Made by a program: the position numbers and the translations under genes. A stretch of DNA of 64,000 nucleotides from Plicaturopsis crispa FD-325 SS-3 (lineage: Eukaryota; Basidiomycota; Agaricomycetes; Amylocorticiales; Amylocorticiaceae), in the NCBI GenBank assembly GCA_000827205.1, contig KN832569.1, positions 384,647 to 448,646 of the forward strand, given 5' to 3'. Below the pieces are notes generated by a model. It made no database searches and was not told where the DNA came from. It saw nothing but the letters and a program-made list of their open reading frames with translations. Positions 1 to 64,000 of the stretch are shown one piece after another; positions within the stretch are counted from its first letter, which is position 1, and each line of letters opens with the position of its first letter.

Positions 1-2832
1 CGTCCTCGCGCTCAGTGTCGGTACCATCCCCGCGCTCGTGCTCCGTCTTGTCGCTGTCATTTCCGTCCTCCTTAGCGCTTTGCTCGCCAAAGTTTTCGTG
101 CACAGTTTCGTACGAGGATACGGACGAGGTGTCGTCCACCTCTATAGACTTGCGCCTCTGCCCATTGAGACGGACTTCGGGGGGCGGTGGGCGCGGCGAC
201 GGCGGTGCTTTGGGGCCCCGAAGCACAGGGGACGACGATCGTCCACGCCGCTCCGCTACATTGGAACTCTTCGCGAGATGTGCGGCTCCTGCGGGTAAAG
301 GCGGCTGCGGGGACGGACTGCGGCTTCCATTCCGCAACGCACTGCGTAACGGTGACTTCGCCGGCCTCGAAGCGGGCTTGCCACTGGTGCTTACGGACGA
401 TGAACGCGACAGATCGCTTCCAAGGGAGCTCGATGCCGGCACCACGGGCACAGGCTCATATGCCAGTGGCAGCGACATATGCCGTGTCTGCGACACCTCG
501 CGCTTTAGCGCCGGCCTCGGTGCCATATGCTCAAGGGTCGACGGCAAGACTAGACCCGATATCCCAGAGCCTGCGCTCGGAGAGTTGCCGCCAATAGAGC
601 CGGAGCGGTTCAGCTGGGCGACTCCTTCGACGATGCTCAAGAGGCTCTCGCCCTGGGGCAACACGGCCGCAGAGGCCGAAGCGCGCCGTTCGTGTTTCCT
701 GGGATGAGCCTTCAGGGAAGCAGTCGACGATGCGTGCGAGGCGTGCGTGTGAGTATTGTCGATGATTCGTGGGGGCGACGGCGACGATTGCAGCGAGCGC
801 ACAGACGTACGTCTTATCGGCGCGTTGCTGTTTCCATTGCCATTCGCAGGAGCCGAGGGCGTTGATTCCGGTTCGTGCGTGATCTTGTTGGTATATGTTG
901 CCTTCGCCTCTGGCTTGGTCGTCTCTGCGCCGTTAAGCTTGGAAGCTTTGCTTGCTGTGGAGCCGCCCCGCGCTAATCCGTTACCCACGGCGTCTTGCGC
1001 TGGGACAGTACGACGTTTCCCTTTCTGCAGTCGCTTAGAGCTGGTAGACGAGCGCTGAACACCCGGTGCGCCAACATCGCTCTGGGTCTTCCGCGGAGGA
1101 GGCACGTACACTGGTGCCCGAACGTCCTCTTCGTCACTCGAATCGCCGTTTCGTTTCGATGCAGACTTCAGATTCCGATCGGTCCGCGCGCCCCAGCCGT
1201 CCTTCTCCTTTCCCCAGAACGACGCCTTGGTGGGACTCGCTTGCGTCGAGAAATAACTTCTAGATGGGGCGTTGTGGGATGAGTCGGGTGTTGGGGGCTG
1301 CGATCCCATGTGGTCGTGTTTGAACAGCCCGCGTATGCTCCCGAAGAACCCGCCCGAAGCAGAACTCTTCCGCTCCCTCTTTGTCGTGGTCTCTCCACCG
1401 TACTCGACGCGCGGCTCGACGTCCTTCGGCCGGCCGCGTATCGAGAAGCGGTGCGCAGAACGCTCCTTGTCGGCGCTAGATAATTTCGAGGTAGACCCCG
1501 CGAAGCGCGTGTTTTCTATAACGCGCACATTCTCGGGCTCCTCGCTCTCGGACTCGCTTTCCGGCTCTTCAAGGACGCGCGAGGGCGGGCGATTCCTGGA
1601 AATATACGTCGAGCGAGGAATCGGGAGGTCCGTCGCAGACTGGGTGGAAGGATGGGACGGGATGGCATACGTAGCGGGAACGTGGATCTGCGAGGCCGAT
1701 TGGGATGGCGCGATAGACGACTGCTCGGAAGAGGGCCGTTCAGGATGCTGATCTTGCTGAGGGGGGCTGGCCGGGAAGGGTGTCGGCAGAGGCTTTGTGG
1801 AGGAGCCTGATAATGCAGAACCGGGGCGTGCTATATGACTTACCTTAGTCACACGCGATAAGAAAACGAGACAAAACTCACTGGCTTCATTCGCACCATC
1901 ATTGTGGGCAGATGGTGTATGACGGCCATCAACCGAGGATGTGTGCGCGCCCTGCGCTGTAGAAGGCGGTGTATCCCGATCAACGGATGCTCGATTCCCA
2001 AGGTTGAGTGCGAACGGACGGGCTGCAGATTGGATAAGCATAGAACGCGACTTTTGGACGAAAGATATATTACCGTCACCGTTGGCAGCCGACATTGCGT
2101 TGGCAGCATTAAGGTTGGCGGTTGAGAGGCGATGCTCTACGGCTGGGGGCCGACGCATATGTTAAACAGACCAAGTAGGACACGATAGCCAGAGTGCTCA
2201 CCAGTTCCATTGATGGCAGTAAGATCGTATCCCGCTCCTACCCTGCCGCACTCCCCTAATACCTCTGAGCAGGCTACGAGCGCCCTGCATCGCTCCCTGA
2301 GTCCTGTGCCTAGCGCTTGCACGCGCATCTCTTCGAGCTGACGTTGTAAGAGAGCCAAGTGCGCCTCGCATGCCTGCAGTTCGGCCTGGGCGGCGGACAA
2401 CTTGATGTTGGAGGTCGCAGCGGGAAGTGAAGTAGTCGACGATGACGATGGCAGGCCGGCCATCCTCGAAGGTTTCGATTTGGAAGCCTTGATGAGCCTT
2501 GTTACCCTGCATGCCCTGAGGTCAGCGTGCACCGAAAACCGAAAATTAGGAGACGATACTGACAGAATCTCCCGATCCCTCAACACATTCCCGACCTCCT
2601 CTTCCTTGTTCTTGAGCTCCTTCAGGATATCCTCCCATGCCTCTCCGCTCGCCGCCCATAGTCGCAATGCTTCATCTGCGCGCGTCAACGCATCAGCGAT
2701 AGGCGCGGTTGTGGGCGCATACGCGGCGAGGAACGGAGCGGCGGGTGTCGGGAGCGCGAGGAGGTGAGCAGTGTACGCCTTCTCGTGCTGCGATAAGTTT
2801 GAAAGCAGACGGGGGGAGGTACGATGTGACAT
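1..2832 (-). CDS. Ivy1-like BAR-related protein with long disordered tail (partial, runs off left edge)
   Basis: The start at 2832 opens MSHRTSPRLLSNLSQHEKAY. The first ~190 residues are helical and charged, with GNVLRDREI, then VTRLIKASK after an intron near 2511-2567, and AQAELQACEAH further on. This resembles the helical lipid-binding region of basidiomycete Ivy1-like (BAR/IMD-related) proteins, which bind membranes at vacuole or plasma membrane. Two more introns (about 2142-2202 and 1809-1884) lead into a Ser/Pro-rich tail that stays open on the minus strand to base 1, so the stop lies outside the window. The tail contains APVYVPPPRK and many SP/RS dipeptides, as in a phosphorylated disordered region. 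The family call rests on recognition of the N-terminal pattern and is moderately sure; the gene model itself is well supported by one continuous frame over more than 1.8 kb. Neighbours show no functional link. Confidence 0.6.
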
Positions 2833-3583
2833 TAGTGAAAGTTAAGGACAAGAGGCGTCGAATGAAAGCATTTGCTGCAGATTTGTTGGTTCCAGTTGGA
2901 TAAAAGTCGTGCCAGAGATTGCGGTCAGAAAGAGAACACGAGCTAGCGCAGTTCGTATTCATCAATTGACGCGCCGCGGCCGCGCGTAGACTTCATCTTG
3001 CCAGCCAGTTGCCAGCCACTCTCATCTACAGAAACTGGACTCCAATTTTTTCCCCGAGAACACTGTGTTCTTCATGAACGACTTGTCTTCGAAACAGTTC
3101 AAACTCGTCCAGAATGCATGCCAATGAGCAACAAGGCCTGCGTCACCGCTTTGTCGGACGCGCCTAAACACCGAAATCGACGGGAATCGTGAACGTTTGA
3201 CCCAGGAACCTCCAGAACTGGAGAGCACAAGGTTGTCGCCCAGCTGTAGTGGCTCCCGGTCATCTGGAAACCGGGACGAGTCACAGCCCAGCTAGGTTGG
3301 TCAAGGCCTGAACCCATATACCTGCCCCCGGACGCAGCCCTATCGCTCGCCTCAGAAGCCTTGTGATCACGGCCCCTACAGCGGCGTGCGTCTGCAGGAT
3401 GCCTCGAGTTCAGGGTCTGCTACGGAATATCTCGTTATAGTTATCAGTCTCCGAGTCAACTAACAAGCAAGCTCCATTGAAGCCCGCGACATTCATAGTG
3501 TTGTGGGTCCACGGCGACTGGCCATATCGATATCCCGGAAACAGCCACCTCAAGAGTCAACTTGATCTGGGCCAGCATCGTCA
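2833..3583. other. Intergenic; 5' flank of PKL copy 1
   Basis: No gene is seen. The right part (about 3465-3583) is recognisably similar to the sequence before PKL copy 2 (about 5278-5415): both carry a 'gctccatt-aagcccgcg-cac' stretch, then 'cgttgtggg' or 'gttgtggg', then 'atatcccggaaac'. The tandem duplication therefore included promoter sequence. Confidence 0.5.
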
Positions 3584-5093
3584 ATGGCTGAAGGGTCCGT
3601 GTACACTCTTCCACAACCGCGTTCGCCGTGTCAGTCCCCAATACGATGTCGAGTGTGCGCCTACCTCACGAGCGACTTATGTCCAAATATCGACAAGGTT
3701 GGGCCATTGCACGTTCTCACGTACTCACGCGCTGACTCTTTTGTTGGCAGGATCATATTCATCCGATAGATATATACCGTCTTTGGGACATGGTGACTAC
3801 TCTTAAGGAAGCTAACCACCGGACGACTCTGTGGCGAATGGTCGAACCTCTTATCTCGTCCAAAGGCTATACCTTGGATCCTTCGACACTTCCGGAAGAG
3901 GATGCGCTGGTTGCTTCAGGCGGAGGAGTTAACTTAGAACCTGCTCATGTGGTGAGTAGTCGACTCGCAGATTCCGTGCTACTCGATATATAACAGGCAA
4001 AATGTACCGTCCAACAGTTCAGCGCACTGTCACGGCCCGCGGTCTCAAACAGGAGCGGCCGAGCGGTGTTCATAAGTCACTGTCTGCATGCCGCCCTAGC
4101 AACCCAGAATATCCAATCCGGTATAGTATGTGCTCGAAAACAGCTATGCAGGACCAACGGAACCATACCATACCTGTGCGGGCCGTACTCTGGTATACGC
4201 CCGACTTTACACCGCACGGATACCCTACTGTCCCTGGAGACGCGCGCGCCTTTGTTGTAACGAAGAAGTACGCCGCCATGACTGTGAATTCCTGGGGCAT
4301 TGATGTCAACGTGGTGCCGCCCGATGTGCGTTCAACTCTTGAAATGATCAAGCAATTCTTCGAGGTCTGAGGTCCAATTCGACTTGGCCGATTCTATCAC
4401 TTACTGAGATGCATCCCCAAGGGCCTTGAATACATGCACTCGCGAGGTATAACACACGGAGTATGTGTTTGCTTCTCTAGAATGATCTAGTTCTGACGTT
4501 GATAATTCAGGATCTTGGGCAGCATAATATGGTCCTTTCCAAGACGTCCTCGGGCAGGTTGCGATACCTATTCATTGACTTCGAGCTTGCCTCGTCCCAC
4601 CCTTTGCCTCTCGTGAAGCCTGTCCAACACCTCGCATTCAGGCGTGTCAACAACGCTGGTCCAGAGTATTCGATGGCGGCCCCTTACGACCCCTTCGCAA
4701 ATGACATCTTCGCACCCGGTATGTTCGTGGAGGATGTTCTCCGGGTCAACGGTTATGTCTATCACAAGGTTCGTACCACGTTCTTGCGCCGTGTATTCGT
4801 CGCTAAGGGCGACGGAAAGGCATGGGACAATGTACCTTAGATCGCCGAGCTCGCGAAACGGATGCAAGAGCATGATCCCGAACAACGCCCTACGGCTGTC
4901 CAGGTTTGCCGTGAATTCAAGAAATTGCGAAAAACTCTCTCGGAAGACGTTATGCGTATGCCCATTGAAAGTGAGTGTGGGCTCTCATTCACTGGTTTTC
5001 CCGCGATGCCCATATTCTCTGGTAGGCAGTACGGGGAAGAGTCGTTACGGACAGGCGCCGTCATTTGCAGAAACTGTTGCAAGCTTGCAATGA
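3584..5093 (+). pseudogene. PKL kinase-like gene copy 1, broken
   Basis: This is a paralogue of the copies at 5416 and 13886, with the same exon order. It opens MAEGSVYTLPQPRSPCQSPI, followed by IYRLWDMVTTLKEANHRTTL, a middle exon with ALWYTPDFTPHG-like text (here VLWYTPDFTPHGY), a short exon GLEYMHSRGITHG and the catalytic exon DLGQHNMVLSK with LFIDFELASSH. Compared with the two intact copies there are two lesions: one base is missing around 4070-4074, shifting the frame between GRAVF and KSLSACRPS, and a TAG at 4838-4840 stands where the intact copies have CGC (Arg). The last exon still ends in frame (FAETVASLQ, stop 5091-5093). Divergence is modest, so inactivation looks fairly recent. A sequencing error could explain one lesion but hardly both. 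Confidence 0.7.
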
Positions 5094-5415
5094 GGACATG
5101 TACTTGCACCACCATAGCATATCGACTACCCTTGCGTCGCGACGCGATAGATCACAGACTCGTTTGTATCCTTGCTTATGCATGCTTAAACCTGCTGGCG
5201 ATATCAGGGTGCGTGCTCATCACATATGTAAACATCTTTCCACTACATCTGCTTATCTGCGCAGCAACATCTCCGCAGCAAGTTACACGCTCCATTCAAG
5301 CCCGCGGCACTGAGAACGTTGTGGGCTCATGGCGGCCCACTTTATATCCCGGAAACTTGTCTCAAGAGTCCGAATCAACAGGGCCTCGAACATTACCCTC
5401 CATTTTGTGTCGTCA

Positions 5416-6927
5416 ATGGTGGAGGGATCTGTGTACGTTCTTCCGCAACCCCAGCCGCCGTGTCAGTACCCGATAAGCTGTACAGTGTGCCAATACCTCA
5501 CGAGCGACAGGAGTCCCACCGCTGACAAGGTAAGTTTGCAAACCCTATCCACATATCTCACTACCTACTCCCCCGATGGCAGACACGGATAAATCTGATA
5601 GATGTCTACCGTCTTTGGGACATGGTGACAACCGTCCCAGAAGCCAACCATCGAACGATGCTGTGGCGGATGGTTGAGCCCTTTATTGCATCTAAAGGCT
5701 ACACTATGGATCCCTCAGCCCTTCCGGACGGTGATCCACTCGTCGTGATAAACGGGAGTGTTAGGTGGAATCATGCTCATACGGTGAGTGTGCCACCTAC
5801 AGATGTCGCGCGTGTACTTGATAGTGCTCAACCGACCTAATAGCTCAGTGCTTTATCGCGGCCTGCAATTTCGAATAAGAGTGGCCGAGCAGTCTTCATC
5901 AAGTCACTAAACACATGCCATCCCAGCGCGCAAGAGTTCCCGATCTGGCAAAGCATGTGCTCTCCAGCCGCGATGCAAGACCGGCGGAACCACACCGCGC
6001 CCATGAGACGCGTCCTCTGGTATACGCCCGATTTCACGCCCCATGGATACGTTTCTGTACCCCAAGACACGCGCGCTTTCGTCGTGACGAAGAAATACGC
6101 CAGCATGATGGTAACTATAAACGGCATTGGGGTCATCGTGGTGCCGCCCGACGTATGTTCATGCTTTGACTTGATACAGCAGTTCTTTGAGGTTTGACAT
6201 ATATTTCAATCGGTTTTCATCTCGCTTTACTGACACACGCTTGCAGGGTCTTGAATTCATGCACTCTAGCGGTATCACACACGGGGTATGTAGATGGTTT
6301 CTTGTAGATCTCCGGGCAAACCTTGATATTTTAATCTTTAGGACCTTGGACAGCACAATATTGTCCTCTCCAGGACCTCGTCTGGGGAACTTCGCTATCT
6401 ATTCATTGATTTCGAGCTGTCCTCCTCCCACCCTGTGCCCTTTGACGAGCCCGTTCGGCATCACGCATTCCGAAGAATTACTAATGCTGGGCCCGAGCAT
6501 TCGATGGTGACACCCTACGACCCGTTCCCCAATGATATCTATGCAGCAGGTCTTTTTGTGGAAACTCTTCTTCGCGCAAACGGCTATACTTACCGCAAGG
6601 TTCGTAATATAATCCTCGTTTCTCTGGCGCGGCTGATGGCTACATATGGAAGGAATGGCAAAAGATACCCCGCATGGCGGAACAGGTGAAATGGATGCGG
6701 GAGGAAGATCCCAGACGACGTCCCACCGCCGCCCAGGTCCACTCTGAGATCTGTGTTCTGCAACAAACCCTCCCTCAGGACGTCATGAGAATACCTATCC
6801 GAAGTAATGCCGGCCTTTCTTGGATTTGGTCATACGAGACTGACAATTTCTTTTAGGCAGCACAGAAAAAGACGCCCTGGTAGGACGTGTACCGTCGTTT
6901 GTTGACGCTGTTGCCAGCCTGCACTGA
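5416..6927 (+). CDS. PKL-type protein kinase-like gene, copy 2
   Basis: This belongs to the protein-kinase-like (PKL) proteins that are expanded in Agaricomycetes; substrates are unknown. The exons read MVEGSVYVLPQPQPPCQYPI, then LIDVYRLWDMVTTVPEANHR, then LSALSRPAISN through VVPPDVCSCFDLIQQFFE, then GLEFMHSSGITHG, then DLGQHNIVLSRTSSGELRY with LFIDFEL, then EWQKIPRMAEQVKWM, and finally SSTEKDALVGRVPSFVDAVA with stop at 6925-6927. HGDLGQHN fits the HxDxxxxN catalytic loop and FIDFE takes the place of DFG, so Mg binding by the Asp is plausible, although no glycine-rich loop is evident. The start was chosen because M-SVY-LP-P-PPCQ is shared by all three copies. All six introns keep the frame. 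The duplication with its neighbours is tandem and head to tail. The protein could be a pseudokinase. Confidence 0.75.
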
Positions 6928-7740
6928 ATATTCATTAACATTTTCCTTGCAAGGCTCATGGTCGCTCTCGTTGGCTGGTCCTGTCCCTTTTAGCTATGGC
7001 AACGGTAGGTTATCGAAAGCTGGTCCACATGTTTTCACTTGAATGTAAGAGAGGGCTCAGTGGGCCATTGGACTCGGAGGCTCGGCGTACTACTCCAGGC
7101 ATACGGGATCAGGTATGGAGGTTAAGCGCTAAGCTTACGTGAGCATCCGGAAACGGTATCCGTTGTATTCGATTGAGCGCGGCAATACATGGCAGTATTC
7201 CGGTTGATTTGGACAAAGAATAGATCTATTTAGAGTCCTGCTGTGTTGAACAGTATAGGAACAACTACATGTGAGAGGTACCAGTGCGAGATAGGGAAAA
7301 TACAAGCTAGACGACAGTAGCGGCTGCTTGAAGACAAAGGGAAAAAACAGAAACTTGGAGGAAACGTGGATCGAGTCCTCGAATGCAGGTAGAGACGGGG
7401 AAAAGACGACAAGGAACAGGAGGCACGAGAAAATAGTACAAAGGACATGGAAAGAAATGGGCACATCAGACCGTCAAGAGCAAAAGGACAAGGATGGAAG
7501 TGGAGCCGCATACTAGTTCCAACTTCGGATAGCCATAGAACGCGGTGTTCGATAGCTTTATCAAAGCAGGTACTACAAGACGGGTGGAACGTGGATAGAA
7601 AGAGATCAGGACGAGAAAAGGCAGAGAATTGCGGGGTATCCGCCGGCCGTGTTGAACAGCTGGGGCGCGGCACCTGTCTGCTGCGAGATGAGTGAGGGAT
7701 CCAAGAGCCTGAGGGTGGCATGTTGACAAGATAAGAGCAT
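6928..7740. other. Intergenic between converging genes
   Basis: This is the 3' flank of PKL copy 2 and of the minus-strand gene ending at 7741. Open frames here have no recognisable protein and look like chance. No RNA gene is seen. Confidence 0.4.
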
Positions 7741-9264
7741 TCAATGGCCTTGCGAGCGCCGTGCCTGTTCTGAAGACGACGACGACGATCCCGAACGGTA
7801 CGGCCCTGCCTGACCCCTCGTAGTAGAGGCTCCGTGAACCTGAGGGTGTGAATAGGTCGACGAAGGGTTGTATCCGTCGGGCCTGAAAGCATACGGTCCT
7901 TCGAGATATGAAAGTTCCGACCGAGCATCCGTAGGGACTCTGGAACCTGAAGGCAACGCGGCAGAATTTAGAGCGTAGCCGCCGTGAGAAGTGCCATAAG
8001 ATTGACTGGATGACAGAGAAGCCTGAGACGCCTGCGACCCAGGGTGGGACCCGAAAGAGCGTGAGTCGCCCGATTGCTGTGAGGTTGGCCCAGAACCTGC
8101 GTACACAGGATATCCGCTGGCGGGAGGCGGCCCGTACTGCGATATAGAGCGGTGTGGCCCCGATTGCATAGAGGATGCACTGTCATGCGAATAACGCAAG
8201 TAGGTGCTGGGATGCGACGGGGGTGCAGAGGGGGTGTAACCAAAACTACCATCGCTGGAGCGGACACCTCTGTCGAACGAGGGATCCCAGTGCGAGTCTG
8301 TACTGGATGGTGCTGAGGGTACTTGTGAATGGTACCCCTGGTGTGCATGGCCCATTCGAGGATCGGAATGACGACTAGAACTCGTCTGATTACCATCCAA
8401 CGATGCGTTTGGCTGAAATCCACCACGGGCACCTGAAGGTGGCGGATGAGAACGGCTATCTGGATGCGGGTATCCTTGACTGGACAGCTGGGAGACAGAT
8501 GATCTAGTCTGCTGCTGCTGTCCAGGATAGTTACTCGGCCATTGACGAGGTTGCTGAGGGCTGCTCGACAAGGACGCTGAGGTCGAATCAAAAGGGCGAG
8601 TATGCGTAGCACCGTGGGGCTCGCCAGATATGCGGTACTCGCCAGATCCCACCTCCGAGTCGGTGCCACTCAGGCGGAAATCATCGGGAACACTAATTTC
8701 CCCCTGGAATCGGCGAACATCCAGTAGGAGATTCTGAGTAGTTCCGAGCCAATTGGTGACATTTGCGTTGGGAGGGACGTCGTCGCTCAGCTTATCAGCC
8801 TCGAAGGGCGGCGGCGGCCGTGGGTGACGAACCGTGCGCGTGACGTGTCTTGATTGATCAGTAAAGGTCTCGAGTCGCAACTCCGAGGCGGGAACCGCTT
8901 CGACGCTGTCAGGAGCATCCACCGCTCCATATTTGGCGTCCCCACTACGAACGGTTTTGCTGAATTCTTCACGAATGCTGGATATGGTGGCTGAGTTGAT
9001 CGGAAGTGTGCGATAGACATTGACGGTGAATCTAGGTTGTTGCTGGGACAAAGGTTGGGCGCCGGCCATCTGGACGCTCACGGAGACATATAGACCCGAT
9101 GCTGAGGTCTCGGATGAGATGATGACATTGTTGCGGGTGAGGGTCGCAGGTAGCCCACGAATCACACGTTTAATATCGTTGTCATCGACGCCTGCAAATG
9201 CAGTAAGAAGATCGTCAAGTTGACGCGCCTCTGCCTGTGAATCGTGAGCATCCGACAGGACCAT
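7741..9264 (-). CDS. Unrecognised protein with Ser/Gln/Pro-rich C-terminal two-thirds
   Basis: One uninterrupted 507-codon frame starts at MVLSDAHDSQAEARQLDDLL and ends SSSEQARRSQGH. Residues 1-210 have mixed composition and could fold (RHVTRTVRHPRPPPPFEADK lies near 140-160, and PNANVTNWLGTTQNLLLDVR follows). From about 210 to the end the protein is dominated by S, Q, P, G, Y and H, with motifs such as SQYGPPPASGYPVYAG. This is typical of a disordered, possibly transcription-associated or RNA-associated region. There is no signal peptide and no membrane segment. I do not recognise the family. A single long exon is unusual beside its intron-rich neighbours, but codon use is coherent, so I regard it as a real gene. 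The start could lie in an upstream exon. Confidence 0.6.
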   Translation of the reverse strand: MVLSDAHDSQAEARQLDDLLTAFAGVDDNDIKRVIRGLPATLTRNNVIISSETSASGLYVSVSVQMAGAQPLSQQQPRFTVNVYRTLPINSATISSIREEFSKTVRSGDAKYGAVDAPDSVEAVPASELRLETFTDQSRHVTRTVRHPRPPPPFEADKLSDDVPPNANVTNWLGTTQNLLLDVRRFQGEISVPDDFRLSGTDSEVGSGEYRISGEPHGATHTRPFDSTSASLSSSPQQPRQWPSNYPGQQQQTRSSVSQLSSQGYPHPDSRSHPPPSGARGGFQPNASLDGNQTSSSRHSDPRMGHAHQGYHSQVPSAPSSTDSHWDPSFDRGVRSSDGSFGYTPSAPPSHPSTYLRYSHDSASSMQSGPHRSISQYGPPPASGYPVYAGSGPTSQQSGDSRSFGSHPGSQASQASLSSSQSYGTSHGGYALNSAALPSGSRVPTDARSELSYLEGPYAFRPDGYNPSSTYSHPQVHGASTTRGQAGPYRSGSSSSSSEQARRSQGH

Positions 9265-10319
9265 CCAATTTGTGAGTTGAGCTCACCATTCTCGATTCTG
9301 GGGTCGTGGTAGTTTTGGTATGGAGTGGATATGTTGTTGAAGCGATGTGCGGTGGGGCTTACATTGACCACGTATTTAAGAGGCCCGCGTAAGCTGTTAA
9401 AAGAGAACTGGGCGCCCAATGGCGTCGGTGCGATAAGCTCACTACAGCATTTCTACTAAGATCCGTGCAGGGAGTATCTTTTCACGGACGGATCCAACGC
9501 GCTGCAGCAGGCAGCAAGAGGTAGACAAATCGGAGGTTAGGACCCTAGGCAGAGCAATCTATGATCGAACGAGTCAAATAATAAAATACACAGGCTGACC
9601 TCCATTGATCGCTTTTTTTTTGACGGCGCTATGAGGCGACACGAGAAAGCCAAGTAAGGCTATACTTCAGATCCGTCGGCCACAAAATGCCTAAGTGAGC
9701 CGTTCGGTGCAGTCCTCTTTGACCCATGAAAGCTGGCAATTAGGGTCCCGGCGGTGAGACGGAGAAGACCGCGAAGATGATGGGACAGCCGTTGAGTTCG
9801 AGCTGTGTTGATTCCTGTAGAATGCAAGATGCGACCTCAAAAACGTTGAGACAACGTGTTTGCAAGATGAGGGTAGTGCATAGCGCCCTCCTTGCTGCGG
9901 GACGAACTTGGATGCAACAACCGCGATGATACTAGGCATTATCCCAGCGTAAGGGAAAACGCCACTGATATCGAGACCTCTTCAAGACTTAGGTATAAAG
10001 CAGATTTTAGATATTATGGTATCACTCACCTTCGACCATGCAGAAACGTGCTTAGTTTACGGTACGGAATCGAGCCCCGTGCCCTTCTGGCACTGATGTA
10101 TATATGGCCTGTCTGAGAGACGTGAGTACTAGCAGCAGAAATTTACCGTTTAAAAGGGTACTCAGTATCCGACGACCAGCTTTGAAAATTTGACGACTTG
10201 GATCGATCCGCATAACATTGACAACAAAAAAATATCGACACGAGGCCGAAGCTGGCCGAAGTATTAGTGAGCACCAAGAAGCAAGGAAGACAAGTATAAG
10301 CACTGCCAGCAAAGCAGCC

Positions 10320-10372
10320 GTCGAAACTTCTCTGGGGCTCGCAAGGGGCTCGGATATTCTTGTCTACCACGC
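10320..10372 (-). repeat. Dispersed repeat, diverged copy
   Basis: Read on the minus strand this has gacaagaatatccgagcc followed by gtttcgacggctgct. It matches the copy at 13438-13509, which reads gacaaggatatccgagcc and gtttcgacggatgct, with an altered spacer. It is the weakest of three copies in the window. Confidence 0.4.
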
Positions 10373-10793
10373 GGTAGCCTCCTTGCGTCCTCAGTCGATA
10401 CTTCTGTCAAAGTGCGAAGCCTGGTGTCAAGTTGAGTCACTGTGCATAACGGTAGTCTACTACCCGACGCGCGACCTTAGTGGGAGGTCGTTTTTTTTAA
10501 TCGGAGCTTGAACGGCGCCGCGGGGCTTGAAGTGGTGAGATTTGCAGCCCCTGCAAGCATTCGTTCAGCTCTTCATGCCGTCCACGCTCTATATATCTGC
10601 TTTCAACATGCGCGCACTGTCTCCTGGATGCAAATCGATGCTTCAAACAACCACTGTCTAAAATTGAACGGATGCATCCGCATACAGCGACTCCAAACCA
10701 CTCGAGCCCGACCGACGACGAGGCATGTCATTGATGTCAACCACAGTGCGCAACTGATAGCTGACGTGCTGCGACGTGCTATTCAGTGCTAGC

Positions 10794-11141
10794 TTAGACG
10801 CAAATGGTAAGCATGCCCTCATGCCTCAGATTGCTGCGACGCGGCTGTTTCAAAGAGATCACTTGGCTTGAAATCAGCACCGCAGCTCGCAAAACTTGCT
10901 GAGTACGGCTACTGAGCTCAAGGCAAAGCCGGATCGACTGTAGCATAGCGAAGACATCAGCCGTTTCGAGGAATCTTGTAGAAGTAAGTCTCAAGTCACA
11001 TGCTGCCACTCGATGCACAGATTGCTCAATTATATGCACTAGCTCGTTTGAAATGCTGAACATGATATAATGGATACGCCTGCGTTCAGCGTGCGCTAAG
11101 GTGTTTCTCTTACTCAGGCTCGCTATAGCCCTCTGGGCCAT
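10794..11141 (-). CDS. Doubtful small ORF
   Basis: This is a 115-codon minus-strand frame with a true ATG, opening MAQRAIASLSKRNTL and ending HEGMLTICV. The composition is mostly helical (NELVHIIEQSVHRV, DVFAMLQSIRLCLELS). There is no signal peptide, no membrane segment and no known motif. It lies alone in a gene-poor stretch. It could be an orphan gene, a relic exon or chance. Confidence 0.2.
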   Translation of the reverse strand: MAQRAIASLSKRNTLAHAERRRIHYIMFSISNELVHIIEQSVHRVAACDLRLTSTRFLETADVFAMLQSIRLCLELSSRTQQVLRAAVLISSQVISLKQPRRSNLRHEGMLTICV

Positions 11142-11520
11142 CTCCCCGGCACGCTATAATGTGTGCACCGTTGGCTTTAGCCAACGCCTCAGGTCGTATA
11201 TGATCGGTATGCATCCGAGTCCCCTTGTCATATACTGACAAGCTGACATGACCGCGACATCAGAAGAAGATCTTCAGTGTCCTTGCGGAACCCAAAAGTC
11301 GGATGGTGCGTTTCTCGGTAGAACGGAGGGGGAACACGACGCGCACGGACAACTTTCACCTTCAAGTTGTTCTACCGCGTGCGTTAGTCCAGTAGTTTCA
11401 CTTGTCCTACACCGTACAACAAAAATCAATTTCTTTGAACGTTGACAGTAAACATTCACGATACGACTACATTATGGGTAGCTTAAGAATTGAACGAGTA
11501 GTGCTTGCGCATCAGCAAAT

Positions 11521-13292
11521 CTACAGGGTCAATCGCGGACTTGGGCTCACTTGGGCCACTTGCGTCTGCTGGCCAAGTCAAAAAGTGCCCCAGAGGGCCA
11601 AGTCGACAAGAACGAAATAAATTTATTTCCCTCATATTCATTTTATCTGTGACATGGCGACTATCTAGTACAGTGGTCTCGCAGTGTATGGATAGGCTTC
11701 AAAGGACCCCAAAAATATGCAGGGAATCGAGAGGACGACTCGGAGCTCACTCCCTATGCAGGCGAGCCGACACCCGCAAGATAGCAACACCGTTGGACAT
11801 ACCTATGCATCACCTTTGATGCACCGTCGGTAATTCATGTGCCCCGCTTGTTAGTTGCGACCGTAGTAGTGTAAAGGCTTGTAAAGGATTGAAGTCCCGA
11901 GTAGGACTCGAAGATCTTGGGTTGTATGAGATATTGCATCGCAAAACTACAGCAGGGAGATGACTCACAATAAGATATGCGAGCACTCTATCAGCGAGCG
12001 TCGAGCGAGACCCCACCAGCGAGACGGAAACTAAAAGTGTTGTCGTGGGTCGTCGGCAAAGGTTGGGAGAAAGGGTGACGAGATGAGGCCTGAGGACGGG
12101 AGGAAGGAGGAGGAGGAGCGGCGCGAGCTAGTCGTCAAATCGTGGGAGAGCCTTGTTCGCTTCCTTCAACGCTCTGCGCCACTAGTCTGCGCTCAAGTTT
12201 CAACGTCTTCGCTGTCGCTCTTCCCCTCTCGATTCATTCCTTCCTGCTGCCTCGTCGTTCGTCTCAGCCCAAACCTCAAGAGCATGGAGAACGGAGCACA
12301 TCTGGGGCGAGCCGCGAGCACGACTTGAATGTCAAAATGCGCTTGCCATCCCACTATCGACCAATCCTGACGAATGGATCGCAGTTGAGTCTTGCGGGAC
12401 GACTTTACTTGAGTTTACACACTCACGCACCCTCATAGGCGTCATAGACACGACCATAGAGCTTGAGGTTGCTTTGGAAGCTACCACAGGGTCCAGAGCA
12501 ACCACAGAGCTTCTTGCCGCGCGTTTCCTCGCGCTCGTCGCACAATCGCACACAAGCCCCACGACGAACCCCAATCCACTGCCGCACGCACCGTGTTCCT
12601 CCCAAACGTCTACACGTACGTCATCAACAACTCTCTTGTGTCAAAAGATGTTCACTCATTAGCGGCTATTGACGCGCCGGACGTACGCAACACCGCCATT
12701 TTCACACCTTATTTGCGGACGCAGCCACCCTGGAGGACGTCAATGTAGCAAACCTCCTGCATGCACATCAGTCTGCGCTACTTGCGGCTGCGGCCAAGCG
12801 TGACGCATCGATCACTGATTTTTGTTCTAACCGCCAGACAAACAAGTCTAGTTCGACCACCCGCAGGCGCTGTACGACGAGAGGTGGCGCACTGGGCGCG
12901 TTCCATAGTGAACGGTACATTTCCTCTCCGCATTTTTCCTCCCCAAAGCTAAATCTGAATCCCAAGCAAGCGGCATAATAACTACCAAATGCTGTTTTCT
13001 AATCCATTTTGAATGCGCATATTTACCGTACTCACGGACTGTGTCCCTCCTTGTAGCCATCTCTGAGGCCCGGTACGCGGTGTGTTTTTCCGCATTTCAT
13101 ATGTAATGTAAAATGTACTTGTCGTGTCTGGTGCACTTGGGCACTTGGCGCAACAAAATGGCAAGCAATAAATATTCGTCTGGCCCTAAAAACGACCTAG
13201 CTGGGGCTCTTGTCAACTTGGGCACTTGGGCTCTTGTACAAGACTGTACAATCTTGTACAAGAGGCTCAAGTGAGCCCAAGTAGATCTGTAG
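11521..13292. mobile_element. Decayed element bounded by inverted repeats, possibly a non-autonomous DNA transposon
   Basis: The 15-bp acttgggctcacttg at 11539-11553 recurs as a perfect inverted copy at 13268-13282. Outside them lie ctacag (11521-11526) and its complement ctgtag (13287-13292). Near both ends the motif cacttgggc recurs (about 11548, 13134 and 13222), like the subterminal repeats that transposases bind in hAT- or CACTA-type elements. A palindromic stretch with two cttgtacaag units sits at 13231-13262. I find no convincing target-site duplication and no recognisable transposase. The inside holds a broken coding relic (about 12329-12870). Family assignment is not possible by eye; a chance or recombination-derived inverted repeat remains an alternative. 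Confidence 0.35.
12329..12870 (+). pseudogene. Broken coding relic of unknown identity
   Basis: Three stretches in different plus-strand frames read like protein: one with NPDEWIAVESCGTTLLEFTH and GVIDTTIELEVALEATTGSR; one with FLPNVYTYVINNSLVSKDVH and RNTAIFTPYLRT; and one with ATLEDVNVANLLHAHQSALL. They follow each other closely, which suggests one ancestral gene broken in a few places. I do not recognise the family. It lies inside the inverted-repeat pair at 11521/13292, so it may be cargo or the remains of the element's own gene. Confidence 0.3.
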
Positions 13293-13437
13293 AAAACCTG
13301 ATGCGGAGGACGCGATTGAGCAGGCAGCGGCTTGATGCGGCATCTCCCGGCTTGAGATTTTTTGGTCGTGTTTGGCTCAAAACGTGATGTGCCGAAGCTC
13401 GGCGACCGACCCATCAGTAAGGAGGCGCGTCGGAAAG

Positions 13438-13509
13438 CAGACGTCAGACAAGGATATCCGAGCCCGCGAGGTTGAAGGAATTGTTTCGACGGATGCTAAG
13501 GGAGACTAC
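13438..13509 (+). repeat. Dispersed repeat, copy A
   Basis: The core gtcagacaaggatatccgag is followed by gaggttgaaggaattgt and gggagactac. The same order occurs on the minus strand at 36555-36621 and, more diverged, at 10320-10372. The segment could encode SDKDIRAREVEGIV, and copy B encodes the similar SDKDIRACEVQGIV, so the repeat may derive from an exon rather than from a transposon end. Confidence 0.5.
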
Positions 13510-13885
13510 ATAACGGGCCACGGCTGCTCTCGGCTGCTCTGTCTCTGTTTATAGTAAGTATAGTACTGACTTCTCTGCCAAAGGCTGGACAACCTGAGCG
13601 CCCATACAGCGCCCATCCACTATCATCTACGAGATCCGCAATCTGAGAGTCAAGTCAAAAATCGAGTGTGGGATCCAAGTGGGATCTGATAAAGACGCAG
13701 CCCTCGAGTACGAGTACGTCGATACGCCTAATCTCTTATCCCGGTCCGCCCGTACTAGTATCGTCACTCGTGGCACCATTTTCAGAGTGCGACTCAAGTG
13801 CGACTACTTCGTTATACACCGACTCAAGTTGTATCTCCTCTTTCAGCCACAAACTCTTTGCCACAGCTTGCCTTTCGACTCGTCG

Positions 13886-15398
13886 ATGGCCCAGCAATCG
13901 GTGTACAGTCTTCCGCCACCGCAACCGCCATGTCAGTCCCCGATACGCTGCGCGGTGTGCCGCTACCTCACAAGCAATGCAAGTCCGACACTCGACAAAG
14001 TACTTAAATCTTTCAGACATAATCCGTCTACCTTATCTGTTAACATTCAATGACAGACCCGCATACACCCGATAGATGTTTATCGTCTTTGGGACATGGT
14101 AACCACCAATCCAGAAGCCAACCACCGAACAATGTTGTGGCGGATGGTCCAACCTTTCATAGTTTCTAAAGGTTACACTCTAGAGCCTTCAGCACTTCCG
14201 GACGAAGACCCGGTCATTGTTGAAAACGGATGGGTTAGGACTCGACTCGCTCATATGGTAAGCTTCGCATCCGACAATCTCGTCCAAAATCAACGTGCTG
14301 AAACAACTTAATAGCTCAGTGCTTTGTCGCGACCCGCTATTTCGAACAGGACTGGCCGAGTGGTATATATCAAGTCATTGAATACGTCCCATCCTGCTGC
14401 GCAAGAGTTCCCAGTATGGTATAGCTTGTGCTCGCGGACAGCGATGCAAGACCAGCGGAACCACACCGTACCTATGAGGCGTATCCTCTGGTACACGCCC
14501 GATTTCTCTCCCCACGGATACACCCCTCTCCCTGACGATACACGCGCGTTGGTCGTGACAAAAAAGTACGCAACCATGGCTGTGAGTATAGACTGCCTCA
14601 ATTTCATCGTGGTGCCACCCGACGTGCGCTCGTGTCTTGATTTGATCGAGCAGTTCTTTGAGGTTTGAAATTCACTCCGATTGGTTTCTAATCCAGGCTT
14701 ACTGACATACATACGCAGGGCCTTGAATTCATGCATTCCAGTGGTGTAGCGCACGGGGTATGTGGGTAATCTCTCATAGATCGCAGGGCAGGTTCTGATA
14801 TTCCAGGCACCAGGACCTTGGGCAGCATAATATCGTCCTCTCCAAGACCTCCAACGGAAGACTGCGTTATCTCTTTATCGATTTCGAGCTATCCTCTTAT
14901 CACCCTCTACCCCTTGTCAAGCCCATTCAGCATCGTGCATTCCGGGGAGTTAGCAATGCTGGTCCAGAGCATTCGACAGTAACTCCGTACGACCCATTCC
15001 CAAATGACATTTACGCCGCGGGTCTCTTCGTGCATTATGTGCTTCGGGCCAACGGTTACTTTCCCCACAAGGTTCGTGATGTATCCCCGGTGTTTTTCTT
15101 TCCGGATTGCTCATGATTAAGGAAGGCTTGGGACAACATACCCCGCATGGCGGAACTGGTGGAATGGATGCGGCAGGAAGATCCCGAACGACGACCCACT
15201 GCCTCACAAGTCCACCGCGAGATCACCGTACTGCAGGAAAGTCTCCCGGAACATGTTATGAGGATACCTATCCAGAGTAATTGAAGTCTTTTTCTGGAGC
15301 AAGTTACACGAGGCTCACAACTCCTCCTAGGCAGCACAGACCGGGTCTCTGCGGAGGAAGTGCCGTCATTTGCTCAGACTGTTGCCAGCTTGAGCTGA
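13886..15398 (+). CDS. PKL-type protein kinase-like gene, copy 3
   Basis: This copy is intact and shares the exon structure of the 5416 copy. It opens MAQQSVYSLPPPQPPCQSPI, then IDVYRLWDMVTTNPEANHRT, LSALSRPAISNRTGRVVYIK, ILWYTPDFSPHGYTPLP, GLEFMHSSGVAHG, DLGQHNIVLSKTSNGRLRY with LFIDFELSSYH, AWDNIPRMAELVEWMRQED, and ends SFAQTVASLS at 15396-15398. HGDLGQHN provides the catalytic Asp and Asn, and FIDFE sits at the DFG position. The protein has about 400 residues. Compared with copies 1 and 2 it is displaced by about 7 kb, with an unrelated minus-strand gene and a gene-poor stretch between. All introns keep frame with GT starts, and acceptors include AAG as well as CAG and TAG. The biochemical role is unknown. 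Confidence 0.75.
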
Positions 15399-15864
15399 AC
15401 ACCTCATTGCATGGCCTATGTTTGCGTGTCATCATGTGTCCCCCTTTCTCTTGTATGTTCACTGTAAGTTTGTATGCAAATACTCATGTCCAAAATTCAC
15501 AGTAGAGTGAACGATTGTCTCCACGATTATAAGGGGTTGCCTACGGGAGACTAAAAATTCACGTCTGTGTTCGCAACCTCATGATGCATTAGAGCAAGTC
15601 TGATAAGGTATATTATGAAGCAGAAGCTGGGGGAAGTCCGAGTCCCTAGGGCTACATTGCGTACGGGATATTGGGGGTGATGTGCTGCGTGAGGTAAAGC
15701 CTCTGAGTATGCCAAGAAATCGTGAATAAAAAGGAATTGTAAGAAAAGAGAGAAAACAAAACGAAAAAGACCAAGAAATGTAAATCTACCGTGTAGGTAT
15801 CGAGATCAGAGATTCCAGAGCGAGGGGGAGTGTCTCTGCGCACGCCGAGGATGAGCCCGAGCCG
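15399..15864. other. Intergenic between converging genes
   Basis: This is the 3' flank of PKL copy 3 and of the F-box gene. A/T-rich stretches near 15716-15785 may hold polyadenylation signals. No gene is seen. Confidence 0.4.
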
Positions 15865-17017
15865 CTATTTGGAAGGCTTAGAGGTAAGACTAACAAATTT
15901 CTGGGCCATCTCTTGCACCCAAAGATTGTGCCGCTCGCTGTCCGCGGTCGACGTTACCCACTCCCCGCCTACGCGCTTCCAGGTTTTGGTGCTGACGACA
16001 GACGTCATCGTGAAGTATTCTAGGCTCTTGGAGTGGTCGAGTATCTCGAGCATGGACTCCATCTCCTTTTCGTCGAAGCCCGGGAAGCGCAGGTTCCCGT
16101 TCACGACGGAGACGTCGCGCAACTCGTGGAGGTTGGACAGCAGGCTCGCGAGCCATTCGAGGACATGTGGCCATTCCTGCGATGGGGTAAGTTATGTGTC
16201 ATCGCAGGAGTGATAATGGGATACGTACGATGGCGTGTGTCGAGTTGGCATTCGACGTCACGGTGAGTTCTTCCAGAGAAGGCAGCGTGGTGGCGACTTG
16301 GCAAATCGACGTGCGGCGGAGGACGTGGATCGGGAGCGTCAGACGTAAGATGGGGCGCGTGGACAGGCTCAAGAGGGAGAGATCGAAGCTATGGTACGAC
16401 CGGGAGCCGATGTTCACATCGTGCACCTCAACATCGTATATGGGCCGTCCCGGGATCAGAATCCGCAGCCAGGACATGCTCGTCACGGACACTCTGCCGA
16501 GTTTGGACAGTGCAGACGGCTCGAACGGGTACAGTCCGATGATGATCGGGTGGGAGTGCAGGGTGACGCTCTCGAGCTCCGTCTGGCTGACCAGGAAATT
16601 CATGAGGTTGGAGTTGAAGCAGAAGCTCGTGCAGAACGTCTTGAGCTTGAACGTGCAGTTCCGCAGGACCCATGCCTTGTGGTCCCGATTTTGTATGTAA
16701 TTGTCCGCTGTTAGATCAAGGGCGCGCAGGGAGGGGAGGTGCTGGAGGGTGTCTGCGAGGAGGTGCATGGCCTCGTCGTTGGTCTTGGTTACGCCACCGA
16801 CTTCAAAGCGCCGCACCCTTGCCGCCAGCTGCGGCGAGTCGATGAGGGTCCGACAGACGGCGGCGCGGGGCAGGGTCCCGAAACGAAACGAGATTTCGCG
16901 GTAAAGGTTGTCGGCGGCATATTCGCGATACGTCTTGTTGACGCGGCAGATCGCTGGTAGGTCCGCCTTGTCGACATAGGTCAGGATGTCAATCAAGACG
17001 TCCTCGGGGACATACAT
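15865..17017 (-). CDS. F-box protein with leucine-rich C-terminal region
   Basis: The start chosen at 17017 gives MYVPEDVLIDILTYVDKADL followed by PAICRVNKTYREYAADNLYR. This is an F-box of about 40 residues, which normally binds Skp1 and makes the protein the substrate-recognition part of an SCF ubiquitin ligase. The rest has spaced LxxLxxL segments (HLPSLRALDLT, LPSLEELTVTSNA), typical of Agaricomycete F-box/LRR-like proteins. A single intron near 16168-16228 joins NANSTHAI to EWPHVLEWLASLLSNLHEL, and the frame then runs to a stop at 15865. A longer reading from 17095 is open, but gtgcga...tttag just upstream looks like an intron in the leader, so the shorter start is preferred. Substrate unknown. 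Confidence 0.75.
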
Positions 17018-17418
17018 GTCGAGCGAGCTCCTAAATCGTGTGTTAGCCGTGGTCACTGGACATGTTTTGGAAGGCATCGCACCTGGCTTGCACACCTTCG
17101 ATGAATCGATACCAGTCGTTTCAGTTCCTCCTCCACCGAGGCTACGCTAAACCTTGAGAACGTTCAAACCAAATTTGCAGGTGCTGGCAGTGAACAAGAA
17201 CATGATAAAAACTTCAGGAAGGAAGAATTTCAAAAGGACGTCCCAGAGACGCCGGTGCTCCGAAACGGAAGTCCAGACTCCTAAGATCCATCCCGAGATC
17301 AACGTGTTTTCGAGATTGGAAACTGACTCGAACAGCGCTCTACCACTAACCACCACCAGCTCGCGATTTTTCTTCATACTCCTAGCTAACACGGTATAGC
17401 AGCGCAGCAATAGCATTA

Positions 17419-18557
17419 ATGCCAGCTACTCGCGCGCAAGACGAATGGACCGTAGTGGGAAAGTCGTCGAAATCTACCCCACGTCCTGCACCGACCTCGC
17501 GCCGTGATCAAACCGCCCAGGCACAACCGGGAAAACGGGTGACTCTCGGGCCACGAGATAAACTTGGCGAAGGCGACTAGTACTCCTCGCTCGTTCTCAA
17601 TCTCCTCCCTGAAGATCTTGCCGCGGTCGCATTTGAACAAGTGCGCGCAGAGGTCCAATGGAATGTGATGCACCATCGTGCTCCGCATTATTCCTCCTCC
17701 TCTTGCTGTAATAGCTACTTGCTTACGGGAATTTACAGGCGGGGAAGTCCCCAGACGCGTTGCGGTGCAAGGCGAGGTCGCCGCAGATGGCAGGTGATAA
17801 TAATACGTCTCCTTCCCTCGTTTCCCGCACCTCATGCTTACAGTCCCGTAGTTTCCCCCTGTACCGCCATCCTGCCGACGAATCGCCCCCTCTCCTCCAC
17901 TGGTCGCCCACGGTCGCCCTCATCCGCGACCACGTGCAGAGGGTGCTGAACCACCCCGTCAACCACGTCCTCATCCAGCACTACCGCAGCGGGGCCGACT
18001 ACATCTCGGAGCACTCCGACAAGACCGTCGACGTCGTGCGGGGGTCGAATATCGTCAATGTCAGTCTCGGCGCGCAGCGCGTCATGACCCTCCGCGCCAA
18101 AAAAGACACTGTCTCTGTGAAGGATGGCGGCGATGAATTAACACCGCGCGCGGCGCAGCGCATTCCACTGCCCCGAAATTCGATGTTTGTCATGGGTCCG
18201 GAGACGAACCGGAAATGGCTGCACGGCGTCAACCACGATAAACGGCCTGCTAGCGTCAAGGGTGACGCCGAACAGTTCGCGGGCGGCGAGCGCATTAGCC
18301 TGACGTTCCGGCATATTGGCACCTTCCTCACCGCGGACGAGTCCCACATTTACGGCCAGGGTGCGACCGGCAAGACGAAGGAGACCGCGCGGCCGGTCGT
18401 GAATGGCGGCAAGCAGGGTGGGAGGCTGATATGGGCTTTCGGGAACGAAAATCACCAGAGCAACTTTGACTGGGACGCGAATTATGGGAGGGGCTTTGAT
18501 GTGCTGCACTTTTCTGTCCGTGACCTGGAGGAGGTAGGGGAGGATGAGAAAAAATGA
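17419..18557 (+). CDS. AlkB-like 2-oxoglutarate/Fe(II) dioxygenase with in-frame TAG in exon 1
   Basis: AlkB-type enzymes oxidatively remove methyl groups from nucleic acids. The start at 17419 (MPATRAQDEWTVVGKSSK) is followed by a linker, then YSSLVLNLLPEDLAAVAFEQ, GGEVPRRVAVQGEVA, PLYRHPADESPPLLHWSP and the core. Iron ligands are visible as H and D in SEHSDKTVD and H in RKWLHGVNHDK; the 2-oxoglutarate-binding arginines lie in ERISLTFRHIG. Introns are at 17678-17738 and 17794-17851. A TAG at 17578-17580 interrupts the frame between LGEGD and YSSLVLN. It disappears only if 17539-17580 (GT...TAG, 42 nt) is spliced out; 42 nt is very short and the removed residues (VTLGPRDKLGEGD) look like protein. 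The gene may be functional with a minimal intron, read through, or newly broken. Confidence 0.7.
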
Positions 18558-18764
18558 TCGGCGTGTACGAGTGCTGTGTTTTCGCATCCATCTGTTCGTG
18601 TTTTCGATGCATATCTTGTATTTTCTGTATCTTGCATATACTGTATCATTTTCTCTTTGACATCGAGTTGACTTTAAGATACGATGACATGAAGCCTCGC
18701 GCACGATACTGAGCCAGAATACTTGAAGCCGCGGCGACGCACTTCACTTCAATTTCGATCCGCC

Positions 18765-20253
18765 ATGTCCTCCTCATCCCCCGCAGCCTCAACTTCCAAG
18801 CTCCTCGTTCCTCTCCACGTATCCTACATCAAAGCCCTCGGCGAAGTAAGTACGCTCTTACCTCTCCCTCCTCCCCTCTCAATTCCCCAATAACCACCAA
18901 AATAACATCTAGGCAAAGGATGACCTCGCCTACCACCTAACCGCGCATCTGCGCATGAACGCCATCTACTGGGGGCTCACCGCGCTGTGCGTCATGGACG
19001 CGAAGGACACGCTGGACAGGGAGGAGACGATCGCGTTCGTGATGAGCTGCTGGGACGATGAGGCGGGTGGGTGCGTTTCGTCCGTCCTCCCTCCCTCTGC
19101 GTCCGCGTCACATTTGAGCGTATACTATGTGCATGTGGATGTCTCGCGACTGACTGACATTTTTTTGTGGGTGGGTGAAAATAGGCGCATTTGGTGCACA
19201 CCCGGAGCATGACGCACATATACTTGCGACGCTGAGCGCGATCCAGATTTTGGTTATACAGGATGCACTGGACAGGGTGGATATCCCGCGCGTCGTTTCC
19301 TGTGCGTCCCCTTCCCCTCCCCCCTCTTCTATATACCCGCCATTCATCTCCCTGGGGCCTTGCAGTTATCCTGTCACTCCACCGCCCCTCTGGCGTATTC
19401 GCCGGCGACGCGTTCGGCGAGACCGACACGCGCTTCCTGTACTGCGCCGTCTCAGCGCTCTCGCTCCTCGGTTCCCTGTCGGCGCTTTCAAAGGACGCGA
19501 GGCAGCGCACGATCGACTATGTCGTCCAGTGTAAAAACTTTGATGGGGGCTTTGGGAATAGGATCGGCGCGGAGAGCCATGCCGGGCAAGGTGCGTTGCA
19601 GCGTGCGATGTAATTACAAGGATGAGCGTTGATGTGGGGTGCTGATTTGCCCAGTGTGGGTGTGCGTGGCTGCGTTGGCTATCTTGGATGCGAGGGATAA
19701 AGTTGACGACGACACGCTTGGCTGGTGGCTCGCCGAGAGACAACTCCCCAACGGCGGACTCAACGGGCGCCCGGAAAAGCTCGAAGACGTGCGTGCTCCT
19801 CATCTACAAACCTGCCATTGATTAACCAGCTTGAAATTGCAGGTCTGCTACAGCCACTGGGTACTCTCCAGTCTGTCCATACTGAACAAGCTACACTGGA
19901 TCGACGCCGACAAACTAGAAGCATTCATCCTATCAGCCCAGGTACTTGCGCTCCAGGTTACACTACCCGTAACACACCTGACGCAGGCGCACTAGGATCC
20001 CGAGCACGGCGGCATTGCCGACAGACCCGACAACGTCGTCGACGTGTTCCATACATTCTTCGGTGTTGCAGGTGCGTCTCCTTCCTTTCTCCACGGTGTT
20101 TCGAAACGTGAGCTGATGGGTAAGACAGGGTTATCGCTACTGGGCTATCCGGGCCTGGTTGACCTCGACCCGGTGTACTGCATGCCTGCCGAGGTCATAG
20201 CGAAAATGGGTCTGCGAAAAGGATGGGCAGCGATCGAGAGGAGGGATGCTTAA
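18765..20253 (+). CDS. BET2: Rab geranylgeranyltransferase beta subunit
   Basis: This is the catalytic beta subunit of type II geranylgeranyltransferase, which attaches geranylgeranyl groups to Rab GTPases so they can act on secretory membranes. Eight exons join in frame: [151 protein letters not shown]. Prenyltransferase repeats ([23 protein letters not shown]) are plain. The zinc ligands Asp and Cys (EDVCYSHW) and His (DVFHTFFG) are present. Length is about 330 residues, as usual for Bet2. The acceptor before DPEHGG must be the second of two AGs, because the first would give an immediate stop. The AlkB gene lies about 200 bp upstream on the same strand. Confidence 0.93.
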
Positions 20254-21126
20254 GACGCTCGCCTGCCGTGAGTGTATCTAGTGCTGTAGGGAGTAGGAAG
20301 GATATAAAGCTATGTGACCGATGTTTGTGCTCGTAGGTTGTATGATTTATGCACACGCTTTACCAGTTATGACTCGTCCATCCCCTTGAACCTCGCCTAC
20401 ACCTCCACGGTCCGGTACTGCTTTATCGCGGGCGTAGTACATTTCAGGATCTGATGACCCAAACCTAAGCCCCGCCATCAACGATTGCGACGTTTCTTTG
20501 TGCCAAAGATCCATATATATATGTAGGCGCTCTCATCAGTACACCCATACGCACCCACCCGCGCCCATAGCCTCCCCGGGAACAGCCACAGCCCCAGTCG
20601 ACGAGTCGGAGTCTCGGGATCTGGTTTTTGATCGAGGAAGAGGAGTCTTCTAATCTCATCAGATCTTATCTGGTCCGCACCCCAAATTTAGCAGCCCCGT
20701 CCCGCCTTGTTCGCACCTCGACGGCAGCCCAGTACTAGTCATAATTAACCTCGAGCTCCCCGACGCCTGCACTGCATCGGCGCGGCGCACCCTCTTATTC
20801 AGCAGCCTTGGTCCTCGTCCGTGTCCTGCTCCCTTTCCCCCCCGCCACCGCTTGATACAACGTGGATTGTGGACACAAGGCGCTTTGGCCAAAACGGGCA
20901 CTGGTCCACAAGAAATTTGGGAGAACAATAGGCGACGCTCGCGTGCGCACCGTCCAGTCCTTTAAAGCCCGCCCCTTTCCGCCCGACTACCGTTTAGCGC
21001 ATCTTGGTCTGCTACCACCACCATCCCCCACTGCCGTACAATCCCGCACCCACCGTACAATCCCGCACTCACCGTATAATCCCGCCCTCACCGTATAATC
21101 CCGCCCTCGTCTACTAGCGACTCGCC
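20254..21126. other. Intergenic
   Basis: This is the 3' flank of BET2 and the 5' flank of the next plus-strand gene. Apart from the 19-bp tandem repeat at 21035-21110 nothing is recognised. Confidence 0.5.
21035..21110 (+). repeat. Four tandem copies of a 19-bp unit just upstream of a start codon
   Basis: The unit cgtacaatcccgcactcac repeats four times (21035, 21054, 21073, 21092), with C/T variation in cgta-y-aatcccgc. The last copy ends 16 bp before the ATG at 21127. It could be a promoter or leader element, or a minisatellite. Confidence 0.8.
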
Positions 21127-22455
21127 ATGTCTCTTGTACGCAGCAGGAGCGCTACGATTCCTTTTATCAACGCGCTGGTGAACGATATCGTTTCTGGCAC
21201 GCTCTCGTCCCCAGGCACCGATCGCACTCAGTCTAACGTCGCAGCGTCGCGGGCCCAGCCAGCGTCTCTCGTAGCTTCCCCATCCAACCCCTTCATCATC
21301 GACGCGTCGCAGCTCATGGCCGTCGACGAGCAGCACCCTGCGGGCGAATCATCTACCGTCAATACCACTACCGCGGTACGCGCCCCCCGCCCACTCACAT
21401 CGTAGGTAACCGTTAACTGACTATCCATTGCCCACCAGGAATCCACCAGCCAACCCCTCACAGACGCGCCCACCGAGGAATTCATCGCAGTAAAGCTCCC
21501 AACCCAACGCGAATGCATCCTCGCCGCCGCCTCCCTCGGGATCAAGATCCGTGACTACGCCTACCGCCCCAATTCGTCCCAGAAACCCGCCTCCGAGCAC
21601 GTCGTCCAAGCCGCGGACGTCAGCCCGCTCCACCCCGGCTACGGCCCGACCCCGTGGGCCGAATGCACCACCCGCGCACCGACGCTCTACGCCGCCGCCG
21701 CCGCCCTACACGCTATGGATTACTGGCGCAACTCGCGCCTCCGCTACGGCTCGGCGCTCGAGCCGGAGCTGTACTCCCGCCTGGTCGCAGCCGGGTGGAT
21801 CTCTTACGCCGCGCTGCTGCCCGTAGAGAAGAATAGGTTTAGGGCGTATAGGAAAGTCGAGGCGGCGCATTATCCGTGGGTGGTGCAGTTTGGTGAGAAG
21901 AAGCCGAGCATTGAGGAGAGGAAGAGGGTGTTGAGGAAGAAGCTGGGTATGAAGGAGGGGGAACCGGATCGGGCGTTCGATTTTGTGGATGTGGTGGAGG
22001 GCGGGGAGGAGGATGTCGTGATGGCGGGGCCGGTGAAGGAGGAGCCTACCCAGATTATCGAGGATGGCCCGTCCGCTAACCCCGCCGAGGTGGTTGAGCA
22101 GGATGCTCTTCCCGTCGCGGGACCTTCCACAGGCACCAAACGCCCCCGCGCCGACTCGACCTCCGCCCCTGACAGCCCTGCGCCCCCCGCTCCCTCTCAG
22201 GCCCTCGCGTCAGAGTCAGAGCCTCTCCCCGCCGAGCCGTCCCCTCGTCCCACTAAACGCCGCCGCATAACCGCACGCCCCGCTCCCACAGCCTCGACTA
22301 CCCGGCCACGCCGCGCGAGGCAGACTGGCGCCTCGACCCCGACTGCAAACGGGAGTGTCGCCTCCACTCCTCAACCCCGCAGGCGAACTCGTCCAGCCCC
22401 AGCTCCGTCCAGCCGGCGGCTGCGTTCGTCGATGGGCCATGGTGCAGGCTTGTAG
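21127..22455 (+). CDS. Unrecognised nuclear-looking protein
   Basis: The start MSLVRSRSATIPFINALVND is followed by one intron (donor at about 21376, acceptor just before GAATCCACC near 21439). A probable folded part has LPTQRECILAAASLGIKIRD, then SPLHPGYGPTPWAECTTRAP, ALHAMDYWRNSRLRYGSALE and FRAYRKVEAAHYPWVVQFGE. The C-terminal ~170 residues are acidic and then basic/proline-rich, with likely nuclear localisation patches (GTKRPRADS, RPTKRRRITARP, QPRRRTRP). There is no signal peptide or membrane segment. I do not recognise the family, which looks fungal-specific. The tail suggests a nuclear, perhaps chromatin-associated or transcription-associated role; that is inference. Confidence 0.65.
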
Positions 22456-23115
22456 TCTCGCATTCTGTTGTGTTGTGTTTCTTTCATGGATTGTACCGCT
22501 AGCTCCTTTTATTTCTGTTTCACTCTGCACTGTGTAGGCCACACGCAACTGAACTCACTGGATTACTCGCATGTCTAGTACTGCGTACTGTACCCTCACC
22601 TGCTTAACTTATATCACACTCACGGACACGGACACTACACTCGTATCTCACTAGCATCGTCTCAACATTTGTACTTATAGATAAATCAATCATCCCCCGC
22701 ACTGCATGTACTGAATTCGACTCTAATACCCCGGCCATTTTCTCGACGTCCTGAGTAAGAGCCTTAGCGAATTTTGACTGTCTCAACTTTAAGCTTCGAG
22801 CTCCAAGCGCGACGCGATGCTGTGAGATCACCTGCTGTGGCATGCAGCTGCACGTGATTGGGAATGCGTGTCCCTCGACTGGAGGCTCGATAAGGCTCGA
22901 GTCCCTTCATCCTGCTCTGCTGTCTCTCCGTTATACTAGCTTTCTAGTCCAGGACACGCTCAGTCGGGCGCGTAGCTATAGTACGTTTGCGTGTCCGAAC
23001 GAATCTACAGGCTCTTGGGACACTGGCAGGTAAGAAGCTATCTATTTATCTCTGCGCCAAACTAAGAAGCTGAATGTCTCCTTCCGCAGAAGTCTCTATT
23101 CTGGGCATCTACAGC
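22456..23115. other. Intergenic
   Basis: No supported gene. A good donor (ggcag|gtaag, 23030) and acceptor (tccgcag, about 23089) suggest that the following F-box gene has an intron in its 5' leader. Confidence 0.4.
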
Positions 23116-24228
23116 ATGCCAAGTGAACAGGACGACCGGAATGCCTTCGACACCGACCGGAATGCCTTCGCGCGCCGCGCATGCATCGCACACCTCCCCA
23201 CCGAGATCCTCCTCATCATATTCAAACACGTCCACTCCCTCACCCTCGCCCCCCTCCCCCCCACCGTACGCCACGCCTCCATCGGCGGTATCCACGCCTA
23301 CGACGACGAGGCCATCCGGCGAATGCTGCGCGGCCCCCGACCACCCGGTCTACGCCGCCCAGAGGACCTGAGATCCCCGAGCTTGTTCCCGTATGCGCTC
23401 GCGGACGTGTGTCCGCGCTGGCACGCCGTGCTGGGCATGGTCCCCGAGTTCTGGACGCGTCTCGTCATTAACGTCGATGACTCCCCCAGCGCTACGCCCT
23501 TGTCGGACGTCCAGTCCCATCTGGAATGGTCGAAGGACCTGCCGCTGGAGGTTACCGTGTGGCGGTACGATAGGGATTACGAGGGTGGGGACGCGGAGGG
23601 GGAGCGTATAAGGGTGGAGGCGGTGAACAAGCTGCTAGTCCTGCATTTCCCCCGGCTCACCGCCGTGCGGTTCGACGTCTCCCAGGCGCTTTCCTTCCCC
23701 CCCTTCGGCGTTGGCCCGCTTGGGCGCGCAGAGAACCTCCTAGAGCTATCTCTACTCGCGCACGTGGGCCGCGGGGGGTGGGACCACCCCTTGATCCAGG
23801 AGTGCACGAAGCCCTGGGCGGCGGTACTGGGTGCGTGCCCGCCGAGCGATAATCGGGTCGTGTTGAGGTACGACCCGGGGTTCCCGTCCCTCCCGAGGTT
23901 GGGATACTTTGAGCTGCAGTGTGCGTGTGCGCCGGAGAGGGAGTCGATTTTTCCTAGCTTGAGCACAGGAGGAATTGCGGCGATGGTCCCGGAAGTGGGC
24001 AGGGGTGTCCTGGAATTCTGCAAGTGTGTGCTGGAGGTCCTTGTATGGGTCGGATGTATGTTCCTATCTTGGTATGACTGGTCACAGTTAGCTGATCACG
24101 ACTCTGGTTTTTGCGCAGGCTTCATATTTTGTGTCTCCGCCGGACTGGGCTACGAGATTTATGCACACCGGGGGTCGTATTTCGATTACATCGCGGCCCC
24201 CTTCCGCCACCCGAAACGTCTCATTTAA
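23116..24228 (+). CDS. F-box protein
   Basis: The start MPSEQDDRNAFDTDRNAFAR is followed by the F-box core IAHLPTEILLIIFKHVHSLT. The middle shows the usual Agaricomycete F-box text LADVCPRWHAVLGMVPEFWT and RLVINVDD, then PLEVTVWRYDRD. The protein probably recruits targets to an SCF ligase through Skp1. A probable intron at about 24058-24118 would join VWVG to FIFCVSAGLGYEIYAHRG; the unspliced reading is also open, so the C-terminus is uncertain, and the region around the junction is hydrophobic. The N-terminus carries a small in-frame duplication, DRNAF-DTDRNAF. An upstream in-frame ATG at 23074 probably falls inside a leader intron. Target unknown. Confidence 0.65.
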   Translation: MPSEQDDRNAFDTDRNAFARRACIAHLPTEILLIIFKHVHSLTLAPLPPTVRHASIGGIHAYDDEAIRRMLRGPRPPGLRRPEDLRSPSLFPYALADVCPRWHAVLGMVPEFWTRLVINVDDSPSATPLSDVQSHLEWSKDLPLEVTVWRYDRDYEGGDAEGERIRVEAVNKLLVLHFPRLTAVRFDVSQALSFPPFGVGPLGRAENLLELSLLAHVGRGGWDHPLIQECTKPWAAVLGACPPSDNRVVLRYDPGFPSLPRLGYFELQCACAPERESIFPSLSTGGIAAMVPEVGRGVLEFCKCVLEVLVWVGCMFLSWYDWSQLADHDSGFCAGFIFCVSAGLGYEIYAHRGSYFDYIAAPFRHPKRLI

Positions 24229-24354
24229 ACATTCCACATTCAATTTGGTGTAACGGTGTTGTTTTCTATAGGGTTTTTCGTAGGAGGGTCACGGTGTGTG
24301 TTAGAGTGTCTTTTTCTACTCAGCTTTACCCCGCGATCATGGATTGCTGTTAAA

Positions 24355-25506
24355 TTATTGGGAGGACTTATCTGTCGTCGCGCTCCCCCCATCCGGCACC
24401 CATCTCGAATGATTAATATGCGTCGGCAGCCCCTTCTCCTGCCACGCCCTAAACCCGCCCACCACATCCGTAGCATTCAGCAGCCCCAGCTCGTGCAGCG
24501 CCGCCGCCGCCAGGGACGAGGTGTACCCCTCCTGGCAGAGGACGATGACGCGGAGGTCGTAGCGGTCCGCGCAGGAGAGGCGCGCGGGGTGCCGCGGGTC
24601 GAAGCGCCATTCGAGGACGTTGCGCTCGATGAGGAGGGAGCCGTGGATGCCCCCGTGGGCGGCGCGTTGGGCTTCGGGGCGGATGTCGACGAGGAAGACG
24701 GGCATGGGGTATGTGGGATCTGTGTTGGGGAGATGAGTTGGTATGGGACGAGGAGGGGAGGAGTGGGGGTGATAGATACCTTGGAGCTCCTCGTACGCGT
24801 CTTCTGGTGTTATACGCGTCAGTTTGCTGCGCGCCTCTAACAGCATTTCGTCGATCCCGCGAGAACCCGGAGGGGCATGGTACGGGTCCATAGGCTCGCG
24901 CGCGGCTTTGCGGACTACATCCCAGAGTGCTACCTCGATATACACAGCAGGAATCACAATGTTGGACAACCATTCAGATACAGCGAATGTACACACCTTA
25001 TCATACGCACACGTCCCCGTATCACGTACCCTAGCCACCCACCTCTTCCCCTCATCCGAAACCCCCTCCACGCGATCCAAAAACTTCGCGCTCGCCAGCA
25101 ACACCGCCCTCTGCACCACATCCTCCCCACTCCCACACAGCAGCAGCACATTCACCCCGCCCCCCGTGCTCGTCGTCGCGAGCGCGAACACCCAGCGCTG
25201 CAGGAGGAGGGTGTGTTTGATCTTGTGCGCGAGCGCGCGCAGGAAGCCCTCGGAGTCGCTCTTGCTGAGGGTGAGGAGGACGCCGATGCGTGCGCCGTCG
25301 ATGGTCTCGCCGCGCGCGATGGCGCGGTAGGAGAGCTCTGAGGCGAGCTGGTCGCGCACGGAGGCGAGGGTCCGGCGGGGCGTTGAGGGGGAGGCTAAAG
25401 TGCTGGTGGGAGATGCAGGGTGGGGGTGCGTGGTGACGTCGAGGATTGGTATGGTGATCGCGGTGCCGTGGGTAGAGCCTCTATCAGACCGTGGTGAAGT
25501 GGGCAT
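24355..25506 (-). CDS. Rhodanese-domain protein with DHHA1-like N-terminal half
   Basis: The start preferred at 25506 is MPTSPRSDRGSTHGTAITIP; a longer open reading begins at 25620. The N-terminal half has RGETIDGARIGVLLTLSKSD, HTLLLQRWVFALATTS and VNVLLLCGSGEDVVQRAVLL, which resembles the DHHA1 region of alanyl-tRNA synthetase-type editing proteins (weak call). The C-terminal half is a rhodanese fold: PVFLVDIRPEAQRA, LRVIVLCQEGYTSSLAAAAL and VVGGFRAWQEKGLP. The loop CQEGYTS contains the cysteine that would carry persulphide sulphur. Two introns, about 66 and 54 nt, join CAYDK to VALWDVV and EELQ to DPTYPMPV and keep the frame. The upstream neighbour on the same strand is the truncated KIN1 copy. 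Function inferred only from domains. Confidence 0.65.
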   Translation of the reverse strand: MPTSPRSDRGSTHGTAITIPILDVTTHPHPASPTSTLASPSTPRRTLASVRDQLASELSYRAIARGETIDGARIGVLLTLSKSDSEGFLRALAHKIKHTLLLQRWVFALATTSTGGGVNVLLLCGSGEDVVQRAVLLASAKFLDRVEGVSDEGKRWVARVRDTGTCAYDKVCTFAVSEWLSNIVIPAVYIEVALWDVVRKAAREPMDPYHAPPGSRGIDEMLLEARSKLTRITPEDAYEELQGIYHPHSSPPRPIPTHLPNTDPTYPMPVFLVDIRPEAQRAAHGGIHGSLLIERNVLEWRFDPRHPARLSCADRYDLRVIVLCQEGYTSSLAAAALHELGLLNATDVVGGFRAWQEKGLPTHINHSRWVPDGGSATTDKSSQ

Positions 25507-26050
25507 CCTGAGATATGGACAATTTTCAGGAGTCTTGAGCACAACGAGTATGTAGTCTGGGGTAAAGCAGGAGATGGATGATCGAAGATCGCTTAGATGT
25601 TGCAAGGCAATTGAAGTCAAAACTCAAGTCAACGTCAGGTCGCCAGTCAGCGCTACTTATATTGAGCGATTATTTCGGTAGTACATACACGGGACATCCC
25701 AACGATACAGCGATAGCATTTAAAGAGCCTACATATGCACGGAACAGAAGGTATGGAAGAAAAAACACCAGCACCGCACGAGACGGAAAACGAGGTGACC
25801 AGAGCTTGGTAGATCAAATTAATGTGTGGAAGTGAAGCACCACGAGAATGACGGAAAGGGATACGATGAGCATATGATGCCGAGTACGACTCGTATGCAT
25901 GCGTTTCATCGTGCGACCGGGAAAGTGAAAGCGACGCCAGCGAAGGCCGAGTGCCGATGCAGGAGAGACAAAAGCGGGAGGGTGCATGGTCATAGCTTCA
26001 GTTCCGCGAGGACCCGTCGCGCCAGCATTTGGTATTACCATCCGTCCCCG
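25507..26050. other. Intergenic carrying duplicated KIN1 3' flank
   Basis: From about 25679 to 26050 the minus strand matches the end of the KA1 exon and the 3' flank of the full-length kinase (60298-60722), e.g. aagctatgac-acgcaccctcccgctttt and ccgtctcgtgcggtgct. No gene of its own is seen. Confidence 0.6.
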
Positions 26051-27835
26051 TCACCACTTGCCCGCCGGAGCCGTGTAGAGGTATCCACGGTACCTGTCAC
26101 ACAGTCGCTCCTTCGCCACGCCGGCATCCACGCTCTTCTCATTCACCATTTCCGAATGCTGGCTCTTCTCCCCCTGGTCTTCAGTCACCCGAGCCCGAGG
26201 AGCCAGCCCGCCAAGTAGGGTCCAGCGCTTACTCTGCCGGGGCGCATCCTTCGGCGCACGGAGCAGCCTTCTGGGCTTGCGCATGGGAGCTGCACCCGCA
26301 AAGTGGCCTGGCCCATAAACGCGATCGCGTTCCAGTTTTTCGCGCGCGAGATAGTAGATAGATATCAGGGGATGGAATCCATGCTTCGGATCTGGAGGGC
26401 CGTCTACGAGTGTGGTCTGCGATGGATTAGAGGACTGTGACGGTGACCCAGGCGGCGACGTATTGGGCGAGAAGAATGTCCGACGATAAAAGTCGAAGCC
26501 AGAAAAGCGGCGCGACTCCTTGGGCGTGAATGATGCCTGGGACTTGGTGACAGTCGATTGGAGAAGGTCGTGGTGGTGGATGGAGTGGTTATAGGCGTCC
26601 GACTCCAGGACCGCCACCAGGCGTCGCTCGATCTCGTCTACCGTTCCGAACTCAAAACCCTGCATCCCCCGAATGACAGCGCGATCGAGCTCGTCAACGC
26701 GAAGCGGCTCACGGTGGACTAGGTGAGGGTCTGGTGGTCCGTGAAATCCGCGCGTCATCCATTGGTGCGACATGACCTCCGAGAGCGTCACGCGGGCCTG
26801 CGGGTTTGTCACGAGCATGCGGGAGAGTAGGTGTTTGCACTCTGGAGGCATTTTAGTTAGTTAGTTAGTTACAATCACGATGCGATGGCCAAACTACGCA
26901 CCTGCACTGAGCCGCGCCGGGTACTCGACATGCCCACGCTTGATCTTGGCATGGAGGGCGGGTACACTCTCGTCGTCAAACGGGACCTTTCCACAGACGA
27001 GCACGTACAGCACAACGCCAAAGTTCCAAACGTCTACTTCAGGTCCAATGTAGATCTTGGCATCGAGGAGCTCCGGGGCGGGGAAATATGTCCCGCCGCA
27101 AAACGTCGCGAGGTGGCCAAGAGGGTCGAAGACATTGGAAAGCCCAAAATCGATGATTTTGACATCGCCAGTCTGCGTAACGAGGATGTTCTCCAGCCTG
27201 AGGTCCCGGTGTACGATGTTGTTCTTGTGGCAATACTCGAGCGCGCTCCCGATCTGCCGCGCAAACTTGCGCGCCACGCGCTCCCGCAGTCGCCCGTGGC
27301 TGATAATATAGTCGAGCATGTGCCCGCCGTTGACGTACTCGAACACCATGTGGTAGTGGTGCGGGTGCACGATCATCTCGCGCATGCCGCAGATGTGCGG
27401 GTGGTGGAGCAGCATCGACAGGGCCGCCTCCCGCAGCGTGCGCGTCTCATTCAACGATGCCTGCTTTGCGACTTGCTCGGGCGTGGCGCCGCTCGTGCTC
27501 ACTCTGTGTGGAGGGCTACGCGGCAGGATTTTGACCGCTACCTGGGGGCGATGTCAACAAGAGACAGACGAGAGCGACGAGCGCCGCACCTTTTCACCTG
27601 TCACATTGTGTGTCGCGAGCTTGACCTTGCCCATGCTACCTACGCCGAGCGTCTTGCTCAGGGTATAGTTGCCGAGGATATGGCTCGTGGTGCGCGGTTT
27701 GGACGCATCCCTGTGGGTTTCCGTATCGTCAGGGACATTCTGAGTGGATGGCGAAGGGGGCATCGACGCTGGGCGTGGCCTGGTATCTTGCTGGCGTGTG
27801 GGGAGAGAATGGGGAATGCAGGGAAGTGGATGCAC
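26051..27835 (-). CDS. Truncated paralogue of the KIN1 kinase, without KA1 domain
   Basis: This is a shortened inverted copy of the gene at 56594. Exon 1 opens [20 protein letters not shown] and holds the glycine-rich loop [15 protein letters not shown]. Exon 2 opens VAVKILPR (ATP lysine), continues [26 protein letters not shown] and [12 protein letters not shown]. Exon 3 opens [20 protein letters not shown]. Introns sit at the same places as in the parent, so it is a DNA-level duplicate, not a retrocopy. The catalytic HRDLK has become HRDLR and the APE region FAAPELL is FPAPELL. Relative to the parent exon 3 carries three internal deletions; the last fuses kinase-tail sequence to the KA1 exon in a wrong frame (ends [11 protein letters not shown]), so KA1 is lost. 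About 555 residues against about 1200. It may be expressed as a regulatory fragment or be decaying. Confidence 0.7.
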
Positions 27836-28238
27836 CAGTTGTATGAGGAACTGCCCTTTTCCTCAGGCTGTGCGCTCCGGTCCAAATGCTGTAAAAACGC
27901 CTGATAAAAATCTGATAAAAGCCCACACCTCGGGTGGACTACTATAGTTCCTCGAGTCCAGCTCGCTTTTTACAGCCCGTTGAGTACATTGAGTGCTCGT
28001 CGAGAGTTGTTGGGCAGTGGACTGAGCAATAGCGCCCAAAAATACGCGACATCGTGGTTGGGAACAGCGATAATCTTAGTCAAGAAGCAAGACGTCTGCG
28101 TCAATTATCGAATGGATTTATTACACCCGGCGAGTCTGTCTATAGCATATAACACAACGAAAGCACTCCACGACCTAAGGAGATACATCTATACCGATGC
28201 ACCCAAATAAATAACGCACAAGTGTACGGGCCGTGCGC
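27836..28238. other. Intergenic
   Basis: This is the 5' side of the truncated kinase and 3' side of the permease. Similarity to the parental kinase locus stops near 27832, so the copy did not bring its own promoter. No gene is seen. Confidence 0.45.
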
Positions 28239-30658
28239 TCAATCGAACTTGGCGGCCTCCAAAGCAGCAGGGTCACTGATATCAATGCCCATCTTTTCCG
28301 CCTCAAGTTGCTTCACGGGGCCCTTAAACCACCGCCGTGCACTGATCAGCCACAGGCCCACACTATACGTGATAACGATCCCGACGGCGACAATCGCGTA
28401 GTTGAGCGTCTGGGAGTCGACCGGCTGAAGGAGTACCAGTTGAGTGAAGGTGAAACGCAGAAAAGTATCAGTGGCTTACATTTGCCTGCGGTAGGATAAA
28501 GGCGATGGCGATGAAAGCAATCCACGTCACCGCTGCAATTGCAACGGGGTACGAGAACATGCCGAGGTGGAAAGGGCCCTTGACGAAGTCTCTCCGGTAG
28601 ATGACGCGGAGTGCGATGGGAATTGCGTAGCTGATATACAGCCCGATGGTAGCAATGGAGGTAGCTGCAGAAAATGCCACAGTGCTGCCCAGACTGGGTA
28701 AGCCTAGGCAAAAGCTGAGGGTGCACGCGAGCCATACTACACAGCAAAGGAATTAGTACATGAGCAAAACTGGAATAAGGACTACGCCGACGTACCGGCA
28801 CGGACGGGGGATTTGCGCTTCATGTCGACCTTGTGGAAGAAATGGTGTAGTGCGCCATCGCGAGAAAACGCATACATCATGCGCGAATTTGACGTGATAG
28901 AGAAAGTACTGGGGTGAGGTCATAAGTGGCCATCACGGTGTATGATTGTAGAGAGACCCACCCGCAAAGGAACATAGCGCCCTGTTAGACAAAAAACATA
29001 CAGAATAGGTCAAACAATCAGATCAGGCTCTGTTAATGTGGAGGACTTACAATGACTATAACCTAAGATAGATGCGCGCGTAAGTCTCAACCGCCATTGA
29101 AACGGAAAACGAACGTACCATGAGCACAATCGCGCCTTTTTCGCCGACAGTGTCTAAGAAAATCTGTGCTACCGGTTGGCCAGTGGCGCTGTTTACGGTG
29201 GCATCGATGTCTTGTATCGAGAAAAGAAGACCCAACAGCAAGAACCATCCCAGGATAGCTGAAACACCGATAGCCATAACGATTCCGAGGGAACCAGCCA
29301 TAGCAGCGTTGTGTGTCTCCTCGGTCATCTATGGGTTATGTTCTCAGCTTACGTCCTTGACGCGGTGAAATTCAAGAGGTTCACTAACATGAGCACTAGC
29401 ATCGAATCCTGTAAGGATAATTAATTCGGGCTGAACACTCGGAGTGGGCACTCAACGTACCAGTAAGCGTGTATTGGGCCATAAGGATACCGATGACGCA
29501 GACGTATGCGTGGCTGGCTCGTTCGCCCCACCCAACGCCGTCTGCGCCCGTTGCGTCAATGAATGTTGTGAAGACAAAGGTCCCCGATTGCAATTTGGGT
29601 GCCTTTGCGAGGATGGCGATGACCAATGCCGTAGTACCAACCGCGTGCCACCACACGGAGACGTTGTTGAGATATTTAAGGATGTGAACACCAAAAGTGT
29701 TTATTAAGCCTTGAAGTAAATTAGTTCAACGACTTTGAGGTAGAAGTTATGAGGAGACCCACCTTGCGCAACCAGAACTGCTGCATATACACCAATGTTT
29801 GTGTTTGGGGTAGGGACGAAGGAGGTATTAAATGTCGCTAACGTCGAAATGAAGGTCGCGCAGCCGAAACTAAAGAATGGCGTAAGAATGCATACGGTAC
29901 TGGCTGACCGTCCGAACGACTCACGATATTCCGGTAGTAACAGCGACCTGGCCAAGCAAATTAAACCACCCAGTAATCCAGGACGCCAATGGCGCATCCT
30001 TAGGTTTTGAAAGCATGGCGGCCCAGAAATAGGGCCCTCCACTCGTGGGGTGCGCACTGCATACCTCTTCAATGCACTGGTCAGCGCTAGACAAAGGGGA
30101 ATACAAAACAACGTACCGCCCATTGCGAGGCCCACCAACAGAGTGAAGAAAGACACCACGACCCAGCCCCACTATGGCAATAATTGATAAGCTCATGTTC
30201 GGTCGAGAGCCGCAAGTCGTTGAATGACTTACCACCATTACTGCAGGTCCGCCCGTATTCTACACCAGCCGTTTAGTCGAACTGGCCGTGCATTGAGGAA
30301 AGGTGACACGTACTAGCCCATAAAGAAACAGTGACGAGACACCAGTAATGACACTGATGATAGAGAAAGATACGCCGAAGTTCTGTCGTGCAAGAACGAA
30401 TTGCACTGTCAGTACATTCTCTATACAGCATGCAACACTTTGCTCACCTGAAGAAGACTCAAGTCGCGTCTGGGAAGAAGAGAGTGAATATGAATGTTAG
30501 CAACTCTATGTAACCGATTTCGAAAATCAAAGCACGCACTTGAGCTCCTGCTTGTAGCCCATCCTCGCGAGCTCGGCTTCATCTCCCTCCATGACCGCGC
30601 CCGCCTGTCCCTTCTCGACGTTGCTTTCCTTCCTCGTCTGCGAATCGGAGTCGGACAT
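28239..30658 (-). CDS. Amino acid/GABA-type permease (APC superfamily)
   Basis: This is a plasma- or vacuolar-membrane transporter of the amino acid/choline/GABA permease group. The start is MSDSDSQTRKESNVEKGQAG with a cytosolic N-terminus, then RMGYKQELK joined to RDLSLLQNFGVSFSIISVIT, the family's opening signature. Further exons give EICSAHPTSGGPYFWAAMLS, ASWITGWFNLLGQVAVTTGI, ISTLATFNTSFVP, KYLNNVSVWWHAVGTTALVI, MTEETHNAAMAGSLGIVMAI, FSITSNSRMMYAFSRDGALH, GLYISYAIPIALRVIYRR and VVDS-like text before IVITYSVGLWLISARRWFKG. About 12 hydrophobic segments are visible. The stop is at 28239-28241 (LEAAKFD). More than ten short introns interrupt it. The closest named relatives are fungal Uga4/Hnm1-type permeases; substrate cannot be fixed from sequence. 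Confidence 0.85.
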
Positions 30659-31473
30659 GGTGATGGCAGGGCTTCAAGCAGAATCAAGCGCTGCTAGACT
30701 TGCTCCTGCGCGCCTTTTGATACTTACACACGCCCGGTTAGATAAGTTCGGAGGATCATCTTCTATCTCGAGCGACGCGATAGTGAAAGTCCTTGGCGGC
30801 AACTTGGCGAGCGCAATCCCCCCGCACCGCGTGCATCGTTTTCAGCAGCCCAATCATGTTCCGCGTAGGTGTTAAGCGAGGAGAATTTTTGAGGATTGAG
30901 GACCCGGCGAAGTGCTCGTACGGCGTCCGGAGTCGAGTTTTGTGGGGGTCCTCGGACTCAGAGGCAACATATGTTTCGCGACTTGCACTGGCAGGCCTAG
31001 TTTGCATCGTTATCAAGCGGCGGACAGCCTACCTGTGAGGGTATGGTACGGGACTACATCGACGCGGCGATGCCGAGTACTTATCTCGTAGGAAACGCTT
31101 AGCGCCAGATACATAACGAATAGTCGACGAGCAGAGGTTCGGACTTCGAAGAACAGGCCGCGGGCACTCTGAGACGAGCTCGAGGGCCATCGAGAACTCG
31201 CGGGGACGATCAAGGGGCGGTCGCCGAATCAATCAGCGTCTAGACGTCTATCAGCTACAGACGTGAGCTAACATTGGCGCGTTGACGGCAGCTGCAGGCT
31301 GGACAGTAAACATGCCTTGAAAAGTTAATGCCAATTTAACCTCAGTATGCTTACTGCAATGCACCGTCGGCGGGCATCGACTCGGACTTCATGGTGAGTG
31401 TAAGCTCTAACATCCCTGACGCAAATGAGCAGCAATGGAGCGCGGTTGCATTTATTGGACCGGCAATGCCTAG
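30659..31473. other. Intergenic
   Basis: Between the permease start and the F-box gene's stop. Open frames here have no recognisable content. Confidence 0.4.
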
Positions 31474-33349
31474 TCAAAACATGAATACATCAATTTCCTT
31501 CATGTCCGCCTCCGAGAAAGCTGTAGACTGTGCGGTAGCCACCTCGTCAGTAAAGGCTATCACTCCACGAAAGACCCGCATAACACGCACATTAAGTCCA
31601 AGTATCCGTTGCTCGTCTATCATGAACCCAGAATAATGAGACTTCACCATCCGGCCCAAGACGCGGTACGGCAAGCTCGTCGAAAAATCGTCCACGAATA
31701 TTTGTTCCTTGTATATGATGGACTCTTCCAAAACCAGGCGGTACCGCAGACCTTTGTCCAGTGCTGCTTCTGCCGCGACCCGCTCGAACGTGTCCGGCCA
31801 CTCGGGATGGACGTTGAAGTCCAGCAGCTGAACCAAAGTCCCGCGGTTTTCCGTGAGCCTCGTCGGCGGACAGATCACCCGCTGACCGTGTGCGTACCTG
31901 GCGTGTGTGCGTGTCAAGCGCATATACATAATGTCTCTGCTGAAGAGAGATCGACGCACCTGAGCCACTCAAAGGGCGCATGCTGGGTGAGAAAGCGAGA
32001 TTGGCGAGGACCCCAGGCATCCCAGGGGATGTCGACCTCTTCTTCGCATAGTGGGCTGTCGACGTACCGGAGGAGCGTGCGGTTATGGAGGAAGAGGATG
32101 AAACGCGGATGGGTGCCCTCGCGGCTGACGTACTGCATGGAGAGGACGTGGATGCGGGATTCGCGCGAGGTGGTGAACGGCACGCCGCGGGGACAGTATG
32201 CGTGGAACGGGGCAGTATGGGTCGCAAGGTAGTCAAGCTCGACGTCTTGTTGCAGTGGTGGGAGGTGCAGCACGGCACAGCATTTTGGCTTTCCAGGCGT
32301 GGATGTGAATGAGAAGACGTGCATCCTGCCCGGGATGTTGACCGACGTGACCATGAATGCACGGGCGGAGAGAAACGTGAAGTCCCAAGTTTGAGGCGGC
32401 AGCATGTCAGATGAGCAGTCCTACAAATTTTGCAATTTGAGCACACGGAATTTATCTACTGCAGCTAGAGATGCTCACTACGAGGGTAACTCCAGTTTTC
32501 CAGTTCCATATGATGAGCCGCGGGCCGAGTTCGTAAGCGTACACCCCGACTACGTCGTCCACAACCGAGATGAACGAGTTTGAGGCGGAGGATTGAATGT
32601 TGGGAATAACGAGAGTCGGCTGGGACGCCTCAGGGTGAGTAGTGTTGTTGCTCATGTCACGCAAGTGAATCCGCATGTCCGATGAGGGCCTGAGAGCGTG
32701 TTAACCCATGAAACTACGACGAGCACACGGAAAGTAAACAGACCTTCCTACGATGCCAGCTTCGACGAGAACCAACAGATCCTGCGTCGGGTCGATGACA
32801 AAGTCCCGCACTGGGAGTTTCAAATTCATGCTAATCATGTGGTAGTCTGGATCCAAGGATGTCGGCAGCACCGTCGCGTCAAAGTGCATCGACGACATGG
32901 TCTTCGCGAAGACGCCCCCGACCAGCTCGTATGCCTGACAGGATCCATGGAATGGGATTGTCTTTTTGTCCTTCCAGTGGAGCATTCCCCACGCGGCCCG
33001 GTGGTCGTGCAGCAGGGCGAGACGATCCACGTAGGAGAGATTGCAGCTAGGGCCAGCGTCGGTAAGACCATCCATACCTAGCTCGATATAGTATTGCAGT
33101 TGCTTGTTGTCTTCTATCGTAAATTTGAGCAACCTGCATGTCTTTAGTGAACCGCAAGTCAGAGAAGGTGCATGACGTCGAAGTCAGGGCAACGGACGTT
33201 CCGCGCCTTAGCAGATGCTAGTACAGTGGTAGGATGAGACTCACCGCACAGCACGTCAGGAGATCGTGATGGTTCAAATTCGCAAGAATGTGGAGCAGGA
33301 GTTCGGCGGGGAGATCAAGCAGACGAAACGGATGCATCACTGCAGTCAT
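31474..33349 (-). CDS. F-box protein of the large Agaricomycete type
   Basis: The start at 33349 gives MTAVMHPFRLLDLPAELLLH then ILANLNHHDLLTCCAV, a clear N-terminal F-box. An intron of about 110 nt joins to LLKFTIEDNKQLQYYIELGM and LSYVDRLALLHDHRAAWGML, the standard continuation in this family. Later exons carry LPVRDFVIDPTQDLLVLVEA, YAYELGPRLIIWNWKTGVTL, MLPPQTWDFTFLSARAFMVT, HPRFILFLHNRTLLRYVDS and ILGLNVRVMRVFRGV, ending KEIDVFMF. The later part resembles a beta-propeller-like scaffold that would hold the substrate. It probably acts as an SCF adaptor. A start at 33337 (MHPFRL) is also possible. Exon edges between 32405 and 32452 and around 31960 are approximate. Confidence 0.7.
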
Positions 33350-33941
33350 GTACGCAGTGTCTGGTCTGGTACGCCTATATTAGTAGCACAGTAGGCAAAG
33401 GCAGATCGTCAAGTTTAAGCGATAAAGCAGTAGCAGACGTGTAGTATAGTTGCTGTGATGCTAGGGTCGATAGCAGCGAGGAACAAGCGCGCAAGGTTGT
33501 GCTTTGACCAAAAACATGATGGCCCGGGCCCGCCATGGCGGCAGTGGTCATTTCTCCGCGGCCGTAAGCACGGAACAGTCGGAACTCGGAACTCAGACCC
33601 TCCGACTCGCCATTAATTTCCTTCACTTTGCCCTGACTATGCCGCCTTCACTTGTCTCTATTTCCTCCTCCTCGAGAGCCCTGCTTTCTGTCATATCTAA
33701 GCCCTCTTTCCACCCACTGACTACGCGCAAGACTTTCAATATTGGGATTAAGTAGGCGTGATTGCTTTGCCAATTCGTCTCGTCGTACATACGGGCAAGA
33801 AATCGTCGCGTTGGGCAACCTCGTACATGAGTGAGCTCCTACAATTGACTTCTGTCGTGTCGAGTATTCCTCGCAGATCACCATACTGTCCTGAAGTGTT
33901 TCCTGCTTTGTGCGGCCTATGAGCGCGTATGCGCCTTCTGA
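33350..33941. other. Intergenic, possible short plus-strand ORF
   Basis: A plus-strand ATG at 33638 opens MPPSLVSISSSSRALLSVIS and runs 38 codons to TAG at 33753, or into a possible intron there. It might be the start of a small mitochondrial-type protein (Ser/Arg-rich N-terminus), but no second exon is recognised. Confidence 0.2.
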
Positions 33942-34542
33942 TCAATCCCTCTCCTCCCACGTTTGCACCCCGACCTCCCCAAGCTCTCTCCACGTCTTCA
34001 CAATCTCCCCAATGCCCGGCATTCCCAAGATGACCAGATGAATCGTCCTCATCAGGCCCTCATACTCTTTCGCGCTTAGCTCTCCAGGCTTCTCTACGGT
34101 TTTCTTCCCGTCGAACGCGGGCACTCTGTCCCCGTACGGAGGGATGCAGTTCAGCCGTGCCGCGAGCTCGTCGCGTTCAGCATCGCTCCGCGTAGCGACA
34201 AGCGCGAGCCAGTAGCACCGGATGCATGATAGCAGCACACGGCGGAACTTGTACGGCGGTGCGGGCGAAAACGCATACGCTGGAGCAACGTCAAGGGCTT
34301 TTGAAAGCCATCGCCAAGTCCCCTCTGGGTTAACTTATGCTCGATCGTACAGCGACGAGGTAGGACGCACCTGCGAGCTTTTCGGTCTCTGATGTCAATA
34401 TATCGCTCGCCCCCGCCTTTTTGGCTCGGACATCTTTCATCGCGGACAACCATTCCTGCAGCTGTGCGCGGATCTTGACTATCTCTGCCTGTTGTTCAGC
34501 GGGCAGCGCACCCTCGGGATATGGAGAGACTGTGGATGCCAT
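33942..34542 (-). CDS. Small conserved basidiomycete protein of unknown function
   Basis: The start MASTVSPYPEGALPAEQQAE begins a coiled segment (VKIRAQLQEWLSAMKDVRAK). One intron of about 70-80 nt (donor gtgcgtcc near 34371) joins EKLA to ALDVAPAYAFSPAPPYKFRR, then VLLSCIRCYWLALVATRSDA, LNCIPPYGDRVPAFDGKKTV and MRTIHLVILGMPGIGEIVKT, with stop after QTWEERD. About 180 residues; no signal peptide. I recall similar short proteins in other Agaricomycetes but know of no function. PPYGDxVPAF and WRELGEVGV are likely the conserved cores. Confidence 0.65.
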
Positions 34543-34696
34543 CTTCTGGATACTGTTGTGGTGGGATTTGGTCTAGGCGCAAGTCCAGGGCACTGGGCGG
34601 GCCTTTATATATCTCGAGACTCAATGACGAAGCGTCGTCCGTTTCTACGGCGTACTTCTCAGAGTCACGAGCTTTGGAGTGTCCGTGGAGTGAGTT

Positions 34697-34900
34697 TTAC
34701 TCGTGCGTGCCAAAGAGCTCAAGGGCAATGTCACGGCCGTCTGAGCGGGCGACGCCATTCAGAGCAACATTTGCGACGGAATCTAGGAAGGCCATGAAAA
34801 TTGAGTGCGACGCATTAATATTAATAGTGGTGCGTGTATACTGACCATGGACGAGAGCTGAACCACTCACGAGAGGTGCAATGGACACTGCCATGCTCAA
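34697..34900 (-). pseudogene. Solo copy of the 5' exon(s) of the neighbouring PKL gene
   Basis: The minus-strand text MAVSIAPLVSG... and MAFLDSVANVALNGVARSDG, then RDIALELFGTHE, aligns with the N-terminus of the gene at 35005-36038 (MAASHTPF, then AFLNSVAKVTLDGVARGSDG, RNVSLELQR). An intron-like gtgagtggttcagc...tttccttcctag-type gap separates the two parts as in the parent. No kinase-like sequence follows before the next gene, so this is a truncated duplicate lying 3' of its parent. Confidence 0.5.
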
Positions 34901-35004
34901 GTTCTGTGGTAGAGACTGTGCGGCAGAGACGAGAGAAGCAGACGCGTGGGTGGATGTCGACGTACATATGCATTATGTACACGAGTTCTTCAACAAGACA
35001 CTGC

Positions 35005-36038
35005 CTACTCCCATGGCTCGACGATGAATCCGCACGGAATACTTCTGAATATTCGCCTCATGAAGCTATTGTAGTAAAACTTGTGGTCAATCATTGAGGA
35101 GTTATTCTTCTCCGAATTGTCAAAGTCAATGACTCGCCATCCGTAGGCACGATTCGTGTATGGCGAGGGCAAGCTAGGGAGACCTGTAGAAGAGCTGGGG
35201 GCACGGAGGAAATTCTGCCAGCGAATGTCGCGGTGGTATATGCCAAGCTCGGCCATGTCATGGTATATGTCTGCCATATCCTCCCTATAAACAAAGGCGT
35301 AATTGAGCAAGCTAGCACATATTACAGAATGATGTCGTACATACTTGGCGCCAGCAGGGGTGGGTTCGCCAAACGGCATCCTGTCTCCGCGTCTTTCCAA
35401 GAGAAGGATAGAAAGAACGCGAGGGGGATGGTCGCCCAATCTCTCCGCTTCAGTGACGCCTTCGTCGTCCTCGTCTCCCTCGTCGTTATCCCATAACCCG
35501 ATGTGAATATTGTCCTCGAGTTCAGCTTGGAAAAAGCCATAGCAGCGGGCAAGCCCAACCCCCTGGAGACATTCCATCTCTTCATAGAACCACGCCTCTT
35601 TTGCCAGATCCTTAGACCGGAATCGTGTCGCGATTTTGATGACTAACGCGGGGAACGCAAACACTTGTCCGGTAGGCGAGGAGCATTTGGAAAGGGAGAC
35701 TCCGCACACAGAACCCAACTCTACCGTTACCGATCTCGTCGCCGACAGACAAGGTCAGAGAGAGGTCCCCGGGGGCGGGAAGCAGCGAAGGTAGCCTTGC
35801 TGGGGGTCCGCCTTCTCGTGGGCGCCATGTATCGATTTTAGGTACGACGGGAGGCGGCGTACGCCTTTGCAGTTCTAGAGAAACGTTGCGACCATCTGAG
35901 CCGCGGGCGACGCCGTCCAAAGTGACTTTGGCGACGGAATTCAGAAAGGCCTGCAAAATAAGTCTACAATGTTGGTAAATCCGCTTGTTTTGAATGGGAA
36001 TCCGAGGTGCTCACAAAGGGTGTGTGTGATGCTGCCAT
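35005..36038 (-). CDS. Protein kinase-like (PKL) gene with an apparent frameshift near the glycine loop
   Basis: A different subfamily from the 5416/13886 copies. Exon 1 is MAASHTPF; exon 2 opens AFLNSVAKVTLDGVARGSDG and contains LSLTLSVGDEIGNGRVG, a glycine-rich loop. It continues FAFPALVIKIATRFRSKDLA (probable lysine), KEAWFYEEMECLQGVGLARC, then after an intron EDMADIYHDMAELGIYHRDI, RWQNFLRAP and WRVIDFDNSEK, ending CGFIVEPWE. HRDIRWQN and IDFD keep the catalytic Asp, Asn and metal Asp. The reading passes from GNGRVG to SVCGVSLSK only by a one-base shift around 35711-35720, within ggttgggttc-like text; no intron fits there. It is either one extra G (mutation or sequencing error) or a start downstream. 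Confidence in the family is good, in integrity poor. Confidence 0.6.
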
Positions 36039-36749
36039 GTCGCACAACGACGCTGTACGATCAACAGAAATGAAATCGCAGCGCTCTGACTCTCTCACAG
36101 GCGTTCTAGATACTCCTCAGCTGAAGAGCGGGATGGTAGCAGAGGGACATTGAGGGAGGGCAACTTTTTAACGTGTAGCGACGTAAAACAAACGCCCCAC
36201 GGTGTGCAAGGGCAATACACCCACAGGGTTGACCGTAGATTCGACACCTGTAGACCTGCTGATGGTGGAATGTACGTTAAGTACGTAGAGAGCACAAGAT
36301 ACTGGTACTGCGCTCACCATAACATCATCCTTCGGCATGATCTCAATACCAATCGCTCCTCCTGCCAGTGGCAGTCCCGCATCTCTCCAGCAAGATTGGA
36401 CGGTCCTCAGTATGATTCAAGGTCCATCTATTCCAGCTCACAGCGTACTGAGATTGAGAAGACCGGATGTCATGAACAAGTTCGAAGCGGTTGTCCTCAA
36501 TTTCCCTCGAGTGGGCAGGAGTCGACAGAGAGATGCCGCCGTGCACAAGGGTGCGTAGTCTCCCAAAGGCAGGTAGTAGACAATTCCTTGAACCTCACAG
36601 GCTCGGATATCCTTGTCTGACAAGGGTGCGGCCAGGGTGCGGCGGTGCGCGCAGACACGAGTCGGCACCCGGAATCCTTTCCGATGACGGTGGCTTGAAC
36701 AAGTTGGACTTGTCTCTCCATCGTACTTTCACCAGAAATATCGAGTACA
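36039..36749. other. Intergenic with dispersed repeat
   Basis: Divergent promoter region between the PKL gene (-) and the remodeller (+). It holds copy B of the dispersed repeat (36555-36621) and no recognisable gene. Confidence 0.45.
36555..36621 (-). repeat. Dispersed repeat, copy B
   Basis: On the minus strand: gtcagacaaggatatccgag, then gaggttcaaggaattgt, then gggagactac. It matches 13438-13509 over the whole length apart from the variable spacer. Confidence 0.5.
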
Positions 36750-39700
36750 ATGCCCTCTAGCAGAGAGACTGCATCGCCAACACCGTTTTCTATGTCGTCT
36801 ATACCAGCGAGTAGCGCGTACGCGTCCTCTCCGCCTCCAACCGATGCAGACGACTTGGAGGTCAAGGTGCGACTTTTTCAGCTCTAAAGCGCGCCGACTA
36901 CGCGACTTACACGCTTTAATGGAAGGGCGATACCAGTGGTGGACTGCCTGATGATGAGGTGAGTGCTCTGAGTGCTTCGACGGGCGGGCGGCCCTCTTAA
37001 ACACGCGCATAGGACGTTGAAGCGCGCTTCACCCGCCTCGACTATTTGCTGAAAAAATCCATGACGTACACCACGCTGCTCAAGGAGCAGATGGACAAAG
37101 TGAAGCAGAGCAAGGGTCGCAATGGCCAGGAGGAGTTCCCTCAGCCCGCACTCGTGACGGGTGCAAAGCTGAAGGATTATCAACTCGAGGGCGTACAGTG
37201 GATGGTGGGACTGCACGAAAACGGCATCTCTGGCATCCTTGGTGCGCTGCCTCAAGGATTCACGTTTGCCGTATACTAACTTTGCATATCAGCCGACGAG
37301 ATGGGGCTAGGAAAGACACTGCAAACGATCGCGTTTAACGCGTATCTGCGCTCCCTAAACTACTTCAAGCCCATCCTCATAGTGTGCCCGCTGAGCGTGT
37401 TGTCGAATTGGAAAGAGGAGTACACGAAATTTGCCCCCGAGGTGAGCGGTAGAGCCAATGTGTCAACAGCGTAACTCTGATACTGGACAGATCGAGGTCT
37501 GCGTATATCACGGCAATCCCGCTGAGCGCGCAGAGATGCGGCGCACTGTCTTGCGGACGCCTTTCCAGGAAGAAGAGGACGAAGACGATAAGGAAAAGGA
37601 AAAGGAGGGGGACGACGACGAGGTCAAGAAACCTACCGCAAGGAAAGCGAAACCCAAGATGCCCTCCAAGAAAGCGCAGGCGGGCAACAAGAAGAAAACG
37701 GCGAAAGGGAAGGCAAAGCCGACAGAGCAGAAGACGACGCGTCGCCAGAGCACACGGCGGAGCACACGCGGGCGCAGAGCCGACGACGACGATGGCGAGC
37801 AGGAGGATGTGGAAGAAGATCACGAGGAAAAGGTCGCCGACGAACCCGCTCCCGAAGCGAAAGCCCCGAAGGTCGAGTACGACCCTGAGACGATGCAGCC
37901 CGCTGCGTCCTTCCCGGTTATCCTCACCACATACGACATCCTCATGCGTGACCGCCAGCACCTGCAGCGGTATACCTACGCGTACATCGTTGTTGATGAG
38001 GGCCACCGGTTGAAGAACATGGACTGTCAGCTCATGCGCGAGATCAAGAAGCTCGACAGTGGCGGGCGCATTGTTCTGACGGGGACGCCTCTGCATGTGA
38101 GCGGCTTCTGTGCTATTATAACTCAATTCCTCACCATCGCTTTACTTGCAGAATAATCTCGCCGAGCTGTGGTCTTTGTTAAATTTCATTCTTCCGGATA
38201 TATTTAACGACCTCGATACCTTCCAAGAATGGTACGCGGCGAAGGTCTTTTACTTCCACTAGTTTAGCCATCTAACATGTTCCCAGGTTCAACCTTCCGA
38301 CCATGCAGAGTACGCTCTCGTCGGAGCGGTCCTCTTCACTCATCAACACACTCCACGGAATCTTGAAGCCCTTTTTGCTACGTCGCTTGAAGGCCGACGT
38401 CATGAGCTCCGTCGGGTGGTTCGATGGCGAGGGCGGAGGCAGTGCTCATGGGGGACTTCCGCCCAAGAAAGAATACGTCTTGTGGGCGCCGTTGACTGAG
38501 CAGCAGCGTACGGTCTACAACCATGTTCTTAGCAGCCCCGGGGGGCTGCGTAGCTATCTGCTCAGTCAGAGCAAAGGGAAGCGAAAGGCGAAGGAAGAAG
38601 AGCCGGTCGATGCTAACCGTCCCCGGAAGCTGAGGAGTGAGGGACGAGCGCCGAAACGGAGACGCTACAATGTCGACGGAGACGACGACGCGTATTTTGA
38701 ACAGCTGGAGCAAGGCGAGACCGCACAGGAAGACGTGGATCTTGAGAAAATTGGCAACGACTATCAATACAAAGCAACCCGTGCGCCTACAGACCTTACT
38801 TCCCCGTTGTCGAGCATACTGACCTCTCCGTCTTTGAACAGTAAAACAGGTCAACAACATGAAACTGCAGAATCCGGTAATGCAGCTCCGGAAAGTGTGC
38901 TCGCACCCGTTCCTGTTCGATTGGCCCCTAGACACCAATGGGCAACCCGTCCTGGATCAATCGCTTGTGCGTGCGAGCGGGAAAATGCTCGTGCTCGACC
39001 GACTCCTCGATGGACTTTTCGCCAAAGGTCATAAGGTCCTCATATTCAGCCAGTTCCGGACGATGCTCGATATCATTGAGGTACGCGCCCCCGCCTCTCC
39101 AGCGCACTTGCTTTCAACTGACGTCCGCCGATACCGTGTTGTAGGATTGGGCTACGGAGTTCAAGCATTGGCCAATATGTCGAATCGACGGCACGACCGC
39201 GCCGCTCGAACGGCGCGAGCAGATGAATGCTTTTCAGACTGGTGGCGACGCCCCGGACGCGCCGCGGCTGTTCCTCCTCAGCACCCGTGCCGGCGGCCTG
39301 GGCATCAACCTCACCGCAGCCGATACCGTCATATTCTACGACCAGGATTGGGTACGCAGATGTCTACTTCTTTGTCGCTGGTATACTGAGACTCGCTTGT
39401 GCAGAATCCGCAGATGGATATTCAGGCCCAGGATCGTGCCCACAGGATAGGGCAGACGCGGCCTGTGCTTATCTTCCGGCTCGTGAGCGCGCATACGATC
39501 GAGGAGAAGATCATAAGTAGGGCGACGGAAAAGCGGAAGCTCGAGGCTCTCGTCATTGCCAAAGGTCAGTCTACAGAAACCGACTGAGAAGGGAACTGAC
39601 TGACGGTCCGTGTAGGCAAGTTCAAGGCGCCGACAGCCACTGCTCGGGGAAAGCCAGAGACGATGGCTGAGATGGCTGCGGCGCTCATGAAACTCGAGGG

Positions 39701-39917
39701 CGAGAAGATCGAGGTCGTCTCAGACGGAGACCGCGTCATCAGCAACGCCGCCCTCGAAGTCTTGCTCGACCGTCGGCCCGAGGTGTTTAGCGGTCGCGGG
39801 GTTGGATGGAAGTCGGGCGCGGACAACGATTCCGGCAAGACGGCATTCGGGGTGTATGAGGGACGGTCGGCGGATGAAGCAGACGGGATGCTCGCGGGAC
39901 TCATGGGCGAGGAGTGA
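36750..39917 (+). CDS. IRC5: SNF2-family chromatin remodelling ATPase of the IRC5/LSH (HELLS/DDM1) group
   Basis: This is an ATP-driven nucleosome remodeller; relatives act in cohesin loading, recombination and heterochromatin or DNA methylation. The start [20 protein letters not shown] splices into [11 protein letters not shown], then [20 protein letters not shown]. The ATPase opens [20 protein letters not shown], motif [16 protein letters not shown], motif Ia [20 protein letters not shown], motif [12 protein letters not shown], motif [23 protein letters not shown]. The C-lobe has [50 protein letters not shown] and the arginine-finger motif [13 protein letters not shown] ~125-residue acidic/basic insert (37560-37870) lies between motifs Ia and II. 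The C-terminus ends [15 protein letters not shown]. Introns are short and in phase. The region near 38850 before [12 protein letters not shown] is approximate. Confidence 0.88.
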
Positions 39918-40677
39918 GCGAATGGGTGTGTCTTTATTTGTTCTATATGTGCGCATAATTCGTGTTTCAATAATCTGTAGAAACCATATAATTGTATCAT
40001 CTACCAGTGGCTTGCGGGCTGCTAAACGCAAGCAGCAACCTGCGACTCCGACAAACTATCAGGTTCGATTTTTCTCACCGCTCCGCGCACGCACGCTCTC
40101 TTTTGCATTCCCTTCTGCGCTCTTGCACATGTGCTTCGAGCAACGCTTATAGCTTGACTCCAGGCATTGCTATCTTGACCATTGTATTGTTCTATGTCTC
40201 CTCGGTGAGTGCTAGCCTCAAAGTTTTTAAAGGCTGTCGTTGAAGAATTTATATCATCATAGATCTATACTCCCGGGCCTGCCATCATGTGCCATGACAT
40301 CGAGAAGGCCTTACACAAAGGTAGCGAACCCATACATCAAACGCGGCTAAGTATAAGAACACAACATACTTGCTCATACTTGCTTAACATCTCCATAAAG
40401 CCCGAGGCTGTGCAGATGTGAGGTTTCAGTAAATAGTTCGGCCAGGGTCAAGTGCCTCATGCCCAGGGGTACTTACTGCCTGAGCCTCTCCTTTTTCTTC
40501 CTTATATCGAGAGGACCGTTGCGCAGAGCTGGATGGCTTCAAATGTCGCGTACCGTCCGGTGTCGCGTGGAGGGGACCTAGTTCCAAATCGGCGGATGGA
40601 GGGTATGGTTTCCTATCTTTCCCCATTCTCCTCTTTCCTGCTGACGCCAAATCGCGAAAGAATCGCAGTTTGACAGC
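39918..40677. other. Intergenic
   Basis: This is the 3' flank of the remodeller and 5' flank of the DUF3433-like gene. No gene, repeat or RNA is recognised. Confidence 0.45.
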
Positions 40678-43600
40678 ATGCGCGAACATGATCCAGACGT
40701 GTCGTCCTCCCCCAACCAGTCCGCCGGCCGCAAGCTAGCCGCATCGATACCATTTCTACCTACTGTCGAGAGCACTGCTGCATGGACGCCCCTCATCCTG
40801 CACATCATCCCTACGGCTACGTTCATCGCTTTCCTGCTCCTGCTGATCGCCCTTCTCGAGATCTTCATTCGTCGATCGCCATTCGATGCCCCTGCATCGT
40901 CTGGACTGCTTTTCGTCTGGACGTATCTGCCCACCGCAGTGCTCATGGTTGTAGACTGGATATGGGATGCCTATCACTTGCATGTCAAGCTCCTTACTCC
41001 TTGGTCCGTTCTTTCTCGCGGATTTTCCTCCGCTTCGGATGGCATCATGTTGGACTACATCGGTGCCAACTATTTTCTTGGGATGTGGAGTGCATTCCGG
41101 CACAGACACTTTGTAGTTCTGCTGAGCTACGTCGGGTTTTGGATCGCAGCCATTGCGGGTATCGTGTCGACATCCTTATGGCTGCTCCAGGATATGTCGC
41201 ATACTTTCCCCTCGCGTCTGGCTCTCACGGCTGCCTTTGACCCCTCGTCATTCGATGTCTCTACGTCAGATTCAAGCTACATCAATTCATACCTTGGGCG
41301 CACGGCGTTTGGGCTTGACAGGCCGCGTTGGTTGACGTCGGATGCGATCGTGATGGAATCGTTCAAATTGCCATCGTCGTACTCTCAGATGGCGGGCGCA
41401 ATGTCTGGTCAGACCAAAGGGTATTCCGCTGATCTCAACTGTACTTCCGCAGCGGTCTCGTACGCGGGAAACAGCACTGGGCCGTCCGTCGACCCTACTA
41501 TCCCCCATGCAAGCTACTACTATGTGAACGTCGATGCTGCAGGCTGTGCTGCCACGCATCTATTTGCCACCTCGGACTATAATATGTTTCAGGACAGTAC
41601 GTGTCGAAGCTATCTGACAAAAGGACGCTCGCTGATGATTTATTCGAAGCAACGTACTATATTGGTCGCGTATACAATCATACCTGCCCGGAATCGTCCT
41701 TGACTTTGACCATCCTTGCCCACTTCGCATGGACCAGCCAAAGCATGGGGGACGCTGCTGGGATAGCCTGCGACCCCTCGTACATGCAACACTCTCTCGA
41801 TGCCACCGTTCCGTTGTCGTCGTCCGCGCCCATCGCTGCATCTGTGCTATCAGGCTCATCTAAACCATTTGCCTACTCCGGAGGGGAAGGTGCACTGGCA
41901 TGGATGAATAGCACGAATACCAAGGACCGCCAGATCGACATCGCAATCTCCCTGGAAGAGGACCCGTTCAGTACTTGGCCTGGACTGATGAACGGAAACC
42001 AAACAACTACTATCTCGCGACCATCTGTTGATTATGATCCGTGGTTCTGGCTCCTCGCGCACGCCACAAACGCCAACGAAACAGACCTTTTGGATACCGA
42101 CAAACTTCAAAGCACGAGCCGAGCTGTGTTTAAGGAGGTGTGGAGTGACTTCGCACAGTCTTTCCTCCTACCGACTCCGTCGTCCACTCAAGATATCGCC
42201 GGCAGTGTCGAAATCACTGGTAGGAAGCTAGTCGCACGTCCATCAGTGTACGCATCGCCCAAGGTGCAATCATAGGATTGGTGGTTCTCGCCATCTGCAT
42301 TTACATTCTACGTCCGAAGACCAATTTGCCGAGAGACCCTTCCTCTTTAGCATCTGTGGCAGCATTAATCGCCTCTGGCGATAATGACTTCGAGAGCGCT
42401 TTCGCAGATACCGGAAGGCTGGACGACGAACAGATGGCACTTAAGCTGCAGGGTTGGAGATTTTCGACTAAGGACGGCGCACTATACAAGTTGCAAGCAG
42501 TTGAAGATGGATACATCCGATCTAAGGTATGACCTCGCACACTTGTTGATCTTGTTGAGCTGAAGGTCTGGTCTGTATGAACAGGAAGCTCTGCTGGATG
42601 AACCACAGAGACGGAAATTCTGGCGACCTGTGCTTGTGCATCCAGTCGCTGTGTTTGTCCTCCTTTCCCTCGTTCTTCTCACAGTCATCGCGCTCGAGCT
42701 TCTGCTCCGTTTCAGCAACAAGAATAACGGCTTCGCTTCCGTCTCCAATACCTTAGGGACCTATTCGTGGTCCTACATCGCGCCAGCATATCTATTCCTA
42801 CTTGGACTGTTACTACAAGCATACACGTTCGCAGTGCGGACACTGGAGCCTTACGTTGGGATGCATCGCGAACCGCAGACTGCCCGTAGATCGGTTACTT
42901 ATACTCCTCTTAACCGCACGACTGTGGGGCTGTTGGGTCATGCTATCAAGCATCGGAGCGTAGTAGGTCTTGCGTGCGCCAGCTCTATGCTGATCATCCC
43001 CTTCCTCAAGATCGTCGTGGCCGGTTTATTTGTCACGTCTTTCGAGCCGACGGTTGTGAATACTCAGGTCTTGTCGACTGGCACATTCAATGGATCTACG
43101 ATATTTCCGGACTCATTCCAAAGCAGTGAGTCAACAAGTGGGGATTTCATGCCGGCGCAGGTGTTGGCATTGTCGCAGATCCCGAAGTACGACCTACCTC
43201 TGCCGACGTGGACTACCGCGAATGAGGCAGTTGGTGAAGTCAATTTCGACTCCATTCAGTTCTCGACGCAATCCAATATGACCGTCGTCGCCCCCTTACC
43301 GGTGGTCCGGGCAGATTTGTCCAACTGCTCGACCTTGACCAGTTCAGACTACAACATCCTCCCACAACCGAACTCTCAAACGGGATACTATCTTCAGATC
43401 CCCTTACAGCCGGTCACGAACGACGCCAGGGGGACCTCGCGGTGTGTCTTCAACGGAGATATCGATACTCTCCGAGGCCAGAGGGAAAACGCGACGCTTC
43501 CTATGCCGTCGCAGCCAGGATGGTTTGGACAGTTCTTCCATCCATGGTGTGGCGGGTATACGCTCATTTTTGGAAAGACAGACGCGACGAATGCGACCAA

Positions 43601-44318
43601 GATCGACACGTTGAGCGCCGTACAATGTTTCTACAACATGTCGATGTGGACGACCAATGTGTCGTTTTCTTATAACGGGAGTGATGGCATCTAGATTCTC
43701 TCCGTAGATGAAACTGCAGCAGGAGACAAGCAAACGGTGTCCGATTTCCAAGGAAAGGAGTTCGGAATCAAAGAATACATGCCATCGACCTACGAGAGCA
43801 ATGACACCCATGAATTCGACGGCTTCATGCAAATCATGACCCTCCGTGATCCTTCCACCTCACTGGAATCATTCCTGGATCCCTCGAATCTCGTGGAAGC
43901 CGCCAAAGCACTGTATTCGACATATTGGTCGGTCTACGTCTCCAACAACATGCGCATAAATCGCACGAGCAGCCAGGCTGTCGACGCCGTGTTGCACTAC
44001 GACGTCTCTCGCATCGTGCAGGCCACCACACCAACACGGATTATGCAGGCATTACTTGCGGGTATCTTACTTTGTGGTCTGGTCATCGTTGCCGTCACGA
44101 GGAATACGCCGGCGGTCCTGCCCAAACCGCCATACTCGATCGCAGCTCAAGCAAGCTTGCTAGCTGGAGGCTCGTTAACGAAGCTTCATGAATTGCACAC
44201 TGGTCCCGTGGCAACTCGGGACGAGCTGGATAGGGCATTGGATGGGTATCTCTTCTCCCTCGGCTGGCGCGAAGGAACGAATGAGAAGTCATCCTTCGGG
44301 ATTGATGTAGTGCATTAA
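40678..44318 (+). pseudogene. DUF3433-like multi-domain membrane protein gene, probably broken
   Basis: A large fungal membrane protein of unknown function. The start MREHDPDVSSSPNQSAGRKL is followed by TM pairs (IIPTATFIAFLLLLIALLEI; FVVLLSYVGFWIAAIAGIVS), an extracellular-type domain with several NxS/T sites, a TM IIGLVVLAICIYIL, a second module opening KFWRPVLVHPVAVFVLLSLV with VVGLACASSMLIIPFLKIVV, and a last TM RIMQALLAGILLCGLVIVAV. Introns are at 41600-41651 and about 42530-42586. Two problems appear: the frame must shift near 42220-42263 (a 44-nt GT-AAG intron would restore it but would remove residues that look conserved, RKLVAR...ISVRIAQ), and an in-frame TAG at 43692-43694 splits the second extracellular domain. 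Everything else is conserved. It is probably a young pseudogene, possibly strain-specific, or affected by sequence errors. Confidence 0.6.
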
Positions 44319-44447
44319 TCCTCAACGAATTGGACATTTCTTGTTGCATAGTGGATTTTATTTACGGGGTGCAGCGTTTTCTTCATGGCTTTCAATGTTT
44401 TCTATCGTGCAATGATGTTAATAGTAATGGTATTCCATGTCGACCTA

Positions 44448-46253
44448 CTACGCTGAATGCCGAGTATTGTCAAGTACAACCTCCAAGGCAGCATCTGAGG
44501 GTATTGTACCTCGGGGGATCTCGTCCGCCTCTCTTAGGCCCATCTCCCCCCTCAGATCCTCGTAAAAATCTCGAGTCATGCCCGCTTTCTCTCTGTCCTC
44601 GATGTTGAAAGGGCCTTTCAACTCACCACGCCACCCCTTCTTGACCTCCTCCCGGAACGCGCTGATGGGGTCGACCCCTTCTCGTTCGCACACCCATATA
44701 AACCACCGATGTCCTGACGTGACGTGGGTCACCTAGGGAGCCAGAACTTCAGGCGAAAAGGATCTCATTATGCAACCAATCACTTACCTCGTCGGCGTGT
44801 ATTACTTCGAGAGCGCTCACGCTGTCCGCGTCCCCTCCTTTGCGGAAGCGTTCGATCGTCGCCGGATTGATATCGAGTCCTCTCGCTTCGTGCACCAGAT
44901 GGATAATCGCCAGACGCGCTCGCAGGGATGTCGCCGTTGTGGAAGCAGATTCCCACAGCGAAGCGTGGACGGGGAAGCTTCCGTACGGTGTGCTCGGTGA
45001 AGTAGCTGATAGTCGCGAGACGAGTAAACTGAAGTGTTTGGACTCGTCGAGCGCCATCTTTGTGAAGTCGGAGAAGAAGGCGGGTGGGAGGTCTTTGTGT
45101 AGTGGACCGAATCGTGCCATGATGTCCCAACTAATGACGACCGATTGAAATGAGTCAAGTGCAGGCTGCAACGGTTGAAAAGACTGGCGAAACTTACGCC
45201 AGATCGATACTATGGGAAAGCATCAGGAAACAAGCCCAGATGATGCTCAGAGGAATGCAGACTCACGCCCATTGCTCGATATTGGCAAGTGCGTGTAACA
45301 TGACCGCCCGATTTTTGCGACTCCGCACCTTCCCTGGGTCCACCATATTTTTCATAAAATTCGCATCTCGGGGAGGTACATCCGGGGGAGTAGGCGCGTT
45401 GGACGATCGGTGACCGATGGAGCTGAGCTGTCCCGTTCTGAAGAGATGTACCGCATGGCGAGTGCGCTCAACTTTCAAAGTCGGATTTGACGTGTTGAGG
45501 ATAAGGACTGCCCATTCGATCAAAGTTTTTGGGGTATTTTGGGTCGGTACAATCGGCTCATCAATCGGAATGCCCACTGCTGCATCACCCGTGGAAATGG
45601 CAGCGACTTGCGGAGGTGGCGGATCCGCAAATTCTATAAGATTAAGAGTTTCATACTGTACCAAGTTAACAAGCAAACTGAATGATTCACCCACCTTCTG
45701 ATACTGGCCGCAATTCGACCAGACGCCACTGCGTTCCTCCTTCCGGGGCCTCCATCCAGACCTTGTAGACATCGTCTTCGGTATCGCGTCTGACTTCCAC
45801 TTGATATGTGCAGGCTTTCAAGCCGGTCTCGCTTTTGCCAGTGCGCAAATCGAAGTCGTACCTATGCCACGGGCATACAGCTACGACGCTCGTTTCACAC
45901 TCCTCAATTTCCGCGTGGGACATGTCGGCGCCTAGGTGCGGGCACGTTGCCTCCATAGCGTACAGCTGTCTGTGTAAAGGATTGCTTGACGCGGGGCTGC
46001 GATGACTGAGAGAAAGTTCCTCGAGTTGCGGTAGAGATTGAGGAGCTGGCTCGTCATACGCATGCTGCTCTAAGCCCGAAGCGAGACGGAAGAGTATGAG
46101 GGAGTGATATGTTCCCTCCCGCGAACGCAGAGTCAGGAAATATCGAAAGTGCGAAAGCAAGCTTTCGAACGGAGAAATTCTGACAAGTTACTGGCAACTA
46201 TAAGCTGTGTCACAAGAGTCCACGTAGTAGCTGACGCACTGTATGAAATGCAT
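44448..46253 (-). CDS. Rieske [2Fe-2S] - DUF455 (ferritin-like) fusion protein
   Basis: N-terminal Rieske domain: EATCPHLGADMSHAEIEE and VAVCPWHRYDFDLRTGK supply the two Cys-x-His / Cys-x2-His ligand pairs for a 2Fe-2S cluster. C-terminal DUF455 domain: TLIEWAVLILNTSNPTLKVE, VRSRKNRAVMLHALANIEQW, AIDLAWDIMARFG, MALDESKHFSLLVSRLSA, YGSFPVHASLWESA, HLVHEARGLDINPATIERF, then VTSGHRWFIWVCEREGVDP. The E...DESKH and HxxH-like residues would bind a di-metal site in a four-helix bundle. The fusion suggests an electron donor joined to a ferritin-like oxidase; the reaction is unknown. The start is inferred at 46253 (MHFIQ spliced to ISPFESLLSHF). A 12-nt exon (45198-45209) encodes the core of AIDLA. 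About 480 residues. Confidence 0.75.
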
Positions 46254-47390
46254 GGTGCTACGAGGGCTCGAGCTATGGAAACGCTTGAGCTGCGTTGCGT
46301 TTGACCACCGAACAGATGAATGAGATTGCAACGGAAATTTGCGCAAAGACAAACTTCCTATCGTTTCTGAAGCTATTCTCCGATACGGAATCGTATTCAT
46401 TCAACGAAACGCTGCATGTATGATCATGAACTCAGCTACTTCTCATATAAAAATATAAAAACAGGCAATGGGACTCACAAGCGTAAAGGTGACCGTCGCA
46501 AGACCGTCGGCGTAAGTTCAAGTAGATTTAGGGGCTATTACTGTAGATACATAAGTAGTGGGTAGCGGATATCGGAAGTATGCCTTAACCTCTGTCCATG
46601 TCCATCGTCTTCGTTCATCACCGACTTCGAATCGACGAGGCGCGATGACTTGGAGTATTGAACGCGGACATACTGGAGGCGTCAATACCTCTACGCAGTA
46701 TTCTTATGCCTTGAATTCCACACATTGACTGCGACCATGAGCTTGCGGCAATCGCAACATCTGAACTCACCAACTTGCAACCATAAATCTTCGAGCGGCA
46801 TTGAACAGCGCCCTCTCAATATCAATGCTGGCTTTCCCGGTATCACACCGACGGCGGGAAGATGCTCGTCGGATGGCACTACGGTCTTCCAGTGGCCTTA
46901 CATCTTGCAATTTGTAGTTCGTGAGTCTATGCCGGCAAGGACGCGACTTGTACCCTCTCACCCTCGTCACGGCGTCCCCCATAGGCCATGTTGCCCATTA
47001 TACACATACATCCATGCACTGCACCCCCCTTCAAATAGCTGTTCTCGCAGCTTTTAGCAAGCGTTTTCGGGCCATGGCTCGCTCACATCGCGGTAACAAC
47101 TTGCCTAGGTGCGAATCTTCGGGGCTAGTGCCGTAGCAATTCATTATCAGTACTTCATAGCCTCTTGGATGCTCGAATCCATACACCCACTAAGCGAACG
47201 AATGATTCTGGCCTTTGGAATGTCTTGAAGGTGTGATTTTGAATAACCCCGGAACCGATGGCGTGCTGATTAGCCTTATCAAGTCAGACATAAGTATTAA
47301 GATCTGCAAACATTGAGCAGCAAGTTACCCCACCCCCAGCTCACCCCACCTCAAATCATAGCCCTGCGTCGCTTTGATCGCTGTCTCAGT
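46254..47390. other. Divergent intergenic region
   Basis: This separates the Rieske-DUF455 gene (-) from the TauD gene (+). Short open frames show no recognisable protein; no RNA gene or repeat is seen. Confidence 0.45.
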
Positions 47391-48897
47391 ATGGTCGCCG
47401 CTCCCCCCTCCATCCTAGGCTCGCTCGCTGCATACGAAAACTACGACGAGACAACACACATCGGCACCCGCTTCCCCTCGAAATCTGTGCAGCTCTCCCA
47501 ATTTCTAGATGCACCCAACGCGGATGAGCTCATCAGGGATCTCGCGACCGCAGTGTCACACCGTGGTGTCGTGTTCTTCACCGATCAGGACATCACGATC
47601 GAGCAGCAGAAAGTCCTTGCGACGCGGATGGGCGAATTGACCGGGAGACCTGCGTCCAGCAAACTGCATAGGCATCCCATATCGCAAGAGACGTCGGAAC
47701 TCGGTGCAGAGACTTCGGTAATTTCTTCTAAGGGGTATGCATGTCCATATCTGGTTCATCGTGTAGCACGGGCTGACGGGACTCGTATGGTGCTTGCAGG
47801 GGTATTGCGCGTGCCGACCATCTTACAAACGTACGAGCTAGCAGAGGGTGGCACTCTGACATTACTTTCGAACCTGTTCCGTCCGACTATGCTGTGCGTT
47901 CCCTGAATATTATATCTTATCTACGGGCATTGACTGTTGTAATGACCCAGATTCTTAAAATGCACACCCTGCCGAAAGGTAGTTTTTCAGCTTGTCCTGT
48001 ACGATGAACGTGCTAATGCGAAATGTTTTCCCACCAGTCGGAGGTGACACCCTGGTAAGTAGCAGATCACGCTCTACCCTCTGTACCCGACTGACTTCGT
48101 TACCTTTTAGTGGGCAAGGTATTTCGCGTCCTCCACTTGTAGCCGCAAACCCTAAATTTACGGTCACATCGCAGTGGTTACGAAGCATACGATCGTCTCT
48201 CCCCCGCATACAAGAAGTTCCTCGAGGGACTGACCGCACTGCATAGCGGGGCATTTTTCGCGGAAGTAAGTGAAACAGTATATTCGCCCATACAGCTTAC
48301 TGACGTCTAAACTAGTATGCACGAAAGAATGGCCTTAAAATCTTAGACCCTCGTGGATCACCAGAAAATACCGGGGACGACCTGACTGCGGTCCAGTAAG
48401 CCATCGCTACTCCCACCTAGTAGCTGGAATCTCATGCAGCACCTGCAGTCCCGTCATTAGGACGCATCCTGTCACAGGCTACAAAACGCTATTTGTGAAT
48501 CGGACGTGAGTTGAGAGCATAATGACCCGCCGTGTTACTCAACCTGACGTCTCTGCAAAGGTTCACGAAGAAGATCCTCGAGTTGACACCGGATGAGTCG
48601 GACGACGTCCTGCAGTATCTTTCTCGCCACGTCTCGGAGAACCACGACCTTCAGGTGCGCTATCGCTGGAGCGTCAACGACGTCGCGCTCTGGGACAACC
48701 GGGCGACATTTCACACTGCAACGTGCGTCATTTCCATACATTCACGGTGTATTTCACTAACAGCGTGTTTGGCGGCCTCTAGAAATGACTACTTCAACGA
48801 TCTTCGCCAGGGAAACCGCGTCGTTGGCATTGGCGAGCGGCCTTACTTCGACCCTGAGTCAAAGTCCCGCCGAGAAGTACTCTCTTTGGAGGCGTAG
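47391..48897 (+). CDS. TauD/TfdA-family 2-oxoglutarate dioxygenase (Jlp1-like)
   Basis: Such enzymes oxidise small substrates such as sulphonates using Fe(II) and 2-oxoglutarate. The start MVAAPPSILGSLAAYENYDE leads to FPSKSVQLSQFLDAPNADEL, HRGVVFFTDQDITIEQQKVL and ISQETSELGAETSVISSKG. Splicing (donor within aaggg|gtatgc, acceptor cttgcag) gives GIARADHLTNVRASRGWHSD then ITFEPVPSDYA, with the iron-binding HxD in WHSD. Next come ILKMHTLPK, VGGDTLWASGYEAYDRLSPA, FLEGLTALHSGAFFAE, PVIRTHPVTGYKTLFVNRTF (distal His in RTHPVTG), VNDVALWDNRATFHTAT (Arg for 2-oxoglutarate) and NDYFNDLRQGNRVVGIGERP. At least nine short introns; the frame holds throughout and ends VLSLEA. About 370 residues, normal for the family. 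Confidence 0.85.
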
Positions 48898-49217
48898 GAT
48901 GTCATTTCGTTGAGATGGGAGTTGTTTAGGAGGGTTTTAGTATCGCTGTATATTCCTAGTATACCCGTGGTGCAAAGCAAATGTACATGTACTTACACTG
49001 ATAGAATTCTTTCGCCGCCGTGATATATTGCATGCGCGTTTGAGCTTTGGATGGGAGATCTTTTGAGTGAGAGCTTCTACTTACATCCTCCCGTTGCGGT
49101 ATTCCCCACTCAGGCTCCACAATCAGCAGTATGTAGTAGTGTAAATGTTTATTATTGAATTTGTAATAAATAGAGGAACGTATATACGCAGAAGGCATTA
49201 CTTTTGATACAACACTA
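48898..49217. other. Intergenic between converging genes
   Basis: A/T-rich 3' flanks of the TauD and transporter genes; nothing else recognised. Confidence 0.45.
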
Positions 49218-51143
49218 TCATATCGCATTTGAAGCACAGGTGAACGGGCTTCCGACTTTACCCAAATTATACGAGTCGATAATCGACTGTACCGATACCT
49301 GTTGGTTTGTAGTACCGTCAGCAGCCATAGCTGTGACCCAGAAGCAGAAAAGCTCACGTAGGTGCCCGCCCCGAGGATGTATATCCCGAGCACTATCAGG
49401 AAGTAGTTCGCCAGGGTTTCTGCACTGCGCCACGGGCCACTCCACCGCGTTGCACGGGGGTACAGCGTGAGGTAAGCCATGCCCCAGAATATGAAGCCGA
49501 ACCAGCTGTCTGCGAATCCGAATATCCCGTTAGCCCCAGCCAAGCCGCTTACATTGCAGGGTGGATATACGCACCGAAGACAGAGCTCATGAGACTGAGC
49601 ATGTCGGAGAAGAAGGGAATGACTTCGGCGATCACGAATGCGAGGATCCACGTACAGCCCACGATTGCTGCCCATGTCGCCCATGCGGTCGCGGTGTTAG
49701 AGTACCGGTGGTGCGAGGTGCGGAAGATGCGGAAGAAAATGAAGCGGGATGTTACCGACTGAGAGCATGTCAGCATGAATAGGACGGGGACTTGAAGGGA
49801 GGGGGGGCGAGATCTTACAGAATATAGGGCTCCCAGGAAAATGATCGTAGGTATCGCAAACGAGAACGCGATTTTTTTGTATTCTTCCGTCAAGGATCCA
49901 AAGGCGGGCGCAACCATGTATTGGTTCCCTGTATAAAAGCTAGGAATGAGTCTTAGCCAATGTTTTACAATTGAAAGAAACCCACCAATCCAGTGGTACA
50001 TAAGTGCACCACACAGGGTAAAAGTGATCACTTCAGCGATTGTCACGGCCCACAAGGCCTTTGGGAAGTCTCTGGGATCCTTCATCTCAGCAATAAACTG
50101 GGGGTCACGAAGTGTCAGTGCGTTTCTGAGATTAAGACAAGACGTACTAACGGAGGGTAGTGTAATCTGTCCAACGAGCGTGTATGTGATATTGAGAAAT
50201 GCCGACATGCCTATGACAGATATTCACGCCGGATTTGAGAGTTGGACACATACTTCTACGTACCTGAGACATATGTTGTCCCTTTTACAGGGAATGCCGT
50301 GACAAGGGGCTCCTGACCGACGATATAACCGAATGGATGATCTTGTACCCCAGCGAATATCATGGCCAGCAAAACAGCTAACCCCATGGTAGCGGCACTG
50401 AAGGTCCCCAGGTAGCTCATCTTGTCGAGGGTCCGGGGGAGTGAGATGAGGAAGCAGATTATAGAAGCGACAACGCTGAACACAACAGTGCAGCGCGCAG
50501 ACCCTGATAGCGTATTCAGAAGCTCAGCACCGACCAAAACATGGAGAGCTTCGGGGGTGAAGTTAGCGCTGACCGTATTAACGGAATTTGTGGCCACCGC
50601 GGCGTACCTTGGATGAACGTGTTGTTCAAGATGAAGAACACCGAGGTGATGTTATATGCTAATTTTGAACCGCCGAATAGCATTTGCCCAATATCGCAGA
50701 CGTCCCGTATTTCAGGGTACTTCAGGCAGAAGCGCCATAGAACAAGTGAGGTATACAGCACAATTCCAGAGACAGCCAGCGTCACGATGATGCCGGGGAC
50801 CAGTCCCAGGACAGAAAAGGACTAGGAGAGGATGCTTCAGCTAGCGCCACGTCAAAAACGAGACCATGAAGACTCACCCAAGGAAACGACAGTATCGCGA
50901 GGCAGATGTACTCTGAGAATAACAAGGCTGCGGTCTATGGTATCCCGTGTAAGCATGCATACGCGAGAAATGTACGTGAGTTGGACTCACTTTCTGCCAT
51001 GAACATGTCTTGAATTTTATTTCGTGACTCTGTTCTTCAGCGACCAATGTCCCGAACGTGCTCTCATCGTCTGAGACAGAAATATCCCGAGACTTTACGT
51101 CGGCCACCTTTGCCAGGTGTTCCTTGGTGTCAAGCGCTGCCAT
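49218..51143 (-). CDS. Mtr-like amino acid transporter (Aa_trans family)
   Basis: A proton-coupled amino acid transporter of the SLC36/38-related Aa_trans family, resembling Neurospora Mtr. The start MAALDTKEHLAKVADVKSRD, cytosolic N-terminus ending IKFKTCSWQK, then TM1 TAALLFSEYICLAILSFPW, TM2 SFSVLGLVPGIIVTLAVSGI, GGSKLAYNITSVFFILNNTF, VVFSVVASIICFLISLPRTL, MSAFLNITYTLVGQITLPSF, AEMKDPRDFPKALWAVTIAE, KIAFSFAIPTIIFLGALYS, WAAIVGCTWILAFVIAEVIP and SLMSSVFGAYIHPAM. The last exons give GFIFWGMAYLTLYPRATRWS, LIVLGIYILGAGTY and, after an intron at about 49299-49359, VSVQSIIDSYNLGKVGSPFT with stop at 49218-49220. The motif IAEMKDPxDFPKAL is diagnostic. About 11 TM segments. Substrate likely neutral or aromatic amino acids by family analogy. 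Confidence 0.85.
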
Positions 51144-51796
51144 AACGGCGAAAATTCTAGTGGGAGGTGGAACGGCAAATGTCAGAATTTGATGTTCAAG
51201 TTATATGGTCGACGTCGTGCATGGGGGAAATAATCGACGTGCAGCATCGAGCGAACATGTTGATCAAAGATACACTGCCCAAAGACGGATTTCCTTGATC
51301 CCGAAGAGTAGAAAACATGGCCAATACAAGCACCGCAATGCCTTTAGCATGGTTATCACGCAATTTCGATTCCGAAATGGGATGAAGATGCGGAGGTTTG
51401 GCGGAGGTGCACCATTTCGGCGCCACCGTCACTGATGTCAATGATCGCGGTCTCGTATTCGAGGCCAGCGACATTAATTACGGGGGGCCCAAGGGAATTG
51501 CGTCAGTTTGAGGTACCGTGGCGCAATTTGAGCATGCGAGGCATGGACAGGTCCGTGCACGACGAGGAGCAGTCAATTTTTGCACTGACCATGGCGCGAC
51601 GACGGGATGGAGATGAGCTCGAGGACGACTCGGACGGACCACAAATGGACGACGTTCGAAAAAACAACTCATATATGAGTCATAGACATGTGCTGTACAC
51701 CGTATATCTAACGTACCTGTAAATGAGCAAGGACAGATCTGAATGCGTATCGACAACCAACCCGAGAACGAAGAAAAAAGACTTCCTGAGCGCATA
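51144..51796. other. Intergenic
   Basis: 5' flank of the transporter and 3' flank of the 51797 gene. No supported gene. Confidence 0.45.
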
Positions 51797-53947
51797 TCAA
51801 GCAGGCCGACGGGCCCCCACCGCCCGCAGATCCACGACCTTTCTCTGCCCGTTCATGTCCGCAGCACCAAACAGCGTCGGACTGCGCGCGCCACCCACGT
51901 CGCGGCCACTCCAGCTGCGTTCAACGATATCATCCACCTTCCTCAGCGCCCCCATGCGCGCCGTGTAGCGCTCCGCCGGCGTACCACGCGAATTGATAGA
52001 CGGCTGTGCGCTGACGGGCTGGACGGACTTTCTCGCCTGCGCCTTGGCACTCGATGATCCCGTCGCCCGCGCAAAGCTAGGCTCGCCCGACGCTGGAGTC
52101 CGCGTCGAAGGGCTTCCGCGGCGGGGAGGCGAAAGAGGCGACCCCTTCACATCTGCTGCTTTTGCATAGTGGGGGCGGTGCTGCGGCGGACTTTTCGCAG
52201 CTGCTGGGTATGGCAACGCTGGCGGTGGCTTCGAGGTCTTCAACTTCGTCGCGGAGCGCTTGGCACTGGTAGGCTGCTTCTTCGGATCCGGGCTTGCAAC
52301 CATGCTCGGGACTGAGCCTTGGGGAATGGTAGGCGTAAAAAAGAGCTTTGACTCTAGCGGGGGAGAAGTGATGCGCGGGGGGCTGCATGGGAGTGCCGCC
52401 ACGTATGATGGCGTATATGCCAGTTTGTTCGGGTACCGGTTGGCGGATGCACGCGGCTGTGGGCTTGGCGAGACGGGGCAGCGAGACGGGGGTGAGTAGG
52501 GGCGTTCCGGTGACCTCGACCTCGCTCTCCGCACCGGCAGCGGCGTGAACTTGTCCTCTTCAACCTCGTCCGCTCCATACGATTTCCATCCGATGTACTT
52601 TTCCTTAGAAGGGCTTCCCCAGAAACTCGAGCGATCAAGGCTCGGCAGTTGGCTCGGGTCCTCTGAGACCATGCGGAATCCACTCCCTGCGATCCATGCG
52701 GTGCTGGTGTTCTCCTTGCCAGCGCCCATGCGCGACGCCGGACGCGACGAGCTCGTGCGATCCGAGTGGCTACGCTCCGGTTTCCTGAGGTCGTCCGCGC
52801 ACAAGAATTGGCTTTCTTCTCCGTCCGCGTCCAGATCTACTGTCTTCAGATCATCTGCGTAACCGCCATCAAGACCTGGCATGGCGGCATACCGTGCACC
52901 CCCACCGGCACCGGCGCCCTGCAGCCGCTCGAGTATCCCCCGCCGAATGGATTTGTGCCGGAGACTCTCGTACGGCGTGCGCGCTCCGTCGTCGAGCTCC
53001 GTGCCATACATCGACAGCGCATCTGTCCTGCCACTGGCCTTTGTCCGCGTGGACACCCCGCGAGAGGGCGCCAGTGCCGAGCGGGGAGGGACCAAGAACG
53101 GATCCTCATCCTCAGCGGGCGCCGCGGGCCACGCAAAAGGGCTCTTACCGCGCGCTTTCTTGATAGAGCCCGTTGCAGTCGATAGCGCGCGGGAGAGCCA
53201 CAGGCTGCCGCCACCACCAGAGCCGGAATATGGCGCGCCGTGGGTTGAGTATTTGCTAGGGCTCCTGCCGACGTCCCCGTAGCCTTCAGTGAGCCCAGTC
53301 TTCTCGTCGGGGCCGACGAAAGCGAATGCGTCGCGGATGGTAGGGGGCTTGTACGGTGGACCGGGTTCCAGGATGTCTCCGCGATCCCTCGCACGACGCG
53401 AGGACAAGCAGCAGCAGCATGAGAATGCGGAGCGTGTGGTGACGGCGTAGAGGATGCAGACGGCGACGATACCCACCGTAATGCCTAGCAAGGAGAAGAG
53501 CGGGATTAGGAATACGAGTTTTATGGGGACGGGGCGCGCGAGCTTGCCGGTGCGGGTATATCCTGAAAAAGTGGCGGCGGGGGGTATGGCGGTCAGCTTA
53601 ATGAGAGACCGAGAGGCGGATGACGAGGCAGAGGATGACTGCGATGCGGATTGGGTCGGCGTCGCAGCGGGTCCAGATGAAGCCGGTCCAGAGACGGGCA
53701 TAGTGGCAGGTGAGGAAGCGGAGATAGATGCCGGGGGATTGCCACCTGGAGGGCCCCAATTGACGCTAGAAGTGAAAGGCGGCGCTGCTGCTGGTGGTGG
53801 TGGTTGGGGAGGCGCGGCAGGTGGGCCAGACGGCGCCGCCTGTCGGTCGTAGTACACATTATAGCGTGTCCGTGTAGTGGGTGTTGTTGTATTCACAGCT
53901 TGGCTGACTACGCTGGCCGCAAGGCCAACGAGTATGACCGCGCGCAT
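51797..53947 (-). CDS. Single-pass membrane protein with mucin-like ectodomain and long cytosolic tail
   Basis: One 716-codon exon. Residues 1-17 (MRAVILVGLAASVVSQAVNT) form a signal peptide. A short ectodomain follows, rich in P, S, T and A (PPQPPPPAAAPPFTSS; TPTQSASQSSSASSSAS), probably O-glycosylated. The TM segment IKLVFLIPLFSLLGITVGIV, continuing AVCILYAV, lies near residues 141-170, followed by a palmitoylation-type cysteine run AFSCCCCLSSRRARDRG. The remaining ~530 residues are cytosolic, basic and proline-rich, with many SP sites (SPSPQPRASANRYP; PLSPPRRGSPSTRT), and end with TARMGALRKVDDIVERSWSG, probably conserved. The layout resembles a cell-wall sensor-like protein but I do not recognise the family. 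The ATG directly follows the stop codon of the upstream gene in the same frame. Confidence 0.7.
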   Translation of the reverse strand: MRAVILVGLAASVVSQAVNTTTPTTRTRYNVYYDRQAAPSGPPAAPPQPPPPAAAPPFTSSVNWGPPGGNPPASISASSPATMPVSGPASSGPAATPTQSASQSSSASSSASRSLIKLTAIPPAATFSGYTRTGKLARPVPIKLVFLIPLFSLLGITVGIVAVCILYAVTTRSAFSCCCCLSSRRARDRGDILEPGPPYKPPTIRDAFAFVGPDEKTGLTEGYGDVGRSPSKYSTHGAPYSGSGGGGSLWLSRALSTATGSIKKARGKSPFAWPAAPAEDEDPFLVPPRSALAPSRGVSTRTKASGRTDALSMYGTELDDGARTPYESLRHKSIRRGILERLQGAGAGGGARYAAMPGLDGGYADDLKTVDLDADGEESQFLCADDLRKPERSHSDRTSSSRPASRMGAGKENTSTAWIAGSGFRMVSEDPSQLPSLDRSSFWGSPSKEKYIGWKSYGADEVEEDKFTPLPVRRARSRSPERPYSPPSRCPVSPSPQPRASANRYPNKLAYTPSYVAALPCSPPRITSPPLESKLFFTPTIPQGSVPSMVASPDPKKQPTSAKRSATKLKTSKPPPALPYPAAAKSPPQHRPHYAKAADVKGSPLSPPRRGSPSTRTPASGEPSFARATGSSSAKAQARKSVQPVSAQPSINSRGTPAERYTARMGALRKVDDIVERSWSGRDVGGARSPTLFGAADMNGQRKVVDLRAVGARRPA

Positions 53948-54634
53948 TTACTCCTCGCCTGCGCTAGGTAGGCAGATGACTTTGACGCGTGATTCCACGC
54001 ACAGCGCACTTAGATCGGACTGCGGGCGGTCGAGAGAGAGGCCGGCGGCTACGAAGGCCGACCGACGTATAACGTGAGAGGACGGAGAGTAGGCCGCTCC
54101 GGTGACTCCGCTACGGCGCGTTTTGCGCCAGAAAGTCGTGGGACGGACTGGGCACCGTTAGGGCTAGATCAATTTCTCACAAGAAGGCGACTCACAGACT
54201 GGTGGAGGCGGACGCGCGGGTTCGCCGGTTCGACTTGCAGCAAACGAGGTGGTCCTCCGTCTGTTGAATTTCGCGCGAGGAGGGGGACTGACCAGAAGAG
54301 ATGTATCGCTCTTACTAGCGAGATCGCTGATAGGATTGTCGTTGTACGGAGGTGCAGAAGATGGGCGCGGCGGTGGCTGGACGCGAGTCGCCTTGTAAGT
54401 GTTCCTCGGCGGCGACAAAAGTCCTGGGTCCCTTCTACGAACAGACGGTGATGCTGACGAGAGATCAGGAGGAGAATCCGGTGCTGACTCGAGTGTGACC
54501 ATGACTGGATGGCTGACATCGATATTCAAGTTTGGACTGCTACGACGACTGGCGAAGCTCAGGCTCAACGGCGACCGTGGCCGTGGTGGGGTATATAGCG
54601 GCGATGGCGAAACTAGAACGGTCAAATCAGACAT
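53948..54634 (-). CDS. Unknown short protein whose stop abuts the next gene's ATG
   Basis: The start MSDLTVLVSPSPLYTPPRPR begins a Ser/Pro-rich part (PDSPPDLSSASPSVRRRDPG; YNDNPISDLASKSDTSLLVS; RRRTTSFAASRTGEPARPPP). One intron with donor gtgagtcgcc and acceptor gtgcccag (about 54147-54194) keeps the frame and joins to FRPTTFWRKTRRSGVTGAAY, SPSSHVIRRSAFVAAGLSLD, RPQSDLSALCVESRVKVICL and PSAGEE. The last ~60 residues look like a folded conserved core. About 210 residues; no signal peptide or TM. The stop TAA is at 53948-53950 and the ATG of the membrane protein is at 53945-53947, with zero bases between and the same frame. Function unknown; the arrangement suggests co-transcription with the membrane protein. 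Confidence 0.65.
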
Positions 54635-55018
54635 TTAGTAGCGATAAACGAGCGACGATAGTTGAGGGCTAAAATGGCTGCAGCAGACTGAGAAATACGA
54701 GCACAAGGAGCGCTCGAGAGGGAAATTGGAAATATAAGAGTGCCCGAAGCGAGGACGTATAAGCGTTTTCGGGCAAATAGCCCCTGTGACCGTTCTGCGG
54801 CGTGGCGACACCGAGTCTGCCAGCTTGCTTCACTCGTTTACCATCCGTCTATACCCCAACTCTACATCGCGCCTATAACAAGTTGTCTGGACCTTCCTCA
54901 CCTGTGCACCCGAAATTGAAGCTAGGATTTGGTCTTCCGACGTATTGGAAATACTGCTTCTGAACGTCCAGCGGTCACGTCGCGAACACTACTCTAGAGT
55001 CTAGACACATTGGTGAAA
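54635..55018. other. Divergent promoter region
   Basis: This separates the minus-strand pair from SPC1 (+). No gene or repeat seen. Confidence 0.45.
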
Positions 55019-55474
55019 ATGGACCTCAGCTTTGTCCATGAAGCACTCGAGGGCAAAATTGTACGTCCTCTTACTCTTCTATATCCAGTGCTTGCCTCAC
55101 ACTATCCAGGACTTCGAGGGCCAGCAGCTTGTTGACCAAATAGCCCGCAATGGGCTCATCGGTATCACCGTGCGTGCTATGTGTTGCAATCACCCCTACT
55201 CCGTGCCGAACAAAGTATTATACGCGTAGGCAACCTCGTTTCTGACCGGTTTCGCACTGCAATCGCTCAGAGTCGCTTTTGGCGTGCTGGGGCTGGGATT
55301 CGTCGTGATTTTGGTAGTAAGTGCACCATCCAATAACCAGCGGTAAAGACTTCTCAACGTAGTTTGTTGAACTTTGTCCCTTAGGCCGTCGTACCCCCGT
55401 GGTCGATATATAACAGCTCTCCTGTGCAATGGCTGCCGGCGATACCAACAGAGGAGAAGAAGAAGACCAAGTGA
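55019..55474 (+). CDS. SPC1: Signal peptidase complex subunit 1
   Basis: A small non-catalytic subunit of the ER signal peptidase, which helps define which membrane segments are cleaved. Four exons, each too short to stand out alone: MDLSFVHEALEGKI; DFEGQQLVDQIARNGLIGIT; ATSFLTGFALQSLRVAFGVL with GLGFVVILV; and AVVPPWSIYNSSPVQWLPAI, ending PTEEKKKTK. Introns run from gtacgtcc to tatccag, gtgcgtgc to acgcgtag and gtaagtgc to cccttag; all keep the frame. DFEGQ, two hydrophobic spans forming a hairpin, and VVPPWP-like VVPPWS with QWLP are the family pattern. About 90 residues, the usual length. TGA at 55472-55474. The lysine-rich C-terminus faces the cytosol, as in relatives. Confidence 0.88.
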
Positions 55475-56593
55475 ATGTTCTGTCCTCCTTGCCTTCAAGA
55501 CTAGTAGTTCCGGAGAGGAAGATGTACGTTCGTTGAATGCGGTTGACTCGGATAGCCAGCGTGAATGTTTGAACTGATCGTTTGTTCCTGCTTTAGCTGG
55601 ATGAGACGTAGTTCTCGAGATTTCCCCGTGGGCAGCTCCGTCGTAGATGCTCATGCAGCTCTCGCTCGATATTGATACTACATCTGTCATCCGAAGACAT
55701 GACTTGCTGTACGCGTTTCGCACGTGTGGGTATCGACTGCAATCAAGGGCACCTGCTGACTCGCCCGGTGTGAAATTCTCTTGACTTCCTGAATAATTAC
55801 AGCCCAACATGCATGTTCGACCGTGGAAAGAGCTGACTGATATCTTCCGGTCGTTCATGGTTTCTTTTCCTTCGTTAGACGCTGACGACCATTCAGCGTC
55901 TATCCAATGTCAGAGGTACGGAGTCCACTCCCAATCGTTTTCGCCAATTACTTACTTCTCAACAGGACCACTTGAGAGTGCCGTATTCACCTCTTCCGCT
56001 GCGTTCGAAGTGTGCATCATTGCTTTGCTGCATCGTGACGAGTAGATGTCGCGTCCCAAAATCTTTGCATTCCAGCATTGCGAGGGGGATCCTGATGCCG
56101 CGACACCGCCATCATCAGCCCCGACATATGAGCTATATTCTCCACGTCGCCCGTAAGCGCGCGCGCCATCGCGCGTCCCTGTGCCCCCATTTCGCGTGCA
56201 ATCGACATGCAATAGACTGTTGGCATTGCCTGTAGACATGTGAAGATGTCGGGCTGAGTTTGTCTGCCAGGTCTGGAAGTAGTTGCACCCGGCGCGTCCG
56301 ATGACAGACGCGGAACGTCTCACTCCCACAAACCCCGCACGGCCGCACCGTCCCTGCATTTAGACAAGCCGTATCTCACTTCCGTTTGTAAACGCCACGT
56401 AAATTGGGACATAAAAAGCACAAATATCTCTTGTACTGCTTGTTCAAAGTACGGAGCCTGGTCGTCGGAGCGTGTGTAACGGAGCCAATACGTGCCTTTG
56501 CTGCGAACTAACTGCGTCGAGCGCCCTGGACGGAAAATCCAACGGCCGGGAGCTGGACGACGACGACGACGACGCCCGTTATAAGCACTATCT
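55475..56593. other. Intergenic with a coding-like minus-strand segment
   Basis: No complete gene. A minus-strand stretch at about 56017-56226 reads MPTVYCMSIAREMGAQGRAM then ARALTGDVENIAHMSGLMMA, which has protein-like composition and codon use but no recognised family and no linked exons. It may be a relic exon. Confidence 0.3.
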
Positions 56594-59500
56594 ATGTCGA
56601 CATATCCGACTTCGTTAGCGGGCCAACAACCCGAGGGAGCGACGACGCCGAGCCATGGGGGAACGGTGCGCGCAGGCCACGAATTCGATATCCCCATCTT
56701 TCAGCCCGTACACCCACCTTCTCCACACAGAACTGGTACATCGACTCCGCCTGCGTCCCCCCATCCTCTCCCCGCACCCCGCCAGCAAAATTCCAGGCCA
56801 CGCCCAGCGTCGATGCCCCCGGCGCCATCCGCTCAGAATGTCCCCGACGACGCAAAACCACGCAGGGATCCGTCCAAACCGCGCAGCACAAATCGCATCC
56901 TCGGCGATTATACCCTGAGCAAGACGCTCGGCGCAGGTAGCATGGGCAAGGTCAAGCTGGCGACGCACAATGTGACCGGTGAAAAGGTGCGCCGGTCGTC
57001 GCTCTCGCTTGTGCCTCGCTGACACCGCCCCCAGCTGGCGGTCAAAATCTTACCGCGCACACCCCCAAACACCGCGAACACGAATGGCGCCACGCCCGAG
57101 CAGGTCGCGAAGCAGGCGTCAAAGGATGCGTCGAAGGAGACGCGCACGCTGCGGGAGGCGGCGCTGTCGATGCTGCTCCACCACCCGTATATTTGCGGCA
57201 TGCGCGAGATGATTGTGCACCAGCACCACTACTACATGGTTTTCGAGTACGTCAACGGAGGACAGATGCTCGACTATATCATCAGCCACGGGCGACTGCG
57301 GGAGCGCGTCGCGCGCAAGTTCGCGCGGCAGATCGGGAGCGCGCTCGAGTACTGCCACAAGAACAACATCGTGCACCGGGACCTCAAGATCGAGAACATC
57401 CTCATTTCACAGACAGGCAACATCAAGATCATCGATTTTGGGCTTTCCAATCTCTTCGATCCAGTTGGCCACCTCGCGACGTTCTGCGGCTCGTTATATT
57501 TCGCCGCCCCAGAGCTCCTCAACGCCAAGGTTTACACAGGGCCCGAAGTCGACGTCTGGAGTTTTGGCGTCGTCTTGTACGTGCTCGTCTGTGGCAAGGT
57601 CCCGTTCGACGACCAGAGCATGCCGGCCTTACACGCCAAGATAAAGCGTGGGCTCGTTGAGTACCCGGTGTGGCTCAGTGCAGGTGCGTGCTCTGTCCTT
57701 CTCATTTTGAATGCCACTAAATTGCCTCTAGAGTGCAAACATCTACTCTCTCGCATGCTCGTGACGAACCCGCAAGCCCGTGCGACGCTTTCAGAGGTCA
57801 TGTCGCACCAATGGATGACGCGCGGATTTCACGGACCACCCGACCCGCACCTAGTCCACCGTGAGCCGCTTCGCGTTGATGAACTCGACCGCGCCGTCAT
57901 CCGGGGGATGCAGGGCTTCGAGTTCGGAACCGTGGACGAGATCGAGCGGCGCCTGATAGCAGTCCTCGAGTCCGACGCCTATATCCGCGCCGTCCAGCAC
58001 CACGACCGCTTGCATCGCAACAGCTCTGCGCGGTTCGGCTCAGAGACAGGATTCTCCAATTCGAGCCTCGCCATTTCCTTCGACGCGGCGTCGCGTAGCC
58101 ATTCGAGCCTTACCAAGTCGGAGGCACCTCTCACGCCCAAGAAGTCGCGCCGCTTTTCTGGGTTCGACTTCTATCGTCGGAAACTGTTCTCGCCCAATAC
58201 GTCGCCGCCTGGGTCACCGTCACAATCCACTCACCCGTCGCAGTCCACGCTCACAGACAACCCCCCAGATCCGACGCGTGGATTCCATCCCCTCATATCT
58301 ATCTACTATCTCGCGCGCGAAAAATTGGAGCGCGAACGCGTTTATGGGCCAGGCCATTTCGCGAGCTCGCAGCTGTCTATTCAGTCCGCCGCAATACCCC
58401 AAGCACCTCCTACCGCCTCGGCAGCGGCAACAGCAGTCGCTGGCCAGGAGCAGCAGACTCCTGCCCTAGCTCCCAGGAAAGACCCGCCCGCTTCGGCGCG
58501 TGGTAAGGCGGACTATAGCATGCCGCTCCCGCGCCTTCCCCAGCCGGCCACCTCGCATTACTCCGGGATGTCGTACGATGGGACTACGGCACCTGCGACA
58601 CCGTCACCGACTTCTGCGGGCTTCCACCCGCAGCCCCGCGCGCGGGATGCAGGGGACAGCATCAGCGTGCCGAAGCGATCCGACACGCAGGGCCCCTCCA
58701 GTGCGCCCGGCAGTGCGGGCCTCCCGCGCGCGCCGCCTGCCTCTACGCACCGCCGCAGCCACAGTCTCAGCCAGCGCCCGACGGTGCTGCGCGGCTGGAA
58801 CATGTTCGGCGGCGCCGAGGCACCCGTTGACGAGAATGGCGTGCTCAGCTCGCCGCGCTCTGCGGATCCTACTATGGCTGTGTTCCCCGAACGGCCGGAG
58901 GAGGAACTCCACGAGCCGCAAACGGCGCCGCTCCCCATGTCCACGGGCGCGACTCTCGTGCGCAGGTTCGGAAGCCTGCTCGGCGCGCCGAAGGATGAGT
59001 CCCGGCGGAGTAAGCGCGGGACCATACTGGGAGGGCTGTCTCCACGGGTGTCTGAAGATCAAGGGGAGAAGAGCCAGCATTCGGAGAAGGAGAACGAGAA
59101 GGTTAGGGAGAGCGTGGATGTCAACAGCGAGACGAAGGAGCGGCCGTCGGAGAGCCCGGCGACGGTGCCTGGGGCGAAGCAGCACGAGCTCCCGCTTGGG
59201 AGCGTGCAGCGGCGGGCGGCGACGATCCTCGATCCGCAGAGTCGCGCGGCTAGGCACGAGCGAAGGAGCAGCACAGGCGCGGCATTGCTCGGTTCGGCAG
59301 GTGGGGGTACTATCGGACGACACAGAAGACCATCTACTGGATATGGGGCAACGAGGCCATTGACAGAGAGGCTGTTCCGGCGCGCGGATCAACTGGAAGA
59401 GGAGACCACGGTCGAGGGTGAAGACCCTACCCAAAATGGAGTCAACGGACACGAGCAGACACCAGAAGAAGACTTCCGGGAAGAGGATGAACGGCATACA

Positions 59501-60399
59501 ACGGAAAAAGACTTCAAACCAGTCTTTTTGAAGGGCTTGTTCAGGTGAGTTATCCTTATCGTTCCTCAGGATCTAGCAATCTGAATCTCGTGCAGTGTGG
59601 CGACAACCTCGACGAAGAGCCCTCCGGCCATCAAGGCGGACATAAAGCGTGTTCTTGACCGGATGCAAGTACAGTATCGCGAAACGCGCGGTGGCTTCGA
59701 GTGCATCCACCTGCCGTCCATCGACCTCTCCTCCGTGCACGAGTCCGTGACACCTTCCGCCACATTCTCATCGAGACATACGGGCCACCGGAAACAGAAC
59801 TCTGGAGGCTCGAATGACGCCGTTTCGACTCGCAAATCGATCGTCAAGAAAGCTTCGAAATTGTCGTTCGGAGTGAGGCGTGAACGCGAGTCCTCCGGCG
59901 ACAAGGAGAAAGAAAAGGACAAGGATCTGCCGAACCGACCGTCGACGCTCACAGCGACACCCAGCAGTGGCTCGTCGTCTTTCTTCAATGTCTCGTCCAA
60001 CGCTCATACTGTCCTCGCGGACAATCGGTCGAATGGCCAGATGAGCACCAATTCTCCTGTCGAAGAGCATCCTCCGCGATCTGTGTCTCCGGCCAAATCT
60101 AAGATCCTCCCGCCTATACCACGCGATTTTGCGGCGAGTCCCGCCCCAATGGCTCCGATGCCAACGGGGGAAGTGGACCGGGAGGTTTTCGAGACCATGG
60201 GCGCCAACACGCTTTCTGTGCGGTTCGAAATCAACATTGTAAAAGTGAGAGGCTCGTTGTCCTGTTTGTAGACGTGCACTGACGTTCTATCCAGGTACCA
60301 TGGCTACCTCTGCACGGGATACAGTTCCGGCGGGCAAGTGGCGACGGATGGCAATACCAAATGCTGGCGCGACGGGTCCTCACGGAACTGAAGCTATGA
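56594..60399 (+). CDS. KIN1: KIN1/PAR-1 family serine/threonine kinase with KA1 domain
   Basis: A cell-polarity and exocytosis kinase acting at the plasma membrane. The start [20 protein letters not shown] leads to a Pro-rich N-terminus, then [20 protein letters not shown] (glycine loop), LAVKILPR (ATP lysine about residue 135), [28 protein letters not shown] (about 245-252), [11 protein letters not shown] (Asp about 265), [20 protein letters not shown] and [20 protein letters not shown]. The UBA-like/linker region has [20 protein letters not shown]. After ~700 residues of disordered linker, [20 protein letters not shown] precedes VRFEINIVK, which splices (donor gtgagagg, acceptor tatccag) to [34 protein letters not shown]: the KA1 domain, which binds acidic lipids and restrains the kinase. 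About 1200 residues, as for fungal Kin1. Parent of the truncated copy at 26051-27835. Confidence 0.92.
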
Positions 60400-61340
60400 C
60401 AACGCACCCTCCCGCTTTTGCATCTGCTGCTTTCACACTCGTTTTCGCTGGCGCCGCTTTCACTTCTTCTCAGTCCCACGATGAAATGCATACATACAAG
60501 TCGTACTCGTCATATGCTCATCCTATTCCATTCCCTCGTTTCTCGTGGTCTGCTTTACTTCCCCCACATTGATCTACTCTGAGCTCTGGTCATTTCGTTT
60601 TTCTTACTTTCTGTCTCGTGCGGGTGCTCATGTTTTCTACTTCATACCTTTCTGTTCCGTCCATGGCTAGGTTCTTTAGACCCCACCTCTTTATTATTGA
60701 GATATCCCGTGCATGTGCTACCAGAATAATCGCTTCAATGCTGACCTGACATTTACTCTGCACACGCGATGCAGACGTTAGGTTTTCATTCAGTTCACGG
60801 GTATTGGAAGTACTGGAACTCAAAAGACTGACCAGGGGCATGATTATTGCAACGCCTCAACGCTGCAAAGCAGCTGCAAAGGCTTTGAGTGAGCGTGATT
60901 GAGCTAGTTCTCTGTGATGGTATGGCGTTGGCGAACATATGGGTTCGCCTTTGCGTACCCCGACAGCTCAGTGTGAGGCTGCTCGTTAATGAATATTCAA
61001 GCCTCACGATTGCAATACTATGATCAACGGGCACAAATGAGATCAGATTCAACGAGTGGATGACATAACTAGTAACAAAATGTAGAGTGAATTTGAAGAC
61101 GAGATAAACTTCTCAGCGGGCCCATCCCTCCGAACTACGTCGTGCGCACGGATCAAGCACGACTAGGGTTCAAAGTCAAATCCAGATACAGGAGAAAAAA
61201 GACAGGAACGACATACCTTAACTAGTTGACGATGAATTGGGAGCACGCGCCTTGGCCTCTGTGGAGGCAATAATCTAAAGCGGTACAGGGTCAGGATGAG
61301 GCTCTTCTGGGTAGCAAAAATGGAAAAACGACTCACGCAG
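60400..61340. other. Intergenic between converging genes
   Basis: The first ~320 bp (to about 60722) is shared with the flank of the truncated KIN1 copy. The rest holds nothing recognised. Confidence 0.45.
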
Positions 61341-61943
61341 CTAGACCTGGGGAGGAGCCTTTCCGTGAGGAGTCTGGCTGGGAGGAGGAGGAGGAGGAGG
61401 CGGGTTCTGGCCAGGAGGACCCCCGCGAGGAACTTTGCCGTGCGGGGTCTGGCTTGGCGGCGGGGGCGGGGGAGGAGGGTTCTGGCCGGGAGGCCCCGCG
61501 CGAGGAACCTTTCCTGGAGGAGTCTGGCTAGGGGGAGGAGGAGGGGGAGGAGGGTGCTGTCCAGGAGGACCCGCGCGAGGAACCTTTCCTGGAGGGGGAG
61601 GAGGGGGAGGAGGGTGCTGGCCAGGAGGACCCCCGCGAGGGACTTTGCCATGCGGCGTCTGGCTCGGCGGCGGAGGCGGCGGGGGAGGATTCTGCCCGGG
61701 AGGACCCCCGCGAGGAACCTTGCCATGCGGAGTCTGGCTCGGCGGCGGAGGCGGCGGCGGAGGGTTTTGCCCGGGAGGGCCCGCACGGGGAGGGAGCTTG
61801 GCGGGAGGGCTCTGGCTCGGAGGGGCGGGAGGGGGCGGGCTCTGCCCGGGAGGAGCGAGGCCAGGAGGGCTCGGCTTCTGCACAGCAGGCGACGCCATCG
61901 CAAGACCGACGAGAGCGGCGACGACAAAGGCTTGGAATTTCAT
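61341..61943 (-). CDS. Secreted proline-rich tandem-repeat protein
   Basis: The start MKFQAFVVAALVGLAMASPA is a textbook signal peptide with likely cleavage after MAS or AVQ. After a Pro-rich entry (SPPGLAPPGQSPPPPAPPSQ) come six units of up to 25 residues of the form PRGGPPGQNPPPPPPPPSQT-PHGKV; the third unit lacks SQTPH. The protein ends HGKAPPQV, 200 residues. Each unit holds eight consecutive prolines, so it should form polyproline-II rods, and GKVPR at every boundary gives a regular basic step that a trypsin-like or other protease could cut, though no dibasic KR site exists. Probably a cell-wall or extracellular structural protein, or a precursor of repeated peptides. No cysteine, so not a hydrophobin. 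Repeat number may vary between strains. Confidence 0.65.
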   Translation of the reverse strand: MKFQAFVVAALVGLAMASPAVQKPSPPGLAPPGQSPPPPAPPSQSPPAKLPPRAGPPGQNPPPPPPPPSQTPHGKVPRGGPPGQNPPPPPPPPSQTPHGKVPRGGPPGQHPPPPPPPPGKVPRAGPPGQHPPPPPPPPSQTPPGKVPRAGPPGQNPPPPPPPPSQTPHGKVPRGGPPGQNPPPPPPPPSQTPHGKAPPQV

Positions 61944-62047
61944 ACTGAATGAAAGAGTTTGTGGGTTGAGTTAAAGTGGTTGGGTGTGAGTGGTGTGAGT
62001 GGTAAATGTGAGTGTTGGTTTGCTGAGGATACGTCAGTGTGTGAGGC

Positions 62048-62055
62048 TTTATATA
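62048..62055 (-). promoter_or_regulatory. TATA box of the secreted repeat gene
   Basis: On the minus strand the sequence reads ggaggtatataaagcctcac, a strong TATA box about 105 bp before the ATG at 61943. This leaves room for a leader of roughly 75 nt and fits a highly expressed gene. Confidence 0.55.
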
Positions 62056-62121
62056 CCTCCAGCGGTCGCGAGTTGACTTGAAACCGGCGGAAATTGCGAT
62101 ATCTGCCAAAAATCCAACCGT

Positions 62122-62765
62122 TCAAAGGCGCCCGGAATGAGAACGTAAGACATAAATTGCAAATCGTGCTTCATGGTACGATGCGCAGTCCGGGCGCCTA
62201 CACCTGCCAGTGCACTGGACGCAAGGTATCTTGAAGGCCTCGCATATCGAAGCGCGATTCCGCGCACTTTTTGAGACATGCTTCGTGCTGCGCAGCAATG
62301 ATATTTGTGGAGTAGCACCACTGGCAGAGGTGGTCCTCGAAGGTGTTCGAGAGGACCGAGGAAATAGGCGTAACGGCGTCGGAGAACGGTAAGTACAGCC
62401 TACTGCTGCGGACATGTTTCCATGCCTTCTGAGGGAGGGTACAGCTGCTTCTTACATTCCTGAAACATCTTCAACATGAGGCAGGCTGTACGAATGAAAT
62501 CAGGGCTTACTTATTTTTTGAAGGCGCCGGCTGGAGCGCTCTGTATTTATTTGAGCATAATAGAGCAGTAGATGAATGGGTACGAATCAGAACATACGTG
62601 GCGTCAAGGCGTAGGCCCAAGAGAGGGTGTAGCAGCCTCACGGCAGCTGAGGGCAAGGCAAATTTCAACTTGACAAGAAGTTGAAGCGGACTGTCATTTG
62701 AAGCTCCGCGACGTTCCACATCATTAGCCCCTGTCTCTGTTCGGCTTTGGTTCATTCAACTCGCG
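62122..62765. other. Intergenic with cysteine-rich coding-like minus-strand segments
   Basis: Two minus-strand stretches resemble exons: one at about 62408-62510 with RTACLMLKMFQECKKQLYPP, and one at about 62196-62390 with VLSNTFEDHLCQWCYSTNII, then HEACLKKCAESRFD, ending at a TAG. No start or linking splice sites can be fixed and no family is recognised. Confidence 0.25.
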
Positions 62766-63016
62766 ATGCGAACCATCCATGATCCCGTGTACGATGACCC
62801 AGAGGAGGCTCAGTACTCAGTAGCGGAGTGGATACCCTCTTCTACAAATGGGAGCACGTTCAAAACAAGAATCGCAAGAAATCGCGTCCAACGGACCTCC
62901 CGTTCGACGTCACGGTGGCCGCGGCATGCCTCTTGCTCATTTTCTTTGCAATCTCGCTCGTTTTGTTTACTACTCTCTTGCAATATCATTGTCATCCAAA
63001 ATTAGAGTACTGTTAG
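62766..63016 (+). CDS. Candidate small tail-anchored membrane protein
   Basis: Two frames each look real. From ATG 62766: MRTIHDPVYDDPEEAQYSVA EW (written in two parts). From about 62828 in another frame: DTLFYKWEHVQNKNRKKSRP, TDLPFDVTVAAACLLLIFFA and ISLVLFTTLLQ, ending KLEYC. The second has a basic stretch followed by one strong TM span near its C-terminus. Joining them needs a one-base shift around 62822-62830, where no intron of usable length fits. It may be a gene with a recent frameshift or sequence error, or only the second part may be real with an unseen first exon. Not recognised. Confidence 0.35.
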
Positions 63017-63333
63017 TGCTGGCACTACGTGAACGCGATATAAGAGCAATGTAAAGGTAACGTGCGTCATGTGGTTTCATCGTTCGGCGTGCGCATCAGT
63101 TTCGGACATCCTCCCAGCGTCGGGATACACAGGTGGTAAAAATCGCAAAGCGGGATACATATCGCATACACAAAGTAGTTTTACAGTATTAAGTGCGAAG
63201 AGACTAGATTTCGTCCGCAGGAATCATGCTACTCCCATTCTATCATTCCCATGATGTATGCTCCCCATTCGTCCAACCTTCAGTAGCAATGTGTTGGATT
63301 AGATATGGATGCATGCCAAAAAGCTAACGGTAC
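63017..63333. other. Intergenic
   Basis: Nothing recognised. Confidence 0.45.
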
Positions 63334-64000
63334 TTACTCAAAGTCCGTAAGTGCAGCAGACCAAACGTCGGCGGCATCAGGAACGTTGTTCCCTGTCTGT
63401 TCAGGATAGGACGGCTGATCTGAGCTAGAGCTTAGGTCTTGCGTCGCAAAGGTATCCAGGGGCGCTTGATGAAATGGCGTTGTCGGCATCGTCTCAGAGG
63501 AGTCAGGTGTGCTGTCGCTGAGGTACAGTAGCGGCTGATCCACCGTCGATGCGAAATTTCTGTTATCCTGCGCAGGAACACCCGTAGATAGCCATCTAGC
63601 AAAGTCCATCCCAGTCGGAACTGGGTCAAAGTCGATGGGGCCTTGCAAGGGCATCGTGCCTAGGTCGTTGCTTTGAACAGGCTGGGAATACTCTTGAGGT
63701 CCATTGCCACTTTCAGAGCCGCGACGGCGCTTCTTGCTGTCTGCGAGATCTGAGTGGGGGAATGGCAGATCTCCGACGGCTACCAGCTCGGAGAGAATAT
63801 CCCTAGAGATGATGAGTATGCTGGATGAAGATTGATTATTAGGCACAGACCATAGACGTCCCGCCCCGAGCCAGCGTTCCTCCATGCTTTTAAGCATGTC
63901 CATACACCTGTGCACAGTCGCCATCTCTTGAGTGGTGTCGATGGAGACTCCCGAGCGTTTACCGCCCCATATGGTCAGAAGGAGGACGATGGTCGAGGAC
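63334..64000 (-). CDS. C-terminus of a fungal-specific (Zn2Cys6-type) transcription factor (partial, runs off right edge)
   Basis: The minus strand is open from the right edge: STIVLLLTIWGGKRSGVSID, TTQEMATVHRCMDMLKSMEE, RWLGAGRLW, which is the end of the 'fungal-specific transcription factor' helical domain. An intron (donor gtctgtgcc, acceptor catctctag, about 63803-63850) joins W to DILSELVAVGDLPFPHSDLA. A disordered, acidic Ser/Pro-rich tail follows (KKRRRGSESGNG as a possible nuclear signal; LYLSDSTPDSSETMPTTP), ending ADVWSAALTDFE, a plausible activation region. The DNA-binding Zn2Cys6 motif would lie beyond base 64000, so the class is inferred from this C-terminal pattern. The target pathway cannot be told. 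Confidence 0.7.
   Translation of the reverse strand, partial: SSTIVLLLTIWGGKRSGVSIDTTQEMATVHRCMDMLKSMEERWLGAGRLWSVPNNQSSSSILIISRDILSELVAVGDLPFPHSDLADSKKRRRGSESGNGPQEYSQPVQSNDLGTMPLQGPIDFDPVPTGMDFARWLSTGVPAQDNRNFASTVDQPLLYLSDSTPDSSETMPTTPFHQAPLDTFATQDLSSSSDQPSYPEQTGNNVPDAADVWSAALTDFE

Follow-up and report, generated by a model that had tools for sequence, protein, structure and literature searches.

Tandem genes that share a transcript have been described from mushrooms. Gordon et al. (2015; PMC4503453) reported polycistronic RNAs in four Agaricomycetes, comprising up to 8% of transcribed genes, with a mean inter-ORF distance of 364 nt in P. crispa. According to the same source, the U-rich and A-rich termination elements are missing from the upstream ORFs of these RNAs, and independent transcription of the genes occurs as well. 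For Ganoderma lingzhi 1272 polycistronic loci with a mean distance of 434 bp have been described (PMC11590231). How fungal polycistronic RNAs are translated was left open in the account of Gordon et al. In the experiments described by Sun et al. (2025; PMC11952965) the second cistron of a test operon stayed untranslated in unselected yeast, whereas an activated strain translated it even at the junction UAAAUG, through 80S reinitiation. The 9-nt IGG1/IGG6 linker was reported by Yue et al. (2023; PMC10352335) to allow reinitiation, and their linker-free controls with a stop are described as yielding no second protein; use of this linker in maize was described by Chen et al. (2024; PMC11677970). 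Bicistrons of green algae attributed to leaky scanning are reported to have a weaker start context at ORF 1 and a stronger one at ORF 2 (PMC11892635). In eukaryotes, ribosomes are said to reinitiate behind a long ORF only exceptionally (PMC5972666).

The window analysed here is a stretch of 64,000 nt (positions 384647-448646 of contig C16) from a 33.2-Mb genome assembly of 49 contigs. On its minus strand two open frames, hereafter gene A and gene B, abut. The junction reads ...GGCGAGGAG TAA ATG CGCGCG..., with the TAA at 53950-53948 and the ATG at 53947-53945 in the same frame, which confirms both the zero spacing claimed by an earlier sequence-only reading and its position. The letters at the junction are certain; the gene structure around it is what we infer. 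Gene A is predicted to consist of exon 1 (54634-54196, minus strand, 439 nt, start ATG at 54634-54632), an intron of 48 nt (54195-54148, minus, GTGAGT...CTAAC...CAG) and exon 2 (54147-53948, minus, 200 nt, ending with the TAA at 53950-53948). It thus encodes 212 aa, in line with the roughly 210 residues that the earlier reading had given. Gene B (53947-51797, minus) encodes 716 aa in a single exon without intron, its start codon (53945-53947) lying directly after A's TAA.

The locus resembles the Agaricomycete polycistronic units in that putative same-strand neighbour genes lie in an intron-rich fungal nuclear genome, the stretch after the first being T-poor, though it holds an A-rich decamer. 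It differs in its gap, which is 0 against the means of 364 nt and 434 bp. The stop-AUG junction is identical to that of the constructs described for activated yeast; those were engineered and became active only after selection, whereas A and B form a natural pair in another fungus, read here, as in the comparison with the mushroom units, from its DNA. With the IGG1/IGG6 operon the pair shares the prospect of fungal reinitiation across a very short intergenic stretch, but the 9-nt linker described as required there has no counterpart at A/B. As in the green-alga bicistrons the two ORFs are very close and few AUGs precede ORF 2; unlike in those, the order of start contexts is reversed and the AUG depletion is not significant. 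Gordon et al. guarded against misannotated single ORFs by looking for stops in all frames between the ORFs, and between A and B there is a single in-frame TAA only. We assign the pair to none of the named classes, since it is known from sequence alone, the check on stops in all frames has no room at zero gap, and the TURBS and leaky-scanning features looked for are not found.

Because there is no spacer, B can be made only by a restart at the stop, by ribosomes skipping A's starts, from a transcript that begins inside A, or from a spliced fusion. Long-read, 5'-end and reporter data would tell these routes apart, and a natural pair joined at UAAAUG lends itself directly to testing the translation question left open by Gordon et al. 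Should merely overlapping transcription be at work, the locus shows how tightly fungal genes can pack.

Spacing was evaluated with our own gene finder, which allowed any spacing and covered the window together with 200 kb of contig C1, in all 264 kb of the 33.2 Mb. The predicted introns were short (median 56 nt), consistent with a basidiomycete. Five runs gave 50-64 tandem pairs each; the median gaps lay at 501-688 nt and no pair apart from A/B had a gap of 0, so that zero spacing is an outlier among tandem gaps. The junction is real and unusually tight. Run 1 (order 4) gave 62 pairs with a median of 688 nt; A/B, with another end for A, was the closest at 101 nt and the next followed at 207 nt. 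At order 2 with low gene cost there were 64 pairs (median 501 nt), with A/B at a gap of 0 and a further three under 50 nt (9, 15 and 16 nt), the gaps of 9 and 15 lying between ORFs of 50-103 aa; with high cost there were 53 pairs (median 511 nt) and none below 50 nt. Order 3 gave 62 pairs, a median of 511 nt and three gaps below 50 nt (9, 15 and 27) at low cost, and 50 pairs, again with a median of 511 nt and none below 50 nt, at high cost. A further predicted tandem pair (206 and 471 aa) at about 1179376-1179393 of contig C1 (G000:C1) had a gap of 16 nt in one run and of 254 nt in another.

These runs are equivocal on the locus itself. Two complete, close ORFs on one strand with zero gap are present in the sequence, yet only one of the five runs returned them as such; three fused them by a 48-nt intron and one ended A 101 nt before B. 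This split is the strongest result against a reading as two genes with zero gap.

The hexamer alone is unremarkable, given that 344 sites with a stop followed directly by ATG occur on both strands of the 264 kb. At five of the 344 such a site has at least 60 open codons before and at least 100 after it, one of the five being the start of gene A, and only the A/B junction leads into a signal peptide of its score. The TAAATG at A's own start (54632-54637, minus) is preceded by at least 60 open codons that do not score as coding, a sign that the hexamer with open frames can arise by chance. Nor is there anything special in the genome-wide frequency of GAGGAGTAAATG, which occurs 4 times in the 33.2 Mb against 5 times for the reversed pattern. 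A literature word match of TAAATG with stop codon, start codon and fungal returned nothing, which does not imply absence from print, as PMC11952965 spells the motif UAAAUG.

Gene B is clearly coding in its own frame, with scores of +25.4 for its first 300 nt and +129.4 for the rest under a model that had B in its training set. The translation begins with a predicted signal peptide (MRAVILVGLAASVVSQA, the first 17 residues, 53897-53947, minus), followed by a Ser/Thr/Pro-rich stretch, a single transmembrane helix predicted by eye from the translation (residues 144-169, 53441-53518, minus), CCCC with basic residues and a long Ser/Pro-rich tail. We take this order to be that of a fungal type I surface protein. 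On a crude scale of our own the signal peptide scores 3.45, a value matched or surpassed at 4 of the 3637 ATGs in the 264 kb that are followed by 30 or more open codons (B's own among the 4) and at one of 105 other predicted gene starts. The signal peptide claimed to follow the stop is real-looking and begins exactly at B's ATG. Searches for B found no Pfam family and no second copy in the genome, which does not make B an orphan.

The reading that we prefer, tentatively and at just short of an even chance, is that A and B are two separate genes set stop to start whose RNAs overlap, that of A running into B while B also has a start inside A. The pair looks like an unusually tight form of the tandem arrangement already known in mushrooms. 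If A ends at 53950, with nothing in between, any 3' UTR of A must be inside B and any 5' UTR of B inside A, so the RNAs would overlap. We propose that A's message may run into, and probably through, B to the T-rich 3' end of the latter, giving a bicistronic read-through RNA, and that B protein would come mostly from a shorter RNA with its start within A, in the manner described for co-transcribed tandem genes of Agaricomycetes. By scoring, T content over the 300 nt that follow A's stop ranks at the 2nd percentile among 102 genes and that after B's stop at the 83rd, a comparison confounded by the coding sequence that follows A. An A-rich decamer within 300 nt of A's stop is at the 94th percentile of the same genes; a poly(A) site inside B is thereby possible, which counts against read-through to B's end.

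A private promoter for B finds little in its favour upstream. In GC content the 200-nt stretch preceding B stands first, or shares first place, among the upstream stretches of 102 genes. Its upstream-likeness is so low that no more than 7 of 100 such stretches fall to the same level, and the TATA[AT] box that 37 of 100 have was not found in front of B. All three argue against a promoter belonging to B itself, an effect due in part to coding constraint. The earlier assertion that zero spacing leaves no room for a separate promoter and leader is nevertheless too strong, since both can lie inside A and the genes of Gordon et al. are reported as independently transcribed too. Its statement that bicistronic transcripts are known from Agaricomycetes is in print (PMC4503453, PMC11590231). 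Taken as a whole, the sequence-only reading keeps its zero-spaced same-strand frames, its signal peptide and its published class, and loses its exclusion of a promoter and its fused product; for the upstream protein, whose core it called conserved-looking, searches of Pfam, IMG/VR, PDB, the GTDB genomes and this genome returned no relative or second copy.

Doubtful, and the first alternative to be weighed, is a strict bicistronic unit, with one mRNA from A's promoter, an 80S-type restart at UAAAUG as the sole route to B and the level of B coupled to that of A. Stop-start reinitiation is typified by a stop codon no more than a few nt away from the downstream AUG, and the pair has this geometry as UAAAUG, the same arrangement that selected yeast translates in the work of Sun et al. 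(PMC11952965), and the 80S-mediated reinitiation described there drops with the length of a spacer that is zero here. The lack of promoter-like sequence before B points the same way. So does B's start context (-1.28), which ranks at the 2.9th percentile when B and 101 other predicted genes are compared, among the weakest, which initiation by scanning would disfavour. Against a strict unit stand the unselected yeast of PMC11952965, in which cistron 2 of the test operon is described as untranslated, and the linker-free yeast constructs with a stop, reported as giving no downstream protein (PMC10352335). In addition, the 212 codons of A are long for reinitiation as characterized in PMC5972666, and UGGGA, motif 1 of TURBS, does not occur within 120 nt before A's stop. 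We hold it slightly less likely still that this is a natural fungal nuclear pair that uses a UAAAUG restart after a 212-codon ORF to tie the synthesis of a secretory-pathway membrane protein to that of another protein, with no intergenic sequence and no private promoter.

Leaky scanning past A does not fit as the route to B, as the start context of A (0.97, 56th percentile) is stronger than that of B and Met45 (54502) has G at both -3 and +4. A contains three ATGs including its start. The absence of ATG from its last 504 coding nt was dropped as evidence, being mostly driven by the protein (P 0.19-0.26, from synonymous shuffles and resampling).

Improbable, and somewhat more so than the strict unit, is that A ends elsewhere, either unspliced at the TAG at 54166-54164 or, by another splice, at the TAG at 54051-54049, which would leave B with a private leader of about 100-220 nt. 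Exon 1 is common ground, being clearly coding in its own frame only. A model whose training set included a version of A gave +14.7 for this frame against -20.5 and -17.0 for the others; when A was excluded from training, the frame had +6.4 to +12.5 at Markov orders 1-4 and a codon score of +10.5. By scoring, the intron of A stands at the 79th percentile of 473 predicted introns and is intron-like rather than coding-like in its frame (LLR -8.1). Exon 2 is short and GC-rich, and order 4 barely separates two of its frames (-2.1, -0.5 and -12.3). A codon model without A gives it 7.1 in A's frame, a value that 46% of 416 coding segments do not exceed and that 0.4% of 3000 non-coding segments reach. 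The next frame scores 5.5 but contains stops, and a margin as small as this one of 1.6 is found in 15% of true coding segments.

The three-exon version of A was chosen by the first self-trained run, ending at 54049 and leaving a 101-nt gap (20.4 against 16.6), but the order-4 model behind that run had its own version of A in the training set. With A omitted the codon model and orders 1-3 prefer two exons: orders 1, 2 and 3 give 13.2, 18.4 and 17.4 for two exons against 10.6, 13.0 and 15.4 for three, and the codon model 20.2 against 12.9, while order 4 still puts the other end slightly ahead, by 1.0 nat (12.5 against 11.5). The three-exon form also depends on a weak intron (14th percentile) that would interrupt a stretch which is open and mildly coding-like. 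An unspliced A has a codon score of 8.8 and ignores a canonical intron. The two-exon form beats both of these alternatives under Markov orders 1-3. Among 229 structures enumerated with A's start fixed, up to two introns and no intron across the junction into B, the best and indeed the top nine all end at the TAA at 53950 (codon model, A left out). It is likely, not proven, that A ends there, the case for exon 2 resting on its intron and codon use and not on homology. Its peptide had no relative in IMG/VR, PDB or the GTDB genomes, which does not imply orphan status; AF2 on the peptide alone gave a mean pLDDT of 53.3, a low confidence that is uninformative for a query with no relatives. Similar peptides may exist in basidiomycetes. 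The whole A protein had no Pfam match, and no second copy turned up in the 33.2-Mb genome.

Two genes stop to start are to be set, finally, against a single gene in which an intron of 48 nt (53951-53904, minus, GTAAAT...GTCAG) removes the TAA, the ATG and most of the signal peptide to give an A-B fusion of 913 aa, either constitutively or as an isoform. The earlier reading had not considered this, and we regard it as quite improbable. It was nonetheless picked in three of the four low-order runs (order 2 at high cost and order 3 at both costs), and in our own scoring fusion and two genes come out about level (-7.9 against -7.3, the latter mostly set by an arbitrary gene cost). The length of the intron is divisible by 3, keeping the frame, and a GTAA donor in this phase gives an in-frame TAA by itself. 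As an intron, however, it is weak and atypical. Set against 520 predicted introns, which come from our own predictor and are selected for such features so that the fractions are biased, its donor GTAAAT is found in one only, and it lacks both the YTNAY branch site that 449 possess and the G at donor position 5 that 467 possess, both being missing in 10. Its GC content of 0.604 is equalled in 2.5% of the introns, and only 2.6% are as coding-like (+1.78, against -8.1 for A's intron by a like measure). A fusion would furthermore make a near-perfect signal peptide an accident of an intron and leave the Ser/Thr/Pro-rich segment of B, apparently outward, with no targeting signal. It is for the loss of this signal peptide inside the intron that two genes are preferred, which is an argument and not a test.

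That an assembly or base error, or a decaying gene, created the junction is very unlikely, both frames being open and coding-like by codon use right up to it. Read-through of the UAA to give an A-B fusion protein, as the sequence-only reading had suggested, is hardly credible: the frames are continuous across the stop, but UAA followed by A is not known as a leaky stop context and the signal peptide of B would be buried inside the product.

Gene A is separated by 384 nt (54635-55018) from a divergent neighbour (55019-55474, plus strand) that matches the SPC12/Spc1 signal peptidase subunit (Pfam PF06645, E 2e-24); B, the second gene from this signal peptidase subunit past A, is itself a predicted signal-peptide protein. 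Elsewhere in the window two protein-kinase genes in opposite orientation (26051-27763, minus, and 56594-60399, plus) have a common N-terminal motif, QNVPDD...SKPR; the kinase match on the minus strand (about 26756-27466) contains two internal stops, which may reflect an intron or a decayed duplicate. Three predicted genes on the plus strand (4146-4840, 5973-6856 and 14444-15398) have the common N-terminus MQD[QR]RNHT...LWYTPDF[TS]PHG, with another predicted gene lying between the second and third members of this local family.
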